From positions 992,001 to 1,056,000 of the forward strand of contig CP048717.1 of NCBI GenBank assembly GCA_022641835.1: a stretch of 64,000 nucleotides of DNA. Reading direction: 5' to 3'. Positions 1 to 64,000 of this stretch are shown here, piece after piece. A program made the position numbers and the translations under genes. Every line of letters begins with the position of its first letter. Positions within the stretch are counted from its first letter, which is position 1. Under the pieces are notes generated by a model. The model made no database searches, was not told where the DNA came from, and was given only the letters and a program-made list of their open reading frames with translations. This DNA is from Petasospora fabianii. Taxonomy: Eukaryota; Ascomycota; Saccharomycetes; Phaffomycetales; Wickerhamomycetaceae.

Positions 1-1223
1 GGAACAAACTGCGGTGGAATTACCCAAAATGGGGCGCTTGAATAGTGCCCCCTGGGCGCGAAAGCGCGAGGCACCAGCAGCAGTGTGCGCTGGCGCCTGC
101 GGTCCTGGCCAGCCCGCAGCTTTGTGCAGACGGTACCTCACGGCGACAGGCCGCCGCCGGCTTGGTGGCGCACTCAAGGCTATTGCTCTAGGTTGACAGG
201 CTAGTTGTGGAGCGGCTTGCTTGAGTAGATGCTGTGTCCTAATGTACCTAGTTCTTATATGTTAGCATAATAATTGTGTCTCCTCTCATCATCACTAGTC
301 TCGTCCCCCTCCCCCTTCACCACAACATCTGTACGACGACATCTCAGTCGCTCACAGGTGCCCCTAAGTCAGGCGTCCTGTGTTTCTCTGCTTTTGTCTG
401 TATCCCACTGTGATATCATGTTACTTGCTGCGGTCTCCGCGTCGCGCGAGGTTAAGCTGCGTCTACTTGCATGCCCGCTGACCTGCAGATGTGGCCACTC
501 TCAGACGAAGCCTGAAGAGGCCCCCAGCTTTCCTCCATCACAGCCTGTATATATTCAGAACCGACGCCCACAACAACACAACAATCGCTCGCATGCGCAC
601 GTCCACAATCTCTCGCCCACCTCTCCACGTTGCACACGACACACAAACACCCTCTACTTTATCCTCAACCACACAAGATTTGTCAGTCTTGACTCCCCTG
701 CCCAACAACTCTCTCACACACGTAAACGTTTGACCGTTGTTACCACGCGCGAGTTGATCAACGCCATCGCTGCACCCAACTCTTCTCACTTCTTCTCACA
801 TCTTCTCATCCTTTGCCCTGGCTCAGGAACGAAAAAAGAGAGTGGTTCAACTTTATAAGTCGCTCTTTGTGACCCTCAAACTTTACGGCACCGTCTCATA
901 TACTCGTCCGCTGCCCCACCTCCACCTTCACATCCTCCTCACGGCTTCTCCCTCCTGCGGACCCGGGCGCTGACACTTGTCACTGAGCCATTTTCCAGTA
1001 CAGACTACCAAGCAGTCTTCCAACCTGAGTAAATTTTGCCTCTCTAGGTTCTCGAGTCATCCTTGTTGATCGGCGCTCATTCCCCGAGCCCAACGTTTAA
1101 GTACCAAACAACCTGCACATCTCCTGTTCTGCTCCGTTGGGACCCTCCGTTCTTCCTCGCTTTCTTCCGCTTGTGTCTAAAAGTCATTGAGCTCCCACTT
1201 ACTTTAATATTCATTCACATAAC
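1..1223. other. Long upstream region of the C2H2 gene; no gene recognised
   Basis: No convincing gene lies here. The first 200 bases are clearly richer in G+C than the rest of the window and hold a small hairpin (CGCG at 57-60 against CGCG at 65-68). From about 280 to 1200 the plus strand is pyrimidine-rich, as in yeast promoters and long 5' leaders. Open frames at 14-196 and 274-858 show no family resemblance, and the second does not begin with ATG. A large regulatory region is common upstream of yeast transcription-factor genes. Confidence 0.5.
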
Positions 1224-2534
1224 ATGATCTCTCCACGGGCACAAAGTGAAAGCCAGTATGTCCCGGTGATGGGTGTACCGCAACAACAGCCACAACAACC
1301 ACAACACCAACACCAACACCAGCAACAACAGCAGCAGCAACATCCGGCTATACAATACTCTGCTAATACACCGCAATCCAGCTCGTCGAGTGAAGTTCCA
1401 CATATGAGTGCCACAAACGTCCACTACCAGTTTATGCCTCAGGGAAACGTGCACCAGGTCCAAACACCTTCGGCAGGCTCTTCAGTATCATCGCCTTTCT
1501 CCCAGGTTCCCCCATCATCACACGTTGGTCTCCAACAGAACCTCAATGCTAACAACAATGGCATCGTTAACCACAACAACATGGGTAACAACATGAATAA
1601 TAATGTTAACGCTAATGGCAACAACAACAACAATAACAATTACAATAACAACTATACCACTGCTCCGGGCACACAGATGCAATACAGTAACCTTGGGTCC
1701 TTCTCGTTACCATCTGTCAATGGTTCACACGTCATTCAGCCAACAATGTACGACTCAATTCCACCACACATGCAATTCCAACAATCACAGTTGAGTGCTC
1801 CGCAGGGTAAGCAGATGTTTTATCCACAGCATTATCCACCGATACCACCTCAACAACAACAGTCTGACTTTATGACCCAGATGGTTCCCCAGATTGATCA
1901 CAATGGTTCTACCAACTCTCTCCCGTCCCTCACCACAACCACAGCACCACCAACGATAAACAACCCACCACCGCCTATGGAAGAGAGACCATTCCCAGGT
2001 GTTCTCGATACAACTCTTCACGGTATCCAGAATGGATTCCATGCTCGTTCTCAAACTTATCCAACCGATAACTCATCCAGACTAACCAAGCGCTCCTCAT
2101 CTGCTTCCTCCACGGGGACATTGGGTATGACTGAAGAAACAGCTCGCAGAAACCGTTGCACATTGTGTGAAAAGCAATTCAAGAGACCATCATCACTCCA
2201 AACCCACATTTATTCACACACTGGTGAAAAACCATTCAAATGTACTTGGAACAACTGTGGTCGTCTCTTCTCAGTCCGCTCAAACATGATCAGACATCGC
2301 AAGTTGCACGATCGTGATGCCTCATCAATCAAAAATGATGATGATACACAGACTCAGGAGTTGAAAATGGCTAATACCCTTCATAGAGAGGATGTCACCA
2401 ATGGTATTCTCGGTGCTCACGCTTCAACAGGGTCCGTTCAGGCTTCTGCTCCGGCTGCTTCCTTGCCAGGATTGCAATCACTAGGTCATTCTGGAGAAGG
2501 GTTTCAGTTGACTACTAGCGGCTGGTCCGCTTAG
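1224..2534 (+). CDS. C2H2 zinc-finger transcription factor, Q/N-rich
   Basis: A 436-residue protein starting at an ATG. The N-terminal two thirds are low complexity, with glutamine/histidine tracts at about residues 18-45 and asparagine tracts at about 107-145, typical of activation or prion-like regions. Near the C-terminus are two C2H2 fingers: C312-C315-H328-H332, a TGEKPF linker, then C340-C345-H358-H362. The finger pair (RPSSL in the first, GRLFSVRSNM in the second) is a type found in ascomycete regulators related to the S. cerevisiae Com2/Usv1/Cmr3 group, but no orthologue can be assigned. The protein probably binds DNA in the nucleus. The unusually long 5' region and the 2.1-kb gene-free 3' side suggest complex control; this is inference. 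Confidence 0.9.
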   Translation: MISPRAQSESQYVPVMGVPQQQPQQPQHQHQHQQQQQQQHPAIQYSANTPQSSSSSEVPHMSATNVHYQFMPQGNVHQVQTPSAGSSVSSPFSQVPPSSHVGLQQNLNANNNGIVNHNNMGNNMNNNVNANGNNNNNNNYNNNYTTAPGTQMQYSNLGSFSLPSVNGSHVIQPTMYDSIPPHMQFQQSQLSAPQGKQMFYPQHYPPIPPQQQQSDFMTQMVPQIDHNGSTNSLPSLTTTTAPPTINNPPPPMEERPFPGVLDTTLHGIQNGFHARSQTYPTDNSSRLTKRSSSASSTGTLGMTEETARRNRCTLCEKQFKRPSSLQTHIYSHTGEKPFKCTWNNCGRLFSVRSNMIRHRKLHDRDASSIKNDDDTQTQELKMANTLHREDVTNGILGAHASTGSVQASAPAASLPGLQSLGHSGEGFQLTTSGWSA

Positions 2535-4660
2535 TGTTTCCATTATCTGATATGATGATACTGAACCAATCTATTGTTTTTTGGCTGCTTTATTGTGGTC
2601 TTGATCTTGTTTCTGTTTGTTTGCAATTCATTTCCAGCTGCTTGTTATAATCGTTTTGTTTTGTCATTCACAGCTCAGTTTATCATTTCTACCAGGGCCT
2701 ACAGGGTACATCTTACAAGTGTGCTCCCATATAATTGAAACACTGATACAGTGGTCTCTTGGTCACTTTAACTTGTAAAGCTTTTGAAAAGATGTAGGGT
2801 TCCATAGTTTATCTGTCGTAAGGACTTGGGATGGTTCATTATCCCTATTACTCTTGTACCGTATCATCACCTTTGTTGATCTTATATCAGGAGATCGTTT
2901 CAGCGGGAGTATAATGAAGGGCTACATGCACCTACAGCGAGGCTGGTGCGCTAAAGCAGCAGAAGGTCATCCTTAAGGACACAGATCATGACTGTGCTTA
3001 AAGGGTTGTGTTCCTCCGCTGTTCTTGAAAGATGAGCAAAAAAGTGAAAGATTGCAGTGGGTCGGGTATTCTGTTTACGCATCCACGTGTCGCCATAGAT
3101 CAATAAATGAGCATCTAACTATAACCTCGATATTCCGTTGTAATCCCAATTGTACGATTAAGTAGCATATATCACCTTCTACATCTCCCAACCCTAACCT
3201 TTTGAGTCATCACCCCTTCTCCATAGCCTCCCGAGTACACTATAATACCTCACTTCATTTCTTTTCATACTATGCTTATTCTAGAAACTTTCGATATTAA
3301 TACTTAACCAATAGTTACACCAGACACTGCAGTTTTCTATCTGCTTTCGGAGTCTTCCTGATAAGTCGTGATTGTGACTGTGTACCAGAAACACCACAGT
3401 CTCGGCTATAGCTCCTAAGACAATCTATCATTGGTAGCCCGTATACACCAAATCTTCTCCCCCAAACTCCTCAAGATGCGTTCTTTCCGATATATGGATA
3501 AGAAGTCCTTACATCAACATACTATAATGCTCATAAGAGATATTAGGCTCATATTACTCTCTTAAAATCAAATCATTCACCAAAATGAGAAGAGACTAAA
3601 AACTCATTATGCTGCCCCTAACGTTTTGTGCTGCCCTAACCAGTATATGCAGAAGAGAGGTCTTTAAATGCGACTATTCTCTTAGTGATGAAAGGATCAT
3701 AGTGCTTGTTTTGGTGGTATTGTGGTTGTTTTGATATATTACAGTGGTTTTGGGAGTATTGCAGATGTTGTATAAGTTTTAGAGCCTTCAAAAAGCAAAA
3801 AAGTGAGCCTCAAATGGGCCTCAAATGGGCCTCAAAAGGTCAACTTTATGCAAAATCGTACAGTTTTACCTGTTAAAAGTCATTAGCGGTGGTTGAGCCA
3901 TTCTAGTCGTTTTCTTATCGCTATGCGTACCTTGTAGAAGTATTCAATAGCTAATGGGATGTTTATTAAAAGTTCAACATTAGTCAAATCTGGGTTTCAT
4001 GACTAAGGTACACGGATTTGACCTCGAGAACAAAATTGTCCCCAACGCACAGATGTTAGGGAATCTAATGTGTTACAACAATCACTAAGTAGAGTACAAC
4101 ATGCTAGTAGCTTGCTTCTTTGAACTTGAGGTTCGTCCTGTGTCGGCCCGAATGGGCCTGATTTACGGTGCTAGTTAAGATTTTGGGGTCAGTACTATTG
4201 AATATTATCTTTCCTCAGCTTGAAGACACAATGCCATGACCCAGTCAAAATGTGGAAGAAGCTATATCATCTAAAGTCCTTCAAGATATTTATTTATCAA
4301 GAATTGAAACACTTCCTTTAACGAATGAACTAGATTAATAAACTCCCCAAAAGAGAACCACCCCACTACTGTTCGATAGGGTAACCCCCATTTTGATCTT
4401 GAAAAATTCAAGCTTCGAGACCAACACAACTACGCCGCCACAATGGTCAATCTCGACACTGACAAACGCTAATTTTCTACGCCATTCTCCCATTTGAGAC
4501 CATCTTTATACACTCATCGACTTGTTCATATCACCCTTTTGTGTACTACGCAAACAACTTTTTCTCTCTGTGACCAGAATCGTCCTCACTCGATCTCAAG
4601 AGAGGTCCCCACATCACAGATAACAACGACTGAGACATACAAAAAGACACTAAGTACAGC
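2535..4660. other. 2.1-kb gene-free region between the C2H2 and DUF2433 genes
   Basis: The longest non-coding stretch in the window. No reading frame, tRNA, rRNA or standard snRNA signature was recognised on either strand. It holds an 11-bp tandem repeat at 3808-3839, a possible stem-loop-rich segment at 2901-3021, and a CACGTG at 3085-3090. It may contain an unrecognised non-coding RNA or only promoter DNA for the gene at 4661. Confidence 0.4.
3808..3839. repeat. 11-bp direct repeat, three copies
   Basis: Unit CCTCAAATGGG repeated at 3808-3818 and 3819-3829, with a degenerate third copy at 3830-3839. It lies inside the long gene-free region. No function is evident. Confidence 0.8.
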
Positions 4661-5992
4661 ATGGATGCTCGCATAATACAGAAGAATGGAGTACGGATCC
4701 TCTGTGTGGCAGAAGTGCGAGGACATCTCAGTCTTTTGAACGAGCTCGCGAGGGAGTATAGTGCCGATATTGTGGTTCACACGGGAAGCTTTGGATTCTT
4801 CGATGATGGATCCATTGGAAAGATTCATGAGTCATATTTAAGACACATCGTGGCTTTTTCTCCATTATTGGCAGATAATCTTATTGACAAGACTAGTGGT
4901 CTCTCGAGAGCAAATGGAGAGTTTGTTGATCATGATGTTGATGCTTTAAGGAAGATACTTCATGGGTGTCAGATCAGTGAGCTCATGGAATTTGTTAATG
5001 GTGAAAAGAGACTCGATGTTCCAGTTTACACCATCTATGGAATGGTAGAAGATTCAACAGTGTTAAACAAATTCAGACTCGGTCTTTACTCGATACCCAA
5101 CCTGTTCATCTTGGATGAGAACACAACGCATACAGTCAAACTTGATGACGACATGGACCTATTTCTATGTGGTATTGGAGGCTCTTTATCCTACCAGAAG
5201 CTTTTCCACCATGGAACATTCGATAACGAGCTCAACTCATACATTTCGCCTGATCAGATGGCTACATTCTCACCTGTCGCCGGTGATCCGGGAAACGTCT
5301 GGATGACGATGCTTCAGATAGGACAATTCATAAAGACCGTTGAACAAAATGCCAAGGGCAACAACATCAAGATCATGCTTTCTCATCCTGCTCCAAGCAG
5401 AGAGGGACTCCTTTCCCATCTCAGTGTCTTCTTAAAGATGGATTATACGGTATCGAATGGTCTCCATTTCCTCTACCCATCCAGTTTCAACGAACTGAGC
5501 ATCTGTCCAAACTTTGAATTTTACAAACTCAAGTTCAGCGAAGCCCGCAATCAACTCAGTTCTATATGGGTTAACGTACAATCCACTATTGAAAACATTG
5601 TGATGAATGAACCAAAACTACAAGACCTCTTGTCCATTGCACTTAACTGCTTTGACAGAATTCCAGTCATCAACACTACCAAGGAAAATGACATAATTCC
5701 ATTGGCACTATCCTTCAACAAACGAGATGTCAATTCGAACACAATCAGGCTTCAGACTGATCAGTATTATCTTAGTTTCCAGAATCAGTGGCATTTCAAT
5801 TTGTGTGATGTATCTGTCGGCTCGATGGTTTTGAACTTTGATGATGGTCGAATGAAAATGGAAACCAATGCAATGGGTTTTGACTTCACTTACAAGAAGC
5901 AAGGTACTGGTTTGCGAGAAAGAAAGAATAATGGAACTAGAAGACCATACGGTGGTAAACCGAGAGGAGGCAGGGGAAACAGAAGAAACTGA
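4661..5992 (+). CDS. DUF2433 metallophosphoesterase-fold protein with RG-rich tail
   Basis: A 443-residue protein from an ATG. Its layout matches the fungal DUF2433 proteins: an N-terminal strand RILCVAEVRGH (13-23), then HTGSFGFFDD, PVYTIYGMVED, a GIGG block, LSHPAPSREGLL and GLHFLYPSSFNE. These resemble the metal-site blocks of calcineurin-like phosphoesterases (D-x-H, GD, GN-H/E, GH-x-P). Several expected ligands are changed; see the finding. The last about 30 residues are basic and rich in Arg-Gly, a common RNA-binding tail. The family's substrate is not known to me. The 3' end converges on the dehydrogenase gene, 231 bp away. Assignment is by remembered family pattern, not by search. Confidence 0.8.
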   Translation: MDARIIQKNGVRILCVAEVRGHLSLLNELAREYSADIVVHTGSFGFFDDGSIGKIHESYLRHIVAFSPLLADNLIDKTSGLSRANGEFVDHDVDALRKILHGCQISELMEFVNGEKRLDVPVYTIYGMVEDSTVLNKFRLGLYSIPNLFILDENTTHTVKLDDDMDLFLCGIGGSLSYQKLFHHGTFDNELNSYISPDQMATFSPVAGDPGNVWMTMLQIGQFIKTVEQNAKGNNIKIMLSHPAPSREGLLSHLSVFLKMDYTVSNGLHFLYPSSFNELSICPNFEFYKLKFSEARNQLSSIWVNVQSTIENIVMNEPKLQDLLSIALNCFDRIPVINTTKENDIIPLALSFNKRDVNSNTIRLQTDQYYLSFQNQWHFNLCDVSVGSMVLNFDDGRMKMETNAMGFDFTYKKQGTGLRERKNNGTRRPYGGKPRGGRGNRRN

Positions 5993-6223
5993 AATGGCAT
6001 CATATATGAGGGCCTTGAAAGACGGCCATAAAGGGGGGTATACAACACAGACTAATTTTGGAAAATTTATGATACTCATAAGAGCTTGAATATTTAATTA
6101 AATGCCCCAGTATAATGGTTCTATTAAGAACCTTGGCTCAAAAATTGAAGTGTCTAACGCGCACATTTAGGTCCAGACTTGCTGGACAGATGCGTAATTG
6201 ACGTCGTAGGGATCCTGCAAAGA

Positions 6224-7369
6224 TTAGTTGACAGGACAGATACCTGGACCATCATCAACGATCACGTTTCTGATGTTTTCAATGGTTCTCTCAGCTGCAC
6301 CTCTGAAGTTGTCCATGGTGAAAGATCCCAGATGTGGTGCCAGCACAACATCAAATCTGTCGGCAAACCTCTTGTCAACCTTTGGTTCGTTTCTAAAGAC
6401 GTCAAGACCAACAGAGTTTAGAGTACCATCATCCAGGGCCTTGAGCAGTACTTCCTCGTCGATGGCATTACCACGGCCAATGTTGACGATTCTGCTTCCC
6501 TTCTTGAACAGCTTGATAGTATTCTCGTTGATGAGATTCTCAGTTTGTGGGGTGTTTGGCACAGCTAGCGCAAGAAGATCAACATGCGGTACCATCTCCT
6601 CGAAACTAGAGTAGTACACTGGCTCGTATGGCAGTGCCTTGACCTCTTCCTCAGATAGTGGTGTACGCTTGGTGTACACGATCTTCATCCCAAGTGCCCA
6701 GAGTCTTAGAGCTATTTCCTTACCAATGGCACCAAGTCCAACAATACCAGCAATCTTACCTGAAGGGGAGTCCATAGACTTACCACCGACCGTCATGTAT
6801 TTAGCCCAGTTCAGTCTCGCTGGGTCATTGGATACCAATGGCTGTTTTGTTTCTGAATCGTAATCAGTACCACCAATAACTCTTCTCGTGGCGGTGATAT
6901 CACATTTATTCTCTCTGAATGCCTTGTCAAAGTATGAAGTGTATCTGAAAGTGCCGAGAGCAAGGTAGAGAGCGATGTCAGCAACGTCCTTAGCTGATGA
7001 GTCACCGACATTACACAATACGATACCCTTCTCTCTTAATCTGACACCGTCGAATCTGTCATGGCCAACCCATGGGACAGCAATTACACGCAACGAAGGT
7101 GGGAAAAAATCGATCAACGAGTTGAACTCACCAGCCAAAGTGAAGACAACGTTAGTGATCCAGATTGCTGAGATGTCAGAGAGCTCACCGGCAAGGGCAG
7201 TCTTCCATTCCTCGAGGTCGGAGGACATTGGCCTAATGATCACATCAAACTCCTTCTGGAACTTTTGGAATGCCTCGAAGTGATCTGGGATATCGCCACG
7301 CTGTGGATTGATAGGGAGGAAGACTTTGAGCTTGGTCATTGTTGAAGGTTCCTGTGACTGTTGTGGCAT
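6224..7369 (-). CDS. D-isomer 2-hydroxyacid dehydrogenase (Gor1/YGL185C type)
   Basis: A 381-residue NAD(P)-dependent 2-hydroxyacid dehydrogenase. The Rossmann motif is GIVGLGAIGKEIALRLWALG, and the C-terminal half holds the substrate Arg in NIGRGNAIDEEVL, a Glu in NEPKVD and the active-site His in LAPHLGS. These mark the glyoxylate/hydroxypyruvate reductase family, probably cytosolic. The frame stays open further upstream without an ATG. The first ATG is at 7369, and a second in-frame ATG at 7339 (MTKLKVFLP) has the better AACA context and fits the family start, so residues 1-10 are uncertain. A TATA-like TTATAAAAA lies upstream. The exact substrate cannot be read from the sequence. Confidence 0.9.
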   Translation of the reverse strand: MPQQSQEPSTMTKLKVFLPINPQRGDIPDHFEAFQKFQKEFDVIIRPMSSDLEEWKTALAGELSDISAIWITNVVFTLAGEFNSLIDFFPPSLRVIAVPWVGHDRFDGVRLREKGIVLCNVGDSSAKDVADIALYLALGTFRYTSYFDKAFRENKCDITATRRVIGGTDYDSETKQPLVSNDPARLNWAKYMTVGGKSMDSPSGKIAGIVGLGAIGKEIALRLWALGMKIVYTKRTPLSEEEVKALPYEPVYYSSFEEMVPHVDLLALAVPNTPQTENLINENTIKLFKKGSRIVNIGRGNAIDEEVLLKALDDGTLNSVGLDVFRNEPKVDKRFADRFDVVLAPHLGSFTMDNFRGAAERTIENIRNVIVDDGPGICPVN

Positions 7370-7632
7370 CTGGAGATTGTTGGGATGAGCTTCTGATAAG
7401 GTATCCAAGAATCACAAATGGCTTTTTTATAAGTACGCGGTGGTACCCTTATCAAGGAGGGTGTGTGTTCGGTCTTATGACTCAATGCGGAAGCTGAGCC
7501 GAGACACGACGCTAAAAGCGAATTCGGAAGGGAGGATTCGAACAACAATAAATTGGGGTAAGACCATGGTCAATAAGCCAGTTTAAGCCTATTGAATCTC
7601 AAAGATAGTTCTTTTTAGGGTCTAGAAAATGC

Positions 7633-7640
7633 AAAAAAAA
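7633..7640 (-). terminator. RNA polymerase III terminator of tRNA-Gly
   Basis: A run of eight T on the minus strand, 10 bases after the tRNA 3' end. This is the standard pol III stop signal. Confidence 0.85.
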
Positions 7641-7650
7641 TAAAGAACAA

Positions 7651-7721
7651 TGCGCTGGCCCGGAGTCGAACCGGGGGCTCAAAGATGGCAACTTTGAATT
7701 TTACCGCTAAACCACCAGCGC
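7651..7721 (-). tRNA. tRNA-Gly (anticodon GCC)
   Basis: A 71-nt cloverleaf on the minus strand including discriminator A73. The acceptor GCGCTGG pairs fully with CCAGCGC. The anticodon stem is CAAAG/CTTTG around loop TTGCCAT, giving GCC. The T arm is CCCGG-TTCGACT-CCGGG. It lacks an intron and closely resembles yeast tRNA-Gly(GCC). Internal A and B boxes are intact. Confidence 0.97.
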
Positions 7722-8655
7722 GTTTCTTGTTGTTTTCAAATAGAGCGTTTGTCGGATTGTATTACACTACCCTAAGAGTTATCATTTAGGTACCTTTTTA
7801 TAATGGTACTAAAGTCTAGATTATGACTAAATTGTCAATGATCGTTTCAAAGTACTAGGGGTCATCCAACAAGTGAATTGAGTCATATAAGAATTAGCAC
7901 GTTGTAAGTCTCTCATCAGTCATGTGTTTCTCAATGAGACAGCCAAGCTATCATCGGAAGTCAACAACAAATGGGCACAAATGTGCCCAGGAAGTTGCAT
8001 TTTTCTAGTCACCAGGCTTGAACAGGTAGCTACATGCAGCTAAAAGTGTCTTGGGTTTTAGACTGTGCCGGATTATCTAGTTAATCCCCACTGATACCGC
8101 AGAGAGAGCTTCTTGTCGACCCGCATTTGGACATTTGACCGTTTGACACGTTGAAAGCCACACTACTTGCTTCTTCGACACCGGCGAGGCCAGTATTCTG
8201 ACTTTTGGAGTACTTGTTCGAAGGGTTATGCAGATCTTGGATCTATAAAGCAGCGATTATGCAGGACCAAAGCGGCTTCTTTTCCTAAAACATATATGCG
8301 GGGAAAGCCGAGATAAAATAGTGCAGTATACCAAGCCACAATCTACAAGCCCCAAGGTACAAGGTACAAGGTTAAAGAGGCAATGAAGCCACACATACGC
8401 CACAAAGGGGTCATTACGAAAGCCACCTAAAGCCATTTAAGAGCACATGCCGACGTTAGACAGTGGCTCTTGCATGTGGCGCAGTTCACAATGGACACAA
8501 CCAGTTGCGACATCTCTGCCCCATTTGGCTTATGCGTTATCAGATTTAATGGGTGCCTTTCAATACTCTCACATCAATTGTCATCCTCTTTCCCCGATGG
8601 CGAGTGGATTATAAAGAGCCATTGTTTTCTTCTCTGTTGAATGTAGATCGCACCC
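7722..8655. other. Promoter region of the Soa1-like transporter
   Basis: No gene seen. The half nearest the transporter holds five GCCACA/TGTGGC cores (annotated separately). A TATA-like ATTATAAAGAG occurs at about 8608-8620. The part next to the tRNA (7722 to about 8100) shows nothing recognisable and no sign of an inserted element. Confidence 0.6.
8157..8480. promoter_or_regulatory. Cluster of five Met31/Met32-type sites (GCCACA / TGTGGC)
   Basis: The core GCCACA occurs at 8157-8162, 8335-8340, 8388-8393 and 8399-8404, and its complement TGTGGC at 8475-8480. Two of them extend to TGTGGCG. In S. cerevisiae TGTGGC is the core bound by Met31/Met32 at sulfur-assimilation genes. About 0.16 hits would be expected by chance in 324 bp counting both strands. 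Position upstream of a sulfur-anion-type transporter fits; binding itself is inferred. Confidence 0.6.
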
Positions 8656-8694
8656 ATGGTAACGTCTTTCCTACATCTGCACGTTCACCGATAA
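8656..8694 (+). promoter_or_regulatory. Upstream ORF ending one base before the transporter start
   Basis: ATG at 8656 opens a 12-codon frame (MVTSFLHLHVHR, stop TAA at 8692-8694). One base separates its stop from the transporter ATG at 8696. The uORF ATG context (ACCC before ATG) is weaker than many yeast starts, so leaky scanning or reinitiation could allow translation of the main frame. Whether the transcript includes it is unknown. Confidence 0.5.
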
Positions 8695-8695
8695 G

Positions 8696-10369
8696 ATGTC
8701 CAGCTTCTTGACCAGCCTGGTCTCAAAACGTCGCTCTTCAGGATCTTCAGACCCGTTGTATACCACAGAGTCCACACTCAAGGACCCAACTTTTACCCAA
8801 ACTAAAGATGTTGAGTCTGTCAGTTCAGACATCTCTGACGAGCACATCTTCAAAGACCCAAAGATTGCTGACTACTATAGACGTCTTTATGAGTCCACTG
8901 AGTACGAGTGTCGTGAGAAGTTTGATCCAGATTTCACATGGACACGAGAGGAGGAGCGTAAAGTTATCTGGAAGTGTGATTGGAGAGTCACCTTCTGGGC
9001 ATACATCATGTTCACTGCCCTTGACTTTGATCGCTCTAACATCGCCCAGGCCTTGTCAGACAACATGCTCGATGATTTAGGGCTCACAACCAATGACTAC
9101 AATCTTGGTCAAACAATCAACAAAATCTGCTTCCTTGTAGCCGAGTTGCCTTCCCAGTTGATTTCCAAGAAGGTCGGTGCAGACAGATGGATTCCAATGC
9201 AGGTTTCTATATGGAGTATTGTTGCCTTGAGTCAGACTTTCATTACTAACAGATCTGGCTTCTTAGCCACCAGAGCTTTGCTCGGTTTGTTCCAAGGTGG
9301 TTTCATCTGTGACACTTGTTTGTGGATGTCATACTTTTACAAAGGTTCTGAACTTCCACTAAGACTTTCCCTCTTCTATCTTGCCAACCCTCTGACCAAC
9401 ATTTTTAGTTCCTTGCTCGGTGCTGGTCTACTTCAGATCAAGAGTGGCCCTCTTCCTCATGGTTGGCAATGGGTCTTCTTGATTGAAGCTGTCATGACCC
9501 TTATTGTCGGTATTGCCAGTTTCTTCTTGATGCCAGCCTCTGCTGTTGATACAAAGGCATGGTTCAGACCGAATGGTTGGTTTACTGATAGAGAGGAGAA
9601 GATTGTTGTCAACCGTGTTCTGAGAGATGACCCATCAAAGGGAGACATGAACAACAGACAACCAGTCGGTTTGAAAGAACTATTCAGTTCGGTTCTTGAC
9701 TATGATTTGCTTCCAATCTACATCATACGTTTTTTGATGGATATCAGAGCAACTCCTGTCAGCAATTATTTGACACTCACGCTTCGTCAACTTGGTTTCA
9801 ACACATTTGACACCAATCTCTTGGCCATTCCATATAATTTCCTCACGGTGATCCAGACAATTGTTTGTGGATGGGCCTCTGAGAGATTCAAGATCAGAGC
9901 TTTGACACTTGCCTTCACATCAGCATACATCTTTTCCCTCCTAGTACCACTTCGTTTCTGGCCAGGATCACAGGTTCAAGTCTGGCCGACATACGCTATC
10001 CTCACATTACTTCTCGGAAACTGTCCAGCCGTCATCACTATCAGTTGGTGCTCTTGGAACTCCAACTCTGTCAGATCTAGAGCCGTCAGTGCGGCTCTGG
10101 TGAATATGTTCGCTCAGGCTGCCTTTATCGTTGCTTCCAACATTTATCGTGATGATGACAAGCCATTGTATCATAGAGGTAACCTTCAGTTGATCATCAT
10201 CACCATTGCCTCTTTTGTTGCCTGTATCTTGGCCATTTTTTACTACAAGTGGAGAAACACACAGAGAGATAAGGTGTGGAACAAGCTGTCCAAAGACGAA
10301 CAGGATGACTATATCGAAAACACTACAGATAAGGGTAACAAGCGTCTCGACTTCAGATTCGTCTACTAG
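8696..10369 (+). CDS. SOA1: MFS anion transporter, Dal5 subfamily, Soa1/YIL166C-like
   Basis: A 557-residue membrane transporter with 12 predicted helices, of the Dal5 anion:cation symporter subfamily. The segment WKCDWRVTFWAYIMFTALDF is followed by DRSNIAQALSDNML, DYNLGQTINKICFL and the helix-4/5 block RALLGLFQGGFICD. From memory these match S. cerevisiae Soa1 (YIL166C), a high-affinity importer of sulfonates, sulfite, sulfate and thiosulfate at the plasma membrane. The N-terminal 100 residues are hydrophilic and serine-rich. The upstream Met31/32-type cluster supports a sulfur role. Other Dal5-family substrates (allantoate, nicotinate, pantothenate) cannot be excluded from sequence alone. 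Start ATG at 8696 immediately follows a short uORF. Confidence 0.85.
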   Translation: MSSFLTSLVSKRRSSGSSDPLYTTESTLKDPTFTQTKDVESVSSDISDEHIFKDPKIADYYRRLYESTEYECREKFDPDFTWTREEERKVIWKCDWRVTFWAYIMFTALDFDRSNIAQALSDNMLDDLGLTTNDYNLGQTINKICFLVAELPSQLISKKVGADRWIPMQVSIWSIVALSQTFITNRSGFLATRALLGLFQGGFICDTCLWMSYFYKGSELPLRLSLFYLANPLTNIFSSLLGAGLLQIKSGPLPHGWQWVFLIEAVMTLIVGIASFFLMPASAVDTKAWFRPNGWFTDREEKIVVNRVLRDDPSKGDMNNRQPVGLKELFSSVLDYDLLPIYIIRFLMDIRATPVSNYLTLTLRQLGFNTFDTNLLAIPYNFLTVIQTIVCGWASERFKIRALTLAFTSAYIFSLLVPLRFWPGSQVQVWPTYAILTLLLGNCPAVITISWCSWNSNSVRSRAVSAALVNMFAQAAFIVASNIYRDDDKPLYHRGNLQLIIITIASFVACILAIFYYKWRNTQRDKVWNKLSKDEQDDYIENTTDKGNKRLDFRFVY

Positions 10370-10473
10370 AATCTCAGTTTTGTCTTTTCTTTGATCATTT
10401 CATATACACTTACACAAATAACTTAAATGTATCACTAACATAACTCATAGTCGAGAGGGACTGAGCGTCTTGC

Positions 10474-12480
10474 TCAATCTTCATTATCGTTCTGTTCCAA
10501 ACTTCTGTGAAGATACGGTTTAAAGACAGTCTCGTAGTAGTATGGAATTTGCTCTTTCCCAGTCTGACTGTTTACAAAGGAGAAGTATTCCTCATAAATG
10601 CCACCCTGCTTCTTACCAATCTGTGAGGCAATGAAGAAGTCACTTAGGTTGAAAGAGTCTGTGATACCCACAATATCTGGTCTTAATTTCTCATTAATCT
10701 CATCAATCTTGAAGTTCACCTGCTGTGTGAAATCGGAGCCGGTTATCACTCCAAAGGAGTAGAGCTGACCAATGTTCTCAACGGTGATGGAAAGGGCATA
10801 TAACTGACAAAGAAGAGTCAGAACTGGCTTGATCTCGGCCTTTGCTTTCTGGACCCTCGAGTAAAAAGTCTTCAAAGTGATGAGCTTAGTGTGGATCTTG
10901 GCAATTTCAAATCTGTTGGATGAAACCTTTTCGAATGCATCTTCCTGATTCCCAGAAGCCTTGAGGAAATTCTTGTAGCTAGCAGTAGCCTTCTTAACCA
11001 GATTCTGAGAGATGAATTCCCATGCACTGATGATCTGTTCAATGTCTTCGAGCTGGGAAGTCTTCAACTCGAAAGTCGAGACGTCATTGGCCAAGTATTT
11101 GGAGTAGTCACCTAGCTTCTCTCCCTTCTCCAATGCCAAATAATTCTGAATCAAAGCACGACCACAACTCAAACTCAAGACATTGTTGTCTCCCTCCCAA
11201 GTGCACTGGACGACCCAATCATTGTAGCCTTGACCGAAACCATTGTATCCAGAGTACCCATGACCTCCACAACTTTGTCTTCCCTCATCGATGATCTTAC
11301 ATGTCTCCCAGGTACCAAAGGCCTTCATACCAGCAGATAGGGCAAACAGATCTTTCAAATTTGGTAGAGCCTTGTCCATGTCTCCGGAGAGCACAGATTC
11401 CTGAGCCTTTTTCTGGAATGCTTCAACCTCAGCACTGGAGGCATTAAGGGCAAATACCGAAGCCAGAAGTGGGAATAGTCTTCTTCTGTGATGAGTGTAG
11501 TCAATGATCTTCTTCTCCTTTCCTGTACCATCATTTCCAAACTGTCTTCTCATGGCAGCATATCTCAGGGCAATAGTAATAAATCTCTTTCCAGTAGTGT
11601 ATGAGTCGTAAACCATGGTCACTCTACCCATCACAAGAGCTGTGTATCCGAGTTGTTCGGCAAACTTTGGTTTGGAGACGTTACCTTCATCATCAACACT
11701 TGTGTACTTGCTTAGCATGTTGAATCTTGGGATTCTAACGTGAGTAAACTGGATCCAACCATTGTCTATACCATCTCTTCCCATCTTTTTACCAATGTCT
11801 CCAATAGCGATACCAGGGAGAAGCTCATGAGTGTTAACATCTCTAAGCTGAACAACAAAGTTCTTTGTACCATAGTCCTTACCCTTTACAATCAGCCTAG
11901 CATAGACAACACAATGAGTAGCAGAATGAGCAGCACCTCCAATCCACCACTTTGTAGCACCGAGATGTGGAGTATGGATCACGAAACAGCCATCATCCTC
12001 ATCATAGGTAGCAAGAGTCTGTAATCCAGCAACATTAGACCCATGAGTTAGCTCAGTCATACCAAAGCATCCAAAGAACTTGGAACATTTGAGACCACCT
12101 TTATCAACACACCAGTGTGTGAACTGTTCTGGTGTTCCTAATGCCCTCACAGTTTGTGTAAAGAGTCCGAAATGGACACCGAGTCTAGTGTAAGTGGCAC
12201 CATCAATGATGGCGAGCAGTCCCATTCTCTTGTTGAACTTCTCCTCACCGTCCAAGCTCAAGAAGGGAACCATGCGGGTGATTCTCTTAAAAGACATCTC
12301 ACGCTGCTCTTTCCAACTTAGATCATAAGTTGGAACTTTGAAGATAGGATCACGCTCAAAGGAAGTCATCATCTCCTCGAGCTCTAGTGTCTTGTCCTTT
12401 CCACCATCGAGGAAGTACGTAAGTTCACGTGTGTTGAAAGAGCACTTCTCGCGCTCTTCACGCATCTCTTGAAGCGACAT
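10474..12480 (-). CDS. POX1: Peroxisomal acyl-CoA oxidase
   Basis: A 668-residue acyl-CoA oxidase, the first and rate-limiting step of peroxisomal beta-oxidation, which oxidises acyl-CoA to trans-2-enoyl-CoA and makes H2O2. The FAD/substrate block CFGMTELTHGSNV is at 138-150. GGHGYSGYNG and TWEGDNNVLSLSCGRALIQ, holding the presumed catalytic Glu, lie near 410-440. Length fits fungal Pox proteins (about 650-750). The C-terminus QNDNED is not a PTS1 signal, as is usual for fungal acyl-CoA oxidases, which enter through a non-canonical Pex5 route. A CCTCGG lies 157 bp upstream. The gene converges with the transporter. Several budding yeasts have multiple POX paralogues, so the number is uncertain. 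Confidence 0.95.
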   Translation of the reverse strand: MSLQEMREEREKCSFNTRELTYFLDGGKDKTLELEEMMTSFERDPIFKVPTYDLSWKEQREMSFKRITRMVPFLSLDGEEKFNKRMGLLAIIDGATYTRLGVHFGLFTQTVRALGTPEQFTHWCVDKGGLKCSKFFGCFGMTELTHGSNVAGLQTLATYDEDDGCFVIHTPHLGATKWWIGGAAHSATHCVVYARLIVKGKDYGTKNFVVQLRDVNTHELLPGIAIGDIGKKMGRDGIDNGWIQFTHVRIPRFNMLSKYTSVDDEGNVSKPKFAEQLGYTALVMGRVTMVYDSYTTGKRFITIALRYAAMRRQFGNDGTGKEKKIIDYTHHRRRLFPLLASVFALNASSAEVEAFQKKAQESVLSGDMDKALPNLKDLFALSAGMKAFGTWETCKIIDEGRQSCGGHGYSGYNGFGQGYNDWVVQCTWEGDNNVLSLSCGRALIQNYLALEKGEKLGDYSKYLANDVSTFELKTSQLEDIEQIISAWEFISQNLVKKATASYKNFLKASGNQEDAFEKVSSNRFEIAKIHTKLITLKTFYSRVQKAKAEIKPVLTLLCQLYALSITVENIGQLYSFGVITGSDFTQQVNFKIDEINEKLRPDIVGITDSFNLSDFFIASQIGKKQGGIYEEYFSFVNSQTGKEQIPYYYETVFKPYLHRSLEQNDNED

Positions 12481-12800
12481 GTTTGAACTATATCGGCTGC
12501 TTATTATCTAATATCGAAAAATACAGTAACACCCAAGGGCTATTCTTACCTCTTTATATATTCCCCAATGCTGTTGATAAAACGCGGGGTAACCGGAAAG
12601 CGGGTTTCGCGCTGAGACCTCAAACTACTACTTGGACCTCGGCATCTTTTTTTAAGTAAAAGTCCTTGTTGAGGTTAGAGATAGTTCCTACAAGTCTATT
12701 GCTTAAGCATTGTACAGTTATTTTATCATACAGTACTACTGAAACTTTGGTAACTCAGGGATAATGTCTCCCAGCATAGATAAATCATATCAACTGTAGC
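12481..12800. other. POX1 promoter region / 3' side of the subtilisin-type neighbour
   Basis: A 320-bp spacer serving as the POX1 promoter; the next gene ends at 12801. It contains CCTCGG at 12637-12642, the core bound by Far/Ctf1-type fatty-acid regulators in other ascomycetes, a G+C-rich patch around 12590-12615 and a TATA-like TATATA near 12555. I looked for a full S. cerevisiae oleate element and did not find one. Confidence 0.45.
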
Positions 12801-14372
12801 TTACTCTTTGGAGACATATTCATCATCATAGAGAAGAGCTAGATCACCATCTTCATTCACCAAACTTTCCACCTGGAGATTGAAGTCAGTGTGAACATCT
12901 TCATCATAGAACTTAGTCTCATTGCCTTCGTCGTCCTCGTCGTCCTCAGCACGAAACAACACGCTCATGGCTGATGGATTGATCTTCGAGAGATACCTGG
13001 CCCATCCATCAATGTCCTTCTGTGCATACTCCTGTGAATTGAGCGATGGAACCATAGCATTTTTGTAAAGTGGCTGGAAAACAGGACCATGTGTATCCTC
13101 ACTCCAAAAGGCATCTTCTGGGAAAGTATCATCACTCTTGTAAACACCGTTATAGGCAATGTGGTTGGGAGAACCATTGATAGAGCCAATGATGGATCCA
13201 TGCGTACTCATCTCAATAATTAGAGACTTTATATCGTTTGGTTCAATACCTTTTGATAACAAGACAGCAGCGAGGCCAGCAATTACAGGACTACTCATAG
13301 AGGTACCACTCAATTCCATCGACTGTGTCTCTGAGACATGTGAAACGCTGTGAACACCAATACCACTACCAAAAACGTGAACACATTGCCCCCAGTTACT
13401 GAACTTGGCAATCTTGTCATTTCTATCATCAATGGCACCAACAGAGATTGCACGAGAAGCACTTGCTGGACTTGACAGACAAGAATCTGAACCGAAATTA
13501 CCAGCTGCAACAACAACAACAAGTCCTGATTCAACAGCATTGTCAATAGCAGAGTTTAAAACATCATTCTTGAATGATCCTAAAGAGAGATTAACAACAC
13601 CCTTGGCACCTGACTCTTGTCTGTGGGTTACTGCAAATTGAAGAGCTGAGAGAACGGTACTGAGGGTCCCTTCTCCGTGGCTCCCCAATGCCTTAAGGTC
13701 AATCAAATTGACTTTCTTAGCAACGCCAAATGTCTTTGAACCAACAAGACCAGCAACGTGGGTCCCATGCCCACTCTGATCTCCACGATTGCGGAACATG
13801 GTAAAATCCTTGCTGAGAATAACACGTCCTTCAAAATCTGGATGCTCAGAATGGATTCCTGTGTCAATGATGTATGCATTAACATCCTGTCCCAGGAATC
13901 GTGGATCATAGTAGTAGTTGACACTTTCATTATATGGTAAAGTACTACGTCTTGACAATCTTGCCAAATGTCTAGGTGCCATGAACTGTGTCTCGAATTC
14001 GGTGCTTTGATAGCCAGAGTTGTCATGGGGCTCAGTTTTCATGGCCTCATCACTATAGTTGTAATGTGTTGTATCATCGGGGTTCTCATGATCAAAGACT
14101 TTGATGGGGACATCACGAACAATATTCAAGACCATAGGACTTTTCAACAAACGCTTAATGACATCTCTATGGAAATGACCTGAGAAACCGGTAAAGTTTC
14201 CGAAAGATATAACATTTTCAACCAAACCTCTAATGTGATGGTTTGAAGCAGTCACTTTATCATCATTGGCTAAAAGTTGCTCGAGTGTTGCCGGATTCTT
14301 CAATTGGACAAAGAAGTTGGCATACACAATTTGGGAATATATAAACAGCTGGATAAATGTGGAAACTTTCAT
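12801..14372 (-). CDS. Vacuolar-type subtilisin-like serine protease (S8)
   Basis: A 523-residue secretory subtilase. Residues 1-18 form a signal peptide, and about 20-94 an I9-type inhibitory propeptide (FFVQLKNPATLEQLL to VPIKVFD). The catalytic domain has D170 in IIDTGIHSEHPDF, H202 in GHGTHVAG, the oxyanion N292 in AAGNFGS and S358 in LSGTSMSSP. All four are intact. An acidic C-terminal extension follows. It is shorter than S. cerevisiae Prb1 (635) and close in size to Rrt12 and Ysp3, so it may be a Prb1 relative for vacuolar or spore-wall proteolysis. The I9-type inhibitor gene PBI2 lies about 6 kb away. Confidence 0.93.
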   Translation of the reverse strand: MKVSTFIQLFIYSQIVYANFFVQLKNPATLEQLLANDDKVTASNHHIRGLVENVISFGNFTGFSGHFHRDVIKRLLKSPMVLNIVRDVPIKVFDHENPDDTTHYNYSDEAMKTEPHDNSGYQSTEFETQFMAPRHLARLSRRSTLPYNESVNYYYDPRFLGQDVNAYIIDTGIHSEHPDFEGRVILSKDFTMFRNRGDQSGHGTHVAGLVGSKTFGVAKKVNLIDLKALGSHGEGTLSTVLSALQFAVTHRQESGAKGVVNLSLGSFKNDVLNSAIDNAVESGLVVVVAAGNFGSDSCLSSPASASRAISVGAIDDRNDKIAKFSNWGQCVHVFGSGIGVHSVSHVSETQSMELSGTSMSSPVIAGLAAVLLSKGIEPNDIKSLIIEMSTHGSIIGSINGSPNHIAYNGVYKSDDTFPEDAFWSEDTHGPVFQPLYKNAMVPSLNSQEYAQKDIDGWARYLSKINPSAMSVLFRAEDDEDDEGNETKFYDEDVHTDFNLQVESLVNEDGDLALLYDDEYVSKE

Positions 14373-14827
14373 GTTGATGATTTGATCAACGAATAATATG
14401 AGTTCGAGTGTGTAGGGTTTGCGTGCGATATTAGTAGCGGATTAGTTCAAAATAGCAAAGTGTCCGACAGTGGGACACCTATTGGAATAGCGATAGATCT
14501 TCTTTTGATCTTTGTCTTTACTATAACTAATTGCTTTTGGATCAAGTCGAAATGATGGCACTTGTGCCCGTCCTTCTAAAACATTCGTCGATGATGACTT
14601 TGTGTTAAGGAACCGGAGGCGCTTTTCCCTGATTTGCATGTTTCTGGGGTTTCTTTCCTTAACAGCATAACTGAAACTTCAAATCTTCATCTCTCAGAGG
14701 ACTACTCTTGAGCTAAATATGACCCTCATAATCTGTGAAACTGTCTAAAATAGATGATCTATAAGACATCATATAACAATAAGTGTTGCCCCTACCATAG
14801 AGATCAGTAAAGAATAAAAAATAAAAG
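14373..14827. other. Spacer between the subtilisin gene and tRNA-Glu
   Basis: Promoter of the subtilisin gene on one side. It contains the 10-mer GCCCCTACCA at 14788-14797, which recurs elsewhere in the window. The minus-strand frame at 14442-14639 has no family resemblance and is not called. Nothing else was recognised. Confidence 0.4.
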
Positions 14828-14899
14828 TTCCGGTACGGGGAATCGAACCCCGGTCTGCTCGGTGAGAGCGAACTGTGCTAGCCACTACACCATGCCGGA
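14828..14899 (-). tRNA. tRNA-Glu (anticodon CTC)
   Basis: A 72-nt cloverleaf on the minus strand, no intron. The acceptor TCCGGCA pairs with TACCGGA except for a C6-A67 mismatch. The D arm is GTGT/GCAC; the anticodon stem GTTCG/CGAGC encloses loop CTCTCAC, giving CTC. The T arm CGGGG-TTCGATT-CCCCG is perfect and the discriminator is A. Downstream on the minus strand are T runs at 14823-14826 and about 14814-14820 that can stop pol III. It strongly resembles yeast tRNA-Glu. Confidence 0.95.
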
Positions 14900-15270
14900 T
14901 TTTGTTGGAGTTAATATTTGTGCTGTTTAGTAGAGCATGTTCAATGTTCGGGCTAGTTAAGCAGATCGGGTAACCTGATACTTCTGTTATTACTCTTAGA
15001 AAGCTCCATCATATTTGCAATATATCAGTCTATCTCACAATGATGAGATACATATTACTTGTAGGCACTGCTCAACACCCTGGATATTTGACAAATGTTC
15101 TCGGTTATTCAAGGCAACGCGTGCCCTCTCCATTCGTAAGATGTACGGCACCACGATACCGAATGCGGTACTCGATCCGAACACTCGTCGAGTTTGTTCG
15201 GCAAAGATAAAGCACCAGAACTGCGTGAACAATTTGCCCCCCCGTTGCCACACTGGACGCACAAAGGCGA
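14900..15270. other. DUG1 promoter region
   Basis: A 371-bp spacer between tRNA-Glu and DUG1. One GCCACA (15247-15252), the same core as in the Soa1-like promoter, lies 19 bp before the first DUG1 ATG. The short frames on both strands at 15015-15434 are not supported by any family resemblance. Confidence 0.4.
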
Positions 15271-16833
15271 ATGAGACTCCTGCCCACCACAGCATTCTTC
15301 AGAGCTTCCTTCACCAGACCATTGGCCAATCGCATCCACCGCACAGCATTCTCAACAACGCAATTCATGTCAGAAAAGAGAGACTACAGTACCATGTCAG
15401 AGCCAGATTTCTCCGCTCTCTTCAAAAAGATTGATGAACTCAAGCCTCAATTCATCGACAGACTCCGCAAGGCCGTCGAGATCCCATCCGTCTCCGGTGA
15501 TGAGTCCCTCAGACCACAAGTTGTCAAGACTGCTGAGTTCTTGAAAGCCGAGCTCGAGGCTCTCGGTGCTGAAGACATCGAATTGAGAGAACTCGGTACC
15601 CAGCCACCACCAGTCGCTGATGCTAATTTGCAATTGCCACCAATTGTGCTCTCCCGTTTCGGAAAGGACCCATCAAAGAAGACTGTGCTCGTGTACGGTC
15701 ACTACGATGTCCAGCCAGCTGCCCTTGAGGACGGTTGGAACACTGATCCATTCAAACTCGTTGAAAAGAACGATGTTCTTTACGGTAGAGGCTCTTCTGA
15801 TGACAAGGGTCCAGTTATGGGTTGGTTGAACTGTATTCAGGCCCACAGGGAGCTCGGCCTCGAACTTCCAGTTAACTTGATCACCTGTTTTGAAGGTATG
15901 GAGGAGTCCGGCTCTCTCGGTTTGGACGCTCTTATCGCTAAGGAGGCCACTGGCTACTTCAAGGGCGTTGATGCCGTCACCATCTCTGACAACTACTGGT
16001 TGGGTACTACAAAGCCAGTCTTGACATACGGTCTCAGAGGAGTCAACTACTACCAGATCACTGTTAAGGGTCCTGCTGCAGACCTTCACTCTGGTTTGTT
16101 TGGTGGTATCGTTGCTGAACCAATGACCGACCTCGTTAAGATCCTTGCTACACTCGTTGACACAGACGGTAAGATCTTGATCAAGGGTATCGATGAGCAA
16201 GTTAAGAAGCTTACTGAAGAGGAGGACAAGTTGTACGATGATATCGAATTTGATGTTGAGGTCTTGAACCAAGCCACCGGTTCCGACACCGCTCTCTACA
16301 AGACTAAGAAGGACATTCTTCAGCACAGATGGAGATATCCATCCCTTTCCATTCACGGTATCGAAGGTGCCTTCTCCGAGGCTGGTGCTAAGACTGTCAT
16401 CCCAGCCAAGGTCAAGGGTAAGTTTTCTATCAGAACCGTTCCGGACATTTCCTCTGAGAAATTGACCCAATTGATTGTCGACCACGTCAACGAACAGTTC
16501 AAGCTCTTGAACTCTCCAAACACATGCGAAGCCGAGCTCATCCACGACGGTGACTACTGGCTCAGTGATCCATTCAACGACAACTTCACCGCTGCCAGAA
16601 AAGCCACTAAGGCCGTCTGGAACATCGACCCAGACCTCACTAGAGAAGGTGGTTCTATCCCAATCACTCTTACTTTCGAAAAGGAACTCAAGACCTCTGT
16701 TCTTCTCTTGCCAATCGGTAGAGGTGATGACGGTGCCCACTCTACAAACGAAAAGTTGGATGTCTCCAACTATATCGAAGGTGTCAAGACTCAGTCCGCA
16801 TACTTGCACTACTACGCTCAGGGATCTCAATAA
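15271..16833 (+). CDS. DUG1: Cys-Gly metallodipeptidase (M20), with optional mitochondrial leader
   Basis: A 520-residue M20 peptidase, orthologue of Dug1, which splits Cys-Gly and other dipeptides in glutathione degradation. Metal and catalytic motifs are intact: GHYDVQPA (H144, D146), GRGSSDDKGP (bridging Asp at 177-178), EGMEESGS (E211/E212), LHSG and GRGDDGAH near the C-terminus. S. cerevisiae Dug1 is 481 residues and aligns from the third in-frame ATG (15394, MSEPDF). Starting at 15271 adds 41 residues that are rich in Arg, Ser, Thr and Phe, with no acidic residue before position 35, like a mitochondrial presequence. A second ATG is at 15367. Alternative starts could give mitochondrial and cytosolic forms; this is inferred. 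Confidence 0.96.
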   Translation: MRLLPTTAFFRASFTRPLANRIHRTAFSTTQFMSEKRDYSTMSEPDFSALFKKIDELKPQFIDRLRKAVEIPSVSGDESLRPQVVKTAEFLKAELEALGAEDIELRELGTQPPPVADANLQLPPIVLSRFGKDPSKKTVLVYGHYDVQPAALEDGWNTDPFKLVEKNDVLYGRGSSDDKGPVMGWLNCIQAHRELGLELPVNLITCFEGMEESGSLGLDALIAKEATGYFKGVDAVTISDNYWLGTTKPVLTYGLRGVNYYQITVKGPAADLHSGLFGGIVAEPMTDLVKILATLVDTDGKILIKGIDEQVKKLTEEEDKLYDDIEFDVEVLNQATGSDTALYKTKKDILQHRWRYPSLSIHGIEGAFSEAGAKTVIPAKVKGKFSIRTVPDISSEKLTQLIVDHVNEQFKLLNSPNTCEAELIHDGDYWLSDPFNDNFTAARKATKAVWNIDPDLTREGGSIPITLTFEKELKTSVLLLPIGRGDDGAHSTNEKLDVSNYIEGVKTQSAYLHYYAQGSQ

Positions 16834-17060
16834 GGTGCATACACCATAACTAAATCGTAATTCCAATATTTATTTGTGTTATTAACGTGTTGTAGATGTT
16901 TAACGAGAGACAAATGTGTAGAAATATATGGCCCATTTTTACCCCGCGATAATTTCTGATCTATGGAAGAAATAAATATGGTCCACTCGAGCCAATGATT
17001 ACTCTCCCTTTACGAGCATACATCTTGAAACGCCCATAGTTTAACCGCAAGTTTTGAGCA

Positions 17061-18077
17061 ATGAGATCTTCTCCGCTTCTTTATTCCCTCCATCGGATTC
17101 GAACAGTAGCAAACCCGAAAAACTATACACTTGCATCATCTCTTGTCACTACCCCATTCCAGCCCAGATCTCTTCTGCTACTCTCCACACCATCATGTAT
17201 AGAATTCGCCATCACTGAGATCCAATCACTCACATCTACCAACCCAGATTTACAGATTGTCATGGCTGGGTCACTCTCATCGTCCCATCCTAACAATATT
17301 TCGGAATTGTGGATGGATACGAGGATGGATATTAAGAAGATTACGCCTCATTCGTTTGGAGAGCCAAAGCGGAAACAGTGGCATTTCGTGAGGAGTCAAT
17401 TAAACTTAAACTGGCAAGGTGGAGTAAATACAAGTGTTGAAGTTGCCAATGGCACTCAGTTGCTAGGAGATGGTGTTCTATCGACGATGTTCATCGTTGA
17501 TGAAGAGAACGGCTCAAGTTGGGCAAACCTCAAGGAATTGGACATTGGGATTCCATTGAATATCAGAAGGACCCAACGTTTGTCTCACTTGAAGAAGCTT
17601 GGTGAATCCACTTGGTCTGTCTCCGAAACAAATGGTAATGTCTTGAAGAGCCTCGAAGGTGGAAGCGCTGCTCAAGTTTTGATGCAACTGTTGGATGAGG
17701 CAGGTATCAAAAAGACCGTTGATGTATTTGCCAAAGTTAGCACTGGTAGAGGCTCAAAGATCCATAAGGTCATTGCTGGTGGCGGTCAATGGGGTGCTGG
17801 TGCTGATATCCTTGTTCTTGAAAATATGGAGTTTTCCGCTGATGAAGACACAACTATTGAGTTCTTGGTGGTTGACATAGACACAACGCATCCATTCAAA
17901 GTTGAAGGACTCAGTTTTGAGAATGTTCCATTGGATAGTCAGGAATTGGCATCTGATATTGCAGAGGATACCATCTTTGAGGATCGTCTCTGTTTCGGTT
18001 CTGCCGGTCCTTTCGATGTCAACGGCTTGACGCATTCGTCTCCCTTTGAGGCTCTATCATTTGAAGTTGAAGATTGA
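17061..18077 (+). CDS. Unrecognised protein with mitochondrial-type N-terminus (possibly FIST-like)
   Basis: A 338-residue protein from an ATG at 17061. I do not recognise it with confidence. The first about 35 residues are basic and lack acidic residues, like a mitochondrial presequence (MRSSPLLYSLHRIRTVANPK). Then come SLLLLSTPSCIEF, a WMDTRMDI segment, a long polar middle, and a C-terminal block with GGGQWGAGADILVLEN. The order weakly recalls fungal FIST-domain proteins, but this is memory-based. There are no membrane helices and no obvious catalytic motif. The gene is downstream of DUG1 on the same strand, with 227 bp between them. Confidence 0.6.
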   Translation: MRSSPLLYSLHRIRTVANPKNYTLASSLVTTPFQPRSLLLLSTPSCIEFAITEIQSLTSTNPDLQIVMAGSLSSSHPNNISELWMDTRMDIKKITPHSFGEPKRKQWHFVRSQLNLNWQGGVNTSVEVANGTQLLGDGVLSTMFIVDEENGSSWANLKELDIGIPLNIRRTQRLSHLKKLGESTWSVSETNGNVLKSLEGGSAAQVLMQLLDEAGIKKTVDVFAKVSTGRGSKIHKVIAGGGQWGAGADILVLENMEFSADEDTTIEFLVVDIDTTHPFKVEGLSFENVPLDSQELASDIAEDTIFEDRLCFGSAGPFDVNGLTHSSPFEALSFEVED

Positions 18078-18904
18078 AACATATGCTTGTATATAGTGCC
18101 TATATCAGGAGCATTCAATCAACTCTAGGTCAATTCCTCCGCTAGAAAAGTTATTTACCTGCAAGTCTAATCCGTCGGACTTGGAGAGCATCATAGCTCA
18201 TTAGTATCCGCAATCAATAAAGTAAGTTATTTTCAGTTTTGATTGATATTATGATGCTATTTTCAACTCTACATTGTACACTTACTCTTAGAGAATAGCT
18301 ATAGGTGATCATTCTCTCAAGAATATGCCCATAGATAATGAAAACCCACCCGGACATCTCATACACAATTAACCCGAACACCAAATGTGTTCCTTATGAG
18401 CGCAAAATGATGATACTAAGGTAAAAGTAGGGGTTCAAAGGGGTACAGAATTCATTATAATTCTTATTTTTTGATAGCTGTTGCAAGAATGAAATCTCAA
18501 ATTTTTATGATAGAGAATTAGAATAAATGAATGATAGAAAATATGTGTTTATTATCCAACATTCCCTCAGAAGAAAACAATATAATCTTTTGTAGGTGAA
18601 GTATATACCTTCGATGGTAATAGAATTCAAATTTTATATCGTTGAGACCTCAAAGCTATAGGAAATTCTTCTATTACTCTATGTTGTTTATATCATTACT
18701 CTAACACCAGTGGGGTAACTCAAAATGTCTAGTATTTACAAACAATAAAAAGGTGCCTCGGTTAGTTCTTATAGGAACCTGAGATGTTCGGGTTTTCTCC
18801 ACTTTTTCGAATGACTCCAAAAAGAGCTCAACTCATCGATAAGCTTTTTTTCCCAAGCACTAATACGGACGCCACCATTATTAGCCGAAGCCAAATAACG
18901 AGTT
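18078..18904. other. 827-bp AT-rich spacer before PEX14
   Basis: No gene recognised. It contains a Rap1-like element at 18346-18360 (minus orientation GAGATGTCCGGGTGG) and CCTCGG at 18756-18761, 144 bp upstream of the PEX14 start. A box-C-like ATGATGA near 18408 lacks a fitting box D, so no snoRNA is called. Confidence 0.4.
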
Positions 18905-20137
18905 ATGTCTTTGCGTGAAGACGTTATTGGGAAGGCTGTTGAGTTCCTGCGGGATCCACAGACGGCATCTGCTCCGCTTGAGAAGAAGGTTGAGTTCTTG
19001 GAAAGCAAGTCTCTCACCAAGGCGGAAATTGAAGAGGCCATTAAGAGATCTCAGGATTCGTCATACACTTCGTCTAAGTCGTCCTCGTTTCCAGAATCAT
19101 CATCTGTGTCGACAAACGATGGACAGCAGCAGCAACAGCAGCAACAGCAGCCATACCATCAGCAGTATTATGCCCCTGCGCCACCACCGGTTCCTGAACG
19201 TGATTGGAAGGATTACTTCATCATGGCTACCGCCACTGTTGGTGTTGGTTATGCTCTATACGAGATCACTAAGAGATATGTTTTGCCAAATATTATTCCA
19301 CAGAGTAAGTCACAACTCGAGGCTGATAAGGAGTCAATTGATGAAGAATTTGTTCGCATTGAGGCCGTTTTGAAAGAGATGGGCGAAGTGCAGAAGGAAT
19401 TAAAAGAGAATGAGCTTCAAAAAGCTGAAGAGATTTCCAAGACCATCACATCTGTTGAGGAGATGGTCAATGCGACGAAGGAGAAGAACACTAAGGTTGA
19501 AGATGATCTTAAAGTGTTGAAGCTCGAAATTGACAACTTGAAGGGAAGCTTTGAGAGAGCGATTGAGAAACAACAGGCATCTATTGCTGGTGAAGTTGTT
19601 AGTATTCAACATGAGCTACAGTCTTTGCAGGCATTGATTAAGAGTAAGAACTCTCTTACAACAGAGATCAATGGCAATGGTACAAAGAAGTCACCAGTGC
19701 CAGCTGTGTCTTCCATTCCATCTGCATCTGAGATCTTGAAGAAGAACAATTTCCAAAAGGGTCCAGCCACTGCTCCAGCCACTGCTCCATCTGAGTCCAC
19801 CCTTAAGTCTAATCCAGGATCACCAAACTCCACACAGTCTGGCATCGCTTCTTCAAGCATCCCATCTTGGCAAAGAGAGTTATCGAGTGCTGGCTCATCA
19901 TCCAACTCTATCCCAACTTGGCAACAGAACATGGCTTCCTCGTCTCAATCTATCCCATCGTGGCAACAAGCTGGTCAGTTGAGTGCTAACAACACCAGTG
20001 CAGAGGAGACAAACAGTGTCAGTAAGCAGGAAGTGTGGCCTGAGCAGGAAGTAACTGACAATGACTTGATTGATAATGAGACCAGTGAGGAGATCAAAGA
20101 GGATGAGAGCGATAAAGCGGGTCCTGTTGATCAGTGA
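18905..20137 (+). CDS. PEX14: Peroxin-14, docking factor of the peroxisomal importer
   Basis: A 410-residue Pex14. Residues 4-50 match the conserved N-terminal domain that binds Pex5 and Pex19 (REDVIGKAVEFL, SAPLEKKVEFLESK, LTKAEIEEAI). A polyglutamine run at about 74-82 is followed by a proline-rich PPPVPERDW (93-101) suited to the Pex13 SH3 domain, a hydrophobic segment at 103-122, and a coiled coil at about 137-240. The C-terminal tail carries three SIP[S/T]WQ repeats with tryptophans at 322, 339 and 353. S. cerevisiae Pex14 has 341 residues, so this one is longer, mainly in the tail. It acts with Pex13 and Pex17 at the peroxisomal membrane, importing matrix enzymes such as the acyl-CoA oxidase also present here. 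Confidence 0.95.
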   Translation: MSLREDVIGKAVEFLRDPQTASAPLEKKVEFLESKSLTKAEIEEAIKRSQDSSYTSSKSSSFPESSSVSTNDGQQQQQQQQQPYHQQYYAPAPPPVPERDWKDYFIMATATVGVGYALYEITKRYVLPNIIPQSKSQLEADKESIDEEFVRIEAVLKEMGEVQKELKENELQKAEEISKTITSVEEMVNATKEKNTKVEDDLKVLKLEIDNLKGSFERAIEKQQASIAGEVVSIQHELQSLQALIKSKNSLTTEINGNGTKKSPVPAVSSIPSASEILKKNNFQKGPATAPATAPSESTLKSNPGSPNSTQSGIASSSIPSWQRELSSAGSSSNSIPTWQQNMASSSQSIPSWQQAGQLSANNTSAEETNSVSKQEVWPEQEVTDNDLIDNETSEEIKEDESDKAGPVDQ

Positions 20138-20507
20138 TTCTGTGTATTTGTTTGGAGTTTATAATGTTGTAATGTTGCTTTACTATGTAGTATAGTTCTG
20201 GCTCTGTGATCTAATGAATCATGGACCACAAGATAGAAAAGCTATAAAGAGTTTTGAAGAGGATAAAGAGTAATAGAGAAGGGATAAATTAAAGCCGATT
20301 AGTGCCGAACTTGTCCCATGTTCGAATCCCTTCAAAAACATCTTTTTCGCGCCACACTTTAAATTTGGAGCCGCGCAGGTTTCGAGGGGCAAGCAATTCC
20401 ACTTGCTTTCACCTTCTTTAAAAGTAAACCTCTCCTGATCTTGTTACACTACAAGGAGCAAACATAGATACAGTTGTCTATCACTAAAGTAACACTGAAA
20501 AATAACA
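20138..20507. other. PBI2 promoter region
   Basis: A 370-bp spacer. It holds a stress-response-type AGGGG in CGAGGGGCAAG (about 20382-20392) and a TTTAAAA upstream of the start. A T-loop-like GTTCGAATCCC near 20320 has no matching stems and is not a tRNA. Confidence 0.4.
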
Positions 20508-21064
20508 ATGTCTGAAGAAAAGAAGAGCTTTATCGTACGTGTCTTGTGTTGATCTGGTTCGGGGGGTTGCTTTCTTCCCCCCGTCTCAACTTGTTAAACT
20601 TCCCCACGTTAACGCCACCCGTCTTGGCTCCCCGAAGAGGCAGGGACCCAGATGGTGTTTGATATAATCACGGAAGATTCAATTGTAAGAAATCTCAAGA
20701 TCCAATGCTAACAGACAACACCACAGGTCACCCTCAAGGAGTCAGCAGATCCAGCAAAGTATGTTCCCGATCATATATGACCGACCCCTTTTCAGATCAT
20801 TGACTAACTAACACAATAAACAGGTTCAAAGATTCCCTCAGCAAGGTTGGAGGTGAAATCACGCACGAGTACAACCTTATCAAGGGCTTCGCGTACGTAT
20901 CATTGTTATCTTAACGCACTAGTTGATGTGGGGTCCTTATCAGTTGAGATACTAACAAAAAGCGTGACAGTGTCAAGCTCCCAGGTTTGCACGCTGAGAC
21001 TTTGCAAAAGCAAGACGATGTTGCTACAGTCGAGGAGGATAAGGAGGTTCACATCCAGAAGTGA
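20508..21064 (+). CDS. PBI2: Proteinase B inhibitor (I9 family), four exons
   Basis: A 73-residue protein assembled from exons 20508-20534, 20727-20758, 20824-20892 and 20971-21064. Introns begin GTACGT, GTATGT and GTACGT, have branch points TGCTAAC (20706-20712), CTAAC (about 20808-20812) and TACTAAC (20950-20956), and end in CAG. The product begins MSEEKKSFIVTLKESAD, has GGEITHEYNLIKGFAVKLPG and ends VEEDKEVHIQK. This follows S. cerevisiae Pbi2 (75 residues; NFIVTLKK, GGSIVHEFDIIKG, VEEDKEVHTN). Pbi2 is a cytosolic tight inhibitor of vacuolar protease B and a vacuole-fusion cofactor. Splice sites were placed by reading frame and homology. The upstream AG at 20961-20962 would break the frame. 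Confidence 0.93.
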
Positions 21065-21403
21065 AGAGTCTGTCTTATCTGTCTCGTTCCCCTTCCTTTT
21101 CCCCCCGCACCGGTTGCGTGGACGTCTGGTGAGATCTTAGATCAAGCTAATATTGATTGTTTATTATTATTGTTTTTTTCATTCTCTTTCTGATCCTGAC
21201 GTGGATTGTATCAACATTACACATATTTTTATACTAAATCTTTGTTTAGTATGCGTCAATGGCTTGTAGTTCTTGTAGTACATATCAATCATCTACCTTC
21301 GAAGGTGTCAAACGAGACGCTTATCTCCAGTGTGCCCCTACCACCTGTCTTTGTATTGAGAACTTATAACTTCTAATTAATGGTAATGCTACTTAAAGTG
21401 AGT
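21065..21403. other. Convergent 3' spacer after PBI2
   Basis: A 339-bp AT-rich spacer between two converging genes. The 10-mer GCCCCTACCA lies at 21334-21343. Nothing else was recognised. Confidence 0.4.
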
Positions 21404-23401
21404 CTATAAAAGACTCCCCATACTAGAGCGATGGTGCCACTTTGCGTTCTGATCAGGGTAAGGTGTACTCTTAGCCCATAGGTTTTTCCTGATAGTGTCA
21501 AGGTCTTGTTGAGTCAACCGTAGTTTCTCCTTACAATACTGTTCAATACCACCAAACTTTAGGTTGAACATCTGAATGGTACTAATCATAGTCTCATATT
21601 TCGAGCTGATCATATTTTCAAACATCTGATCAGGTGATAACTCCCACATGGCATGCTTTAGATTATCATCATCGTGGCCCTCAGTCTCAAGATCTTTCTT
21701 CAATTTGGCAATCATAGTCATAAATCCCTTCTTAAGACCCGGATGGTCCGGTAGGAGACCCACAGTGGTCAACTCATACTCCTTAGCAATAGTATGATCA
21801 TCAACACCAAGAAGTAACAAGATTAACATCGTCATGAGTCCCGTACGATCTTTACCGGCAGTACAGTTATAAGCGATTGCATCACCTGGATGATCTCTAA
21901 GATACATTAGCACAGCCCTGAAAGCATCACCACCTTGCTTCAACATCTCCTCATAGACATATTTGAAAGTGTACCATGACCCCAATAGGTGCTTGTAACG
22001 ACGAGCAATCCCCTGTGGTGACATGTCCGTGTTCTTGTACACCGGTGTATTGAACACCTCGATACCATCAACATGTAGTGAACCGGCATTCTCAAGTTCC
22101 TCATTAGATCTGAGATCAAAGAAGGCCCTAATTCCCAGAGTCTTAAGCTGCCTGATGCCCCGTGGAGTCACATTGGATGGATTAGCGCAACGGAATATCA
22201 CAGCAGCCTTGACATAATGCTTATTGTCCGCTGTTCTCCAACCTCCAATGTCTCTAAAATTGGATATCCCTTCAATATCTCTCCATCTTGGATAGTAATA
22301 CACCTCGTGAGTAGCACTTTTGTATCTTTGAACATCGCTTCTGGTGTGAAGCCAGTCGGTGATGAGGTCTTTGACTTGATAGTTGAAGTTTACCTTACGT
22401 CTTTTTGTGAGTGGGAGATGATCAGGATTGAGTTCTGAAGAGTTTTCTTCATCAATCGTTTCTGTGCCGTAGAAGTTATGGTCAGCAGTATGGATGAACA
22501 CAAGTTCATGTCTTCCTCCCAGTGCATTAGCATAGAAGGACGAATCATCAACGGGGACTATGGTATCATGGAGACCATAGATACTAAAAACTTGAATCTC
22601 AGGGTCTAATCCCTTGACACCACTGAAGTCCTGCTTTGCAAGATCAAGAAGCTCATTCTTCACGAGGGGAACTTCAGTAAACTTACCGAATCTGTACTGT
22701 GACATGGAGAAACTTGTATCATCTTCATCCTCATCATCATCTGATTGGCCACCACCATCTTCCAAGTGGTATTCATCAATGACCAGTTTCGATCTGTATC
22801 TCCCCGAGCAATTAACTAAGCTGGGGACAAACTGGAACGGTTCACCACTCTCACACTTCACTTGTTGTCTAATAGCCCATTGGAACATCACAGTAGATCC
22901 CCTCGAGTGTCCCACAATGACATTTGGGATCAGATTGATCCCAATCTCAGTAAAGTGACCGCCATTTTTGAACACGTCGTAGATCCACTCGACATCATCA
23001 ACCTCTGACTTGACACTCCGACCTTGAGTTACATCGGGTACCTCTTGTGAATCGCCGTTACCCCTAAAATCGAAACGGAAGACGTGATAACCGAGCTTGG
23101 AAGCGAGCTCAGTGGCCAGGAGGGTATGATAGCAGTAGTTCTTATGGCCGCCTGTGCCGTGGAGGATAATGGCGAGCCGGTGTGTCGGAGGGTAGTGCCT
23201 ATTATACGATGTGGGCGTGGTAATGATCTCACGTTCAGAGAGCAAAGATGTCGGAGGCACGGTGAAGATGCCCACTATTCCCTCCTTGTTGTGGGTGGTT
23301 GAGTTTGGGCGACGCAATGAGAGAAGACGTTCGTTTGATGGGAGTTGATACCCTGGAACGAGATCGTCTCGTAGACGAGTAACGATGGTGTCTTTGGTCA
23401 T
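21404..23401 (-). CDS. Alpha/beta-hydrolase fused to a tyrosine-phosphatase domain (copy A)
   Basis: A 665-residue two-domain protein starting at ATG 23401; the frame upstream is open but lacks an ATG. The N-terminal half is a serine hydrolase: LHGTGGHKNY oxyanion block, GHSRGS nucleophile elbow (S166), acid GLHDTIVP and His in ADHNFYG. From about residue 365 a PF13350-type phosphatase follows: RDIEGISNFRDIGGWRT, IFRCANPSN and the CX5R loop NCTAGKDRTG (C513, R519), then MLILLLLGV. All catalytic residues of both domains look intact. It has no signal peptide or membrane helix, so it is probably soluble. It lies in tandem with a close paralogue and ends with the same SMGSLL tail. Substrate is unknown; lipid or ester hydrolysis plus phosphate removal is possible. 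Confidence 0.85.
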   Translation of the reverse strand: MTKDTIVTRLRDDLVPGYQLPSNERLLSLRRPNSTTHNKEGIVGIFTVPPTSLLSEREIITTPTSYNRHYPPTHRLAIILHGTGGHKNYCYHTLLATELASKLGYHVFRFDFRGNGDSQEVPDVTQGRSVKSEVDDVEWIYDVFKNGGHFTEIGINLIPNVIVGHSRGSTVMFQWAIRQQVKCESGEPFQFVPSLVNCSGRYRSKLVIDEYHLEDGGGQSDDDEDEDDTSFSMSQYRFGKFTEVPLVKNELLDLAKQDFSGVKGLDPEIQVFSIYGLHDTIVPVDDSSFYANALGGRHELVFIHTADHNFYGTETIDEENSSELNPDHLPLTKRRKVNFNYQVKDLITDWLHTRSDVQRYKSATHEVYYYPRWRDIEGISNFRDIGGWRTADNKHYVKAAVIFRCANPSNVTPRGIRQLKTLGIRAFFDLRSNEELENAGSLHVDGIEVFNTPVYKNTDMSPQGIARRYKHLLGSWYTFKYVYEEMLKQGGDAFRAVLMYLRDHPGDAIAYNCTAGKDRTGLMTMLILLLLGVDDHTIAKEYELTTVGLLPDHPGLKKGFMTMIAKLKKDLETEGHDDDNLKHAMWELSPDQMFENMISSKYETMISTIQMFNLKFGGIEQYCKEKLRLTQQDLDTIRKNLWAKSTPYPDQNAKWHHRSSMGSLL

Positions 23402-23668
23402 TTTGATGACCTCTAAATGGTGTCTTGTGGAGGACAAACTTCCTAAAGAGGCCCTGAGCTGTGCTGTTTATACCTGAACAATTTAAAGCTCTAGGAAGTC
23501 TACCCCGGTCTTTTGCGCCTCGGCAATTCCAACATGCATTATGTGTGGGGAAAGTCACCCACCTCCCAACGAGCGGGATTTGCCGAGCGAGATACAAGTA
23601 ATAACCCATAATGCACTATTGTTGGGTATAAATTTGCGGTAAATTACTCTATTCATTTACTAGATACT

Positions 23669-25627
23669 CTAAAGAAGGCTACCCATCGATTGACGGTGTT
23701 TCCATGTCGAATTTTGGTCCGGGTACGGACTCGATTTTGTTAGCAAATTGCGTCTGATGGTGTCTATATCCTCCTGTGTAAGCCCAAGTTTCGACTTGCA
23801 ATACTGTTCAATACCACCAAATTTATGGTTGAATAGCTCAATTGTGCTAATCATACTCTCGTATCTCGAGCTGATCAAGTTTTCAAACATTTCCTCCATA
23901 GAAGCATTGGCATTGAGCTGCTTATGTGCTGCAGCGACATCTGGATCATACTCCAGCCTCTTTTGCAACTTTGTCATTTGGATATAAAAGTCCTCCTTGA
24001 TCCTAGCATGGTCAGGAACGAGCCCAATAGTGGTAAGTTCATATTCCTTGGCAATTGTGTGGTGATCAACACCCAGCAATAGGAGGATTAGCATCGTCAT
24101 GACACCGGTTCTGTCCTTACCAGCAGTGCAGTTGTATACGACACCAGTGGATGGGTTGTCCCTAACGAACAGAAGAACACTTTTGTACGCATTGACACCG
24201 TGGTTCAACATGTCCTCGTAGACGTACTTGTAGGTGTACCACGATGCCAGTAGATTCTTGTAACGTTGCGCAATGGCTTGAGGCGACACATCGACATCAC
24301 TGAACACGGGCACGTTATTCACATCGATACCGGTGATAGACAGGCCACCGGCCTTGGTGAACTCAGGAAGAGATCTAAAGTCAAAGAACTGTGTCACGCC
24401 AAGGGTCTTGAGCTGGGTCTTTCCGAACTCGGTAACGTTTGAAGGGTTGGCGCATCTGAATATAATGCCCGCCTTGACATAATGTTTGTTGTCCTCTGTT
24501 CTCCAGCCACCAATGTCTCTGAAGTTGGAGATACCTTCAATGTCCCTCCATCTCGGATAATAGTACACTTCCTGCGTGGCACGCTTGTACCTCTGCACAT
24601 CGTTGGATGTGTGGAGCCAATCGACAATGGTCTCGGTCACCTTGTAGTTCCAATTAACCTTCCTCTTCTTGTTCAAGGGATAGCCTTGTGGGTTAAACTC
24701 GTCTGCATTATCATCGTCAATTGTTTGGATACCATAAAAGTTGTGATCTGCGTGTGGGATGAAAGTGAGTTGGTGTCTTGAGCCGAGCAGGTTGGCAAAG
24801 TATGTCGAATCAGAGAGCGGGACTATATGGTCGTCCATGCCGTAAATGCTTAACACTTGGATCTCATCGTCGAGAAGCTTCACTTTGCTGAGGTCCTGGC
24901 TTGCGAGATCAATAACTTCTTCAGCAGGGATCTTGATGTCCCGGTATTCACCCAGTCTGTACTGGTTGAGCACACTTGCAAAGGCACCTTTGCCCTCAAG
25001 GTCCCTCAGTAGTCGCTTGGCCATGTATCTAGCAGAGCAGTTGATAAGATTTGGCACGAATTGGAAACTCTGTCCCATCTCGAGTCTCGTTTGCTGCTTC
25101 AGGGCCCACTGGAACATCGAGACGGAGCCTCTAGAGTGACCAATGATGCTGTTTGGCACTAGATTTGTTCCGATCTCGGCATAGTCTCCTCCTCGCTTGA
25201 ACACGTCGTACACGAGCTCAATGTCCTCGATATCCTCTAGCACTTTACGGCCCTTCTCGGGTTGCTCATTCTCCTGAGAGTCACCACATCCACGGAAATC
25301 GAACCGGAAGGAGTACATTCCCAACTTGGTGGCGAGGGCTTCCGCCACGAGCGCTTGATAACAGTAGTTCTTATGTCCCCCTTTACCGTGGAGCACAATG
25401 GCGAGTCGGTGGGTCGGTGGATGTGGATGATCAGCAGAAGCTGTAGCGGAGAGCATCGTCGTCTCGTCTAGCAGGGCAGCTGGTGGCACTGTGAGGATGC
25501 CCACGAGACCTCTTCCTTGTGGGTTTGCCGAGGTTGGGATGGAAACGCTTAGGAGCTTCTCGTTGGGTAGAAGGGCATAGTTCGTGCAAGTCTCCGGTGG
25601 TAGTAACGTGACAGTCGGCGTCGCCAT
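23669..25627 (-). CDS. Alpha/beta-hydrolase fused to a tyrosine-phosphatase domain (copy B)
   Basis: A 652-residue paralogue of the neighbouring fusion gene, start at ATG 25627 (MATPTVTLLP), which aligns with the start of copy A. The open frame continues upstream to about 25819 without an ATG. Motifs: LHGKGGHKNY, FDFRGCGDS, GHSRGS (S165), GMDDHIVPL, ADHNFYG, then RDIEGISNFRDIGGWRT, NCTAGKDRTG (C500, R506) and the C-terminal SMGSLL. The two copies are closest in the phosphatase half, including long identical stretches. They lie head-to-tail on the minus strand, 267 bp apart, consistent with tandem duplication. Copy A has an extra acidic insertion (SDDDEDEDD) in the hydrolase domain that B lacks. 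Confidence 0.85.
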   Translation of the reverse strand: MATPTVTLLPPETCTNYALLPNEKLLSVSIPTSANPQGRGLVGILTVPPAALLDETTMLSATASADHPHPPTHRLAIVLHGKGGHKNYCYQALVAEALATKLGMYSFRFDFRGCGDSQENEQPEKGRKVLEDIEDIELVYDVFKRGGDYAEIGTNLVPNSIIGHSRGSVSMFQWALKQQTRLEMGQSFQFVPNLINCSARYMAKRLLRDLEGKGAFASVLNQYRLGEYRDIKIPAEEVIDLASQDLSKVKLLDDEIQVLSIYGMDDHIVPLSDSTYFANLLGSRHQLTFIPHADHNFYGIQTIDDDNADEFNPQGYPLNKKRKVNWNYKVTETIVDWLHTSNDVQRYKRATQEVYYYPRWRDIEGISNFRDIGGWRTEDNKHYVKAGIIFRCANPSNVTEFGKTQLKTLGVTQFFDFRSLPEFTKAGGLSITGIDVNNVPVFSDVDVSPQAIAQRYKNLLASWYTYKYVYEDMLNHGVNAYKSVLLFVRDNPSTGVVYNCTAGKDRTGVMTMLILLLLGVDHHTIAKEYELTTIGLVPDHARIKEDFYIQMTKLQKRLEYDPDVAAAHKQLNANASMEEMFENLISSRYESMISTIELFNHKFGGIEQYCKSKLGLTQEDIDTIRRNLLTKSSPYPDQNSTWKHRQSMGSLL

Positions 25628-25861
25628 TGTCTCTTTAGTCTTTTCGGTGGTCAAATGCTCTCTATTGATCTGAGTCAATCGAAGACAGTCGTTTCCTTTG
25701 GGGTTAAGGAAGACAAAGTGCCGAGTAAACTTCTCCGCTTTAGACTTTATACCCGTCGCGACGGCAAGCACCCCCACACCCGCTTCTTCGCCGATACTCG
25801 GCTCTACAAATGAGTTCAAAACGAACTAAAACATGTCATAACAGTATAAAAACAGTTGGAC

Positions 25862-28800
25862 TTATCCAAAGACAATCTTGTAGGAAACAACTTCGAAGGC
25901 TCTCAGATCGAGTGGAATCTCCGTCTCCCCGGAAGAACTCTCTACGGTCTTCACGCGCTCAAGCTCATCTTCAAGCAGGTTCACCTTGTACACCTCCAGA
26001 ACCTTCTTGCCCTTGGATACAAGCTTTCCCCTGGCCCTGCCACCGAGCGACTCATACACTCTGACAACAATGGCGGTGCCATTCTTACGATTCACCTTAA
26101 TTGGAAGATCACCTAGAGAAACATCCACATCGTCCTCGGCTCTCTTGACATGCGACAACACCAGGCTGTCATCTCCCTTGATGCGGATCAAGTCCAGCGA
26201 CGAGTCCAAGGAGCCCGAGTTGACAAAGTATGGAGAGATAAGGTCAAAGTTGAAGTTGTATGCTAGCTCCACCGTCTTGGCATTCAGGGCACCGGTATGT
26301 GGATAAATGGCATACTTGAAGTGGTGCTTGCCCATGTCAGCATGTGCATCTGGCTCCTTTGGAGATCTCAACAACGACAATCTCATCAAGTTTCCATGAG
26401 TAGAGAATCCATACTTGCTGTCGTTGATGATACTGACACCATAAGAGTGATCCGAATAGTCCGCAAACTTGTGGTGGCATACTTCAAACTTGGCAACGTC
26501 CCATGTAGTGTTGTAATGCGTAGGTCTGCGAGTGATACCAAACTGGGTCTCGTAGCTTGCGTAGTCAGAGTGCACATCAACTGGAAACTCAACTTTCAAA
26601 AACTTGCGAGACTCGTTCCAGTCAACTTTACAATCAAACTCAATCATCGAAGGGTCATCAAGAGATTCCAATCCGTCTAACGAGATGATGGTCTGGATAG
26701 ATGATTCTTCACTAATCTTGTGAACAACAAACAGAGACGATCTCAATGGTCCAGACTCGTTAATAGACACCTCACCACTACTGAGGTACTTGTATTTATC
26801 CAACGAGAACACCTCGGTATCCCAGGCCTGCCAGGACAATGGCGTGTCTTCGAATAACACGAGCTGATTGGCACCGATAGTGTTACGACCAGTCTTCAAG
26901 TCCAACACTTCACGATCATTCACAACATCATAAAGACTCTTGATGACACCACCATCTATGATGGCTCTCAATTTACCATTCTCAAGAGTGAAAGTGGAAT
27001 CATCATTCTTCTTGACGCTTGCAGCATACTTGACACTCTTCCTAGATGGAACAATAGCACCACCATCATTGGCTTTAGCATAAACGTAGTCATGTTTAGC
27101 GCTCTCCTGGTGGAAAACGTCTTCATTGGCCTGGGTAAGAGTCTTTGGAACTTTGAAAACACCCTTTCTATCCCATTGCATAGTGGAGATCAACTCAAAT
27201 TTGGACGAGTCACCACCCTTTTTACCCTTACCTTGCAAAACCTGAAGCACTTCAAATGTCAACTTTTCAGCATCAGCGATAACTTTTTTAAGCATTGGGT
27301 GAACATCCATCTTGTACACCATCTCAATACAGGAACCTGGCAAGACATCGTGGAACTGGCATAGCAATACGTTCTCCCACAAGTCATGGATCTTCTTGGT
27401 AGGATACTTGTACTTATCCGGCTTCAAAATAGAGGCAAGTGTACCAAAGTACTCCAAATCATGCAAGTGGATTTCAGACTTTCTCATCAGCTTCTTAACC
27501 AATGCCTGAGAGGTGTATGTACCTCTATGGAACTCAAAGTATAACTCACCAACCCAAGAGACTAACGACTTACCATCCTCTGTTCTCTCGAGTAATTGAT
27601 CAAAGTATTCATCGACAGAAGTACCCAAGTGAACAGTTGGCAATTGACCGACAGTGTTGGCCAATCCACGACAACGGCGCAATTTCTCAAGCATCTCTGG
27701 GTTTGGACCACCACCACCGTCACCTTTACCAAACACGAGTAAACCTGTCTGCTCATATGTCAAGTTCTTGTGTTGGACAAGCGATCTCTTAACGTCACCA
27801 AAGTTTGCATCAGCTGTATAAGTATTGGCTGGTGGCATGTGTGTAACAACTTGTGAGCCATCGAGGGCAACCCAGTTGAACGTGGTGTTTGGGAAGTTGT
27901 TGATATTGTTCCAAGAGAGTTTTTGAGTTAAAAATCTGTCAAGACCGGCAAGACGACACAACTGTGGGATCTGGGAAGAGTAACCGAAAGTGTCTGGTAA
28001 CCAAAAAGTCTTACATCTCTGACCAAATTGGGACTTAAAGAAGCGTTGTCCAAAGACAAATTGACGAACCAGAGATTCACCGTTAGGTATATTGGTGTCG
28101 TGTTCAACCCAGGATCCACCAATTGGGATGAATTGGTTCTGAGAAACTTTCTCCTGAAGTCTCTTGAACACATCTGGATGATCTTGGAGCAACCATTTGT
28201 ATTGCTGTGCCTGAGAGGCAACAAACTGATACTCTGGATAACGGTCCATCAAGTCCATCTGAGTGGTCCAAGAACGAACAACTTTACGTCTTGTTTCACC
28301 AAATGGCCATAGCCAGGCGGTGTCAATGTGACAATGACCAATACCAAAGACATCAATTTTGCCATTGGCAGGAGCAGTCTTGTCATGGTAAACTTTATCA
28401 GAATCAACGTGCTTACCAATGTACTCTTGTGCAATCTCTCTGCACTTGGAGATGGTCTTGACATCATTAGCATCAAAAGTGTTCATGATTCGGTTACAAA
28501 CTTCACGAGCCTTGTACTTCTGCCATGACTCACCACTGAGTTCACGAGCAGCATCACCAATGATCCAAAAGTCATATCTCAATGCTCTAGCCTCCAAATT
28601 AGGCAACACCAAGTCAGCCTTGTTGAGTCTAAAGTATCTGTTTTCATCTGGTGGGGCATTGGCAGAGCCATTACCGTTACCAAACATACCGTTACAAGCC
28701 ATCTCAATGTAAAAAGTATGCTCTTCACCATCTGACCAAGCCTCTGGCAAGATAAACTCTTCACGTTCACCACCGGTGAATGCTTGCAATGGCTCACCTT

Positions 28801-29260
28801 TAGTGGTGTAAAGAAGACCCTCGTTACCTCCATCCCATTGGAAGATAATCTGGTCGGCACCGACCCACTTCTTTGGGACACGGATGCGGACTTTAAACCA
28901 GAAGGTCTTCCAAGATGGTCCAAACACATCACCCTTCTTAGCGGGTCTGTACTCTGTATCCTTGTTGATAACGTCTGGGAAGAGTGGTCTGTTCTGTGGC
29001 CCATCAACTTCATGCACTTGAAGTTGGATGTATCCCCTTCCCAAGTCTTCATCGTCCTTCTGGAAGTCAATGCGGTCAACATCATAGAATTTGGGCAAGT
29101 TCAAATCTCTGTATTGACCTTCATCGAGGAATTGGCGTAGTCTGTTTTCATAAATGCTGTCAATCTGCTTTGGAATAGGGTCGTTGTTCAAGGGGGCATA
29201 ACCAGCAGCTTCTGCGACCCTCGCCCCATCAACGTGTCCTGCGAGTCCGTGCAGACACAT
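25862..29260 (-). CDS. AMS1: Alpha-mannosidase (GH38), vacuolar Ams1
   Basis: A 1,132-residue GH38 alpha-mannosidase. The catalytic region contains [21 protein letters not shown] (GxCHID type, metal His and Asp), [15 protein letters not shown] with the nucleophile Asp, and [10 protein letters not shown]. Together with [13 protein letters not shown] these follow S. cerevisiae Ams1 (1,083) closely. Ams1 removes alpha-mannose from free oligosaccharides in the vacuole and travels there through the Cvt/autophagy route without a signal peptide; none is seen here. The first ATG is at 29260, in good AAAA context; the frame extends upstream only from GTG, so I do not use it. A TATA-like element lies just upstream. 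Confidence 0.96.
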
Positions 29261-30101
29261 TTTTGCAAGCGATTGTATATATGTGTGGCTCTGCTGTGGC
29301 TCTGATGTCACTAGGAGAGTTTGGTGAGTGTGTAGAATAAGAGAGTTGGCTGGATTATTGCTCTCGACCTCGGGGGAGTATCTCAGTTCCCCGCGCTTGC
29401 CACATGTGTCAAGAGCCCCATTGATAAGGCCACACGATAAGCACGTGAGCTCTCCTTGTGAGTCTGTTGTTTATGAGATGCGGCTGGCTAAGGGATCAGT
29501 ATTCTCTACAGAATATAATATTTGCTACTAACTTCTTTCTCTCCGCCATCTAGGGTACCCCCCTCCCTTCAGTGGATGATATGTGAGGTCAAGATTGTTT
29601 GTGCTATCACCCGACACTTTAACAATAGCCAACGTCAACTTTATCTCTCGCTGTCCACTAGAACGAGCCTTTTGGGGAATTACTCCATTGGATAACTGAG
29701 TCTTCAAATAGGGGTGTTTTTCACCGTTTCAATGAACATTATTGATGCATTGGTGGGCCATGACGAGAGGACATGACAGGACGCGGAGGGGAGCTCATAA
29801 CTGGCTCTCCTTAACTATTGAATCCTGAACAGAAAACTTTTGGAGAAAACAGAAACAAACCCAGTTAACACATTAGTAATATATACTCCAGCGATGTGGA
29901 CACAAATTGGAGTGGAAGATCGACGGGTGTATATGAAACTCGCTATTTATGGGTTGCCGAGTTGAGGAGAAGCCGGTAACGCCGATTAACCCGTGCCTCA
30001 TCTCTGGTTCGGGCCAAGTCTGAATAAACCGCTTAGGAGGCACATACACCCCATCACTGTTTAACCTACTCTGAGCAGATAAAGCAACTTGAGGGAAATC
30101 G
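29261..30101. other. Divergent promoter of AMS1 and the Zn2Cys6 gene
   Basis: No gene recognised in 841 bp. Two AGGGG stress-type cores (about 29707 and 29785), CACGTG at about 29437-29442 and CCTCGG at 29368-29373 are present. Several spaced CGG/CCG triplets near 29955-30000 could be zinc-cluster sites, but no pattern was resolved. Confidence 0.4.
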
Positions 30102-32894
30102 ATGGAGATGATTCATGGGACACCGGCAAGTATTGCCGAGGAGACCGTAACGCAGATGGTTTCACCTGAGAACGAAAGCTCAAAGCCCAAGAAGAGACAG
30201 CGCATGTCAGTTGTGTGTCTTAACTGCAAGGCTCGAAAGATCAAATGTGACAAGAAGAGACCAAGCTGTACAAACTGTGTCAAATGCAATGTGGGACATC
30301 TGTGCGAGTATGAACCCCCTCACTGGGTGAATAGAGTCACCACTTCTACTGGTCTTCCTATTGTCGCCCTCAAAGAGGCCCAAGTGGCAAGGGCCAAACA
30401 GAATTCAGCACAGCCTCAACCACCACTTGCCACCCCAGGGGCAGTAATGGATACTGTTGGTGTCGATGGTATCAACTCTGCACCTGACGAGATCAAGAGA
30501 CTTAGAGCACGTTTGCACGTTCTTGAACAATCGGTTGGTATCTCACCACCAACCGAACGTCCTTCCCCACAATCAACGCATCATGCTCAAGATGAAGAGA
30601 ATAACGATAAAGTTGATTTCTATGAGCTATACAACTCCCTCATTATCAAGAGATCTGGTATGGAAGAGCACAAACCACTTTCATCTCTAGCACACTATAA
30701 GAAGGACCAATATGTTATGATCATGGTGGGATACTTCAATCTCTGCGCCACGCTGTACAAGGCCAAACACGGAGATCACAAGAGGAAAACAGGAAATAAA
30801 AAGACAAGACTCGATGCATCACTGACTGAGTTTCTATATCTCCTTGGAGAAAGGGAATCACCAGAGGTTGTGGAAGTTGTGTCGAAGTTTATCAAGGAGA
30901 GAGTACCAAAGAATCATACCAAGAACAATCATTTCCCTAACGTTGGAGAAGAGAAGGATCCTGATATACAGGATAACGTCAAAAGGATGGCTGAAAGGTT
31001 GCTTCCGCCCAAGAGAATCATTAGACTCTTGCTAGATAGATTTTACAAGTATGTCTACCCATACTTCCCCTTCATCGACAAGACTTTCTTCGACGACAGA
31101 CTCTTCAACAGCATCTTGGTGAGTAATGACTTAGATTCTCCAATCACTGTCATTATTGAGGAAAAGTTTGATTTTGTTCTACTGGCAAACTTCCTTATAA
31201 TTTTGAGAATGACATACATTGGACTACCACCGGTATCTGCATTGTCTGACAAGGAGAAGATCCTGATGTCCTACCCAATCAGTACAGAATGTATCGCCAC
31301 GGCACTGAGTGCTCTTTCCATATTTAAGATTATGAGAAAGACTAAGCTCACAATTGTACAGGCTCTGATGTATTTCCGCATGTATTGCAATTTTGCTCCC
31401 GAAGATGGTGATGGTGGAGAATTAACACAGTCTCAGATTCTTTTCGGAAGTATTGTCCAGTCAGCTTACACCATTGGACTCAATAGAGATGCTTCAAGAC
31501 ATTCGCAGATGAATTTTGATAAAGAGTATGCTAATCTATGGAGACGTCTATGGCTTGGAATCTTGGAAACTGATAGATTCTTCTCTACGATTGCCGGCCA
31601 CCTTCCTCTCATACAGAACTTGAATTCATATGAAATTAGATTCCCAGATCCGTTACCAACAGATACCAAGCTCGATGCTGCTATGACTGACGACTTGAAG
31701 CGTTCCCAAAGAATATTGAAGCTCTATTACGATCTTGCAAACATGGTTAATAACCTTACTTCCGCTCCAAGAGTCTCTGATCTCATTGACTTGCTTAGAC
31801 AGATGAATGTCTACGTCAACATCAATTACTCTTGCAACGGAATGGTACCTCTTGCCTCTGTCCCAGAAGATGAATATGATGCGGTTAATTTCAACAACAA
31901 CAAGCGCCTCCAACATACACTCCAATCGATGGGTCTGTCTCTGGCTGTATACCATGCGTTATCTGTCCATTACGAGTCAACGCAAAATCAAAACATCCCC
32001 AAGTTGAAAGAGTATACCACACATCTGCTTCGAACCACTGTTAGTCTTTCAAACATTTTATACAAATTCCTCTCCAATGGATTCCGGGGTTACATTGATG
32101 AGAACCACAAGTACTTCCTCCTTCGGTACAGCGAGAACATGCTCCAACGTGTCATTAACTCATTCATCGGTATTCTGACACGTTGTTACCACACAGTTGA
32201 CCTCATTTCTCGTGGGATTGGTTCTGATGAACTCGTTAGACCAATCCATGATACCATTAACGTTACCTTCCGTGCTGCTTCAGGAATGAATGTGCTGATG
32301 CAGAACACACTGGGGACGAAGTATTATCAGGCATTCAAGACATCATTAAAGTACAAATTTTACCTCCGTTCGCTTCGGAAAGATGGATACAAGTGCATCC
32401 GTGATACAATGCAGTTCCTGAATCAAAAGTTCCCAGATGATCCAATGTCGAGGCTTTCTCTCTTGCAACGTTTGGATCTCAAGATGCGTCCACAGACAGT
32501 GTTGCAGGAGCTGGATACAATGAACTGCTTTGTGAACTGTTCTCCTACTGAGATTCACCATTGGATGAGCATCATTCAGGAATCAGCCATCTTGAATGAT
32601 CAAGTATTGTCCTCTGAGCAAATTATTTGGGAGCCAAGTTTCAAGACGCTACCAATGTATGACCTGAGAGGAACAGACGTGACTTCCACCACACCTGGTA
32701 TCAACATGGTTCATGGTATGGATATGCCCTTCACTCCCGGTATGAGCTCTGACATTATGAGCACCGATGTAAGTTCCATTGGCATGATGAACCTCGACGA
32801 AGCGCTAAACTTGGATGGTCAAGGGTTGAACATGGACTATACAGACTTTATGAAGGATTCCGCTGGTAATACGGATTGGTTGTTCAAGCTGTGA
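30102..32894 (+). CDS. Zn2Cys6 transcription factor (Hap1-like cluster type)
   Basis: A 930-residue fungal zinc-cluster regulator. The binuclear cluster uses C39, C42, C49, C56, C59 and C68 (CLNCKARKIKCDKKRPSC then TNC), with an additional C62 inside the last loop. The ending HLCEYEPPHW resembles the Hap1-type subgroup. A heptad segment, EIKRLRARLHVLEQSV, at about 132-147 suits dimerisation through a coiled coil. A fungal-specific transcription-factor middle domain spans about 300-600, with IGLNRDASRH and RRLWLGILETDRF. The C-terminal 70 residues are Met/Asp-rich and may activate transcription. The target pathway cannot be assigned. Confidence 0.93.
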   Translation: MEMIHGTPASIAEETVTQMVSPENESSKPKKRQRMSVVCLNCKARKIKCDKKRPSCTNCVKCNVGHLCEYEPPHWVNRVTTSTGLPIVALKEAQVARAKQNSAQPQPPLATPGAVMDTVGVDGINSAPDEIKRLRARLHVLEQSVGISPPTERPSPQSTHHAQDEENNDKVDFYELYNSLIIKRSGMEEHKPLSSLAHYKKDQYVMIMVGYFNLCATLYKAKHGDHKRKTGNKKTRLDASLTEFLYLLGERESPEVVEVVSKFIKERVPKNHTKNNHFPNVGEEKDPDIQDNVKRMAERLLPPKRIIRLLLDRFYKYVYPYFPFIDKTFFDDRLFNSILVSNDLDSPITVIIEEKFDFVLLANFLIILRMTYIGLPPVSALSDKEKILMSYPISTECIATALSALSIFKIMRKTKLTIVQALMYFRMYCNFAPEDGDGGELTQSQILFGSIVQSAYTIGLNRDASRHSQMNFDKEYANLWRRLWLGILETDRFFSTIAGHLPLIQNLNSYEIRFPDPLPTDTKLDAAMTDDLKRSQRILKLYYDLANMVNNLTSAPRVSDLIDLLRQMNVYVNINYSCNGMVPLASVPEDEYDAVNFNNNKRLQHTLQSMGLSLAVYHALSVHYESTQNQNIPKLKEYTTHLLRTTVSLSNILYKFLSNGFRGYIDENHKYFLLRYSENMLQRVINSFIGILTRCYHTVDLISRGIGSDELVRPIHDTINVTFRAASGMNVLMQNTLGTKYYQAFKTSLKYKFYLRSLRKDGYKCIRDTMQFLNQKFPDDPMSRLSLLQRLDLKMRPQTVLQELDTMNCFVNCSPTEIHHWMSIIQESAILNDQVLSSEQIIWEPSFKTLPMYDLRGTDVTSTTPGINMVHGMDMPFTPGMSSDIMSTDVSSIGMMNLDEALNLDGQGLNMDYTDFMKDSAGNTDWLFKL

Positions 32895-33116
32895 TGTACA
32901 GACTACTACTACTGGTATGGCGATTATAAATAATACATATAACGATTTGGCATGATATAGAACTCTACATTTCCGTATGAGTGCACGAGGACGACAAAGT
33001 TATGATATGAAGGTAGCTTGGGGCTTCAGATATGGCTTCAAATATTAACAACGAAGAGAATACCACAACAAAACGGAAAAAGGGAATAACATCAAACCAA
33101 TAAATCTCAAAACTTC

Positions 33117-36100
33117 TCAAAAACCAACCTCTTGATCATCATACGTTAAATGAGTGGAAACGAAATCATAATCCCACATCGAGTCAGTTGGCAGCTCCTC
33201 ATCTCTTTCATTGAAAAACTTATTATCATCGGACAGCTTGATACTCTTGAACGTAGCAACATCTTTTGAAAGGTCCCCCTCAGAGCCTCTCTTCTTCACT
33301 GTAGCATCATCCGGTGGAGGAGTAGGAATCAAAGCATCAGCATCAGAGCCACTGTCCAAAGTTACCTTTTGAATCTCAGAAACACTCTTGAAGGTCGCCA
33401 CAATGGCCTCTCTTGTGACCTTAGGCGCCCACTTCATAGTTTCAATTTTGAGGTTTGGTGACAACTTTGGAGAAGACAAGTGCATGGCGCTTGCTGGCAT
33501 GGTACCATTAGCAGCCTTAGAAGTTGATCCCGGTGTCTTGGCATTGGAGAATGTTAAAGGAGTCTGAAGGATGGCAGACGGTGTGAGCATTGTCTTTGGG
33601 AATGGTGAATTCTTGGAGTCAACAGTGAATTTTGGCTTCGAGTTGATAATCTTGGCCTCCTCATCATTCAACTCAAGAAGATTGGCCAATGAAGCAGCGA
33701 ATAAATCGACTGGATTGACAAAGAACAGTTCAAGTCTCTTGTTACGAGCCTCTTCAAATTGCTTAGCGGAGAGTGCTTCCTTATTAACAATATCCTGTTC
33801 TCTCTTCACGAGATGAGACTGACTAGCATTGCTGTTGGAGTCTGAGCCGGAAACATCTGGTGTAGCAATAGACTTGGATGGGATGGCAGGTGTGGAGGCA
33901 GCAGATGTCTTCTTTGGAGCAGCAGCAGCAGCCTTGGATTTTCTTTTGGCAGGTGGCTTCTTCTGATTGGCCGTGGCTGCAGCAGAACCTGGTGTTGGAG
34001 CTGAAGCTATCGAAGATGGAGTTGGAGCCGGTTGCACCTTCTGCTGAGGAGCAATGGCATGAGGGATGTTGTGAGTTTGAGGCATGGCATTGTTGTAAGG
34101 TCTACCAGTGTTCTGCTGAGAAGAAGGAACAGCATTAACACCTTGACCTTGTGGGTAAATATTTAGGTTACCCATCTGAGGAGAGTTGTTGAAGTTGTTT
34201 GGAACAAAGGATGCATTACCCATCGCAGGGGACGAATTGAATCTGGTTACATTGTTCAGCTCTGGAGTTGCAATTCTGGAGTTCAACAAATTCAGGTCAA
34301 CATTGTTGTAAGATTCTGGAATACCCAAATCACCAGATAAGCCAGTACGATGGGTAGAAGTTGGCTGGTAGTTCAACTGCTGTTGTTGCTGCTGTTGTTG
34401 CTGTTGTTGCTGCTGAAGGAGCTGTTGTGGAGTCAGCTGGGGGTTGATCTGAGCCTGTTTTCTTTGTAAAAGCTGTTGTGGGGTGATCTGAGGGTTGATG
34501 CCATTCAATTGGTTGGTACCAGCATTACCGGCATTGTTGCTCCACTGCTGACCGGACATGTTCATCTGGTTCATCTGAGGAGCATTGCCACCTTGAACAT
34601 TCTGTTGCTGGCCTTGCTGGCCTCTCTTCTTGAGCTCAGTCTTAACGTACTCAACATATCTCTGAGATTGGATTTTCAATTTCTCGAGCATGTCCGGACC
34701 AGCAAAGTACTCATTCTTCTTCAAACCATCAATAACCTCCTTGATCATGAATCTCATATGTAACAGTTTCTTAGTACCTTCAACGCTCTTAGACAAAGTG
34801 TAAAAAGTTGGAACCAGATGATCAATCATGCTAAACAGTGGATTCAAAAGCTCATTCGCCTTTTCTCGAACAATAGCCTTTTGACTCTCACTCAACTGGT
34901 TGGTCACATTCTGCAACTTGATCGGCACCTTGGAGACATCATTAAGGATAACTCTCATGTCGATACGATCCTGTTCACTCAAAGCCACAATGCTTCTGTT
35001 GTTATCACCAGCACCACCCATTTGCTGCTGCTGCTGCTGTTGTTGTTGATGCAACTGACGTGGTTGGGGTTGCTGAGGAAGCTGATTCTGAAGACGTTGC
35101 TGTGTTTGTTGCTGAGCTTGTTGTGCCTGCTGCTGTTGTTGAACACGCTGCTGTTGTTGCAAATATGCCTGTCTTCTAGCCTGTGCACTTTGAGCAGTTT
35201 GAGTAGGATCCAGTTGATCAGCGGTGAGATTAACGTTATTAGAAGCATTACCAGAGTTCCAATTCTGCTGCTGTGGCTGCTGCTGCTGAGGAATCTGCTG
35301 TTGTTGTTGTTGTTGTTGCTGCTGCGACGGCTTGATCTGGTTGTTCATCACTTGCGAAGATCCCTGAGGGTTCAACGAATTGTCAGAGCTCATTGGCTGG
35401 CTCATTATCTGCTGCTGACGACCAATATATCTCTTGATGAAAGTGTTTCTCTGCTCAGCTGAAAGCTGTAGTGGAATAGATCCTTGTTGCTGTAGTTTGA
35501 CAAGTAATTGAAGTGCATTCTTGGTCAGACGGCTGATATCATCTTGTGTAAGATTTGAAGAGATTGGACTCTGCTGAGATTGGGCAAGTTGGGCTCTCAT
35601 TTGGGCCTGATGGGCTTGCTGTTGAGTCTGATTCATCTGTGCCCTTTGCTGGAACTGGTTGTTGGTATTCATCTTCTGAGAAAGACCCTGAGGCAACAGC
35701 TGACCTTGCGGTTGTTGTTGACCTTGTTGTTGACCCTGTTGTTGACCCTGTTGATGATGCTGTTGTTGTTGCATCTGTCTTGCATTCAAGTCCTGTTGAT
35801 GCCTGTTCAACTGGGCGTTAAGATCCTTAGAGATCCCAGCATTGTTCTGCATGGAAGGAGCAGATTGGTTAGATTGTTGACCAGTCTGTTGATTTCCTTG
35901 CTGCTGTTGCATCTGCTGTTGCCTGTACTGCTTTTGCTGAGCTTGGTGCTTCTGCAGTAGTTGAAGATGGACACCATAAGCCTGTCTGATGATTGGCAAG
36001 GCCTCTTGACTTAACTGACGGTTACTTGCAAGCTCAAACACCTGTTGCCATGTATTTGTATTCGGTGGCAGACCTGGAATCTTGTTAAGGATAGCAGGTG

Positions 36101-36776
36101 GGATCCGGACAGTTCTCATGAGGTTGTTCAATTCGCTTTGAGAGGTAGGCATCGGTTGTGCTTGGCCACCCATATTAGTTCCCTGAGAGGAAGCATTGGT
36201 TTTATTACCAGCGTTGGCGTTAGAGAGCTGAATGTTGGGGTTTTGAGGCTGGCCACGGTTCAACTGATTGAAGTTTGCAGCAGAACTGTTGTTGGGGACT
36301 TGTGACTGTTGACTCGACCTTAGCTGCTGAGCCGCCTGGTGACGAGCTTGTGCTTGCTGTGCTAGGAAAGCCTGGCTTTGGTTAACGGAGCGCTGGCCCA
36401 TAGGCTGTTGAGAAGGTTGAGTCTGTTGTGGCATATTGGAGCCCTGGGACATCCCAGACATGTTAAGTATCCCTTGCTGTTGTTGTTGTTGCTGTTGTTG
36501 TTGTGGCTGACCGGCGGCACGCTGTGATTGAATGGTTCTAAACTGCTGTGTTTGGGCCTTCATTGAGACAATCTTCTGTTTCAGCTGTCCAAGATAGTTA
36601 TCTCTGGCTGGAGATGACTCGAAGCATTGTCTTTCAATCTCCTCAGCGCTGTTCTTAAGCTTCTGAATATCAACATTACCCGGGTTGGCAGCGGCGGCCA
36701 TCTCTTTTAGCGTTGACATGATAATGCCGATGAACTTCATCCGCTCCGTCGCCGGGAAACTGCTGTGCCAGTCCAT
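33117..36776 (-). CDS. GAL11: Mediator tail subunit 15 (Gal11)
   Basis: A 1,219-residue protein with an N-terminal KIX domain (residues 1-80: MDWHSSFPATERMKFIGIIM, then NVDIQKLKNSAEEIERQCFE), the surface bound by activators. Long glutamine-rich tracts follow through about residue 800 (many CAG/CAA codons, seen as CTG/TTG runs on the plus strand). A conserved C-terminal region around 960-1200 includes RNKRLELFFVNP and WAPKVTREAIVATF. This is the layout of yeast Med15/Gal11, which joins Med2 and Med3 in the Mediator tail. The plus strand opposite shows leucine-rich reading frames that are only shadows of the polyglutamine. Confidence 0.95.
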   Translation of the reverse strand: MDWHSSFPATERMKFIGIIMSTLKEMAAAANPGNVDIQKLKNSAEEIERQCFESSPARDNYLGQLKQKIVSMKAQTQQFRTIQSQRAAGQPQQQQQQQQQQGILNMSGMSQGSNMPQQTQPSQQPMGQRSVNQSQAFLAQQAQARHQAAQQLRSSQQSQVPNNSSAANFNQLNRGQPQNPNIQLSNANAGNKTNASSQGTNMGGQAQPMPTSQSELNNLMRTVRIPPAILNKIPGLPPNTNTWQQVFELASNRQLSQEALPIIRQAYGVHLQLLQKHQAQQKQYRQQQMQQQQGNQQTGQQSNQSAPSMQNNAGISKDLNAQLNRHQQDLNARQMQQQQHHQQGQQQGQQQGQQQPQGQLLPQGLSQKMNTNNQFQQRAQMNQTQQQAHQAQMRAQLAQSQQSPISSNLTQDDISRLTKNALQLLVKLQQQGSIPLQLSAEQRNTFIKRYIGRQQQIMSQPMSSDNSLNPQGSSQVMNNQIKPSQQQQQQQQQQIPQQQQPQQQNWNSGNASNNVNLTADQLDPTQTAQSAQARRQAYLQQQQRVQQQQQAQQAQQQTQQRLQNQLPQQPQPRQLHQQQQQQQQQMGGAGDNNRSIVALSEQDRIDMRVILNDVSKVPIKLQNVTNQLSESQKAIVREKANELLNPLFSMIDHLVPTFYTLSKSVEGTKKLLHMRFMIKEVIDGLKKNEYFAGPDMLEKLKIQSQRYVEYVKTELKKRGQQGQQQNVQGGNAPQMNQMNMSGQQWSNNAGNAGTNQLNGINPQITPQQLLQRKQAQINPQLTPQQLLQQQQQQQQQQQQQLNYQPTSTHRTGLSGDLGIPESYNNVDLNLLNSRIATPELNNVTRFNSSPAMGNASFVPNNFNNSPQMGNLNIYPQGQGVNAVPSSQQNTGRPYNNAMPQTHNIPHAIAPQQKVQPAPTPSSIASAPTPGSAAATANQKKPPAKRKSKAAAAAPKKTSAASTPAIPSKSIATPDVSGSDSNSNASQSHLVKREQDIVNKEALSAKQFEEARNKRLELFFVNPVDLFAASLANLLELNDEEAKIINSKPKFTVDSKNSPFPKTMLTPSAILQTPLTFSNAKTPGSTSKAANGTMPASAMHLSSPKLSPNLKIETMKWAPKVTREAIVATFKSVSEIQKVTLDSGSDADALIPTPPPDDATVKKRGSEGDLSKDVATFKSIKLSDDNKFFNERDEELPTDSMWDYDFVSTHLTYDDQEVGF

Positions 36777-38022
36777 CGCGCGAGTGAGGTATGATTAGAG
36801 GTTCAAGTGGGGCAGACTATGCGTGCTTGACTGATGTGAGTCTGTGGTATGAGCCTTCTTGTGGAGGGTGGAAGGGGAAGGGGGGCGAGATGGTGAAAGA
36901 AGCGCAGCTTCGCAGATTTCTGTCGGGGTCGAGTAGCGCTTGAAAGTGCCGCTACGGGGTGATCTGCTCGAGAGGTTGTGACAGCGGATGACCCTAAGAG
37001 TCTGGAGAAGATGGCCGGTGGGTGAGACGGAATATAAGGATAAGTGGTGCCTAGGAAGCTTGCTGTAAGCGCGTATAGAGTGAAAGAGGTGGTTTGTTGA
37101 GTAACAATCTTTCCACCCGCTGCGGACGCATAGGGTTCCAAGAGCGCGCGGACTTGCCACAACCCATAACAGGGAACAAGGAAAGCGCCGCGGGAGGTGC
37201 TCGAGAAGCGCCTTAACCACTGAGATAAACTGACGCTAGTAGTAGTGCTATAAACTTCGAATCTATCATAAACAAGAGCCATGCTTTACCGTCCAATGGC
37301 GTTGTAATAACCTCGGGAAGTAGCCTGCTGCGAGCTGCGGGGAGCTAAAACCGCTAGACTGCCCGATTAAGAAATCCCACGGTAAAACCTCATGTACGTA
37401 TTGATTAGCACTACAAAACACACCGCGAGCGGTTATTTATTATACACATCCGGACACCACAACGGTAATCAACACAGGGCGGGCTGGCGTCTCGCCCTGG
37501 GGTTGGGCAGCCTTTTGGGGGAGGCCATGGATAAAGCAGCCACCACCATCTGATCACAATACTTGTTTCTATACACACGCTAGACTAACTACAGAGTTAT
37601 CAACGTCTATTGTACAATTTTAATCATTACAAAAACCCTGAGCCCTGATACTCCGACCGGTCATCACTGACATCATAAGGGCACAGGTTTTTCTCAAAAA
37701 AAAAACAGACAGACACACACACTAAGGGCCCAGCCTGACACTTTACTGAACTATCTGATTATCCCTTGCACACTCTATTTACCTTCAGCGAGGTACGACA
37801 CGCTCACACTCACAAGCTTACCACATTTTTTACGCTCCTCATTTCAGTGTTTCGGCGCTGACAATCGCCCCCCGCTTGCGCCCGTTGTTCTGTTGACTCC
37901 TACTACCCCAGTGTCATATCCCCACGACCAGCGGACCGCCACAACAAGCAGCTTTTTCCCCACAATTAATTACAACAACACTTCATTAGAAGGGGCAATC
38001 TTAATCTATTAAAGATTCCAGC
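36777..38022. other. Divergent promoter of MED15 and the PAS-kinase gene
   Basis: A 1.25-kb region without a supported gene. Two overlapping minus-strand frames at 36795-37282 show no family resemblance and begin at non-conserved positions; I do not call them. A pyrimidine-rich leader precedes the kinase start at 38023. CCTCGG occurs near 37311. Confidence 0.45.
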
Positions 38023-41000
38023 ATGCCGTACGCTTGTCCAATCAACGGAAAGGGTGCCGCCCTGAATATCTCTAATTCGCCGTCAAGGGCAGGGAGCATC
38101 TCGCCACAGCCCACCAACACCGAATTGCCAGAACAAACTTCATCACTGGGTGGCGTCAATGGCCATTGCATTACTTCGAAGAGCAATCCCGTGCCGAGTC
38201 TCACGATAAACCGCCCTGCAAAATCCAATAATGAAACAAAGGCAGCCAATCAGCTATCATCAGCCACTGGCCCAACTGTGTTAGCGCCAAACCCTTTCAA
38301 AGGAGGCGCTAAGATGTTTGACATGTATAACGACGAGGACGAGTCACCGTCAGTTCCTCCACGGGCGGCATCAGTATCTCCATCGAGGAGACCTCAATCA
38401 CAACCATCAACATCGCCACTACGACGTTCTAACTCTAGAAAAAAGGCTGCCATTGGCGGCGGCATCTCTAAGCTTTCACTCAACTTGGATGAGATTCTTA
38501 AATTCCCAAAGGAGTCCACACATGCATACTCCTATGCCCATCTCTCTCCTAATTCGCTGGCGGTTAGACTCTCTATCTTAAAGAGATCATTGGAAATTCT
38601 AGTTGATCGTCCAGACTTGATTAATGGCTCTGGTAAAGGGCTCCAAGAGTCCACTCCACTTAACCTTGACATTGAGAGCTTCATCACACAAATGCAAACT
38701 GAGAAGACACAAGAGGCTACTCCTTCATCACCTTCAATTTCCAAAATCAACATTCGTTCCAATGCATCCTCTGCTGCTCTTGCTGCCTTGTTCAACAACG
38801 GTATGCCTCAGTCACCTGCACCATCCCATCAAGCTTCTCCAATAGGCTCACCTGTATCCACATCATTCAACACAGGCACAGATCATAGTGCAGGCATGAG
38901 TCTCCAGTCATTGATTGATCTTCTCCAGGATGACAAACTCTCTGACGACAAGACATCCAGACAAACATTAGCGAGAAACTTGCACGATTTGTCGCTCTCA
39001 ACGGCTGTCAAGGAAGTTGACCCAGAATCTCAACTAAAGACAAGATTACTCTATGCGCTTGCCACTCCATTTTATGAACCTATTGTTCAGACTCCTATCA
39101 TATCTTTAAACAAAGGTGCCTCCACATTGGCACTCTCCTCTCTTAATGAGCAAGCCGCTATGGCATCAACAAGCGGTATATCCACCGCCTCAACCGGTAA
39201 CAACGGGAACAGAATCTTCCATAACATATCACAAAAGAACATATCGCCACAAGCGGTCTTTACTTGTGAGTTGAATGACCCTTGGAACTTGAAGGCTGCT
39301 AACGATTTGGCTTGTTTGATCTTTGGTGTTTCAAGAAAATCGTTGCGCCGTCTGACTCTTTTGGATTTAATCTCCCCAGACTCGAGAGATTTTGTCCTCA
39401 ACAGATTAATCTCTAACTCCATCTCCAAATCAGATATAATCTTCTCCGGTGAGATTATTGCCATTGCTAAGAGTGGCAATAAGTTGACATGGGCAAGTTT
39501 GTGGGCTAAGAAGAAAGGTAGCTTGATTATCTGTATGTTTGACCAGATTCCATGTGACTCAGTTGACCTCATTGTGAAGATGGACGACTCATTGACGATT
39601 GAGTCTTACAAGACTATCTCTGGTAACAACTTCTTTGGTCAATTGGCGACTATAAAGGAGCTTGATGGTCTCGTCACCAATATTAGTGGTACTTTAAACA
39701 TGAAGAGAGAGGAAAATTCCTCCATGATCCCACGTACCATCTTGGATTCACAAACAATCAACGATCAACGATACTTCACATTAAAGAAGAGTGGCTACAA
39801 GATTCCTTGTGCTATCACTTCCAAGGTCATTGATGAGGATCAGGCTAAGGTGAAAATGAAAATTCATACACTACCATACATTGCCGGTGTCTTCATCATC
39901 TCCTCTTCAGATTATAAGCTACTATCTTTTAATCAGTCCATTTCCAAAAACTTATTTGGTCTCGGTGAGAAGCAACTTTTGAACAAGTCCATCGATACCA
40001 TCGTTCCAAACTTCACCAGAATTATGAAGTTTGTATTGGCGCATGTTCAGAACTTGAAAGTGATTCCAGGTTTAGTCCTTCCAGAACACTTCTTCAGACA
40101 GATGGATGCTGCTGTTGAAGGCAAGGGAGAACAAGGATTCTTAAAATCGATTGGTATTAATGGTCGTCATGCTGATGGCTCTACCATAAAAATTGATGTT
40201 CAATTGAGATGTTCAAATGTTGACACGTTGGTGTTGTGGATTACACATTCCAGAACTGTCTATGGCTCCAAGTTGAACCCAAGGGTTGGTTTTAAAGAGG
40301 ATACTAAGGCTGAAGATGGTAAGAAGTCCGCTGTTGATGACCATTTCCAAACTGATGATGAGGCGGAGGAGGAGGCTGGTGATAGTGTTCCATCTCAGCT
40401 GTCGATTCTGAATGAGAATGAGATCCAGTCTGTCTCTAGATCATCAAGTATGAGATCAACGGCTCGTTCTTCCACCACAGTGACCTCTTCTTCAAATGTG
40501 TCTTCAGCAAAACCAAGTGACGTTGATATTCAAGCGTTGGCATCACTACCAGATTCAGAAACCCCGTCTACCGACGTTGTCAATGAGTACAAGCCATTGG
40601 ACAAGGATGTTGACGAGGATCAACTACTTCAGCAAGAAAATGCAGCCATTGAAAGAACCAAGAGTATATCCTCTCGTTACCCAAAAACTATTGGTCTCAA
40701 AAGACGTGAAAAGAGCATCAGAGAATTTAATGTGCTGAAGAAGATGGGTCAGGGTGCTTATGGTCGTGTTGTGCTTGCTGAGAACAAGGAAGATCCACTT
40801 TACAAAGTTGTCATCAAGCTCATCATCAAGGAGCGTATTCTCGTTGACACGTGGGTTAGGGATCGTAAACTAGGCACTATCCCATCTGAGATTCAGATCA
40901 TGGCTACGTTGAACAAGAACCCGCATCCAAACATCATGAGACTTATTGACTTTTTTGAGGATGAAGATTATTACTACATCGAGACACCACCACATGGATT

Positions 41001-41514
41001 CCCGTCTCCAGCTATTGATCTCTTTGATTTGATTGAATTGAAGAAGGACATGTCTGAGTTTGAGTGCAAATCCATCATCAAGCAAAGTATTAGTGCCATT
41101 AACCATCTTCACAACAATGGTGTTGTTCACAGGGACATCAAGGATGAGAATCTTATTATTGATTCTAAAGGTGTCATCAAGCTTATTGACTTTGGATCTG
41201 CCGCATATACTAAACAGGGTCCATTTGATGTCTTTGTTGGAACGTTAGATTATGCTGCTCCAGAGGTGTTAAATGGTCAATCCTATGAAGGTATGCCACA
41301 GGATGTATGGTCCTTGGGTATTCTGCTTTACACTTTGGTTTATAAAGAGAATCCCTTCTATAATGTTGATGAGATCATGGAGGGTGAGTTGAGGATTCCA
41401 TTTGTGACGAGTCAAGGTTGTATTGACTTGATTCAAAAGATCTTACAGAGAGACATTAAGAAGAGACCAACGATGAGGGAGATTGTACAAGATGAATGGT
41501 TGAACAGCGTTTGA
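38023..41514 (+). CDS. PSK1: PAS-domain serine/threonine kinase
   Basis: A 1,163-residue PAS kinase, equivalent to S. cerevisiae Psk1/Psk2. A serine-rich N-terminus is followed by PAS-type segments at about 405-525 and 620-730. The kinase domain runs from about 900 to 1160: glycine loop MGQGAYGRVV, lysine in VVIKLIIKERI, HRDIKDEN near 1035, DFGSAA and YAAPEVL. All catalytic residues are present. In yeast these kinases sense glucose and cell-integrity signals and phosphorylate UDP-glucose pyrophosphorylase (Ugp1), translation factors and Ssd1-Pbp1 pathway proteins, steering sugar from glycogen to cell-wall glucan. A single copy is seen here, so it may stand for both yeast paralogues. Confidence 0.95.
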   Translation: MPYACPINGKGAALNISNSPSRAGSISPQPTNTELPEQTSSLGGVNGHCITSKSNPVPSLTINRPAKSNNETKAANQLSSATGPTVLAPNPFKGGAKMFDMYNDEDESPSVPPRAASVSPSRRPQSQPSTSPLRRSNSRKKAAIGGGISKLSLNLDEILKFPKESTHAYSYAHLSPNSLAVRLSILKRSLEILVDRPDLINGSGKGLQESTPLNLDIESFITQMQTEKTQEATPSSPSISKINIRSNASSAALAALFNNGMPQSPAPSHQASPIGSPVSTSFNTGTDHSAGMSLQSLIDLLQDDKLSDDKTSRQTLARNLHDLSLSTAVKEVDPESQLKTRLLYALATPFYEPIVQTPIISLNKGASTLALSSLNEQAAMASTSGISTASTGNNGNRIFHNISQKNISPQAVFTCELNDPWNLKAANDLACLIFGVSRKSLRRLTLLDLISPDSRDFVLNRLISNSISKSDIIFSGEIIAIAKSGNKLTWASLWAKKKGSLIICMFDQIPCDSVDLIVKMDDSLTIESYKTISGNNFFGQLATIKELDGLVTNISGTLNMKREENSSMIPRTILDSQTINDQRYFTLKKSGYKIPCAITSKVIDEDQAKVKMKIHTLPYIAGVFIISSSDYKLLSFNQSISKNLFGLGEKQLLNKSIDTIVPNFTRIMKFVLAHVQNLKVIPGLVLPEHFFRQMDAAVEGKGEQGFLKSIGINGRHADGSTIKIDVQLRCSNVDTLVLWITHSRTVYGSKLNPRVGFKEDTKAEDGKKSAVDDHFQTDDEAEEEAGDSVPSQLSILNENEIQSVSRSSSMRSTARSSTTVTSSSNVSSAKPSDVDIQALASLPDSETPSTDVVNEYKPLDKDVDEDQLLQQENAAIERTKSISSRYPKTIGLKRREKSIREFNVLKKMGQGAYGRVVLAENKEDPLYKVVIKLIIKERILVDTWVRDRKLGTIPSEIQIMATLNKNPHPNIMRLIDFFEDEDYYYIETPPHGFPSPAIDLFDLIELKKDMSEFECKSIIKQSISAINHLHNNGVVHRDIKDENLIIDSKGVIKLIDFGSAAYTKQGPFDVFVGTLDYAAPEVLNGQSYEGMPQDVWSLGILLYTLVYKENPFYNVDEIMEGELRIPFVTSQGCIDLIQKILQRDIKKRPTMREIVQDEWLNSV

Positions 41515-41814
41515 GCTGAACCAAAATGTAACATTGAGGTGTGTGAATCCTTGAGTGATTGCACAAGTCACTGATACATCTTGAAGAAATAATGAATTGA
41601 TGAATTGTAATATATTATGTTGCCGTAGTCAGACTCATATATTATGACAACGTAACTACAGCTAGTTGTCAATGAATATTATAGGTAAGTAGTTGTCGTA
41701 TACAAACATTAAGAGCAGAAACAGAAAAAAATAGTAATAAACATTAATACGAATAAATTCGACATTGAAAACAAACCATTCATGGACTCCATCCCTGCAA
41801 AACATCGTAATCCC
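41515..41814. other. Convergent spacer of PAS kinase and the Sel1 gene
   Basis: A 300-bp AT-rich 3' spacer. Nothing recognised beyond likely polyadenylation signals. Confidence 0.4.
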
Positions 41815-43374
41815 TCATCTTTGCTCCCTCATCTGTTTGAGTCTTTGGATACTCTTATCATGACCTTGTGTAGCAGCTCTTAGATAGTACTTCTTAGCCA
41901 TTGCCAAATCCTTATCACAACCAAGACCAACTTCATAATAGTATCCTAAGGCATATTCAGCCTTGACGAATCCAGTTTGAGCAGATTTTGTAGCCCATAG
42001 AAAAGCCTCACGGTCATTTGGGGCCAATATCCCCTTGGCACCAGTGAGATACCAACCACTTAATGCCATTTCAGCAGCAGCATGACCTTGTCTAGCAGCA
42101 CGAGAATACCAACCAATAGATTTCTTAGCATCTATTGGACACCCAAGTTTACCATACTCATAACACCAACCAAGTTTGAATTGTGAAGCTGGGAACAAGT
42201 TTCTTGATGCTTCTTTGTAATAATGTAATGCCTTAATCTCATCTTGATGATAACCTAATGTATCTAGTTCTCTCAAGAATGCATTATCTGAAGAGTTATT
42301 ACCTAATGCCAAGTCCCTTTCAAACACTTTTGCTAGTTCGAACAAGGCATGAGGATTCTCCCTTGAGGCATGTTTGGATGCTTCCATTAACCAATACATC
42401 ATTCTCTGTGCTGATCTTGGGGCAATAGGTGTTCCTCTTGAATGAATCATACCAAGACGGAACATTGCAGGAACACAACCTGCTCTTGCAGCTCTTTCAA
42501 AGCAATCGAGAGACTTTGCATCATCAACTGAGGTTCCGACACCAAGTTCATATGATACACCAAGTCTGTATAGGGCCATCGAGTGTCCCTGAGACCCTGC
42601 TTTGGCGTATAGATCACGAGCCTTGTCATAGTTTTTCTCTAAGAGGTCTTTCTTCGGGACTGTAATCATTGGGGCATGTGAATAGAGACTTGCTAATGTG
42701 AACTGTGCCTCTGGATCTTTTGTATCGGTGACGATCTTCTTGAGAAGTTTAATGGCTTGCTTTACAAAAGTGTGTTGGTTCTTCTTGACTTCAGATGATG
42801 TGAGCATATGATCCCATTCAGTACCAGCGAGGTCGTATCGGAGGAGGTAAGCATCTTGAGAACACACTTCAAGCAGCGACTTGACAAAGGCAAGTTGAAG
42901 AGATGGGGTGAAAGTCTGGTCTCTCAGGGCACGCTCACGGGTGGAAATGAAACTGTTATGTACTTGTTCAAGGGGACTGAGTACTTGTTGTGTGGATGGT
43001 ATCTTTTGGTTTGTGCTTGTTATGGAACCATTTCTTGGATGGGTTTCATCAAGTGAACTTTGGAAAGACAATGAGCTCCCCATGGCATGTGAGTTCTGAG
43101 CGATGGTATTAATAGAGTTGGTGGGTGTTTGAATATGAGTGTTTTGAAGACGAGTAGTGATACTATCAGTTGAAGTATTGGTATGAGGGGTCTGATACAC
43201 TGGGTATGGAGCCATAGGATATGGACGATTGCTATCTGTAGATGATAGTGCTTGACTCTGGGTGTTGGTGTTTGTAGAGGAAAGAGGATGACCAGTAGGA
43301 GGAGCACTAACGTACTGAGACGGACGTTCCATGATTGGATACGGTGTATTCTTGTTGTTTTGTGAGTTCATCAT
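41815..43374 (-). CDS. Sel1-repeat protein of the Skt5/Chs4-Ack1 group
   Basis: A 519-residue protein. The first about 140 residues are Ser/Thr/Asn/Pro-rich and disordered. From about 150 to 515 come helical Sel1-like repeats, with signatures such as AQFTLASLYSH, ALYRLGVSYELG, AMFRLGMIHSRG, SQFKLGWCYEYG, AEMALSGWYLTG and AEYALGYYYEVG. This is the layout of Skt5/Chs4, Shc1 and Ack1, which recruit or activate chitin synthase III or act in the cell-integrity pathway. It ends KQMREQR, without the CaaX box of Skt5, so it would not be farnesylated; this points rather to an Ack1-like role. Probably cytosolic or at bud-neck sites; inferred. Confidence 0.85.
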   Translation of the reverse strand: MMNSQNNKNTPYPIMERPSQYVSAPPTGHPLSSTNTNTQSQALSSTDSNRPYPMAPYPVYQTPHTNTSTDSITTRLQNTHIQTPTNSINTIAQNSHAMGSSLSFQSSLDETHPRNGSITSTNQKIPSTQQVLSPLEQVHNSFISTRERALRDQTFTPSLQLAFVKSLLEVCSQDAYLLRYDLAGTEWDHMLTSSEVKKNQHTFVKQAIKLLKKIVTDTKDPEAQFTLASLYSHAPMITVPKKDLLEKNYDKARDLYAKAGSQGHSMALYRLGVSYELGVGTSVDDAKSLDCFERAARAGCVPAMFRLGMIHSRGTPIAPRSAQRMMYWLMEASKHASRENPHALFELAKVFERDLALGNNSSDNAFLRELDTLGYHQDEIKALHYYKEASRNLFPASQFKLGWCYEYGKLGCPIDAKKSIGWYSRAARQGHAAAEMALSGWYLTGAKGILAPNDREAFLWATKSAQTGFVKAEYALGYYYEVGLGCDKDLAMAKKYYLRAATQGHDKSIQRLKQMREQR

Positions 43375-43834
43375 TCCTATTGAAGAGGTGAGGAAAGGAC
43401 GGGGAGTAATATGTGGCTGTGCGTAGATGATAGATATTCAGATGGCCTGTGTGTAGACTTGTAATCAGACCCAAGTCTCTTGGAAGATAGACAACAATAG
43501 ATAGAACCAAAAACAGTCTAAGAAGTTAAACGCGTCACTTGGCCCCAGAAACTCGAGAAACTCCACATTAAAACGGTTTTACTGCGCGTGAGCCGGTAAG
43601 AAACACGGTAGGGCCACTCCACATATACACTTTCTCCGCTGATCTTTATGTCTTTGAGGGTTCTCCTTCTTATCTTCTTGGATTGTCGAAGGTAAGAGTT
43701 CTTCACTTTTCTCTTTGTGTTAGGTCATAGTTCTTTGCTTGTTCTCGGTGGTCTGTTTATCTTCTTGGTATGGTTGTGTGGAGTTAACTACAGACGCGTA
43801 ATATACCCAAGACATATATATAGACAGACAACTC
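43375..43834. other. Spacer between the Sel1 gene and SNF6
   Basis: A 460-bp region acting as promoter of the Sel1 gene. A plus-strand hydrophobic frame at 43717-43905 lacks an ATG and overlaps the SNF6 3' end, so it is not called. ACGCGT lies at about 43529-43536 within AAACGCGTCAC. Confidence 0.4.
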
Positions 43835-44668
43835 TCAACCAATGTTTTGATCTATTTGACTTAAAAAGTCCTGATCATCTAACGTTGGTTGTAATCCAAA
43901 GTTAACATCATCAATCATACTGTCTAATTCCCCCGTAGCGAATCCTTGGTCAAATCCAGCCAGCTGGTCTTGTCCCTGGGTACCATCATCACCTAATTGA
44001 TAATCTCCATTCATAACAATGTCTTCATCTGATGCCTTGTTTAGTGCTAATGAATTGGCATTATCAACTTCTTCTCTTTTCTTCTTAAGATCTTCCCAGT
44101 AGTTGGCTGGTGCTTCGGAATTATCCGTTCGTAGTGATGGGATTGACTTTGTTTCATATGGTTCTGTGATAATCCTAGTTTTGAACCTCTCTGTGAACTT
44201 GGTAGATATTTCATCCGTGTTTAATGGTGTCTTGTCAACATAGGCATCAGACATGGATTCGACATGTTCTAGCAAGAACTTCGAATCACCAAATTTGTCC
44301 AACACAGAATCTTTATCCTTAGTCAACTCTTCAATGTCCTTCTTTAACATCTCCACCTTTTGTTTCATCAAGCTAATGTTACCAAAATATAATTCATCAT
44401 GGATTTCACTAACATCTGTCTTGGTCGTTTGCACAGTGGAGAAGGGCACAGGCTTAACAAGATTATCCAATGGAATCCATTTCTCAGTCAAATTCTCAAT
44501 GAGCTCTTGGTTTAAAACAAATCTATGTGTAGCTGCAGAACGGAATGACATGATATCAGCTTCATCGTGCATGTTTCCAATCTCATCTTGTGTCTGTTGT
44601 GTATGGTGTTGTTGCTGTGCTTGTTGTTGGACACGTTGACGACGTCTCGCTGTTTGTGGTTTGACCAT
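43835..44668 (-). CDS. SNF6: SWI/SNF chromatin-remodelling subunit Snf6
   Basis: A 277-residue protein with a basic, glutamine-rich N-terminus. The segment HDEADIMSFRSAATHRF parallels S. cerevisiae Snf6 HDESDTISFRSNLLKNF, and SEAPANYWEDLKKKREEV parallels REAPADYWTHAYRDVL. A heptad region near 95-125 and an acidic C-terminus (MIDDVNFG, LDDQDFLSQID) also fit. Yeast Snf6 has 332 residues. It is a subunit of the SWI/SNF remodeller and contributes to contact with activators. The gene is divergent from LYS5, with 274 bp between them holding a Rap1-like element. Identification rests on two short conserved blocks plus architecture. Confidence 0.85.
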   Translation of the reverse strand: MVKPQTARRRQRVQQQAQQQHHTQQTQDEIGNMHDEADIMSFRSAATHRFVLNQELIENLTEKWIPLDNLVKPVPFSTVQTTKTDVSEIHDELYFGNISLMKQKVEMLKKDIEELTKDKDSVLDKFGDSKFLLEHVESMSDAYVDKTPLNTDEISTKFTERFKTRIITEPYETKSIPSLRTDNSEAPANYWEDLKKKREEVDNANSLALNKASDEDIVMNGDYQLGDDGTQGQDQLAGFDQGFATGELDSMIDDVNFGLQPTLDDQDFLSQIDQNIG

Positions 44669-44812
44669 TGTGGACTAGATCTTGTATAATAGAATAATGT
44701 CCCAGACTCTGTCTCTTACTGTCTCTTAGTTGTCTTTGATTAACTGATTAGTTCACTGTTCACTGTTTATTGTCTAAGTTTATTTAATTTAATTTTGACT
44801 TTTTTAATAAGT

Positions 44813-44827
44813 GAGATGTCCGGGTGT
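44813..44827 (+). promoter_or_regulatory. Rap1-like site between SNF6 and LYS5
   Basis: GAGATGTCCGGGTGT matches the reverse form of the yeast Rap1 consensus with one mismatch. The same 14-15-mer recurs at 18346-18360 and, with one change, at 63876-63890. Factor identity is inferred. Confidence 0.4.
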
Positions 44828-44942
44828 TTTATTTTATATTTTTATATTTTATTTTATATCTCTGGGGTAATGAGTCTCCGGTAGTTATATTGTTATTTCT
44901 TTTAATCTGTCACTTCTATGCTTTAGTATTATCGATCTAACT

Positions 44943-45840
44943 ATGAATAATGATACAGTGAAGGCAATTGTGCAAAAAGAACCGGAAAGATTGGTTGTAT
45001 TCTATGTTAAAATCGGTGATCTATGGGATGATGACTATAAGGTATGATATACCTCCATTACTTTTCCACATATGTGATACTAATCACAGAGGACAGTTCG
45101 AAACTGCACTACGACTTCTTCCCTTTGAATCTCAGACTCGAATAATCTCTAAAAAGTTCTCGAAAGATGCACAAACTGCATTGGCTAATCAACTGCTACA
45201 ACGATACATCTGTTGCTGCTTAACAGGGAAGACCATAAGGGATCTACAATTCACAACAAATGAGTATGGTAAACCACGACTTGTTGAGTCAGATGTCGCA
45301 TTTAGTATGAGTAATCAGAGAGGATACACATCGATGGTTGTTTCCTTGATTGGCATCGAAGTTGGAGTTGATCTTGCTAGTACTGATGATGTCAATCAAT
45401 TTGGAGATGATGATTACATAAAACACTTTCAGGGTATATTTCACCCAAAAGAGTTCGAATATTTGGAATCTATAAAGGATGAAAGAACTAGAAGAGATGT
45501 GTTTACACATTTTTGGGCTTTGAAAGAGAGTTATACCAAGTTATTAGGTGTGGGATTGAATGGGGATCTGACGTCTTACTGGTTCTCTAATGTTGAGCCG
45601 TTATACTATACTGAACAAGCTGATGAGAACTCTGAAGGACTAATTATCCACTCAAGAATCAAATGGGATAATCAAATATCACTAAGAGTCTTCGATAACC
45701 TCGAAAAGACTTCAATATTCTCTACAATGATTGATAACCAAGTCGTTGTGTCTATATGTCAAGATGCACCAACACATGATACATCTCCGTTATTGATAGA
45801 AGTTCCTCTAAAGACTATAATGGACTTCTTCCAGCAATAA
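44943..45840 (+). CDS. LYS5: 4'-phosphopantetheinyl transferase Lys5, spliced
   Basis: Exons 44943-45041 and 45097-45840 give 280 residues. The intron (55 nt) has GTATGA, branch point TACTAAT (45078-45084) and CAG at 45094-45096. The nearer CAG at 45087-45089 is only 6 nt from the branch A and would shift the frame. The joined protein starts MNNDTVKAIVQKEPERLVVF and reads DDDYKFETALRLLP across the junction, like yeast Lys5 DEFTFEALMRTLP. Motifs GVDLAS and FWALKESYTKLLG are the Mg/CoA site of the Sfp-type family. Lys5 loads phosphopantetheine on aminoadipate reductase Lys2 in lysine synthesis. Without splicing the second-exon frame has no ATG at a conserved position. Confidence 0.93.
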
Positions 45841-46026
45841 TCTTAACAGATAATAGACTCATTATGGTATATATAATGTATAATAGGTATTAAAACTCCA
45901 CTGCCATTACCGTACGGGTCTTCGAGGCTCATCGCGCACACTATAAGGTGGACAAATGCCCCTCGAACAATTAACAGGACCATTCTGTTTACTAATCCAT
46001 CTTAAACCATTCAACTGAACTAATAG

Positions 46027-46956
46027 ATGAGCGATTCGAAGCCTCTATCACATGTTATTGGAGGTTTCTTCGGGGGTCTTGCGTCTTCAGTGACGTTACA
46101 ACCGTTTGACCTCTTAAAGACTCGAGTACAGCAGCAACACTCAGGAACTGTTCTCGGTACTATAAGATCATTAAAGAGTTATAAAGAGTTATGGAGAGGT
46201 ACACTACCCAGTGCATTGAGAACATCTGTTGGATCAGCGATGTATCTCTCATCGCTTCATGTGTTTAGATCTCTCCTGGCAAACACACATGCATCACAGC
46301 AATCTACAAAGGGAACATCGTCATTGCTACCGAAGTTAAGTATGGTTGAGAATCTTGTTACGGGAGCTGTTACAAGAGGAACTGTTGGGTTCTTAACTAT
46401 GCCAATCACTGTGCTAAAAGTCCGCTTTGAATCAACAATGTATCATTACACTTCCCTCTCTGGTGGAATCAAGTCGATATGGCAAACAGAGGGATTGAAT
46501 GGATTCTTTAGAGGTTTCACAGCTACATGTATCCGTGATGCACCATATGCTGGACTCTATGTATTGTTCTATGAACAATGTAAAGTGATGCTTCCCAATT
46601 TACTCCCTACAGATGCCCTAGCTCCTGTTCAACATATCCTTAGTGATGGTAAGACTCCAATAATCCCACAAGAGATCAGTATTACTAAAGCTGCATTAAT
46701 CAATACAACAAGTGCATTTGCAGCTGCATCGATTGCCACTACGATAACTGCACCTTTTGATACTGTAAAGACGAGAATGCAACTTCAACCAAAAGTGTTT
46801 AAGAGTTTTGTTGGTGCATTTGGTCAAATTGTCTCTAAGGAGGGTACTTTAAGGCTGTTTGATGGGTTGTCATTAAGATTGACTAGAAAGGCTTTCAGTG
46901 CAGGAATTGCATGGGGAATCTATGAGGAGATTATAAAGTTTGTTACGAAGCTATGA
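46027..46956 (+). CDS. HEM25: Mitochondrial glycine carrier (SLC25A38 type)
   Basis: A 309-residue mitochondrial carrier with three repeats and their signatures PFDLLKTR, PITVLKVR and PFDTVKTR. The opening HVIGGFFGGLASS, LWRGTLPSALRTSVGSAMYL, FFRGFTATCIRDAPYAGLYV and the end SAGIAWGIYEEIIK follow S. cerevisiae Hem25 (YDL119C, 307 residues). Hem25 brings glycine into the matrix for the first step of haem synthesis; flavin or other amino-acid transport has also been proposed for relatives. It lies 186 bp downstream of LYS5 on the same strand and converges with CDC43. Confidence 0.96.
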   Translation: MSDSKPLSHVIGGFFGGLASSVTLQPFDLLKTRVQQQHSGTVLGTIRSLKSYKELWRGTLPSALRTSVGSAMYLSSLHVFRSLLANTHASQQSTKGTSSLLPKLSMVENLVTGAVTRGTVGFLTMPITVLKVRFESTMYHYTSLSGGIKSIWQTEGLNGFFRGFTATCIRDAPYAGLYVLFYEQCKVMLPNLLPTDALAPVQHILSDGKTPIIPQEISITKAALINTTSAFAAASIATTITAPFDTVKTRMQLQPKVFKSFVGAFGQIVSKEGTLRLFDGLSLRLTRKAFSAGIAWGIYEEIIKFVTKL

Positions 46957-47062
46957 TTTATGGTTCATAAGAGGAGAACTAACACATAACGATACAATAC
47001 TAGGGCCAGATGAAGGATCACACTGTATATATAGTTCCTTGTTCATATAGATACCCACTAGT

Positions 47063-48124
47063 TTATGAGTCAATGAAATTTGTAGCGGATTTTGTGATTA
47101 CAAGCGTTGGATCAAGTTGCTTAAGATTCGGATGACCAATAAGACTTAAAGCACAGAGGGCAAGGAAACTATGGTATGGATCTGGATTATCCTCTTCTGT
47201 CTTTGCAAATCCTCCAACAATGGTATTCTGTGTCATACCAAGAAGGTAATTTGTCAACTGTGGGGCATCAACTATGGATTCCCTTCCGAGTAATGAAAGT
47301 GATCCAGTGACCCAGAAGGAGTAACAAGTATCACCAAACTTATTATCTCTTCCATTATGACCACCTTGATCATTTGCATCACAGAATTCATATTCTAGGA
47401 GTTCCCTGTTGTACTCTGAGTATCCAATTTGTCGATGAGCTAACCAATCAATAGTCTGTTCCCATTCATCTGGTACAATTCTTCCAATTAGATTCAAGGC
47501 TGCGAGACCACAGAATGTATACCCAGCATGACTTTCAGATGATCCTAGCCCACCATCATAAACAGCTGATGCACGGATATAGGACTCACAATTATCAAGA
47601 TCAATGTCATTTGCATCATCTTGATACCTTAGCATTCTTCTTATGGCTAGGGCCATGTAACACTGTCTTAAATCTCCATCACCATATGGCTTACCATCGA
47701 GATCTAATAGTGAAGCAAATGATCCATCTGGTCTCTGACATCGTACCACCCAGTTCATGATCTTCTGTTTATTTAATCTCAGCCAAAATTTATCACTAAG
47801 CATCGCTAGACAACACAATGCTGAGTATGTATTGGCAATTGTGGGTGGATCATATCGATAACCAACAGACTTCTCGGGTAATTCATGTGTAGAACTCCCT
47901 CTAAAGCCTTCACCCGTCGATACCAAATGGCTATAAATGAAATCGATATAATCGGTACGCTCGGTGTCTCTGAATTCATAACCAAGGAGAGATAGTCCAC
48001 CAAGGGAACAGTACACGAGAAGAAGCTTGTTTGAGTCCTCCTTTTGGATATGAGCTGGAAGAAGACCTAGCGTTAAATTGAAATATTTCTTATGTCGTTG
48101 GATCAACAACTCTTCAGTATTCAT
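47063..48124 (-). CDS. CDC43: Geranylgeranyltransferase type I beta subunit
   Basis: A 353-residue prenyltransferase beta subunit with repeated alpha-alpha-barrel elements: VRCQRPDGSFA, YDGGLGSSESHAGYTFCGLAAL, GGHNGRDNKFGDTCYSFWVTGSL and GGFAKTEEDNPDPYHSFLAL. The zinc ligands (Asp and Cys in KFGDTC, His in PYHS) are present. The GFAK and DPYHS forms fit the GGTase-I beta chain Cdc43 (yeast 376 residues) rather than Ram1 or Bet2. With Ram2 it adds geranylgeranyl to CaaL proteins such as Rho1 and Cdc42. Divergent from GPI13 across an E-box-rich promoter. Confidence 0.92.
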   Translation of the reverse strand: MNTEELLIQRHKKYFNLTLGLLPAHIQKEDSNKLLLVYCSLGGLSLLGYEFRDTERTDYIDFIYSHLVSTGEGFRGSSTHELPEKSVGYRYDPPTIANTYSALCCLAMLSDKFWLRLNKQKIMNWVVRCQRPDGSFASLLDLDGKPYGDGDLRQCYMALAIRRMLRYQDDANDIDLDNCESYIRASAVYDGGLGSSESHAGYTFCGLAALNLIGRIVPDEWEQTIDWLAHRQIGYSEYNRELLEYEFCDANDQGGHNGRDNKFGDTCYSFWVTGSLSLLGRESIVDAPQLTNYLLGMTQNTIVGGFAKTEEDNPDPYHSFLALCALSLIGHPNLKQLDPTLVITKSATNFIDS

Positions 48125-48226
48125 ATGGGCAATGTAGAGAGAACTGTGGTGGAGATAGATTAAAGATATACATGATATGTGTCCTTGATGACCGGAAGTG
48201 TTTCTTTAAACGGCTAAGTTGAGAGT

Positions 48227-48314
48227 CACGTGTAAAAGAGTCATATTTCACGTGATACATTACAGATCACGTGCTAAGTCACATGTCTAAGATAATCACA
48301 TGACCACTCACGTG
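48227..48314. promoter_or_regulatory. E-box cluster: four CACGTG and two CACATG
   Basis: CACGTG at 48227-48232, 48249-48254, 48268-48273 and 48309-48314; CACATG at 48280-48285 and 48297-48302. Most are preceded by T (TCACGTG), the Cbf1-favoured form; CACATG is the Ino2-Ino4 core. An ACGCGAAAA at 48323-48331 follows. The block lies in the shared promoter of CDC43 and GPI13, about 100-190 bp upstream of CDC43 and 290-380 bp upstream of GPI13. Confidence 0.7.
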
Positions 48315-48606
48315 ACTTTCATACGCGAAAAAGAAACTGTTATTTTGATCCTCGGCAGGTTCTCGGAGGCACGGTAATTAAGGCTATTGAGGTCTAATCG
48401 TATAAGCTTTTTACCTTTTCAGGCGATCTATTGGACACAGAGATTGTGAACTCACTGCCTGCGAAGACCCTTTTCTTTCTCGAATCGTCATTGTAATCGG
48501 TCCCCTCTTTTTCCCTTTAGCACATTGATCACTGGCTTTCATCAACCCCACCACTAACCGACCGACCACCACACACATCTCGTGTCACACACTCTGTGCG
48601 CCCATA

Positions 48607-51567
48607 ATGTCATCGACAGACGACATCAATGCAGAAGAGGTACGCAAGCGTCTTGTGCAACAGGTAAATGCTCGTGTTAGCATACGAAACAGTCAACTTC
48701 GTGTAATGTCGATCCTCTATACCTCGATCTTTCTTGCCATCGCTGTGCTTCAGATCATCTCCATTGCATTCTTTAGTCGTGGATTCCTTTTATCTAGACA
48801 AGTGCTCGACAACTATTCCACATTACAAGATGATATATTCCAAGGTGCAGAGAGTTTACAGAATTTCGATAAGGCCGTTGTTATAATCATTGATGCCCTA
48901 AGATTCGACTTTGTCATTCCAGACCCATCTTCGGATAAACCATACCATAATCATCTTCAACTTCCATATAAAACCACACAACTTTACCCAGAGAACTCAA
49001 TCTTGCTCAAGTTCCTTGCTGACCCACCAACAACAACGTTACAAAGACTTAAGGGTCTCACAACTGGTTCATTACCAACTTTTGTCGATGCTGGATCAAA
49101 TTTTGATGGTGATGTCATTGATGAGGACAATTTTATCAAACAGCTATACCAAAATAACAGATCCATCTCATTCATCGGTGATGATACATGGCAAGCTGTA
49201 TTTGGACCTTTCTTAAACCAATCGATTCCATATGATTCGCTTAATGTGTGGGATTTGCACACTGTTGACAATGGTGTCATTGAGCATCTGATTCCAGCAC
49301 TTGATAAGCAAAATCAAACACAATGGGATGTGCTCATTGGTCATCTTCTCGGTGTGGATCATTGTGGTCATAGATATGGACCAGATCATTATGCCATGGT
49401 TGAGAAGCAAGAGCAAATGGATGAATTCTTGACCTCTGTCATGAACAAGATTGATGATAATACACTCTTGATTGTGATGGGTGATCATGGTATGGATAGA
49501 ACTGGGAACCATGGTGGTGATTCTAAGGATGAACTTGAAGCTGCATTGTGGTTATACTCCAAGAAGAAGGCATTCAAGCAGAATTCTGATCGTACGGTTT
49601 ATGACATCTCTGATAATGGTGACCATTATAAAAGTGTTAATCAGATCGACTTGGTACCAACTTTTTCCCTTCTTATGGGTCTTCCTATCCCTTATAACAA
49701 CTTGGGTACTCCTATGCAAGAGGCATTCCACACTGATGCCAAGTTCCAACAGGCAAACCATTACACTATGGAACAGATTCAAAGGTATAGACAACAGTCT
49801 AAATCTCTTTCAAATGACGCTACAGTCAATGAAAAATATCAAGATGTTAAGAAGCTTTGGGACTCTGGTGATGTATCTGCTTTCTCCAAGGCATACTCTG
49901 AATATCAACTTTTATCTCTCGAGAGATGTAAAGATCTTTGGGCTAGATTTGACATGACATCCATCATCATTGGCATTTCTTTAATGTTTGCATCTGTTCT
50001 CATTCTTATCATTTATTCCAAATTGATCCCATCAGTCGTCATTAGTCAACTCTCTGAAGAGATTGCACCATCTGTTATCGCTATGGTTGCATTATTCACA
50101 GTGATATTCCTTGCCACATCTTTAATTCTCAAACCAACATTCCTTAATCTTGGTTGGTTTATCTTACTTGGTGTTGCCGTTGGTATAATCATGGGATTTG
50201 CCGTACCAATCTTGGATCGATACTCTCCTCTGTGGCTTTCTCGTTCATTTGCTGATGTATTTGGTGGGTTCTGGACTTTAATTGCCTTGACATTTGCATT
50301 CATCCATGCTATCATCTTTGCCTCTAACTCATTCACTATTTGGGAAGATCGTATCTTAGGTTATCTCTTGACCACTTTTGGATTGATTGCTACTGTTAAG
50401 TGTTTGAACATTAGTGATAAATTTGATCGTATCATGGGTGTTTATCATAGTATAAGTTTCATGATCCTTACACGTTTGGCATCATTGATTACAGTGTGTC
50501 GTGAAGAACAGGGAGATATGTGTACTCCAACTTTTGGTATGCCATGGTGGGTCATCATGTTACTTTTTGTTCAAGTACAGCTCTTCCCATCATTCATTAA
50601 AGGGTTTTATAAGATTTCTGGATCTTATTATAGCAGTGCTCCCTTGTGGAACTTGATGTTTAAAGTTGTACTATCAATGATTGCTTTCTATTGGGGGTTG
50701 GAATACTATGAACGCAATCAATCAGAGTTTACTTGGACATGGCTTAAGAGTGTTAATCTCAGTTCTCTACATTTTGTTAAGTATACCGTTGCTAGAATCA
50801 TTGCAGGTGTTACTATAATTGCAGCTAACTTCGGTTGGTCTAGAGGTCCACTATGTGTGACTCTTGATGTCAATCGTGGTGGCTCTAATGATACCAATAA
50901 CTCTAGAGAATCTGCCATATTGGGGTATCAAAACGTTTATGGATCTCAATACTTCCTTTTGATAATGAACTTGACGGGTGCCGTCTTACTATTCACAAAG
51001 CCAATGGGTCAATTGTCAATTGGGATCTTGATATATCAAGTGCTTTCACTTGCTGAACTCAGTTCACTACTCAATATCCGTTCTAATTTGATATCTCCAG
51101 TGATGTTTGGACTTCTTGGTGCCTTCCATTTCTTCACTACTGGTCATCAAGCTACAATTCCATCTATTAGTTGGGATATTGGGTTTGTTCTTACAGAGAG
51201 AATCATCTTCCCATTCACACATGTTCCTATTGTCCTTAATACATTTGGTTCATTTATTATCATTAGTGTCTCTGTGGCACTAACTACATTCTGGAAGATT
51301 GCACCAAGTACTAAACCTATTGCTCTTTACTCCAAGGTGATTGAGAATTGTGGTGCATTATTGGCTTATCAATCTGTTGTAACGTTGAGTAGTTTAGTGT
51401 TTGCTATGGTATTTAGAAGACATTTGATGGTTTGGAAGATCTTTGCACCAAGATTTATGTTTGCAGCATTGGTTCAGATTGTTATGGATGTTGTTATGGT
51501 GTTAATTACTGTTGGGTTTGCTAGTGGGAGACTCATTATTCAGATTAACAGGATCTTTGGTAAGTGA
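48607..51567 (+). CDS. GPI13: GPI ethanolamine-phosphate transferase 3
   Basis: A 986-residue ER membrane enzyme. After one N-terminal helix the lumenal domain has the alkaline-phosphatase-type metal motifs VVIIIDALRFDF, HLLGVDHCGHRYGP and LLIVMGDHGMDRTGNHGG. FLADPPTTTLQRLKGLTTGS is characteristic of Gpi13/PIG-O, as opposed to Mcd4 and Gpi7. About a dozen transmembrane helices follow from residue 455 to the end. It adds ethanolamine phosphate to the third mannose of the GPI anchor, the group that is then joined to protein. Length is close to yeast Gpi13 (1,017). Confidence 0.96.
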   Translation: MSSTDDINAEEVRKRLVQQVNARVSIRNSQLRVMSILYTSIFLAIAVLQIISIAFFSRGFLLSRQVLDNYSTLQDDIFQGAESLQNFDKAVVIIIDALRFDFVIPDPSSDKPYHNHLQLPYKTTQLYPENSILLKFLADPPTTTLQRLKGLTTGSLPTFVDAGSNFDGDVIDEDNFIKQLYQNNRSISFIGDDTWQAVFGPFLNQSIPYDSLNVWDLHTVDNGVIEHLIPALDKQNQTQWDVLIGHLLGVDHCGHRYGPDHYAMVEKQEQMDEFLTSVMNKIDDNTLLIVMGDHGMDRTGNHGGDSKDELEAALWLYSKKKAFKQNSDRTVYDISDNGDHYKSVNQIDLVPTFSLLMGLPIPYNNLGTPMQEAFHTDAKFQQANHYTMEQIQRYRQQSKSLSNDATVNEKYQDVKKLWDSGDVSAFSKAYSEYQLLSLERCKDLWARFDMTSIIIGISLMFASVLILIIYSKLIPSVVISQLSEEIAPSVIAMVALFTVIFLATSLILKPTFLNLGWFILLGVAVGIIMGFAVPILDRYSPLWLSRSFADVFGGFWTLIALTFAFIHAIIFASNSFTIWEDRILGYLLTTFGLIATVKCLNISDKFDRIMGVYHSISFMILTRLASLITVCREEQGDMCTPTFGMPWWVIMLLFVQVQLFPSFIKGFYKISGSYYSSAPLWNLMFKVVLSMIAFYWGLEYYERNQSEFTWTWLKSVNLSSLHFVKYTVARIIAGVTIIAANFGWSRGPLCVTLDVNRGGSNDTNNSRESAILGYQNVYGSQYFLLIMNLTGAVLLFTKPMGQLSIGILIYQVLSLAELSSLLNIRSNLISPVMFGLLGAFHFFTTGHQATIPSISWDIGFVLTERIIFPFTHVPIVLNTFGSFIIISVSVALTTFWKIAPSTKPIALYSKVIENCGALLAYQSVVTLSSLVFAMVFRRHLMVWKIFAPRFMFAALVQIVMDVVMVLITVGFASGRLIIQINRIFGK

Positions 51568-51592
51568 TACTGTTGTATACTGTTGTATACTA

Positions 51593-51606
51593 GTCACTTA
51601 AGTGAC
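51593..51606. repeat. 14-bp perfect palindrome after GPI13
   Basis: GTCACTTAAGTGAC reads the same on both strands and starts 26 bases after the GPI13 stop. Just before it the unit CTGTTGTATA is repeated twice (51570-51589). Possibly a 3'-end signal; function unproven. Confidence 0.6.
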
Positions 51607-51696
51607 ACACTAATTGCATATATTTATAGATGTTGTTTATAGACTAAAGAGTAATCTACAAGTATATTATTAATAGAAACAGAGTTTATATACACT

Positions 51697-52197
51697 TTAT
51701 TCATCAGATTTTTGCTTCTTATGCTTTTTGTCCTTCTTGTCCTTCTTCTCTTTCTTTTCCTTCTTTTCCTTTTTACTCTTCTTCTCTTTCTTCGGTGTAA
51801 CTACCTCATCAACATCCATCTTATCCTCTTGAACATCTTCATTGTCTTCAATCAGCTCTTCGACATCGTTATCATCAAATCTCTTATGCTTCTTAGAATT
51901 GTCTGTAGTGATTGTGACTGGTGATGCACTACTTGCAACCGATTGTTCCATTGGAGGCAAACCTCTCAGGGCTCTTTGTATACGCTTTAACTGTGAGATG
52001 GAAGTTGTGTTTGTAGAATTACCAACATTAGCAGCATTTAAAAGGTTCTTTGTAGCACGATCTTCTTCTTGATTAACAAAAGTTGTTAAGAATCTCTCTG
52101 CAGCTTCGTTGTTTAACACAGATGAGCTAACGAGCTCAACGGTGACAGGGGTGTTAACTGTGGAAGGAGCCACTCTCTTTGTCTTAACCTGGGACAT
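51697..52197 (-). CDS. RPA14: RNA polymerase I subunit A14
   Basis: A 166-residue protein, start MSQVKTKR at 52197. The segment STVNTPVTVELV, the helix with ERFLTTFVNQEEDR, and ISQLKRIQRALRGLPP match S. cerevisiae Rpa14 (NTPVVIH, LQFLESFIDEKE, ISQLKRIQRDFKGLPP; 137 residues). Rpa14 pairs with Rpa43 to form the pol I stalk. The last about 55 residues are an acidic stretch followed by a lysine-rich KKEKK-type tail that the yeast protein lacks. An in-frame ATG at 52362 would add 55 mainly hydrophobic residues that match no Rpa14; I reject it as the start. Its promoter is shared with the bL34m gene. Confidence 0.9.
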   Translation of the reverse strand: MSQVKTKRVAPSTVNTPVTVELVSSSVLNNEAAERFLTTFVNQEEDRATKNLLNAANVGNSTNTTSISQLKRIQRALRGLPPMEQSVASSASPVTITTDNSKKHKRFDDNDVEELIEDNEDVQEDKMDVDEVVTPKKEKKSKKEKKEKKEKKDKKDKKHKKQKSDE

Positions 52198-52284
52198 GTT
52201 GTAGTATACCTTAGAGATAACAGATGAGATATAAGATATAAGAGTATAAGAGAGATATAAGAGTAGTATAAGAGTAGTATATGA

Positions 52285-52337
52285 GATGAGTATGAGTCCA
52301 AAATTTTTGTTTCGCGAAAATGAACAAGATGAAAAAT
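52285..52337. promoter_or_regulatory. PAC/RRPE-like elements and palindrome TTTCGCGAAA
   Basis: GATGAG (PAC core) at 52285-52290, AAAATTTTT (RRPE-like) at 52300-52308, a perfect palindrome TTTCGCGAAA at 52310-52319 and TGAAAAAT at 52330-52337. PAC and RRPE mark ribosome-biogenesis and pol I genes in yeasts. Position between RPA14 and the bL34m gene fits. Confidence 0.5.
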
Positions 52338-52411
52338 CCCCAGGCATTAATTTCTTCAACATCAACAGATTCTTTCAGTTAATGAGTAAAGATTAACTTA
52401 TGATTACAAAT

Positions 52412-52861
52412 ATGTTTACTTCAAGGATACTCACATCATTGAGACAACCTCTCAGATCAGCCACAGCGTGAGTTTACTACACTTTGATCCGTTCGTTGGG
52501 CCCTTCGTTGGCCCCTTCTAAAAGATACTAACATCAGACTAGTTCATTCTCGACATTGAGACCACTATCACCAATGACAGCTCTTAGACAGACACAAAAG
52601 ATGCAATCTCTTGTGTCTCCAACACTGACAACTAGTACCAATAACTCATCGATTCTTTCACAGATCTCCATTGCATCTGTTTTCAACAATACTCAGTCTA
52701 TTGGTGGTCAACGTCGTTGGAAATCTAGAGGTAATAACTTCCAACCGAACACTTATAAGAGAAAGCGTGTTGCAGGGTTTATGAGTAGAATGAGATCTAA
52801 ATCTGGAAGAAAGATTATCGCTAGAAGAAGAGCTAAAGGTAGATGGTATCTCAGTTATTGA
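52412..52861 (+). CDS. MRX14: Mitochondrial ribosomal protein bL34m, spliced
   Basis: Exons 52412-52467 and 52543-52861 give 124 residues. The intron (75 nt) starts GTGAGT, has TACTAAC at 52526-52532 and ends TAG at 52541-52542; a closer CAG at 52535-52537 is out of frame. Exon 1 and the junction encode a typical mitochondrial presequence ([19 protein letters not shown], then SFSTLRP). The mature C-terminus [38 protein letters not shown] and GRWYLSY is the bL34 fold, like S. cerevisiae YDR115W/Mrx14. It is part of the large mitoribosomal subunit. Without the first exon there is no conserved ATG and the leader would be missing. Confidence 0.92.
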
Positions 52862-53180
52862 TTCATGTATTCTGCTATTCATGTATTGATCTGCTATTCA
52901 TCAATATTGATTAGTATGAGATCAATATGTAGTCCCCAGTGAGTCCTTTGAGATGTATATAATGATAACTTTGTACATATTGGTATGTTCCTGTAGACTA
53001 TATATAGAAGATTATATCATATGAATCAATATATTAATTAAATCTAATATAATATGGTTCGGTCTCGCGGGGGACGTGGCCCTACCATAAATTTCGTTAT
53101 ATTGAAAAAATTGAGATTCTCGAGGACCCAAATGAACTTGTTTTAGTTATACTCTATTATCACTAGCTATAGACTATCTG
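52862..53180. other. Spacer upstream of MRPL1
   Basis: A 319-bp AT-rich promoter region. It holds a G+C-rich island around 53058-53086 with GGCCCTACCATAA (53078-53090), related to the 10-mer GCCCCTACCA seen elsewhere. No gene seen. Confidence 0.4.
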
Positions 53181-54026
53181 ATGCTTTCACATCTCAGACT
53201 TCGAGTCCCACAGATCTCAGTGGCTAGAGCCTTCTCGGTGTCGGCTGGTCTGCGCGCCCCTGGTGATGATTTAGCACGTCAAGCTGAACAGAGAGAAAGA
53301 GCATTAACTAAAGAAGCTGCTCGTAAGAATGAATTAAGAAAAATGGCTCGTAAGAGAGCAGAGGCACGTTCTAATCCAGAGAAATCACCTTTCTTTCAAG
53401 ATATTCCAACTGCACTAAGATATCTTCGAGCTGCTGAAGTTGGTAGATCACCAGAAGATGCTGTCATTTCCATTACAACAGGTGTTGTTTCAACAAAGGG
53501 AACTGCTAAATTAGCAGGTTCTGTTATGTTCCCAAAACCACTTAAGGAAACAAAGATCTTGGTATTCACTTCTAATCCAGAACAAGCTGATGCTGCTAAA
53601 GCCTCGGGTGCTAAACTTGTTGGTGGTGTTGAACTCATTGAACAGATTAAGAATGGTGAACTTCAACTTGATTTTGATAGAGCATTTGCAACTCCTGAGA
53701 TTACATCACAACTCAATTCAATTGCTCGTACTCTTGGTCCTCGTGGACTCATGCCAACTGCTAAGAAGGGCACCGTCTCTGAAGATGTTCAATCATTGAT
53801 TAAACAAGTCTCTGGATCTATCCCATTCAGACAAAAGACTGAACAAATCTCTATTGCTGTTGGTCGTGTTAATTTCACAGATTCTGAAATTGTGCAGAAC
53901 ATCATTGCTGCTCATGGTGCCCTTGAACAAGCAATCTCTCAGCAGAAATCAAAAAGACCATCGATCCTTGGTCAAACTGTTCTCCAATCAACTCATGGAC
54001 CTGGTCTAGTCATTAACTTGAAGTAA
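53181..54026 (+). CDS. MRPL1: Mitochondrial ribosomal protein uL1m
   Basis: A 281-residue uL1 family protein. A basic leader (MLSHLRLRVPQISVARAFSV) is a mitochondrial presequence. The uL1 fold shows AAEVGRSPEDAVISITTG, VFTSNPEQADAAKASGAKLVGG, the signature NSIARTLGPRGLMPTAKKGT, and SGSIPFRQKTEQISIAVG. Length agrees with yeast Mrpl1 (285). It forms the L1 stalk of the mitochondrial large subunit. The neighbouring upstream gene, bL34m, serves the same subunit. Confidence 0.96.
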   Translation: MLSHLRLRVPQISVARAFSVSAGLRAPGDDLARQAEQRERALTKEAARKNELRKMARKRAEARSNPEKSPFFQDIPTALRYLRAAEVGRSPEDAVISITTGVVSTKGTAKLAGSVMFPKPLKETKILVFTSNPEQADAAKASGAKLVGGVELIEQIKNGELQLDFDRAFATPEITSQLNSIARTLGPRGLMPTAKKGTVSEDVQSLIKQVSGSIPFRQKTEQISIAVGRVNFTDSEIVQNIIAAHGALEQAISQQKSKRPSILGQTVLQSTHGPGLVINLK

Positions 54027-54324
54027 TCTAGTCGGAGTAACTTAAGACATGAAGAATGATATCATATATTAGAGGTTAGGATGAGTATCTGTACATAAAA
54101 TGTTACGAATGAATCAGTAGACAATATGTAGTTACATGTGGTTATATATTTATATATATATATATGGGTGTCTCTGTGAGTGCCCCTACCAATTATGGGG
54201 AGTCCAATATTTAACACCCGAACACCAGCCGACTCTCAATCGTCGTCGATTTAAAAAGTTGGCCAAAACAAACGACGACCACGGCGGCTACTCGTAGTTA
54301 GTTAACAGTCAAACAGCACACAAT

Positions 54325-56562
54325 ATGTCACGTTTTAAGAAGAACGTGCACAATTTTGAAGACACTTATGCTGGTCTTAGTGATGAAGAGGAAGATGCTC
54401 TTAACGATGAGACTTTTGGGTCTTCTGTGCCGCTAGACCAGGACTTTGTCTTTGGGACTAAGAGTTCTTCAACTCCAACTCAACAACCAACTATCAATTA
54501 TGCAGATGCTGCAAGAACAAAGCCACAGCCAGTGGCTATTCCACAAGGTGGTGATGAATTGAAGCCAATGGCAGCTTTATGGGGTGAACAGGGTACTCCT
54601 GATGAATCATTACAATCGTCTGCACCTGTCTCTTTGGACCAGATTGAATCTCAAATCCCACAATCTGCTCCACAGGAGCAACAGCAACAGCAACAGCAGA
54701 TTCCTGGTCAGATTCCTGGTCAAATGCCATTTGGTCAACCACAATTCTTTTACCCACCAGGATTCATGCCACCACCGGGTGCATACCCATCACAGTTCAA
54801 TATGGGCCAGGTGCCTCCAGGACAATTCCCAGGTTTCCCAATTGACCCAAGAATGATTCAACAAGGTCAGTTCCCACCACCAGGTCAATTCTTGCCACAA
54901 CAGGCACCAGGTGTTCCACCTGGTCCTCCACCACCACAGCAGCAGCAGCAGGAACAACTTCCATCCCAAGCACCAGTTCAGTCTCAACAGTCTCAGACCC
55001 AGCCTCAGACCCAACCATCTCAGCCATCCCAGCCACAACAGCAGCAGGATCTGTCTGATTTCCCAATCCTTGGCTCTAGTGATGTTGCTCAAAAGTCCTC
55101 TCAGACTCAGCAGTTCCAATCTCAACATTTGCAACAGCAACAGCAACAACAACAGAGACAACAGCAACAACACTTCCAAAACCAACAACAGCAGCGTCAT
55201 CGCCACTATGGAAACACTCATCATGATAATTTCAATGAGTTGCCAGAAGAGGAGAAGCAACGTTTGATGAGACGTCAACAAAAAGTTCAGCGTATTATGC
55301 AATTCTGTGGTGTTATGAACCCTCGTGATAAGGATTTCGTCACTAGAATCCAATTGTCCCATATCGTTACCGATGATCCATATAATGAGGATTTCTACTT
55401 CCAAGTTTACAGACTCTTGAAAACTGGTAACTCTGAAGTTAACAATAACAGTATCGCTCAGGCATATCTTGATTTCTCCGGTCATAGACTTGGTGGTCGT
55501 TATCAAAAAGCAGAGGTTGCCCTTCAAAGAATGCAGCAACAGGTCCAAAAGGCTGTCACTGTTGCTAAGGAACGTCCAAGAACTGGTCAGATGGCTAAAG
55601 AAGGTGCATTGGGTAAGATTAGTTTCTCTAATGGTAAGATGCCAAGAAAGGCATTGGAGATCATTAAGCCAAAATTGCCAGAGATCACTAAAGGTGGTAG
55701 AAAATCTATCCTTTTGCAAATTGAGGACATTTATCAACATGTTTTGAACTTGGAGAGTGCCGCTAGAGAGAGAAAAGAGGTTAACAGTGAAGAACTTTGG
55801 GATTCTTTGAAATTGTTTGATGAAAGAGATGGTCAAAACCCATTCATTCAAGTACTCTCTTATGAGAAAGGTTTGAAGATCTTCCCAAGAATCTTTAACT
55901 TGCTTGACAGACAACAGAAACTCACTATAATCACATTAATGTTTGCTAATCTTTCGCTCATTAAGATCATCTCTAAGTCATCTTTCAAATTGCACAAGAA
56001 TGATGAGATCCCAACTGAGATCCAAAAGACTATTGAACTCTTCCAAATGGTGGTTATGAAACCAATTGTCTCCTTCTTGACCCATGAGGCTGTCATTACC
56101 GAGATCATTGGTCTTCTCACCATTCTTATCGAACACAACAACGTTTCCTTCTTGACCACATCTAAGCTTGGTACCTCTTTAATCACAATTCTCTTGACTC
56201 GTGCTGAGATTATGAAGCAGGAAGATAAGGTGTCTAGTGAAGACTCTCAACATTGGGCTGCTGCCTATGATAAGCTCTTCTCCTCTCTCGAGACAAAGTT
56301 GCCACTTGTGTTCCCATCTACAAAGAGCAGTTATGATGATTCATACATTTGGCAATTCTTTGCCACGTTGGCTCTTAGTGGAAAGATTAATCATCAGAGA
56401 ATTATTGTTGATGAAATTAGAGATGAGATCTTTGGTTCAGTGGCTAGGGCTAAGGAGATTCAAGATCCTGCTAAGAAGATTCAAATCATTACAAACTTGA
56501 ACTTCTTCTTAAATGTTATTGGTTTGCATGCTAATGGTGAAGAGATTGTGGAGTTGAAGTGA
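54325..56562 (+). CDS. PAT1: Decapping activator Pat1
   Basis: A 745-residue Pat1. The N-terminus carries the acidic motif around residues 9-25 (HNFEDTYAGLSDEEED) that in other yeasts contacts Dhh1. A Pro/Gln-rich central region (100-300) follows. Then come a basic segment RLMRRQQKVQRIMQFCGVMNPRDKDFVTRIQLSHIV and the helical PatC domain to the end (GGRKSILLQIEDIYQHVLNLE, ILIEHNNVSFLTTSKLGTSLITILLTRAE). Pat1 links the Lsm1-7 ring to Dcp2 and Dhh1 in mRNA decay and P-bodies. S. cerevisiae Pat1 is 796 residues. Confidence 0.96.
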   Translation: MSRFKKNVHNFEDTYAGLSDEEEDALNDETFGSSVPLDQDFVFGTKSSSTPTQQPTINYADAARTKPQPVAIPQGGDELKPMAALWGEQGTPDESLQSSAPVSLDQIESQIPQSAPQEQQQQQQQIPGQIPGQMPFGQPQFFYPPGFMPPPGAYPSQFNMGQVPPGQFPGFPIDPRMIQQGQFPPPGQFLPQQAPGVPPGPPPPQQQQQEQLPSQAPVQSQQSQTQPQTQPSQPSQPQQQQDLSDFPILGSSDVAQKSSQTQQFQSQHLQQQQQQQQRQQQQHFQNQQQQRHRHYGNTHHDNFNELPEEEKQRLMRRQQKVQRIMQFCGVMNPRDKDFVTRIQLSHIVTDDPYNEDFYFQVYRLLKTGNSEVNNNSIAQAYLDFSGHRLGGRYQKAEVALQRMQQQVQKAVTVAKERPRTGQMAKEGALGKISFSNGKMPRKALEIIKPKLPEITKGGRKSILLQIEDIYQHVLNLESAARERKEVNSEELWDSLKLFDERDGQNPFIQVLSYEKGLKIFPRIFNLLDRQQKLTIITLMFANLSLIKIISKSSFKLHKNDEIPTEIQKTIELFQMVVMKPIVSFLTHEAVITEIIGLLTILIEHNNVSFLTTSKLGTSLITILLTRAEIMKQEDKVSSEDSQHWAAAYDKLFSSLETKLPLVFPSTKSSYDDSYIWQFFATLALSGKINHQRIIVDEIRDEIFGSVARAKEIQDPAKKIQIITNLNFFLNVIGLHANGEEIVELK

Positions 56563-56702
56563 TTCTCTAATCGGTGTTGTTTTTTGAAGAGTGACTAAGG
56601 TTCACCCTTCCTGTAATTTACAAAATGAATGTTTTTCAACAGATCTAATGTATGATTACCAGTTTATATACATGTTCAGATGGTCTGATGCGAGGTATGA
56701 TA

Positions 56703-58796
56703 TCAAGACGAGGACTCAAAGATCCTCAAAGCACTATCGAGCTTTGTCAACATCTCTTGCCATTCACCTTGAACATCACTCAATACGGTAATAGCACCAC
56801 CAGCACCAATTCTCCACAAGTTTGTATCCTTATCGTTTTCAACATCATCTTTATAATGGAACAGAGAACGAATGATAACACTCCAATCAGCATTGTCCTC
56901 AATAGACCAATATCCACATATACCACTGTATAATCCTCTTCTTGTTCCTTCAAGCATTTGCAATATTTCAACAGATCTCTTCTTTGGAGCACCAGTCATT
57001 GAACCTGGGGGAAGAGCTCTCGAGAGAATATCAATACCACGATATGGTGTACCTTCAAAGTATCCTTCAATGACAGACACAAGCTGATATACTGTCTTGT
57101 ATTCTTCAACAGACATAAGTTTTGTCACTTCGACCTTATTGAGTAGTTCATAGAGATCATGACGTATAAGGTCAACAATCATTAGATTCTCACCAAGTTC
57201 CTTTGGTGTGTTCAAGATCTCTGTAGCTTTTGCTCTAGTCATATCATGTGTCTTCTTAACAGTTCCCTTGATTGGACGTAGTTGACAAAATGATTCGTCC
57301 CAAGAGATGAATCTCTCAGGTGAGGAACTGAGAAGGACACAATCATCAAAGTTGAAATAAGCAGAGTATGGTGATGGGTTTTGAGAAGTGAGTGTCTTAT
57401 ACATTGTCCATGGATCTGTTGTTGATGGGATTCCAATCTTTGTTGGGACAGTGAGACAAAGTTCATAAGAGTCTCCAGACCGGAGATATTCTTGACACTT
57501 GTTGAAAAGGGTGGTGTAGTTTGATTCACATGGCTTGGAGATGTATGTAGTTGGGATGATTGGTTCGGAGTGAACAGTATGTGTTGATGTAGCATTGACC
57601 AATGGTTCCATATCGGAGATGAAGGTATCATCATTGAGTGATGTGATGAATGATGTATGGTCCTTATTGTTCACCAAGATACAGTTTTCGATAAAGACAA
57701 GTTTTGTATCAGGGATATTAGTATTAGTGAGTCTTGGAAGCTTGTCAATATGGATATGTTGACCTTCTTCATAAGAGAAGATACCCATGAAGCCACCTAT
57801 GAATGGTAGACCAGATTCGTTTTGAACAAGATATTGACTCATGTAATCTGAGATGAAGGTCCAAATGTTAGTGATGGGTTTGGATTCGGTGATACCGTTT
57901 TGAATAAGAGATATTTGATGTGGATCCTCTGTAGAATGTGTGATTTTGAGGGTTGAATCAGATATGATACCAATGATGGACCATTGACCTGGTGAAGCAG
58001 CAGAGTTAAGAAGTACAAATTCTTTATTTTGTTGATGCAAAATGTCACAAATCTCAATAGATGTTCGACTATTTGTTATTTGTTTCTTTCTTAACTCATA
58101 TATCTTGGAAGGAGAAGAAGAAGAGGTTATCAGTGGTGAGATCTTAACGGAGGATACTAGTTCACCAAGTAATTGATCATCTTTAACAAGTTTTCTAGTC
58201 TTGTTGAACTCCTGAGCAATTTCTATGAATTGCTTCACCAAGGTAGCACCATTCTTTGAACAAATAGACTCTGGATGAAACTGAACACCAACCCATGGCT
58301 TTTCCAAGTGTCTTGTTGCCATGATGACTTCAGCTCCATCTGCTTCTGTAGTGTATGCCAGTTTCTCAAGAGACTTTGAGAGTCTTGGAACACATAGCGA
58401 GTGATATCTGACAGCATCGAATTGTTGATCGATATTCTTGAATATCGAAGATGAAGTATGTGTTATCTTATACACCTGACCATGTTTAATCTCACTACTT
58501 CTCATAACATCACACCCTTCAGCAAGACAAAGAGATTGGAATCCGAGACAGATTCCCAAGATAGGGATAGATTCTTTGAATAATGATGGAATAACACCAA
58601 CATCTAATGGATTTGATGGATGACCCGGTCCTGGACCAATTACAACAGCATCAAAGAGTGGGATGTAACGTGATAGGGACTCTTGATTGAGTGAATCGTT
58701 ATGGATAGTAATCACATGTTGACCTGTTGCTTCTTCAATGAGAGATCGGAGATTAAACGTGAACGAATCATAAGAGTCTAAGAGAAGGATGGTCAT
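56703..58796 (-). CDS. ABZ1: Para-aminobenzoate (ADC) synthase, fused glutaminase and synthase
   Basis: A 697-residue bifunctional enzyme of folate synthesis. The N-terminal class I glutamine amidotransferase has C83 in GICLGFQSL and the His-Glu pair in VQFHPESI. From about residue 390 the chorismate-binding domain has DDCVLLSSSPERF, LRPIKGTVKKTHD, ENLMIVDLIRHDL and GSMTGAPKKRSVEIL. It makes 4-amino-4-deoxychorismate, which Abz2 then cleaves to PABA. The fused order and length fit Abz1 (yeast 787), and the PIKGT form separates it from anthranilate synthase. Divergent from HUB1 across an A25 tract. Confidence 0.95.
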   Translation of the reverse strand: MTILLLDSYDSFTFNLRSLIEEATGQHVITIHNDSLNQESLSRYIPLFDAVVIGPGPGHPSNPLDVGVIPSLFKESIPILGICLGFQSLCLAEGCDVMRSSEIKHGQVYKITHTSSSIFKNIDQQFDAVRYHSLCVPRLSKSLEKLAYTTEADGAEVIMATRHLEKPWVGVQFHPESICSKNGATLVKQFIEIAQEFNKTRKLVKDDQLLGELVSSVKISPLITSSSSPSKIYELRKKQITNSRTSIEICDILHQQNKEFVLLNSAASPGQWSIIGIISDSTLKITHSTEDPHQISLIQNGITESKPITNIWTFISDYMSQYLVQNESGLPFIGGFMGIFSYEEGQHIHIDKLPRLTNTNIPDTKLVFIENCILVNNKDHTSFITSLNDDTFISDMEPLVNATSTHTVHSEPIIPTTYISKPCESNYTTLFNKCQEYLRSGDSYELCLTVPTKIGIPSTTDPWTMYKTLTSQNPSPYSAYFNFDDCVLLSSSPERFISWDESFCQLRPIKGTVKKTHDMTRAKATEILNTPKELGENLMIVDLIRHDLYELLNKVEVTKLMSVEEYKTVYQLVSVIEGYFEGTPYRGIDILSRALPPGSMTGAPKKRSVEILQMLEGTRRGLYSGICGYWSIEDNADWSVIIRSLFHYKDDVENDKDTNLWRIGAGGAITVLSDVQGEWQEMLTKLDSALRIFESSS

Positions 58797-58903
58797 AGCT
58801 CTTAGCTCTTCTAGTAGATGGTAAGTTAGAGTGAACTAATAGAGAGTTAGAGAGAGAACGTGTGGAGAGATGAGCTGCCCATACAAATATCCGATGCGGA
58901 TTT

Positions 58904-58928
<25 letters not shown>
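58904..58928. repeat. Homopolymer of 25 A between ABZ1 and HUB1
   Basis: An uninterrupted A25 on the plus strand, in the shared promoter. Poly(dA:dT) tracts of this kind repel nucleosomes in yeast promoters. Its length may be affected by sequencing error. Confidence 0.9.
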
Positions 58929-58934
<6 letters not shown>

Positions 58935-59049
58935 CATACTCAGCAATACACAGACATTAGTCTTAGATACTGGTAGTCCACCAGTACACCAGTACACCAT
59001 ATATTGTCGTTATCTGGTCTAAACGATTGAATATCAACTTCTTCACATA

Positions 59050-59338
59050 ATGATCGAAGTACTAGTGAATGATAGGTATGTCTTGCTTCCCTGGTGATCA
59101 TTCCACCCATTCCACCCCCACACAGACTAACATGTCTCCTAGGGTTGGTAAGAAAGTTCGAGTCAAAGCTCTAGAAGATGATCTTGTTGGTGATTTTAAG
59201 AAACTTCTTGCCGTACAGATCGGTACTTCATATGAAAAGATTGTATTAAAGAAAGGTAATACAACGTTAAAGGATCACATTTCACTTGGTGATTATGAGG
59301 TTCATAATGGTACAAACTTGGAGTTATACTATTCATAA
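59050..59338 (+). CDS. HUB1: Ubiquitin-like splicing modifier Hub1, spliced
   Basis: Exons 59050-59075 and 59143-59338 give 73 residues, exactly the length of S. cerevisiae Hub1. The intron (67 nt) has GTATGT, GACTAAC at 59125-59131 and TAG. The joined N-terminus [17 protein letters not shown] parallels yeast MIEVVVNDRLGKKVRVK, and the C-terminus [11 protein letters not shown] keeps the double tyrosine that replaces diglycine. Hub1 binds Snu66 without covalent attachment and alters spliceosome use of weak 5' splice sites. Reading straight through the intron gives an unrelated N-terminus, so the spliced model is preferred. Confidence 0.95.
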
Positions 59339-59400
59339 GAGTGCTATATGAAAGAAGAGTCATTAATTGCAAGTCATTAGCATTAGTGAAGAGATTATGA

Positions 59401-60427
59401 TTATAGGAAGTATTCAACATGCTGACCCTTTCCATTAGTTGCTGAACTTGTTTGCAATTCACCAAACAAATCTTCCTTGGGCCATTGTTCACTATTCTCT
59501 GGTGCTTCTTCAAAGACATTAAAATAATGTTCATCTTTACTCCAAATCTCCATTACAGAAGCTTTATTACCACATCGATAACAATAATTAGGTGCAGACC
59601 ATACCGTAGTGACTAAACCTCCAAAATATTCTTGGTATCCTTCATTACACAACTGATGAGCTCTAAGCATCTTATCCATACCATTTATACCAAGAAACTT
59701 CTTAACAACATCAATACCAAAAGTGTATCCTGCACCACGAGGTGATAGGGCAAAACCTGAATTATCTTCATCAGGATCTGACCAAACTAGGTCTGCCATT
59801 GCACCTTCATGTGGTATCTCTCTGTATCGATCCACTAATCTTAATTGATCCAATGTATGGACATTAGGTGAGAGTCCACCATGTACACAAAAGATTGAAT
59901 CATCAATGACGGCACTTAGGGTTAAGTAATCAAACATCTCTGTGAAGTAATGCCATGTTGATGCACTTCCATATTTGCGCATACATTCTGAATAAAACCC
60001 ATAATTTTGTGTGATTTGTCTTGATTCATGGTTTCCTCTAATGAGAAAGACACGTGTAGGGTATCTGATCTTAAGACAGAGTAGTAAAGTTATAGTCTCA
60101 ACGCTAAACATACCTCTATCAACGTAATCTCCCAAGAAGAGATAATTTGTATCTGGACAAAACCCACCAATCTTGAAGATCTCAATAAGATCATAAAACT
60201 GTCCATGGATGTCTCCAACGACAGTAATGGGTGATTGAAGATAAACAACGTTACTCTCTTGCATCAAGATCTCTCTTGCTTTGAAACATAGTGCCTTGAT
60301 GGTGATCTCTGGTAGTAGTTGGCGTTGATAGAGCCTAGCAATGCACTCGTCTATGTCGGTGTGTGCTGTGGTTGTTAGTATATGTTAACTGTTAATAGAT
60401 CAGTAATGACATACTGCCTAGGGCCAT
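59401..60427 (-). CDS. PPG1: PP2A-like protein phosphatase Ppg1, spliced
   Basis: Exons (minus strand) 60427-60415 and 60365-59401 give 325 residues. Exon 1 is only 13 nt (ATGGCCCTAGGCA). The intron (49 nt) has GTATGT, TACTAAC (60374-60380) and CAG. The joined start reads [18 protein letters not shown], matching yeast Ppg1 MELDECLERLYK. Catalytic motifs GDIHGQ, GDYVDRG, RGNHESR, HGG and [11 protein letters not shown] are intact, and [10 protein letters not shown] plus the C-terminal VEYFL favour Ppg1 over Sit4 or Pph3. S. cerevisiae Ppg1 (368) has a longer insert before the tail. Ppg1 acts with the Far complex, for example in restraining mitophagy, and in glycogen control. The enzyme is cytosolic. 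Confidence 0.93.
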
Positions 60428-60556
60428 TCTATCTGTTGGCTATGCTGTTGGGCTGTGGTGTGTTGTACTGTGTTGTGTGTATACGCGTTTATATGTTGAT
60501 GTAATTATGTATAACCGTTATGGGAGCGCGGACTCAGCTCGAACTACAACCATACA

Positions 60557-60633
60557 AATATATAGATACAATATATAGATACAATATATAACTACAATAT
60601 ATAACTACAATATATAACTACTATATAAACTAC
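60557..60633. repeat. 13-bp tandem repeat upstream of PPG1
   Basis: Two copies of AATATATAGATAC (60557-60582), three of AATATATAACTAC (60583-60621) and a partial sixth to 60633. It lies about 130-205 bp before the PPG1 start and next to the TRR1 3' end. Confidence 0.85.
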
Positions 60634-60709
60634 AATCAATCAAAGCACTAATCTAACATTTATCATCTCTTTAAGTATATCAAAAGGTTACAAAGGTTAC
60701 AAAGTCAAT

Positions 60710-61738
60710 TTACTCCCTCTCAGCGAGATATTTCTCAGCGTCCAAGGCAGCCATACAACCTGTACCGGCAGAGGTGATGGCTTGTCTATATCTGTGATCC
60801 TGGACATCACCAGCTGCAAAGAAACCTTCGACAGATGTGAAAGTAGAACCTGGAACGGTCTTAATGTATCCATTTTCATCAGTATCAACTTGACCACGAA
60901 CAATCTCTGTAGCTGGTGTATGACCAATAGCATAGAAGAGACCATTAACTGGAAGGTCCTTCTCTTCACCTGTGTTAACGTTCTTAATAGCAAGAGCATT
61001 AAGCAATTTACCATCACCCTTGGCTTCAAGTGAAACAGTGTTATAAAGGATCTCAAGCTTATCATTGTTTTGAACACGCTTTTGCATGATAGTGGAAGCT
61101 CTAAGGTGATCTTTTCTCACGATAAGGTACACCTTGGAACCGTATTTTGTCAAGAAGAGAGCTTCTTCACAAGCAGAATCACCACCTCCAACAACAGCTA
61201 ATGGTTTGTTTCTAAAGATTGGAACAGCACCATCACAAACGGCACATGCAGAGATACCCTGTTGCCAATAAGTCTCTTCACCTGGAAGGTTAAGACGTTT
61301 AGCAGATGCACCAGTAGCAAGGATAATGGAATCTGTAGTGATTGGTTCAGCATCCTCGTTCCACTCGGTCCAGAACTTGAATGGTTTAGAAGAAAGATCA
61401 ACCTTAGAGATAGTCTCAGTGATAACTTCGGAACCAAACTTAACAGCTTGAGCTCTCATCTTTTCAACGAGTTCTGTACCTGTAAGACCATCTGGGAAAC
61501 CTGGGAAGTTCTCAATCTCTGTAGTAGTAGTAAGTTGACCACCAGCTGCAATACCATTAGCGAGCATACCTTCATAAACTGTTGGCTTGATCTCAGCTCT
61601 GGCAAGGTATAAAGCAGCTGTAAGGGCAGCTGGACCACCTCCAATGATAGTAACGTTTTGATGAACCATTCTTGTACTTTCTATTCTTCTTATTAGTTTA
61701 TTTGATGTTCTAATCCTTGATAAAGAACTCCTTAGCAT
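60710..61738 (-). CDS. TRR1: Thioredoxin reductase, with optional mitochondrial leader
   Basis: A 342-residue low-molecular-weight thioredoxin reductase. FAD motif [18 protein letters not shown] (31-48), redox CAVC (C165, C168), NADPH motif [15 protein letters not shown] (182-196) and the C-terminal [21 protein letters not shown] type block are intact. It reduces thioredoxin with NADPH. The 23 residues before the second ATG (61669, [11 protein letters not shown]) are rich in Arg, Ser and Leu and look like a mitochondrial presequence, so alternative starts could supply both compartments, as Trr1 and Trr2 do separately in S. cerevisiae. CG-rich DNA at 61806-61850 lies upstream. Confidence 0.96.
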
Positions 61739-61897
61739 ATGAAAACACCTTTAAATGAAGAATTACTACTAAGATAAAAGTGGCGTCTCACCCGACTTTT
61801 TATATTCGCGCGCTTCGCGCGCCCTTGGAATTTTTTTAGGCGCGTCTTTTGTAATCGGAGTGGTCGAGGCCAATGACCGGGTGTTCTAGATTACTAT
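61739..61897. promoter_or_regulatory. TRR1 promoter with CG-rich hairpin
   Basis: A CG-rich patch at about 61806-61824 in AT-rich DNA can fold as CGCGCG-CTT-CGCGCG, followed by an AGGCGCGTC at about 61849-61857. CCGGGTGTT lies near 61879. Function inferred from position only. Confidence 0.35.
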
Positions 61898-62226
61898 TAG
61901 ATATACTTATATGTCATATGTTATAGTTATATGTCATATATGTCTTCATAGAATGGTCTGGATATAACGATATGATATAATGATATAATGACCATATGAC
62001 TATATGATATTGATATGATATATTGATGAGATATATTGATATGATATATTGATATGACATTATGATATGATATTATGATATGATATATTGATATATTGAT
62101 ACATTGATATATTGAAAGATTGATATGATATTATGATATGATATATTGATATATTGATACATTGATATATTGAAAGATTGATATGATATTATGATATGAT
62201 ATATTGATATAATGATTATATGATTT
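61898..62226. repeat. AT-rich tandem repeat (ATGATATTGATAT family, 58-bp period)
   Basis: Simple AT-rich DNA made of GATAT and TTGAT blocks. Within it a 58-bp unit starting ACATTGATATATTGAAAG repeats at 62101 and 62159, with the preceding copy partly visible from about 62063. It fills the space between the TRR1 promoter and the 3' end of the GH5 gene. Confidence 0.85.
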
Positions 62227-62231
62227 TATGA

Positions 62232-63719
62232 TCAAAAGGCAACCTGCTTGAATATAGCTAACGCCTTATCAAATCCTTGTTCCCATTCCCATACAAATCC
62301 ACTATCACCACGGGCAGAAACATGTTCTTGAAGACGAGCATTTCTCCATGCGGTTGTACGACCAATAACAGATCCATTAAACTTTGCAAACTCAATACTA
62401 TCAGCCCAAGCAGTGGTGAACCCTTCACGATATCTCCAATGTTCCCATTTTTCCTTTGGATTCTCTTGATCCCAATATTGTGAATGAGCCTTATACTCCT
62501 GTTCAACAATCTCATTAAATTTATCATCAGCTGGTATATTAGCACTAGTTGGATGCTTTGGGATAGCTCCATTGTTAACTTGTGGAATAAACCCCCATTC
62601 TCCACCATCACCATGTTCAAATTTTAGTGTCCAAAAGTAACTACCGGCATTGGCACGGTTAGAAAAGATTTCACTTTGCTTTTGACCATATTGCTTAACA
62701 AGTTCATTACGATCATGTTGAGCAGATTGATAAGATGCACCATCAAGGACACATGAGTATTCACCAACGATAAAATCTGCTGATCCACTTAAATTCGTCA
62801 AGACATCCTTATCTAAATCTTGAATGATCTGTTCTGGACTCTTCTTCTTATCATCTTCGGAGAAACAACGATAAACATGAGTATCAATAACAATCCCTGA
62901 TGAACCAACACCACTCTTCTCCTCCTTTTGAAGCCATTTAACCCATTGATCTGGCCACCAACCATCAGATATAATAACTGGTATACCGGGATCAACACCT
63001 CTAATCTTCTTTAGAGCATGGGCATAATAACGTTGTTGTGCTTTAGCATCATTACTAAACTCTGATTCATTAACAATTTGTAATCCAACAATGTTGTCAA
63101 ATGATTTAACATCATCAGTGATGAATTCAAGTAATGTAAATGTAGCCTTTTGATATTTGGAGTTATCCCAGAATTGTGCACTCTTATTCTCAATACCACT
63201 ATGTTCTGAACAATTAGCACCACCTGGTAAAGCATGTAAATCAATCAAGACACCAATTTGGTACTCTGAAGCTTTCTTAATGATATTCTTCAAGATTGGC
63301 CAGGCATTCTTATAAACAGCAGAGATCTTTTCAAATGGAGTTCCCTTAGTGTATAATCCACCATTAACATGCCAATAACCAATTGGAATTCTTACGGAGG
63401 TAACACCAACAGAAGCTAACCATTTCCAATCATCATCAGTGACAAATCCATTCCAATGATCTTCAAGATCTTTACGAGTCTGGTCTAAACCATGTTCTTT
63501 GATATATGAAGAGACACCACTGAATTCAGTGTTTGAACCATCTGGAAAGAATTTACCAAATATAAATGATTCTTGAACAAATAAAGATCCAAAATTAACA
63601 CCAAAGTTATGACGAGATTGGTAGATTGACTTGATAGTTGGTGGTTTACCAGGTGGAGCAGCTGGTGATGATGCGGTAAGGGAATCTGATCCCAAGTTTT
63701 TAAGCTTTTCAAGTAGCAT
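62232..63719 (-). CDS. MRX18: GH5 exo-beta-glucanase-like protein without signal peptide (YBR056W type)
   Basis: A 495-residue GH5 protein. Its opening (HNFGVNFGSLFVQESFIFG) and IPIGYWHVNGG, LIDLHALPGGAN, GLQIVNESEF, VIISDGWWP, DTHVYRCF and GEYSCVLDGA blocks follow S. cerevisiae YBR056W (501 residues). The acid/base Glu in VNESEF and nucleophile Glu in VGEYS are present, so it may be an active beta-glucosidase or glucanase. Unlike Exg1 it has no signal peptide; the yeast protein is reported from the mitochondrial intermembrane space (Mrx18). Its real substrate is unclear. The gene ends 6 bp from the AT-rich repeat. Confidence 0.9.
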   Translation of the reverse strand: MLLEKLKNLGSDSLTASSPAAPPGKPPTIKSIYQSRHNFGVNFGSLFVQESFIFGKFFPDGSNTEFSGVSSYIKEHGLDQTRKDLEDHWNGFVTDDDWKWLASVGVTSVRIPIGYWHVNGGLYTKGTPFEKISAVYKNAWPILKNIIKKASEYQIGVLIDLHALPGGANCSEHSGIENKSAQFWDNSKYQKATFTLLEFITDDVKSFDNIVGLQIVNESEFSNDAKAQQRYYAHALKKIRGVDPGIPVIISDGWWPDQWVKWLQKEEKSGVGSSGIVIDTHVYRCFSEDDKKKSPEQIIQDLDKDVLTNLSGSADFIVGEYSCVLDGASYQSAQHDRNELVKQYGQKQSEIFSNRANAGSYFWTLKFEHGDGGEWGFIPQVNNGAIPKHPTSANIPADDKFNEIVEQEYKAHSQYWDQENPKEKWEHWRYREGFTTAWADSIEFAKFNGSVIGRTTAWRNARLQEHVSARGDSGFVWEWEQGFDKALAIFKQVAF

Positions 63720-64000
63720 TGTGTAGTCTGCTTATAGTTTGTAGTTTAACTGGGTGTACAGATCAATCAGTAGATCAATTCACCCTTAAATACATCCTGC
63801 ACAGCCGAGAGCAATAAAGCAAACAGCAATGAGTGTGCACCTGCCACAGTGACACCTGGTGGCTGTGGGGGAAGTGAGATGTCTGGGTGTATCAAATAGT
63901 TACCCGGGTTTTAAAGACAGAAGTTAATTGTTTACAGTTAGCGGAGTTTTATAAATATTAATAGCTGTAAAATAACCATTTGGGTGAGAAAGGATGAGCG
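63720..64000. promoter_or_regulatory. Promoter of the GH5 gene; Rap1-like and Reb1-like sites
   Basis: GAGATGTCTGGGTGT at 63876-63890 is a Rap1-like site, and TTACCCG at 63900-63906 matches the Reb1 core. The two lie 10 bp apart. The window ends at 64000 before another gene appears. Confidence 0.45.

Follow-up and report, generated by a model that had tools for sequence, protein, structure and literature searches.

Several groups of described enzymes are close to the proteins considered here, among them feruloyl/cinnamoyl esterases and monoglyceride lipases, compared below, and the two that follow. In soluble epoxide hydrolase (EPHX2), the hydrolase has the alpha/beta-hydrolase fold and the phosphatase is of the HAD type. 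The available text of a review describes the EPHX2 phosphatase as acting on lipid phosphates and both halves as derived from dehalogenase superfamilies (PMC7000630). The atypical lipid phosphatases (ALPs), by the account in the accessible part of their description, contain a phosphatase domain alone (Beresford et al. 2010, PMC3091653). The same text assigns the Lys and Asp of the P-loop an important part in binding and catalysis by lipid-active relatives, reports that such enzymes also act on phosphorylated peptides and leaves open the biological role of the PtpB-like phosphatases of the fungal branch (PMC3091653). Among the titles and abstract openings listed from the searchable papers, which included few subscription journals, no description was found of the hydrolase-phosphatase fusion reported below; its component domains are of known kinds, while their combination appears to be undescribed in the literature searched.

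Petasospora fabianii carries two such fusion genes, copy A and copy B, which the open reading frames place next to each other on the minus strand of the window (the whole stretch of 64,000 nucleotides analysed). Both genes lie where the initial annotation had put them, copy A running from an ATG at 23401 to a stop at 21404 and copy B from an ATG at 25627 to a stop at 23669. Their features are as follows:

21404..23401, minus strand: copy A, hydrolase-phosphatase fusion of 665 aa (frame, Pfam and copy comparison)
22337..23401, minus strand: copy A hydrolase half, aa 1-355, triad S166/D279/H308
22280..22336, minus strand: copy A domain joint, aa 356-374, 17/19 identical to copy B
21473..22279, minus strand: copy A PF13350 phosphatase half, about aa 375-643, P-loop C513-R519
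23402..23668, no strand: intergenic spacer between copies A and B, 267 bases
23669..25627, minus strand: copy B, hydrolase-phosphatase fusion of 652 aa (frame, Pfam and copy comparison)
24602..25627, minus strand: copy B hydrolase half, aa 1-342, triad S165/D266/H295 (Pfam, alignment, model md2e4034e4a7a)
24545..24601, minus strand: copy B domain joint, aa 343-361
23738..24544, minus strand: copy B PF13350 phosphatase half, aa 362-630 (Pfam, alignment, model mf186f0510e09)
24107..24133, minus strand: copy B phosphatase P-loop, N499-C500-T-A-G-K-D-R506-T507 (alignment and motif check)

The proposal that each gene is a single-frame fusion was borne out: no stop lies inside either frame, and the hydrolase half continues into the PF13350 half. 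The S. cerevisiae-type intron signals GTATGT and TACTAAC occur zero times on the sense strand of both genes, and on these uninterrupted frames and absent intron signals the alternative of two separate genes divided by an unseen stop or intron was rejected. Together the genes contain 15 CTG codons (5 in A, 10 in B), translated here as Leu; several fall at positions where a hydrophobic residue is expected, such as the LLLLG run that follows the copy B P-loop, and this placement, inspected informally rather than by formal test, makes an alternative genetic code with CUG as Ser unlikely. Both copies end in SLL, for which peroxisomal targeting was considered; SLL is a predicted signal in plant kinases in the accessible text of one study (PMC8886021), and no support for it as a peroxisomal signal in yeast was found in the literature searched.

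Sequence comparison and structural models suggest that each protein is probably a bifunctional enzyme, an esterase combined with an atypical-lipid-phosphatase-type phosphatase, which would be soluble, probably cytosolic and built with its domains in a set orientation. Sequence and model show the N-terminal half to be a serine hydrolase belonging to the feruloyl-esterase/monoglyceride-lipase-like branch, its Ser-Asp-His triad complete. It exceeds the Pfam cut-offs for Abhydrolase_1 (40.0 bits in A and 37.9 in B; cut-off 25.8) and Hydrolase_4 (35.9 and 31.6 bits; cut-off 27), and the GHSRGS elbow, acid and His were located in both copies at the places first assigned to them. The AlphaFold2 model of the copy B hydrolase half is confident (pLDDT 84.9) and feruloyl-esterase/monoglyceride-lipase-like, and the nucleophile elbow, acid, His and canonical fold of alpha/beta-hydrolases are all present. 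Triad and fold are common to feruloyl/cinnamoyl esterases and monoglyceride lipases, whereas the yeast half has its own N-terminal extension and C-terminal fusion. Identity to the 50 solved structures listed is 13-25%, so the bond cleaved is not fixed by these relatives. Each copy was confirmed to hold two intact catalytic sets, the triad and the Cys loop C-T-A-G-K-D-R being kept in both and aligned to conserved columns of bacterial relatives, an invariance that is partly built in because the bacterial rows had been retrieved by profiles or motifs of these same domains.

EPHX2, with an alpha/beta-hydrolase and a lipid-phosphate phosphatase on one chain, is comparable in plan to the fusions, but the domain order is reversed. 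The EPHX2 phosphatase is of dehalogenase descent, whereas the yeast phosphatase is Cys-dependent; no HAD family occurs among the Pfam matches of the fusions up to E 1, their phosphatase half being PF13350, and the combination of HAD-type phosphatase and epoxide hydrolase that marks soluble epoxide hydrolase is absent. EPHX2 is an analogue of the plan, not a relative. The joint between the yeast domains, identical at 17 of 19 positions between the copies (343-361 in B), is conserved as strongly as the P-loop region, which suggests a fixed arrangement of the two domains; in the full-length AlphaFold2 model most of residues 45-303 fall below pLDDT 50, and the domain arrangement is not given. Such a joint would be unneeded for loose tethering, and this speaks against two independent enzymes with unrelated substrates, joined on one chain for co-expression or stability only. 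That alternative is rather unlikely, though EPHX2 itself offers a precedent, since the available text of the review reports independent, opposite roles for the two EPHX2 activities and relates the architecture of that enzyme to stability and two distinct substrates (PMC7000630); the halves of the yeast proteins also differ in identity between the copies, at 53% and 66%.

These figures correspond to 184/345 identical residues in the N halves and 203/307 in the C halves, and to 387/652 aligned residues (59%) overall. The local protein score between the copies is 2059, against a maximum of 70 among 200 shuffles; the resemblance is far above chance, and the duplication proposed at the outset is borne out. 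Its 'long identical stretches' hold for the protein but not for the DNA, in which the longest identical run is 23 bases and synonymous sites are near or at saturation (pS 0.83), indicating that the duplication is ancient. Among 11 blocks of about 60 residues, seven have no finite dS and four have dS of 1.8 to 3.35; with DNA runs of at most 23 bases, recent duplication or gene conversion is unsupported, and the pair is, on the evidence of these substitutions, an old tandem duplication. Nonsynonymous change is lower than synonymous change in each half (pN 0.32 vs pS 0.84 in the N half; 0.22 vs 0.81 in the C half), and purifying selection on both halves argues that both are in use.

In an improbable alternative, the phosphatase, acting on phosphoinositides or phosphoproteins, does the work and the hydrolase half is mainly a binding or regulatory module. 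The stronger conservation of the C half would fit such a division, as would the position of the least conserved 60-residue block (A 182-253, 37%) within the hydrolase half, close to where the model has its cap hairpin; yet blocks at 42% occur in both halves (A 1-61 and A 554-613), and the triad and the motifs HG.GGHKNYCY, FRFDFRG and GHSRGS, common to both copies, were retained despite (near-)saturated synonymous change. The old duplication left two copies, both under selection, in which hydrolase specificity has perhaps diverged, as the hydrolase half differs more.

Sequence and model likewise show the C-terminal half to be a Cys-dependent PtpB-type phosphatase with the Lys and Asp of ALPs. 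It matches Y_phosphatase3 (PF13350), a family of phosphatases of the IphP/LipA/PtpB type, at 201.1 bits in A and 203.6 in B (cut-off 22.2). The CX5R loop is intact at the residues initially assigned (C513/R519 in A, C500/R506 in B), the AlphaFold2 model is confident and PtpB-like, and the catalytic Cys loop and fold of PtpB-type enzymes are both found. Its nearest solved relatives, with which the fold is shared, are a C. difficile enzyme (8dhi/8dhj) and M. tuberculosis PtpB (1ywf/2oz5); the PF13350 assignment of the initial annotation stands, while by these structures its 'tyrosine phosphatase' is better replaced by a PtpB/atypical-lipid-phosphatase-like type. The C-x5-R loop with G-K-D-R-T-G is common to PF13350 phosphatases including ALPs, and both copies have the P-loop Lys and Asp (K517/D518 in A, K504/D505 in B) and no WPD string, as expected of an ALP. 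The ALP signature HCXXGKDR is replaced by NCTAGKDR, each copy having Asn, not His, in front of the catalytic Cys, so the half would be ALP-like in working, not a strict ALP; the N-terminal hydrolase half is a further difference from the phosphatase-only ALPs. In 85 phosphatase ORFs, taken from the best 80 of 574 confirmed bacterial loci and 2 viral loci by a pattern admitting only H or N, the preceding residue is H in 79 and N in 6. That each copy is a protein tyrosine phosphatase active in signalling, to which a hydrolase is attached, is very improbable: the Pfam family name and nearest solved structures say tyrosine phosphatase, but the WPD string is missing and the Cys loop has the Lys and Asp important in lipid-active relatives. 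The available text also reports peptide activity for such enzymes (PMC3091653), so a protein substrate stays conceivable.

In the favoured bifunctional enzyme, a carboxylic ester would be cleaved by the N half and a phosphate monoester by the C half, the domains would be kept in a set orientation by the conserved joint, and the substrates would be small amphipathic molecules, lysophospholipid- or phosphoinositide-like, rather than phosphotyrosine proteins. Both cuts may perhaps be made on substrates of a single class, for instance where an acylated phosphate compound is turned over. The two-step reaction on one ester-linked phosphate compound proposed in the initial annotation is conjectural. 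A fuller version is conceivable but doubtful, namely that rigidly joined sites strip acyl and phosphate from one lipid or inositol class, that the second copy serves another acyl group and that the plan is convergent with EPHX2. Should both activities share one substrate, yeast would have in this protein a compact means of removing both acyl and phosphate groups, and soluble epoxide hydrolase would be joined by another example of an alpha/beta-hydrolase fused to a lipid-type phosphatase. A fungal branch of PtpB-like phosphatases would also gain a testable function.

No bacterial precursor of the fusion was found among the 85 phosphatase ORFs, of which five exceed 400 aa, none with a hydrolase domain; the remaining 80 are at most 389 aa and presumably too short for both domains. 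Close neighbours (same strand, within 200 bases, at least 110 aa) numbered 67, of which 66 were domain-scanned, the one omitted (locus L063) being itself a phosphatase ORF. Among the 25 families listed, the commonest of 87, Abhydrolase_1 and Lipase_GDSL_2 each occur in 2/66 neighbours; hydrolase-phosphatase pairing is rare in bacterial operons, general pairing has little support, and a bacterial fusion or operon as precursor was rejected on the lack of a fused ORF and the two Abhydrolase_1 neighbours in these families. At one of the two neighbour matches, a Levilactobacillus locus (L041), the phosphatase is directly followed by a Hydrolase_4 gene; an Apilactobacillus plasmid has the same order, but its hydrolase is no close relative of the yeast half (BLASTP E 0.28).

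Relatives of the hydrolase half were found in 0/10 prokaryote genomes at E<=1e-4 and, in a search run without a positive control, in 0/398 genomes of the phylum of a Paenibacillus at E<=1e-6; matches occur in 12/398 genomes of the phylum of a Caulobacter (E 1.3e-4 to 0.0099). With the whole fusion as query, 34/395 genomes of the phylum of a Mucilaginibacter match, none across both domains; three weak matches (E 0.003 to 0.004) fall on the joint and the last part of the hydrolase half, and among them locus L139 weakly matches the hydrolase profile. The viral contigs and genome contigs searched hold no whole-protein relatives. Matches occur in 152 plasmid records, in none of which 80% of the query is matched at a single place; all 30 matches listed fall in the phosphatase half, and the hydrolase half alone has no plasmid match. 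In the yeast's own genome, copies A and B are the only strong matches in whole-protein and hydrolase-half searches, which add one weak match (E 0.035) and two (E about 0.012), respectively. The Hydrolase_4 family has 18 matches there, copies A and B included, indicating that the genome has other alpha/beta-hydrolases, none of them close to the fusion half.

As judged from sequence, the two copies of a hydrolase-phosphatase fusion gene each carry two complete, conserved catalytic sets on one polypeptide. The initial annotation described adjacent, head-to-tail genes, and these do lie in that arrangement, on contig C3 of the genome searched (12.3 Mb, 16 contigs):

23669-25627, minus strand, gene B (copy B, 652 residues), head-to-tail with A
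21404-23401, minus strand, gene A (copy A, 665 residues), 267 bases from B

The claimed union of a hydrolase and a PF13350 phosphatase in one protein is borne out by Pfam domain search, which places Abhydrolase_1/Hydrolase_4 within the first ~190 residues and Y_phosphatase3 (PF13350) over roughly residues 362-630 of B, every score exceeding its curated cut-off. Each copy is one continuous frame, with no internal stop codon or S. cerevisiae-type intron signal found in A or B, including between the halves. Both active sites, as had been proposed, are retained in both proteins, comprising a hydrolase triad (S165, D266 and H295 in B; S166, D279 and H308 in A) and the residues of the phosphatase P-loop, or catalytic Cys loop (C500, K504, D505 and R506 in B; C513, K517, D518 and R519 in A). 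Across an alignment of the yeast hydrolase half with 14 bacterial proteins obtained with the hydrolase profile, the Ser, Asp and His of the triad never vary. Alignment with 30 bacterial phosphatases showed invariance (B numbering) at N368, R370, G373, R391, D416, R418 and E422, as well as at C500, G503, D505, R506, T507 and G508 of the P-loop, with K504 almost invariant, though the P-loop invariance is partly built in because these phosphatases were chosen among loci found by P-loop motif. Asn precedes the catalytic Cys in A and B; among 85 bacterial ORFs this residue is His in 79 and Asn in six, under a search pattern admitting only these two.

Duplication, also claimed initially, is evident from identity at 387 of 652 aligned residues (184/345 in the hydrolase half and 203/307 in the phosphatase half). 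Synonymous sites are near or at saturation (pS 0.83) and protein change is restrained in both halves (pN 0.28), the sequence signature of an old duplication with selection acting on both halves. A and B are the only strong genome matches to the whole protein or its hydrolase half (others E >= 0.01); profile searches returned two short, weak PF13350 matches elsewhere and 18 Hydrolase_4 matches in all. Between the two domains lies a joint (B 343-361) that neither Pfam match covers; it is identical to A at 17 of 19 residues, as high as in the P-loop region, suggesting a structural contact rather than a loose spacer.

Each domain is already known. Their combination was not found in the literature searched at title/abstract level; the fusion may well already be annotated in other yeast genomes. 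The atypical lipid phosphatases, as presented in PMC3091653, have the phosphatase domain alone, whereas A and B add an N-terminal hydrolase. The same paper reports phosphoinositide activity for relatives of the phosphatase half, with phosphorylated peptides also serving as substrates, and the P-loop K and D being important (PMC3091653). By family, the N-terminal half would be a carboxyl-ester hydrolase and the C-terminal half a Cys-dependent phosphatase with lipid-phosphatase features; speculatively, they might act in sequence on one acylated phosphate compound. A shared substrate is given only moderate weight, because soluble epoxide hydrolase, as described in PMC7000630, shows that fusion need not imply one substrate.

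Recent transfer is not visible, since bacterial PF13350-family phosphatases reach just 23-28% identity to the yeast half in alignment (24-33% over best segments). No hydrolase-phosphatase fusion was found among the 85 bacterial ORFs (from the best 80 of 574 confirmed loci plus two viral loci; the five longest Pfam-scanned, the rest judged by length), and no match spanned both domains across 395 genomes of one phylum. PF13350 is joined to other domains in two bacterial frames:

L039:739-3114, deltaproteobacterial MAG, FMN-dependent dehydrogenase (FMN_dh) plus PF13350 phosphatase, 791-aa frame
L132:1321-3288, PF13350 phosphatase plus autotransporter beta-domain, 655-aa frame

Abhydrolase_1 occurs in two of 66 operon neighbours, a figure lacking a random-gene control rate and thus read only as no sign of general coupling between the families; such rarity does not count against coupling within the yeast fusion. 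An extra pairing is provided by one Lactobacillaceae plasmid, from Apilactobacillus, and one of the two Abhydrolase_1 neighbours is in the Levilactobacillus locus L041. These two lactobacilli hold the same two broad families as the yeast fusion on separate genes:

L012:2989-4730, Apilactobacillus, PF13350 phosphatase then directly a Hydrolase_4 gene, unfused
L041:5971-7815, Levilactobacillus, PF13350 phosphatase then directly a Hydrolase_4 gene, unfused

The surroundings of A and B fit an ordinary yeast chromosome. A gene matching Ams1 alpha-mannosidase, on the same strand as B, ends 234 bases before the B start, and a 338-aa frame (17061-18077, plus strand) has no Pfam match at E 1e-10. Other neighbours are:

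about 20508-21100, plus strand, putative small intron-bearing gene, facing the 3' end of A
18905-20137, plus strand, Pex14-type gene, facing the 3' end of A
10474-12480, acyl-CoA-oxidase-type gene, near A and B

The first is made up of short open segments with GT...AG-like sequence between them, beginning MSEEKKSFI and containing FKDSLSKVGGEITHEYNLIKGFA further on; it has the look of a small, multi-intron gene, which we take to resemble proteinase B inhibitor Pbi2. Both A and B end in SMGSLL (21407-21424 and 23672-23689), and the SLL tail is similar to a weak peroxisomal PTS1; the Pex14-type and acyl-CoA-oxidase-type genes lie near these PTS1-like tails.
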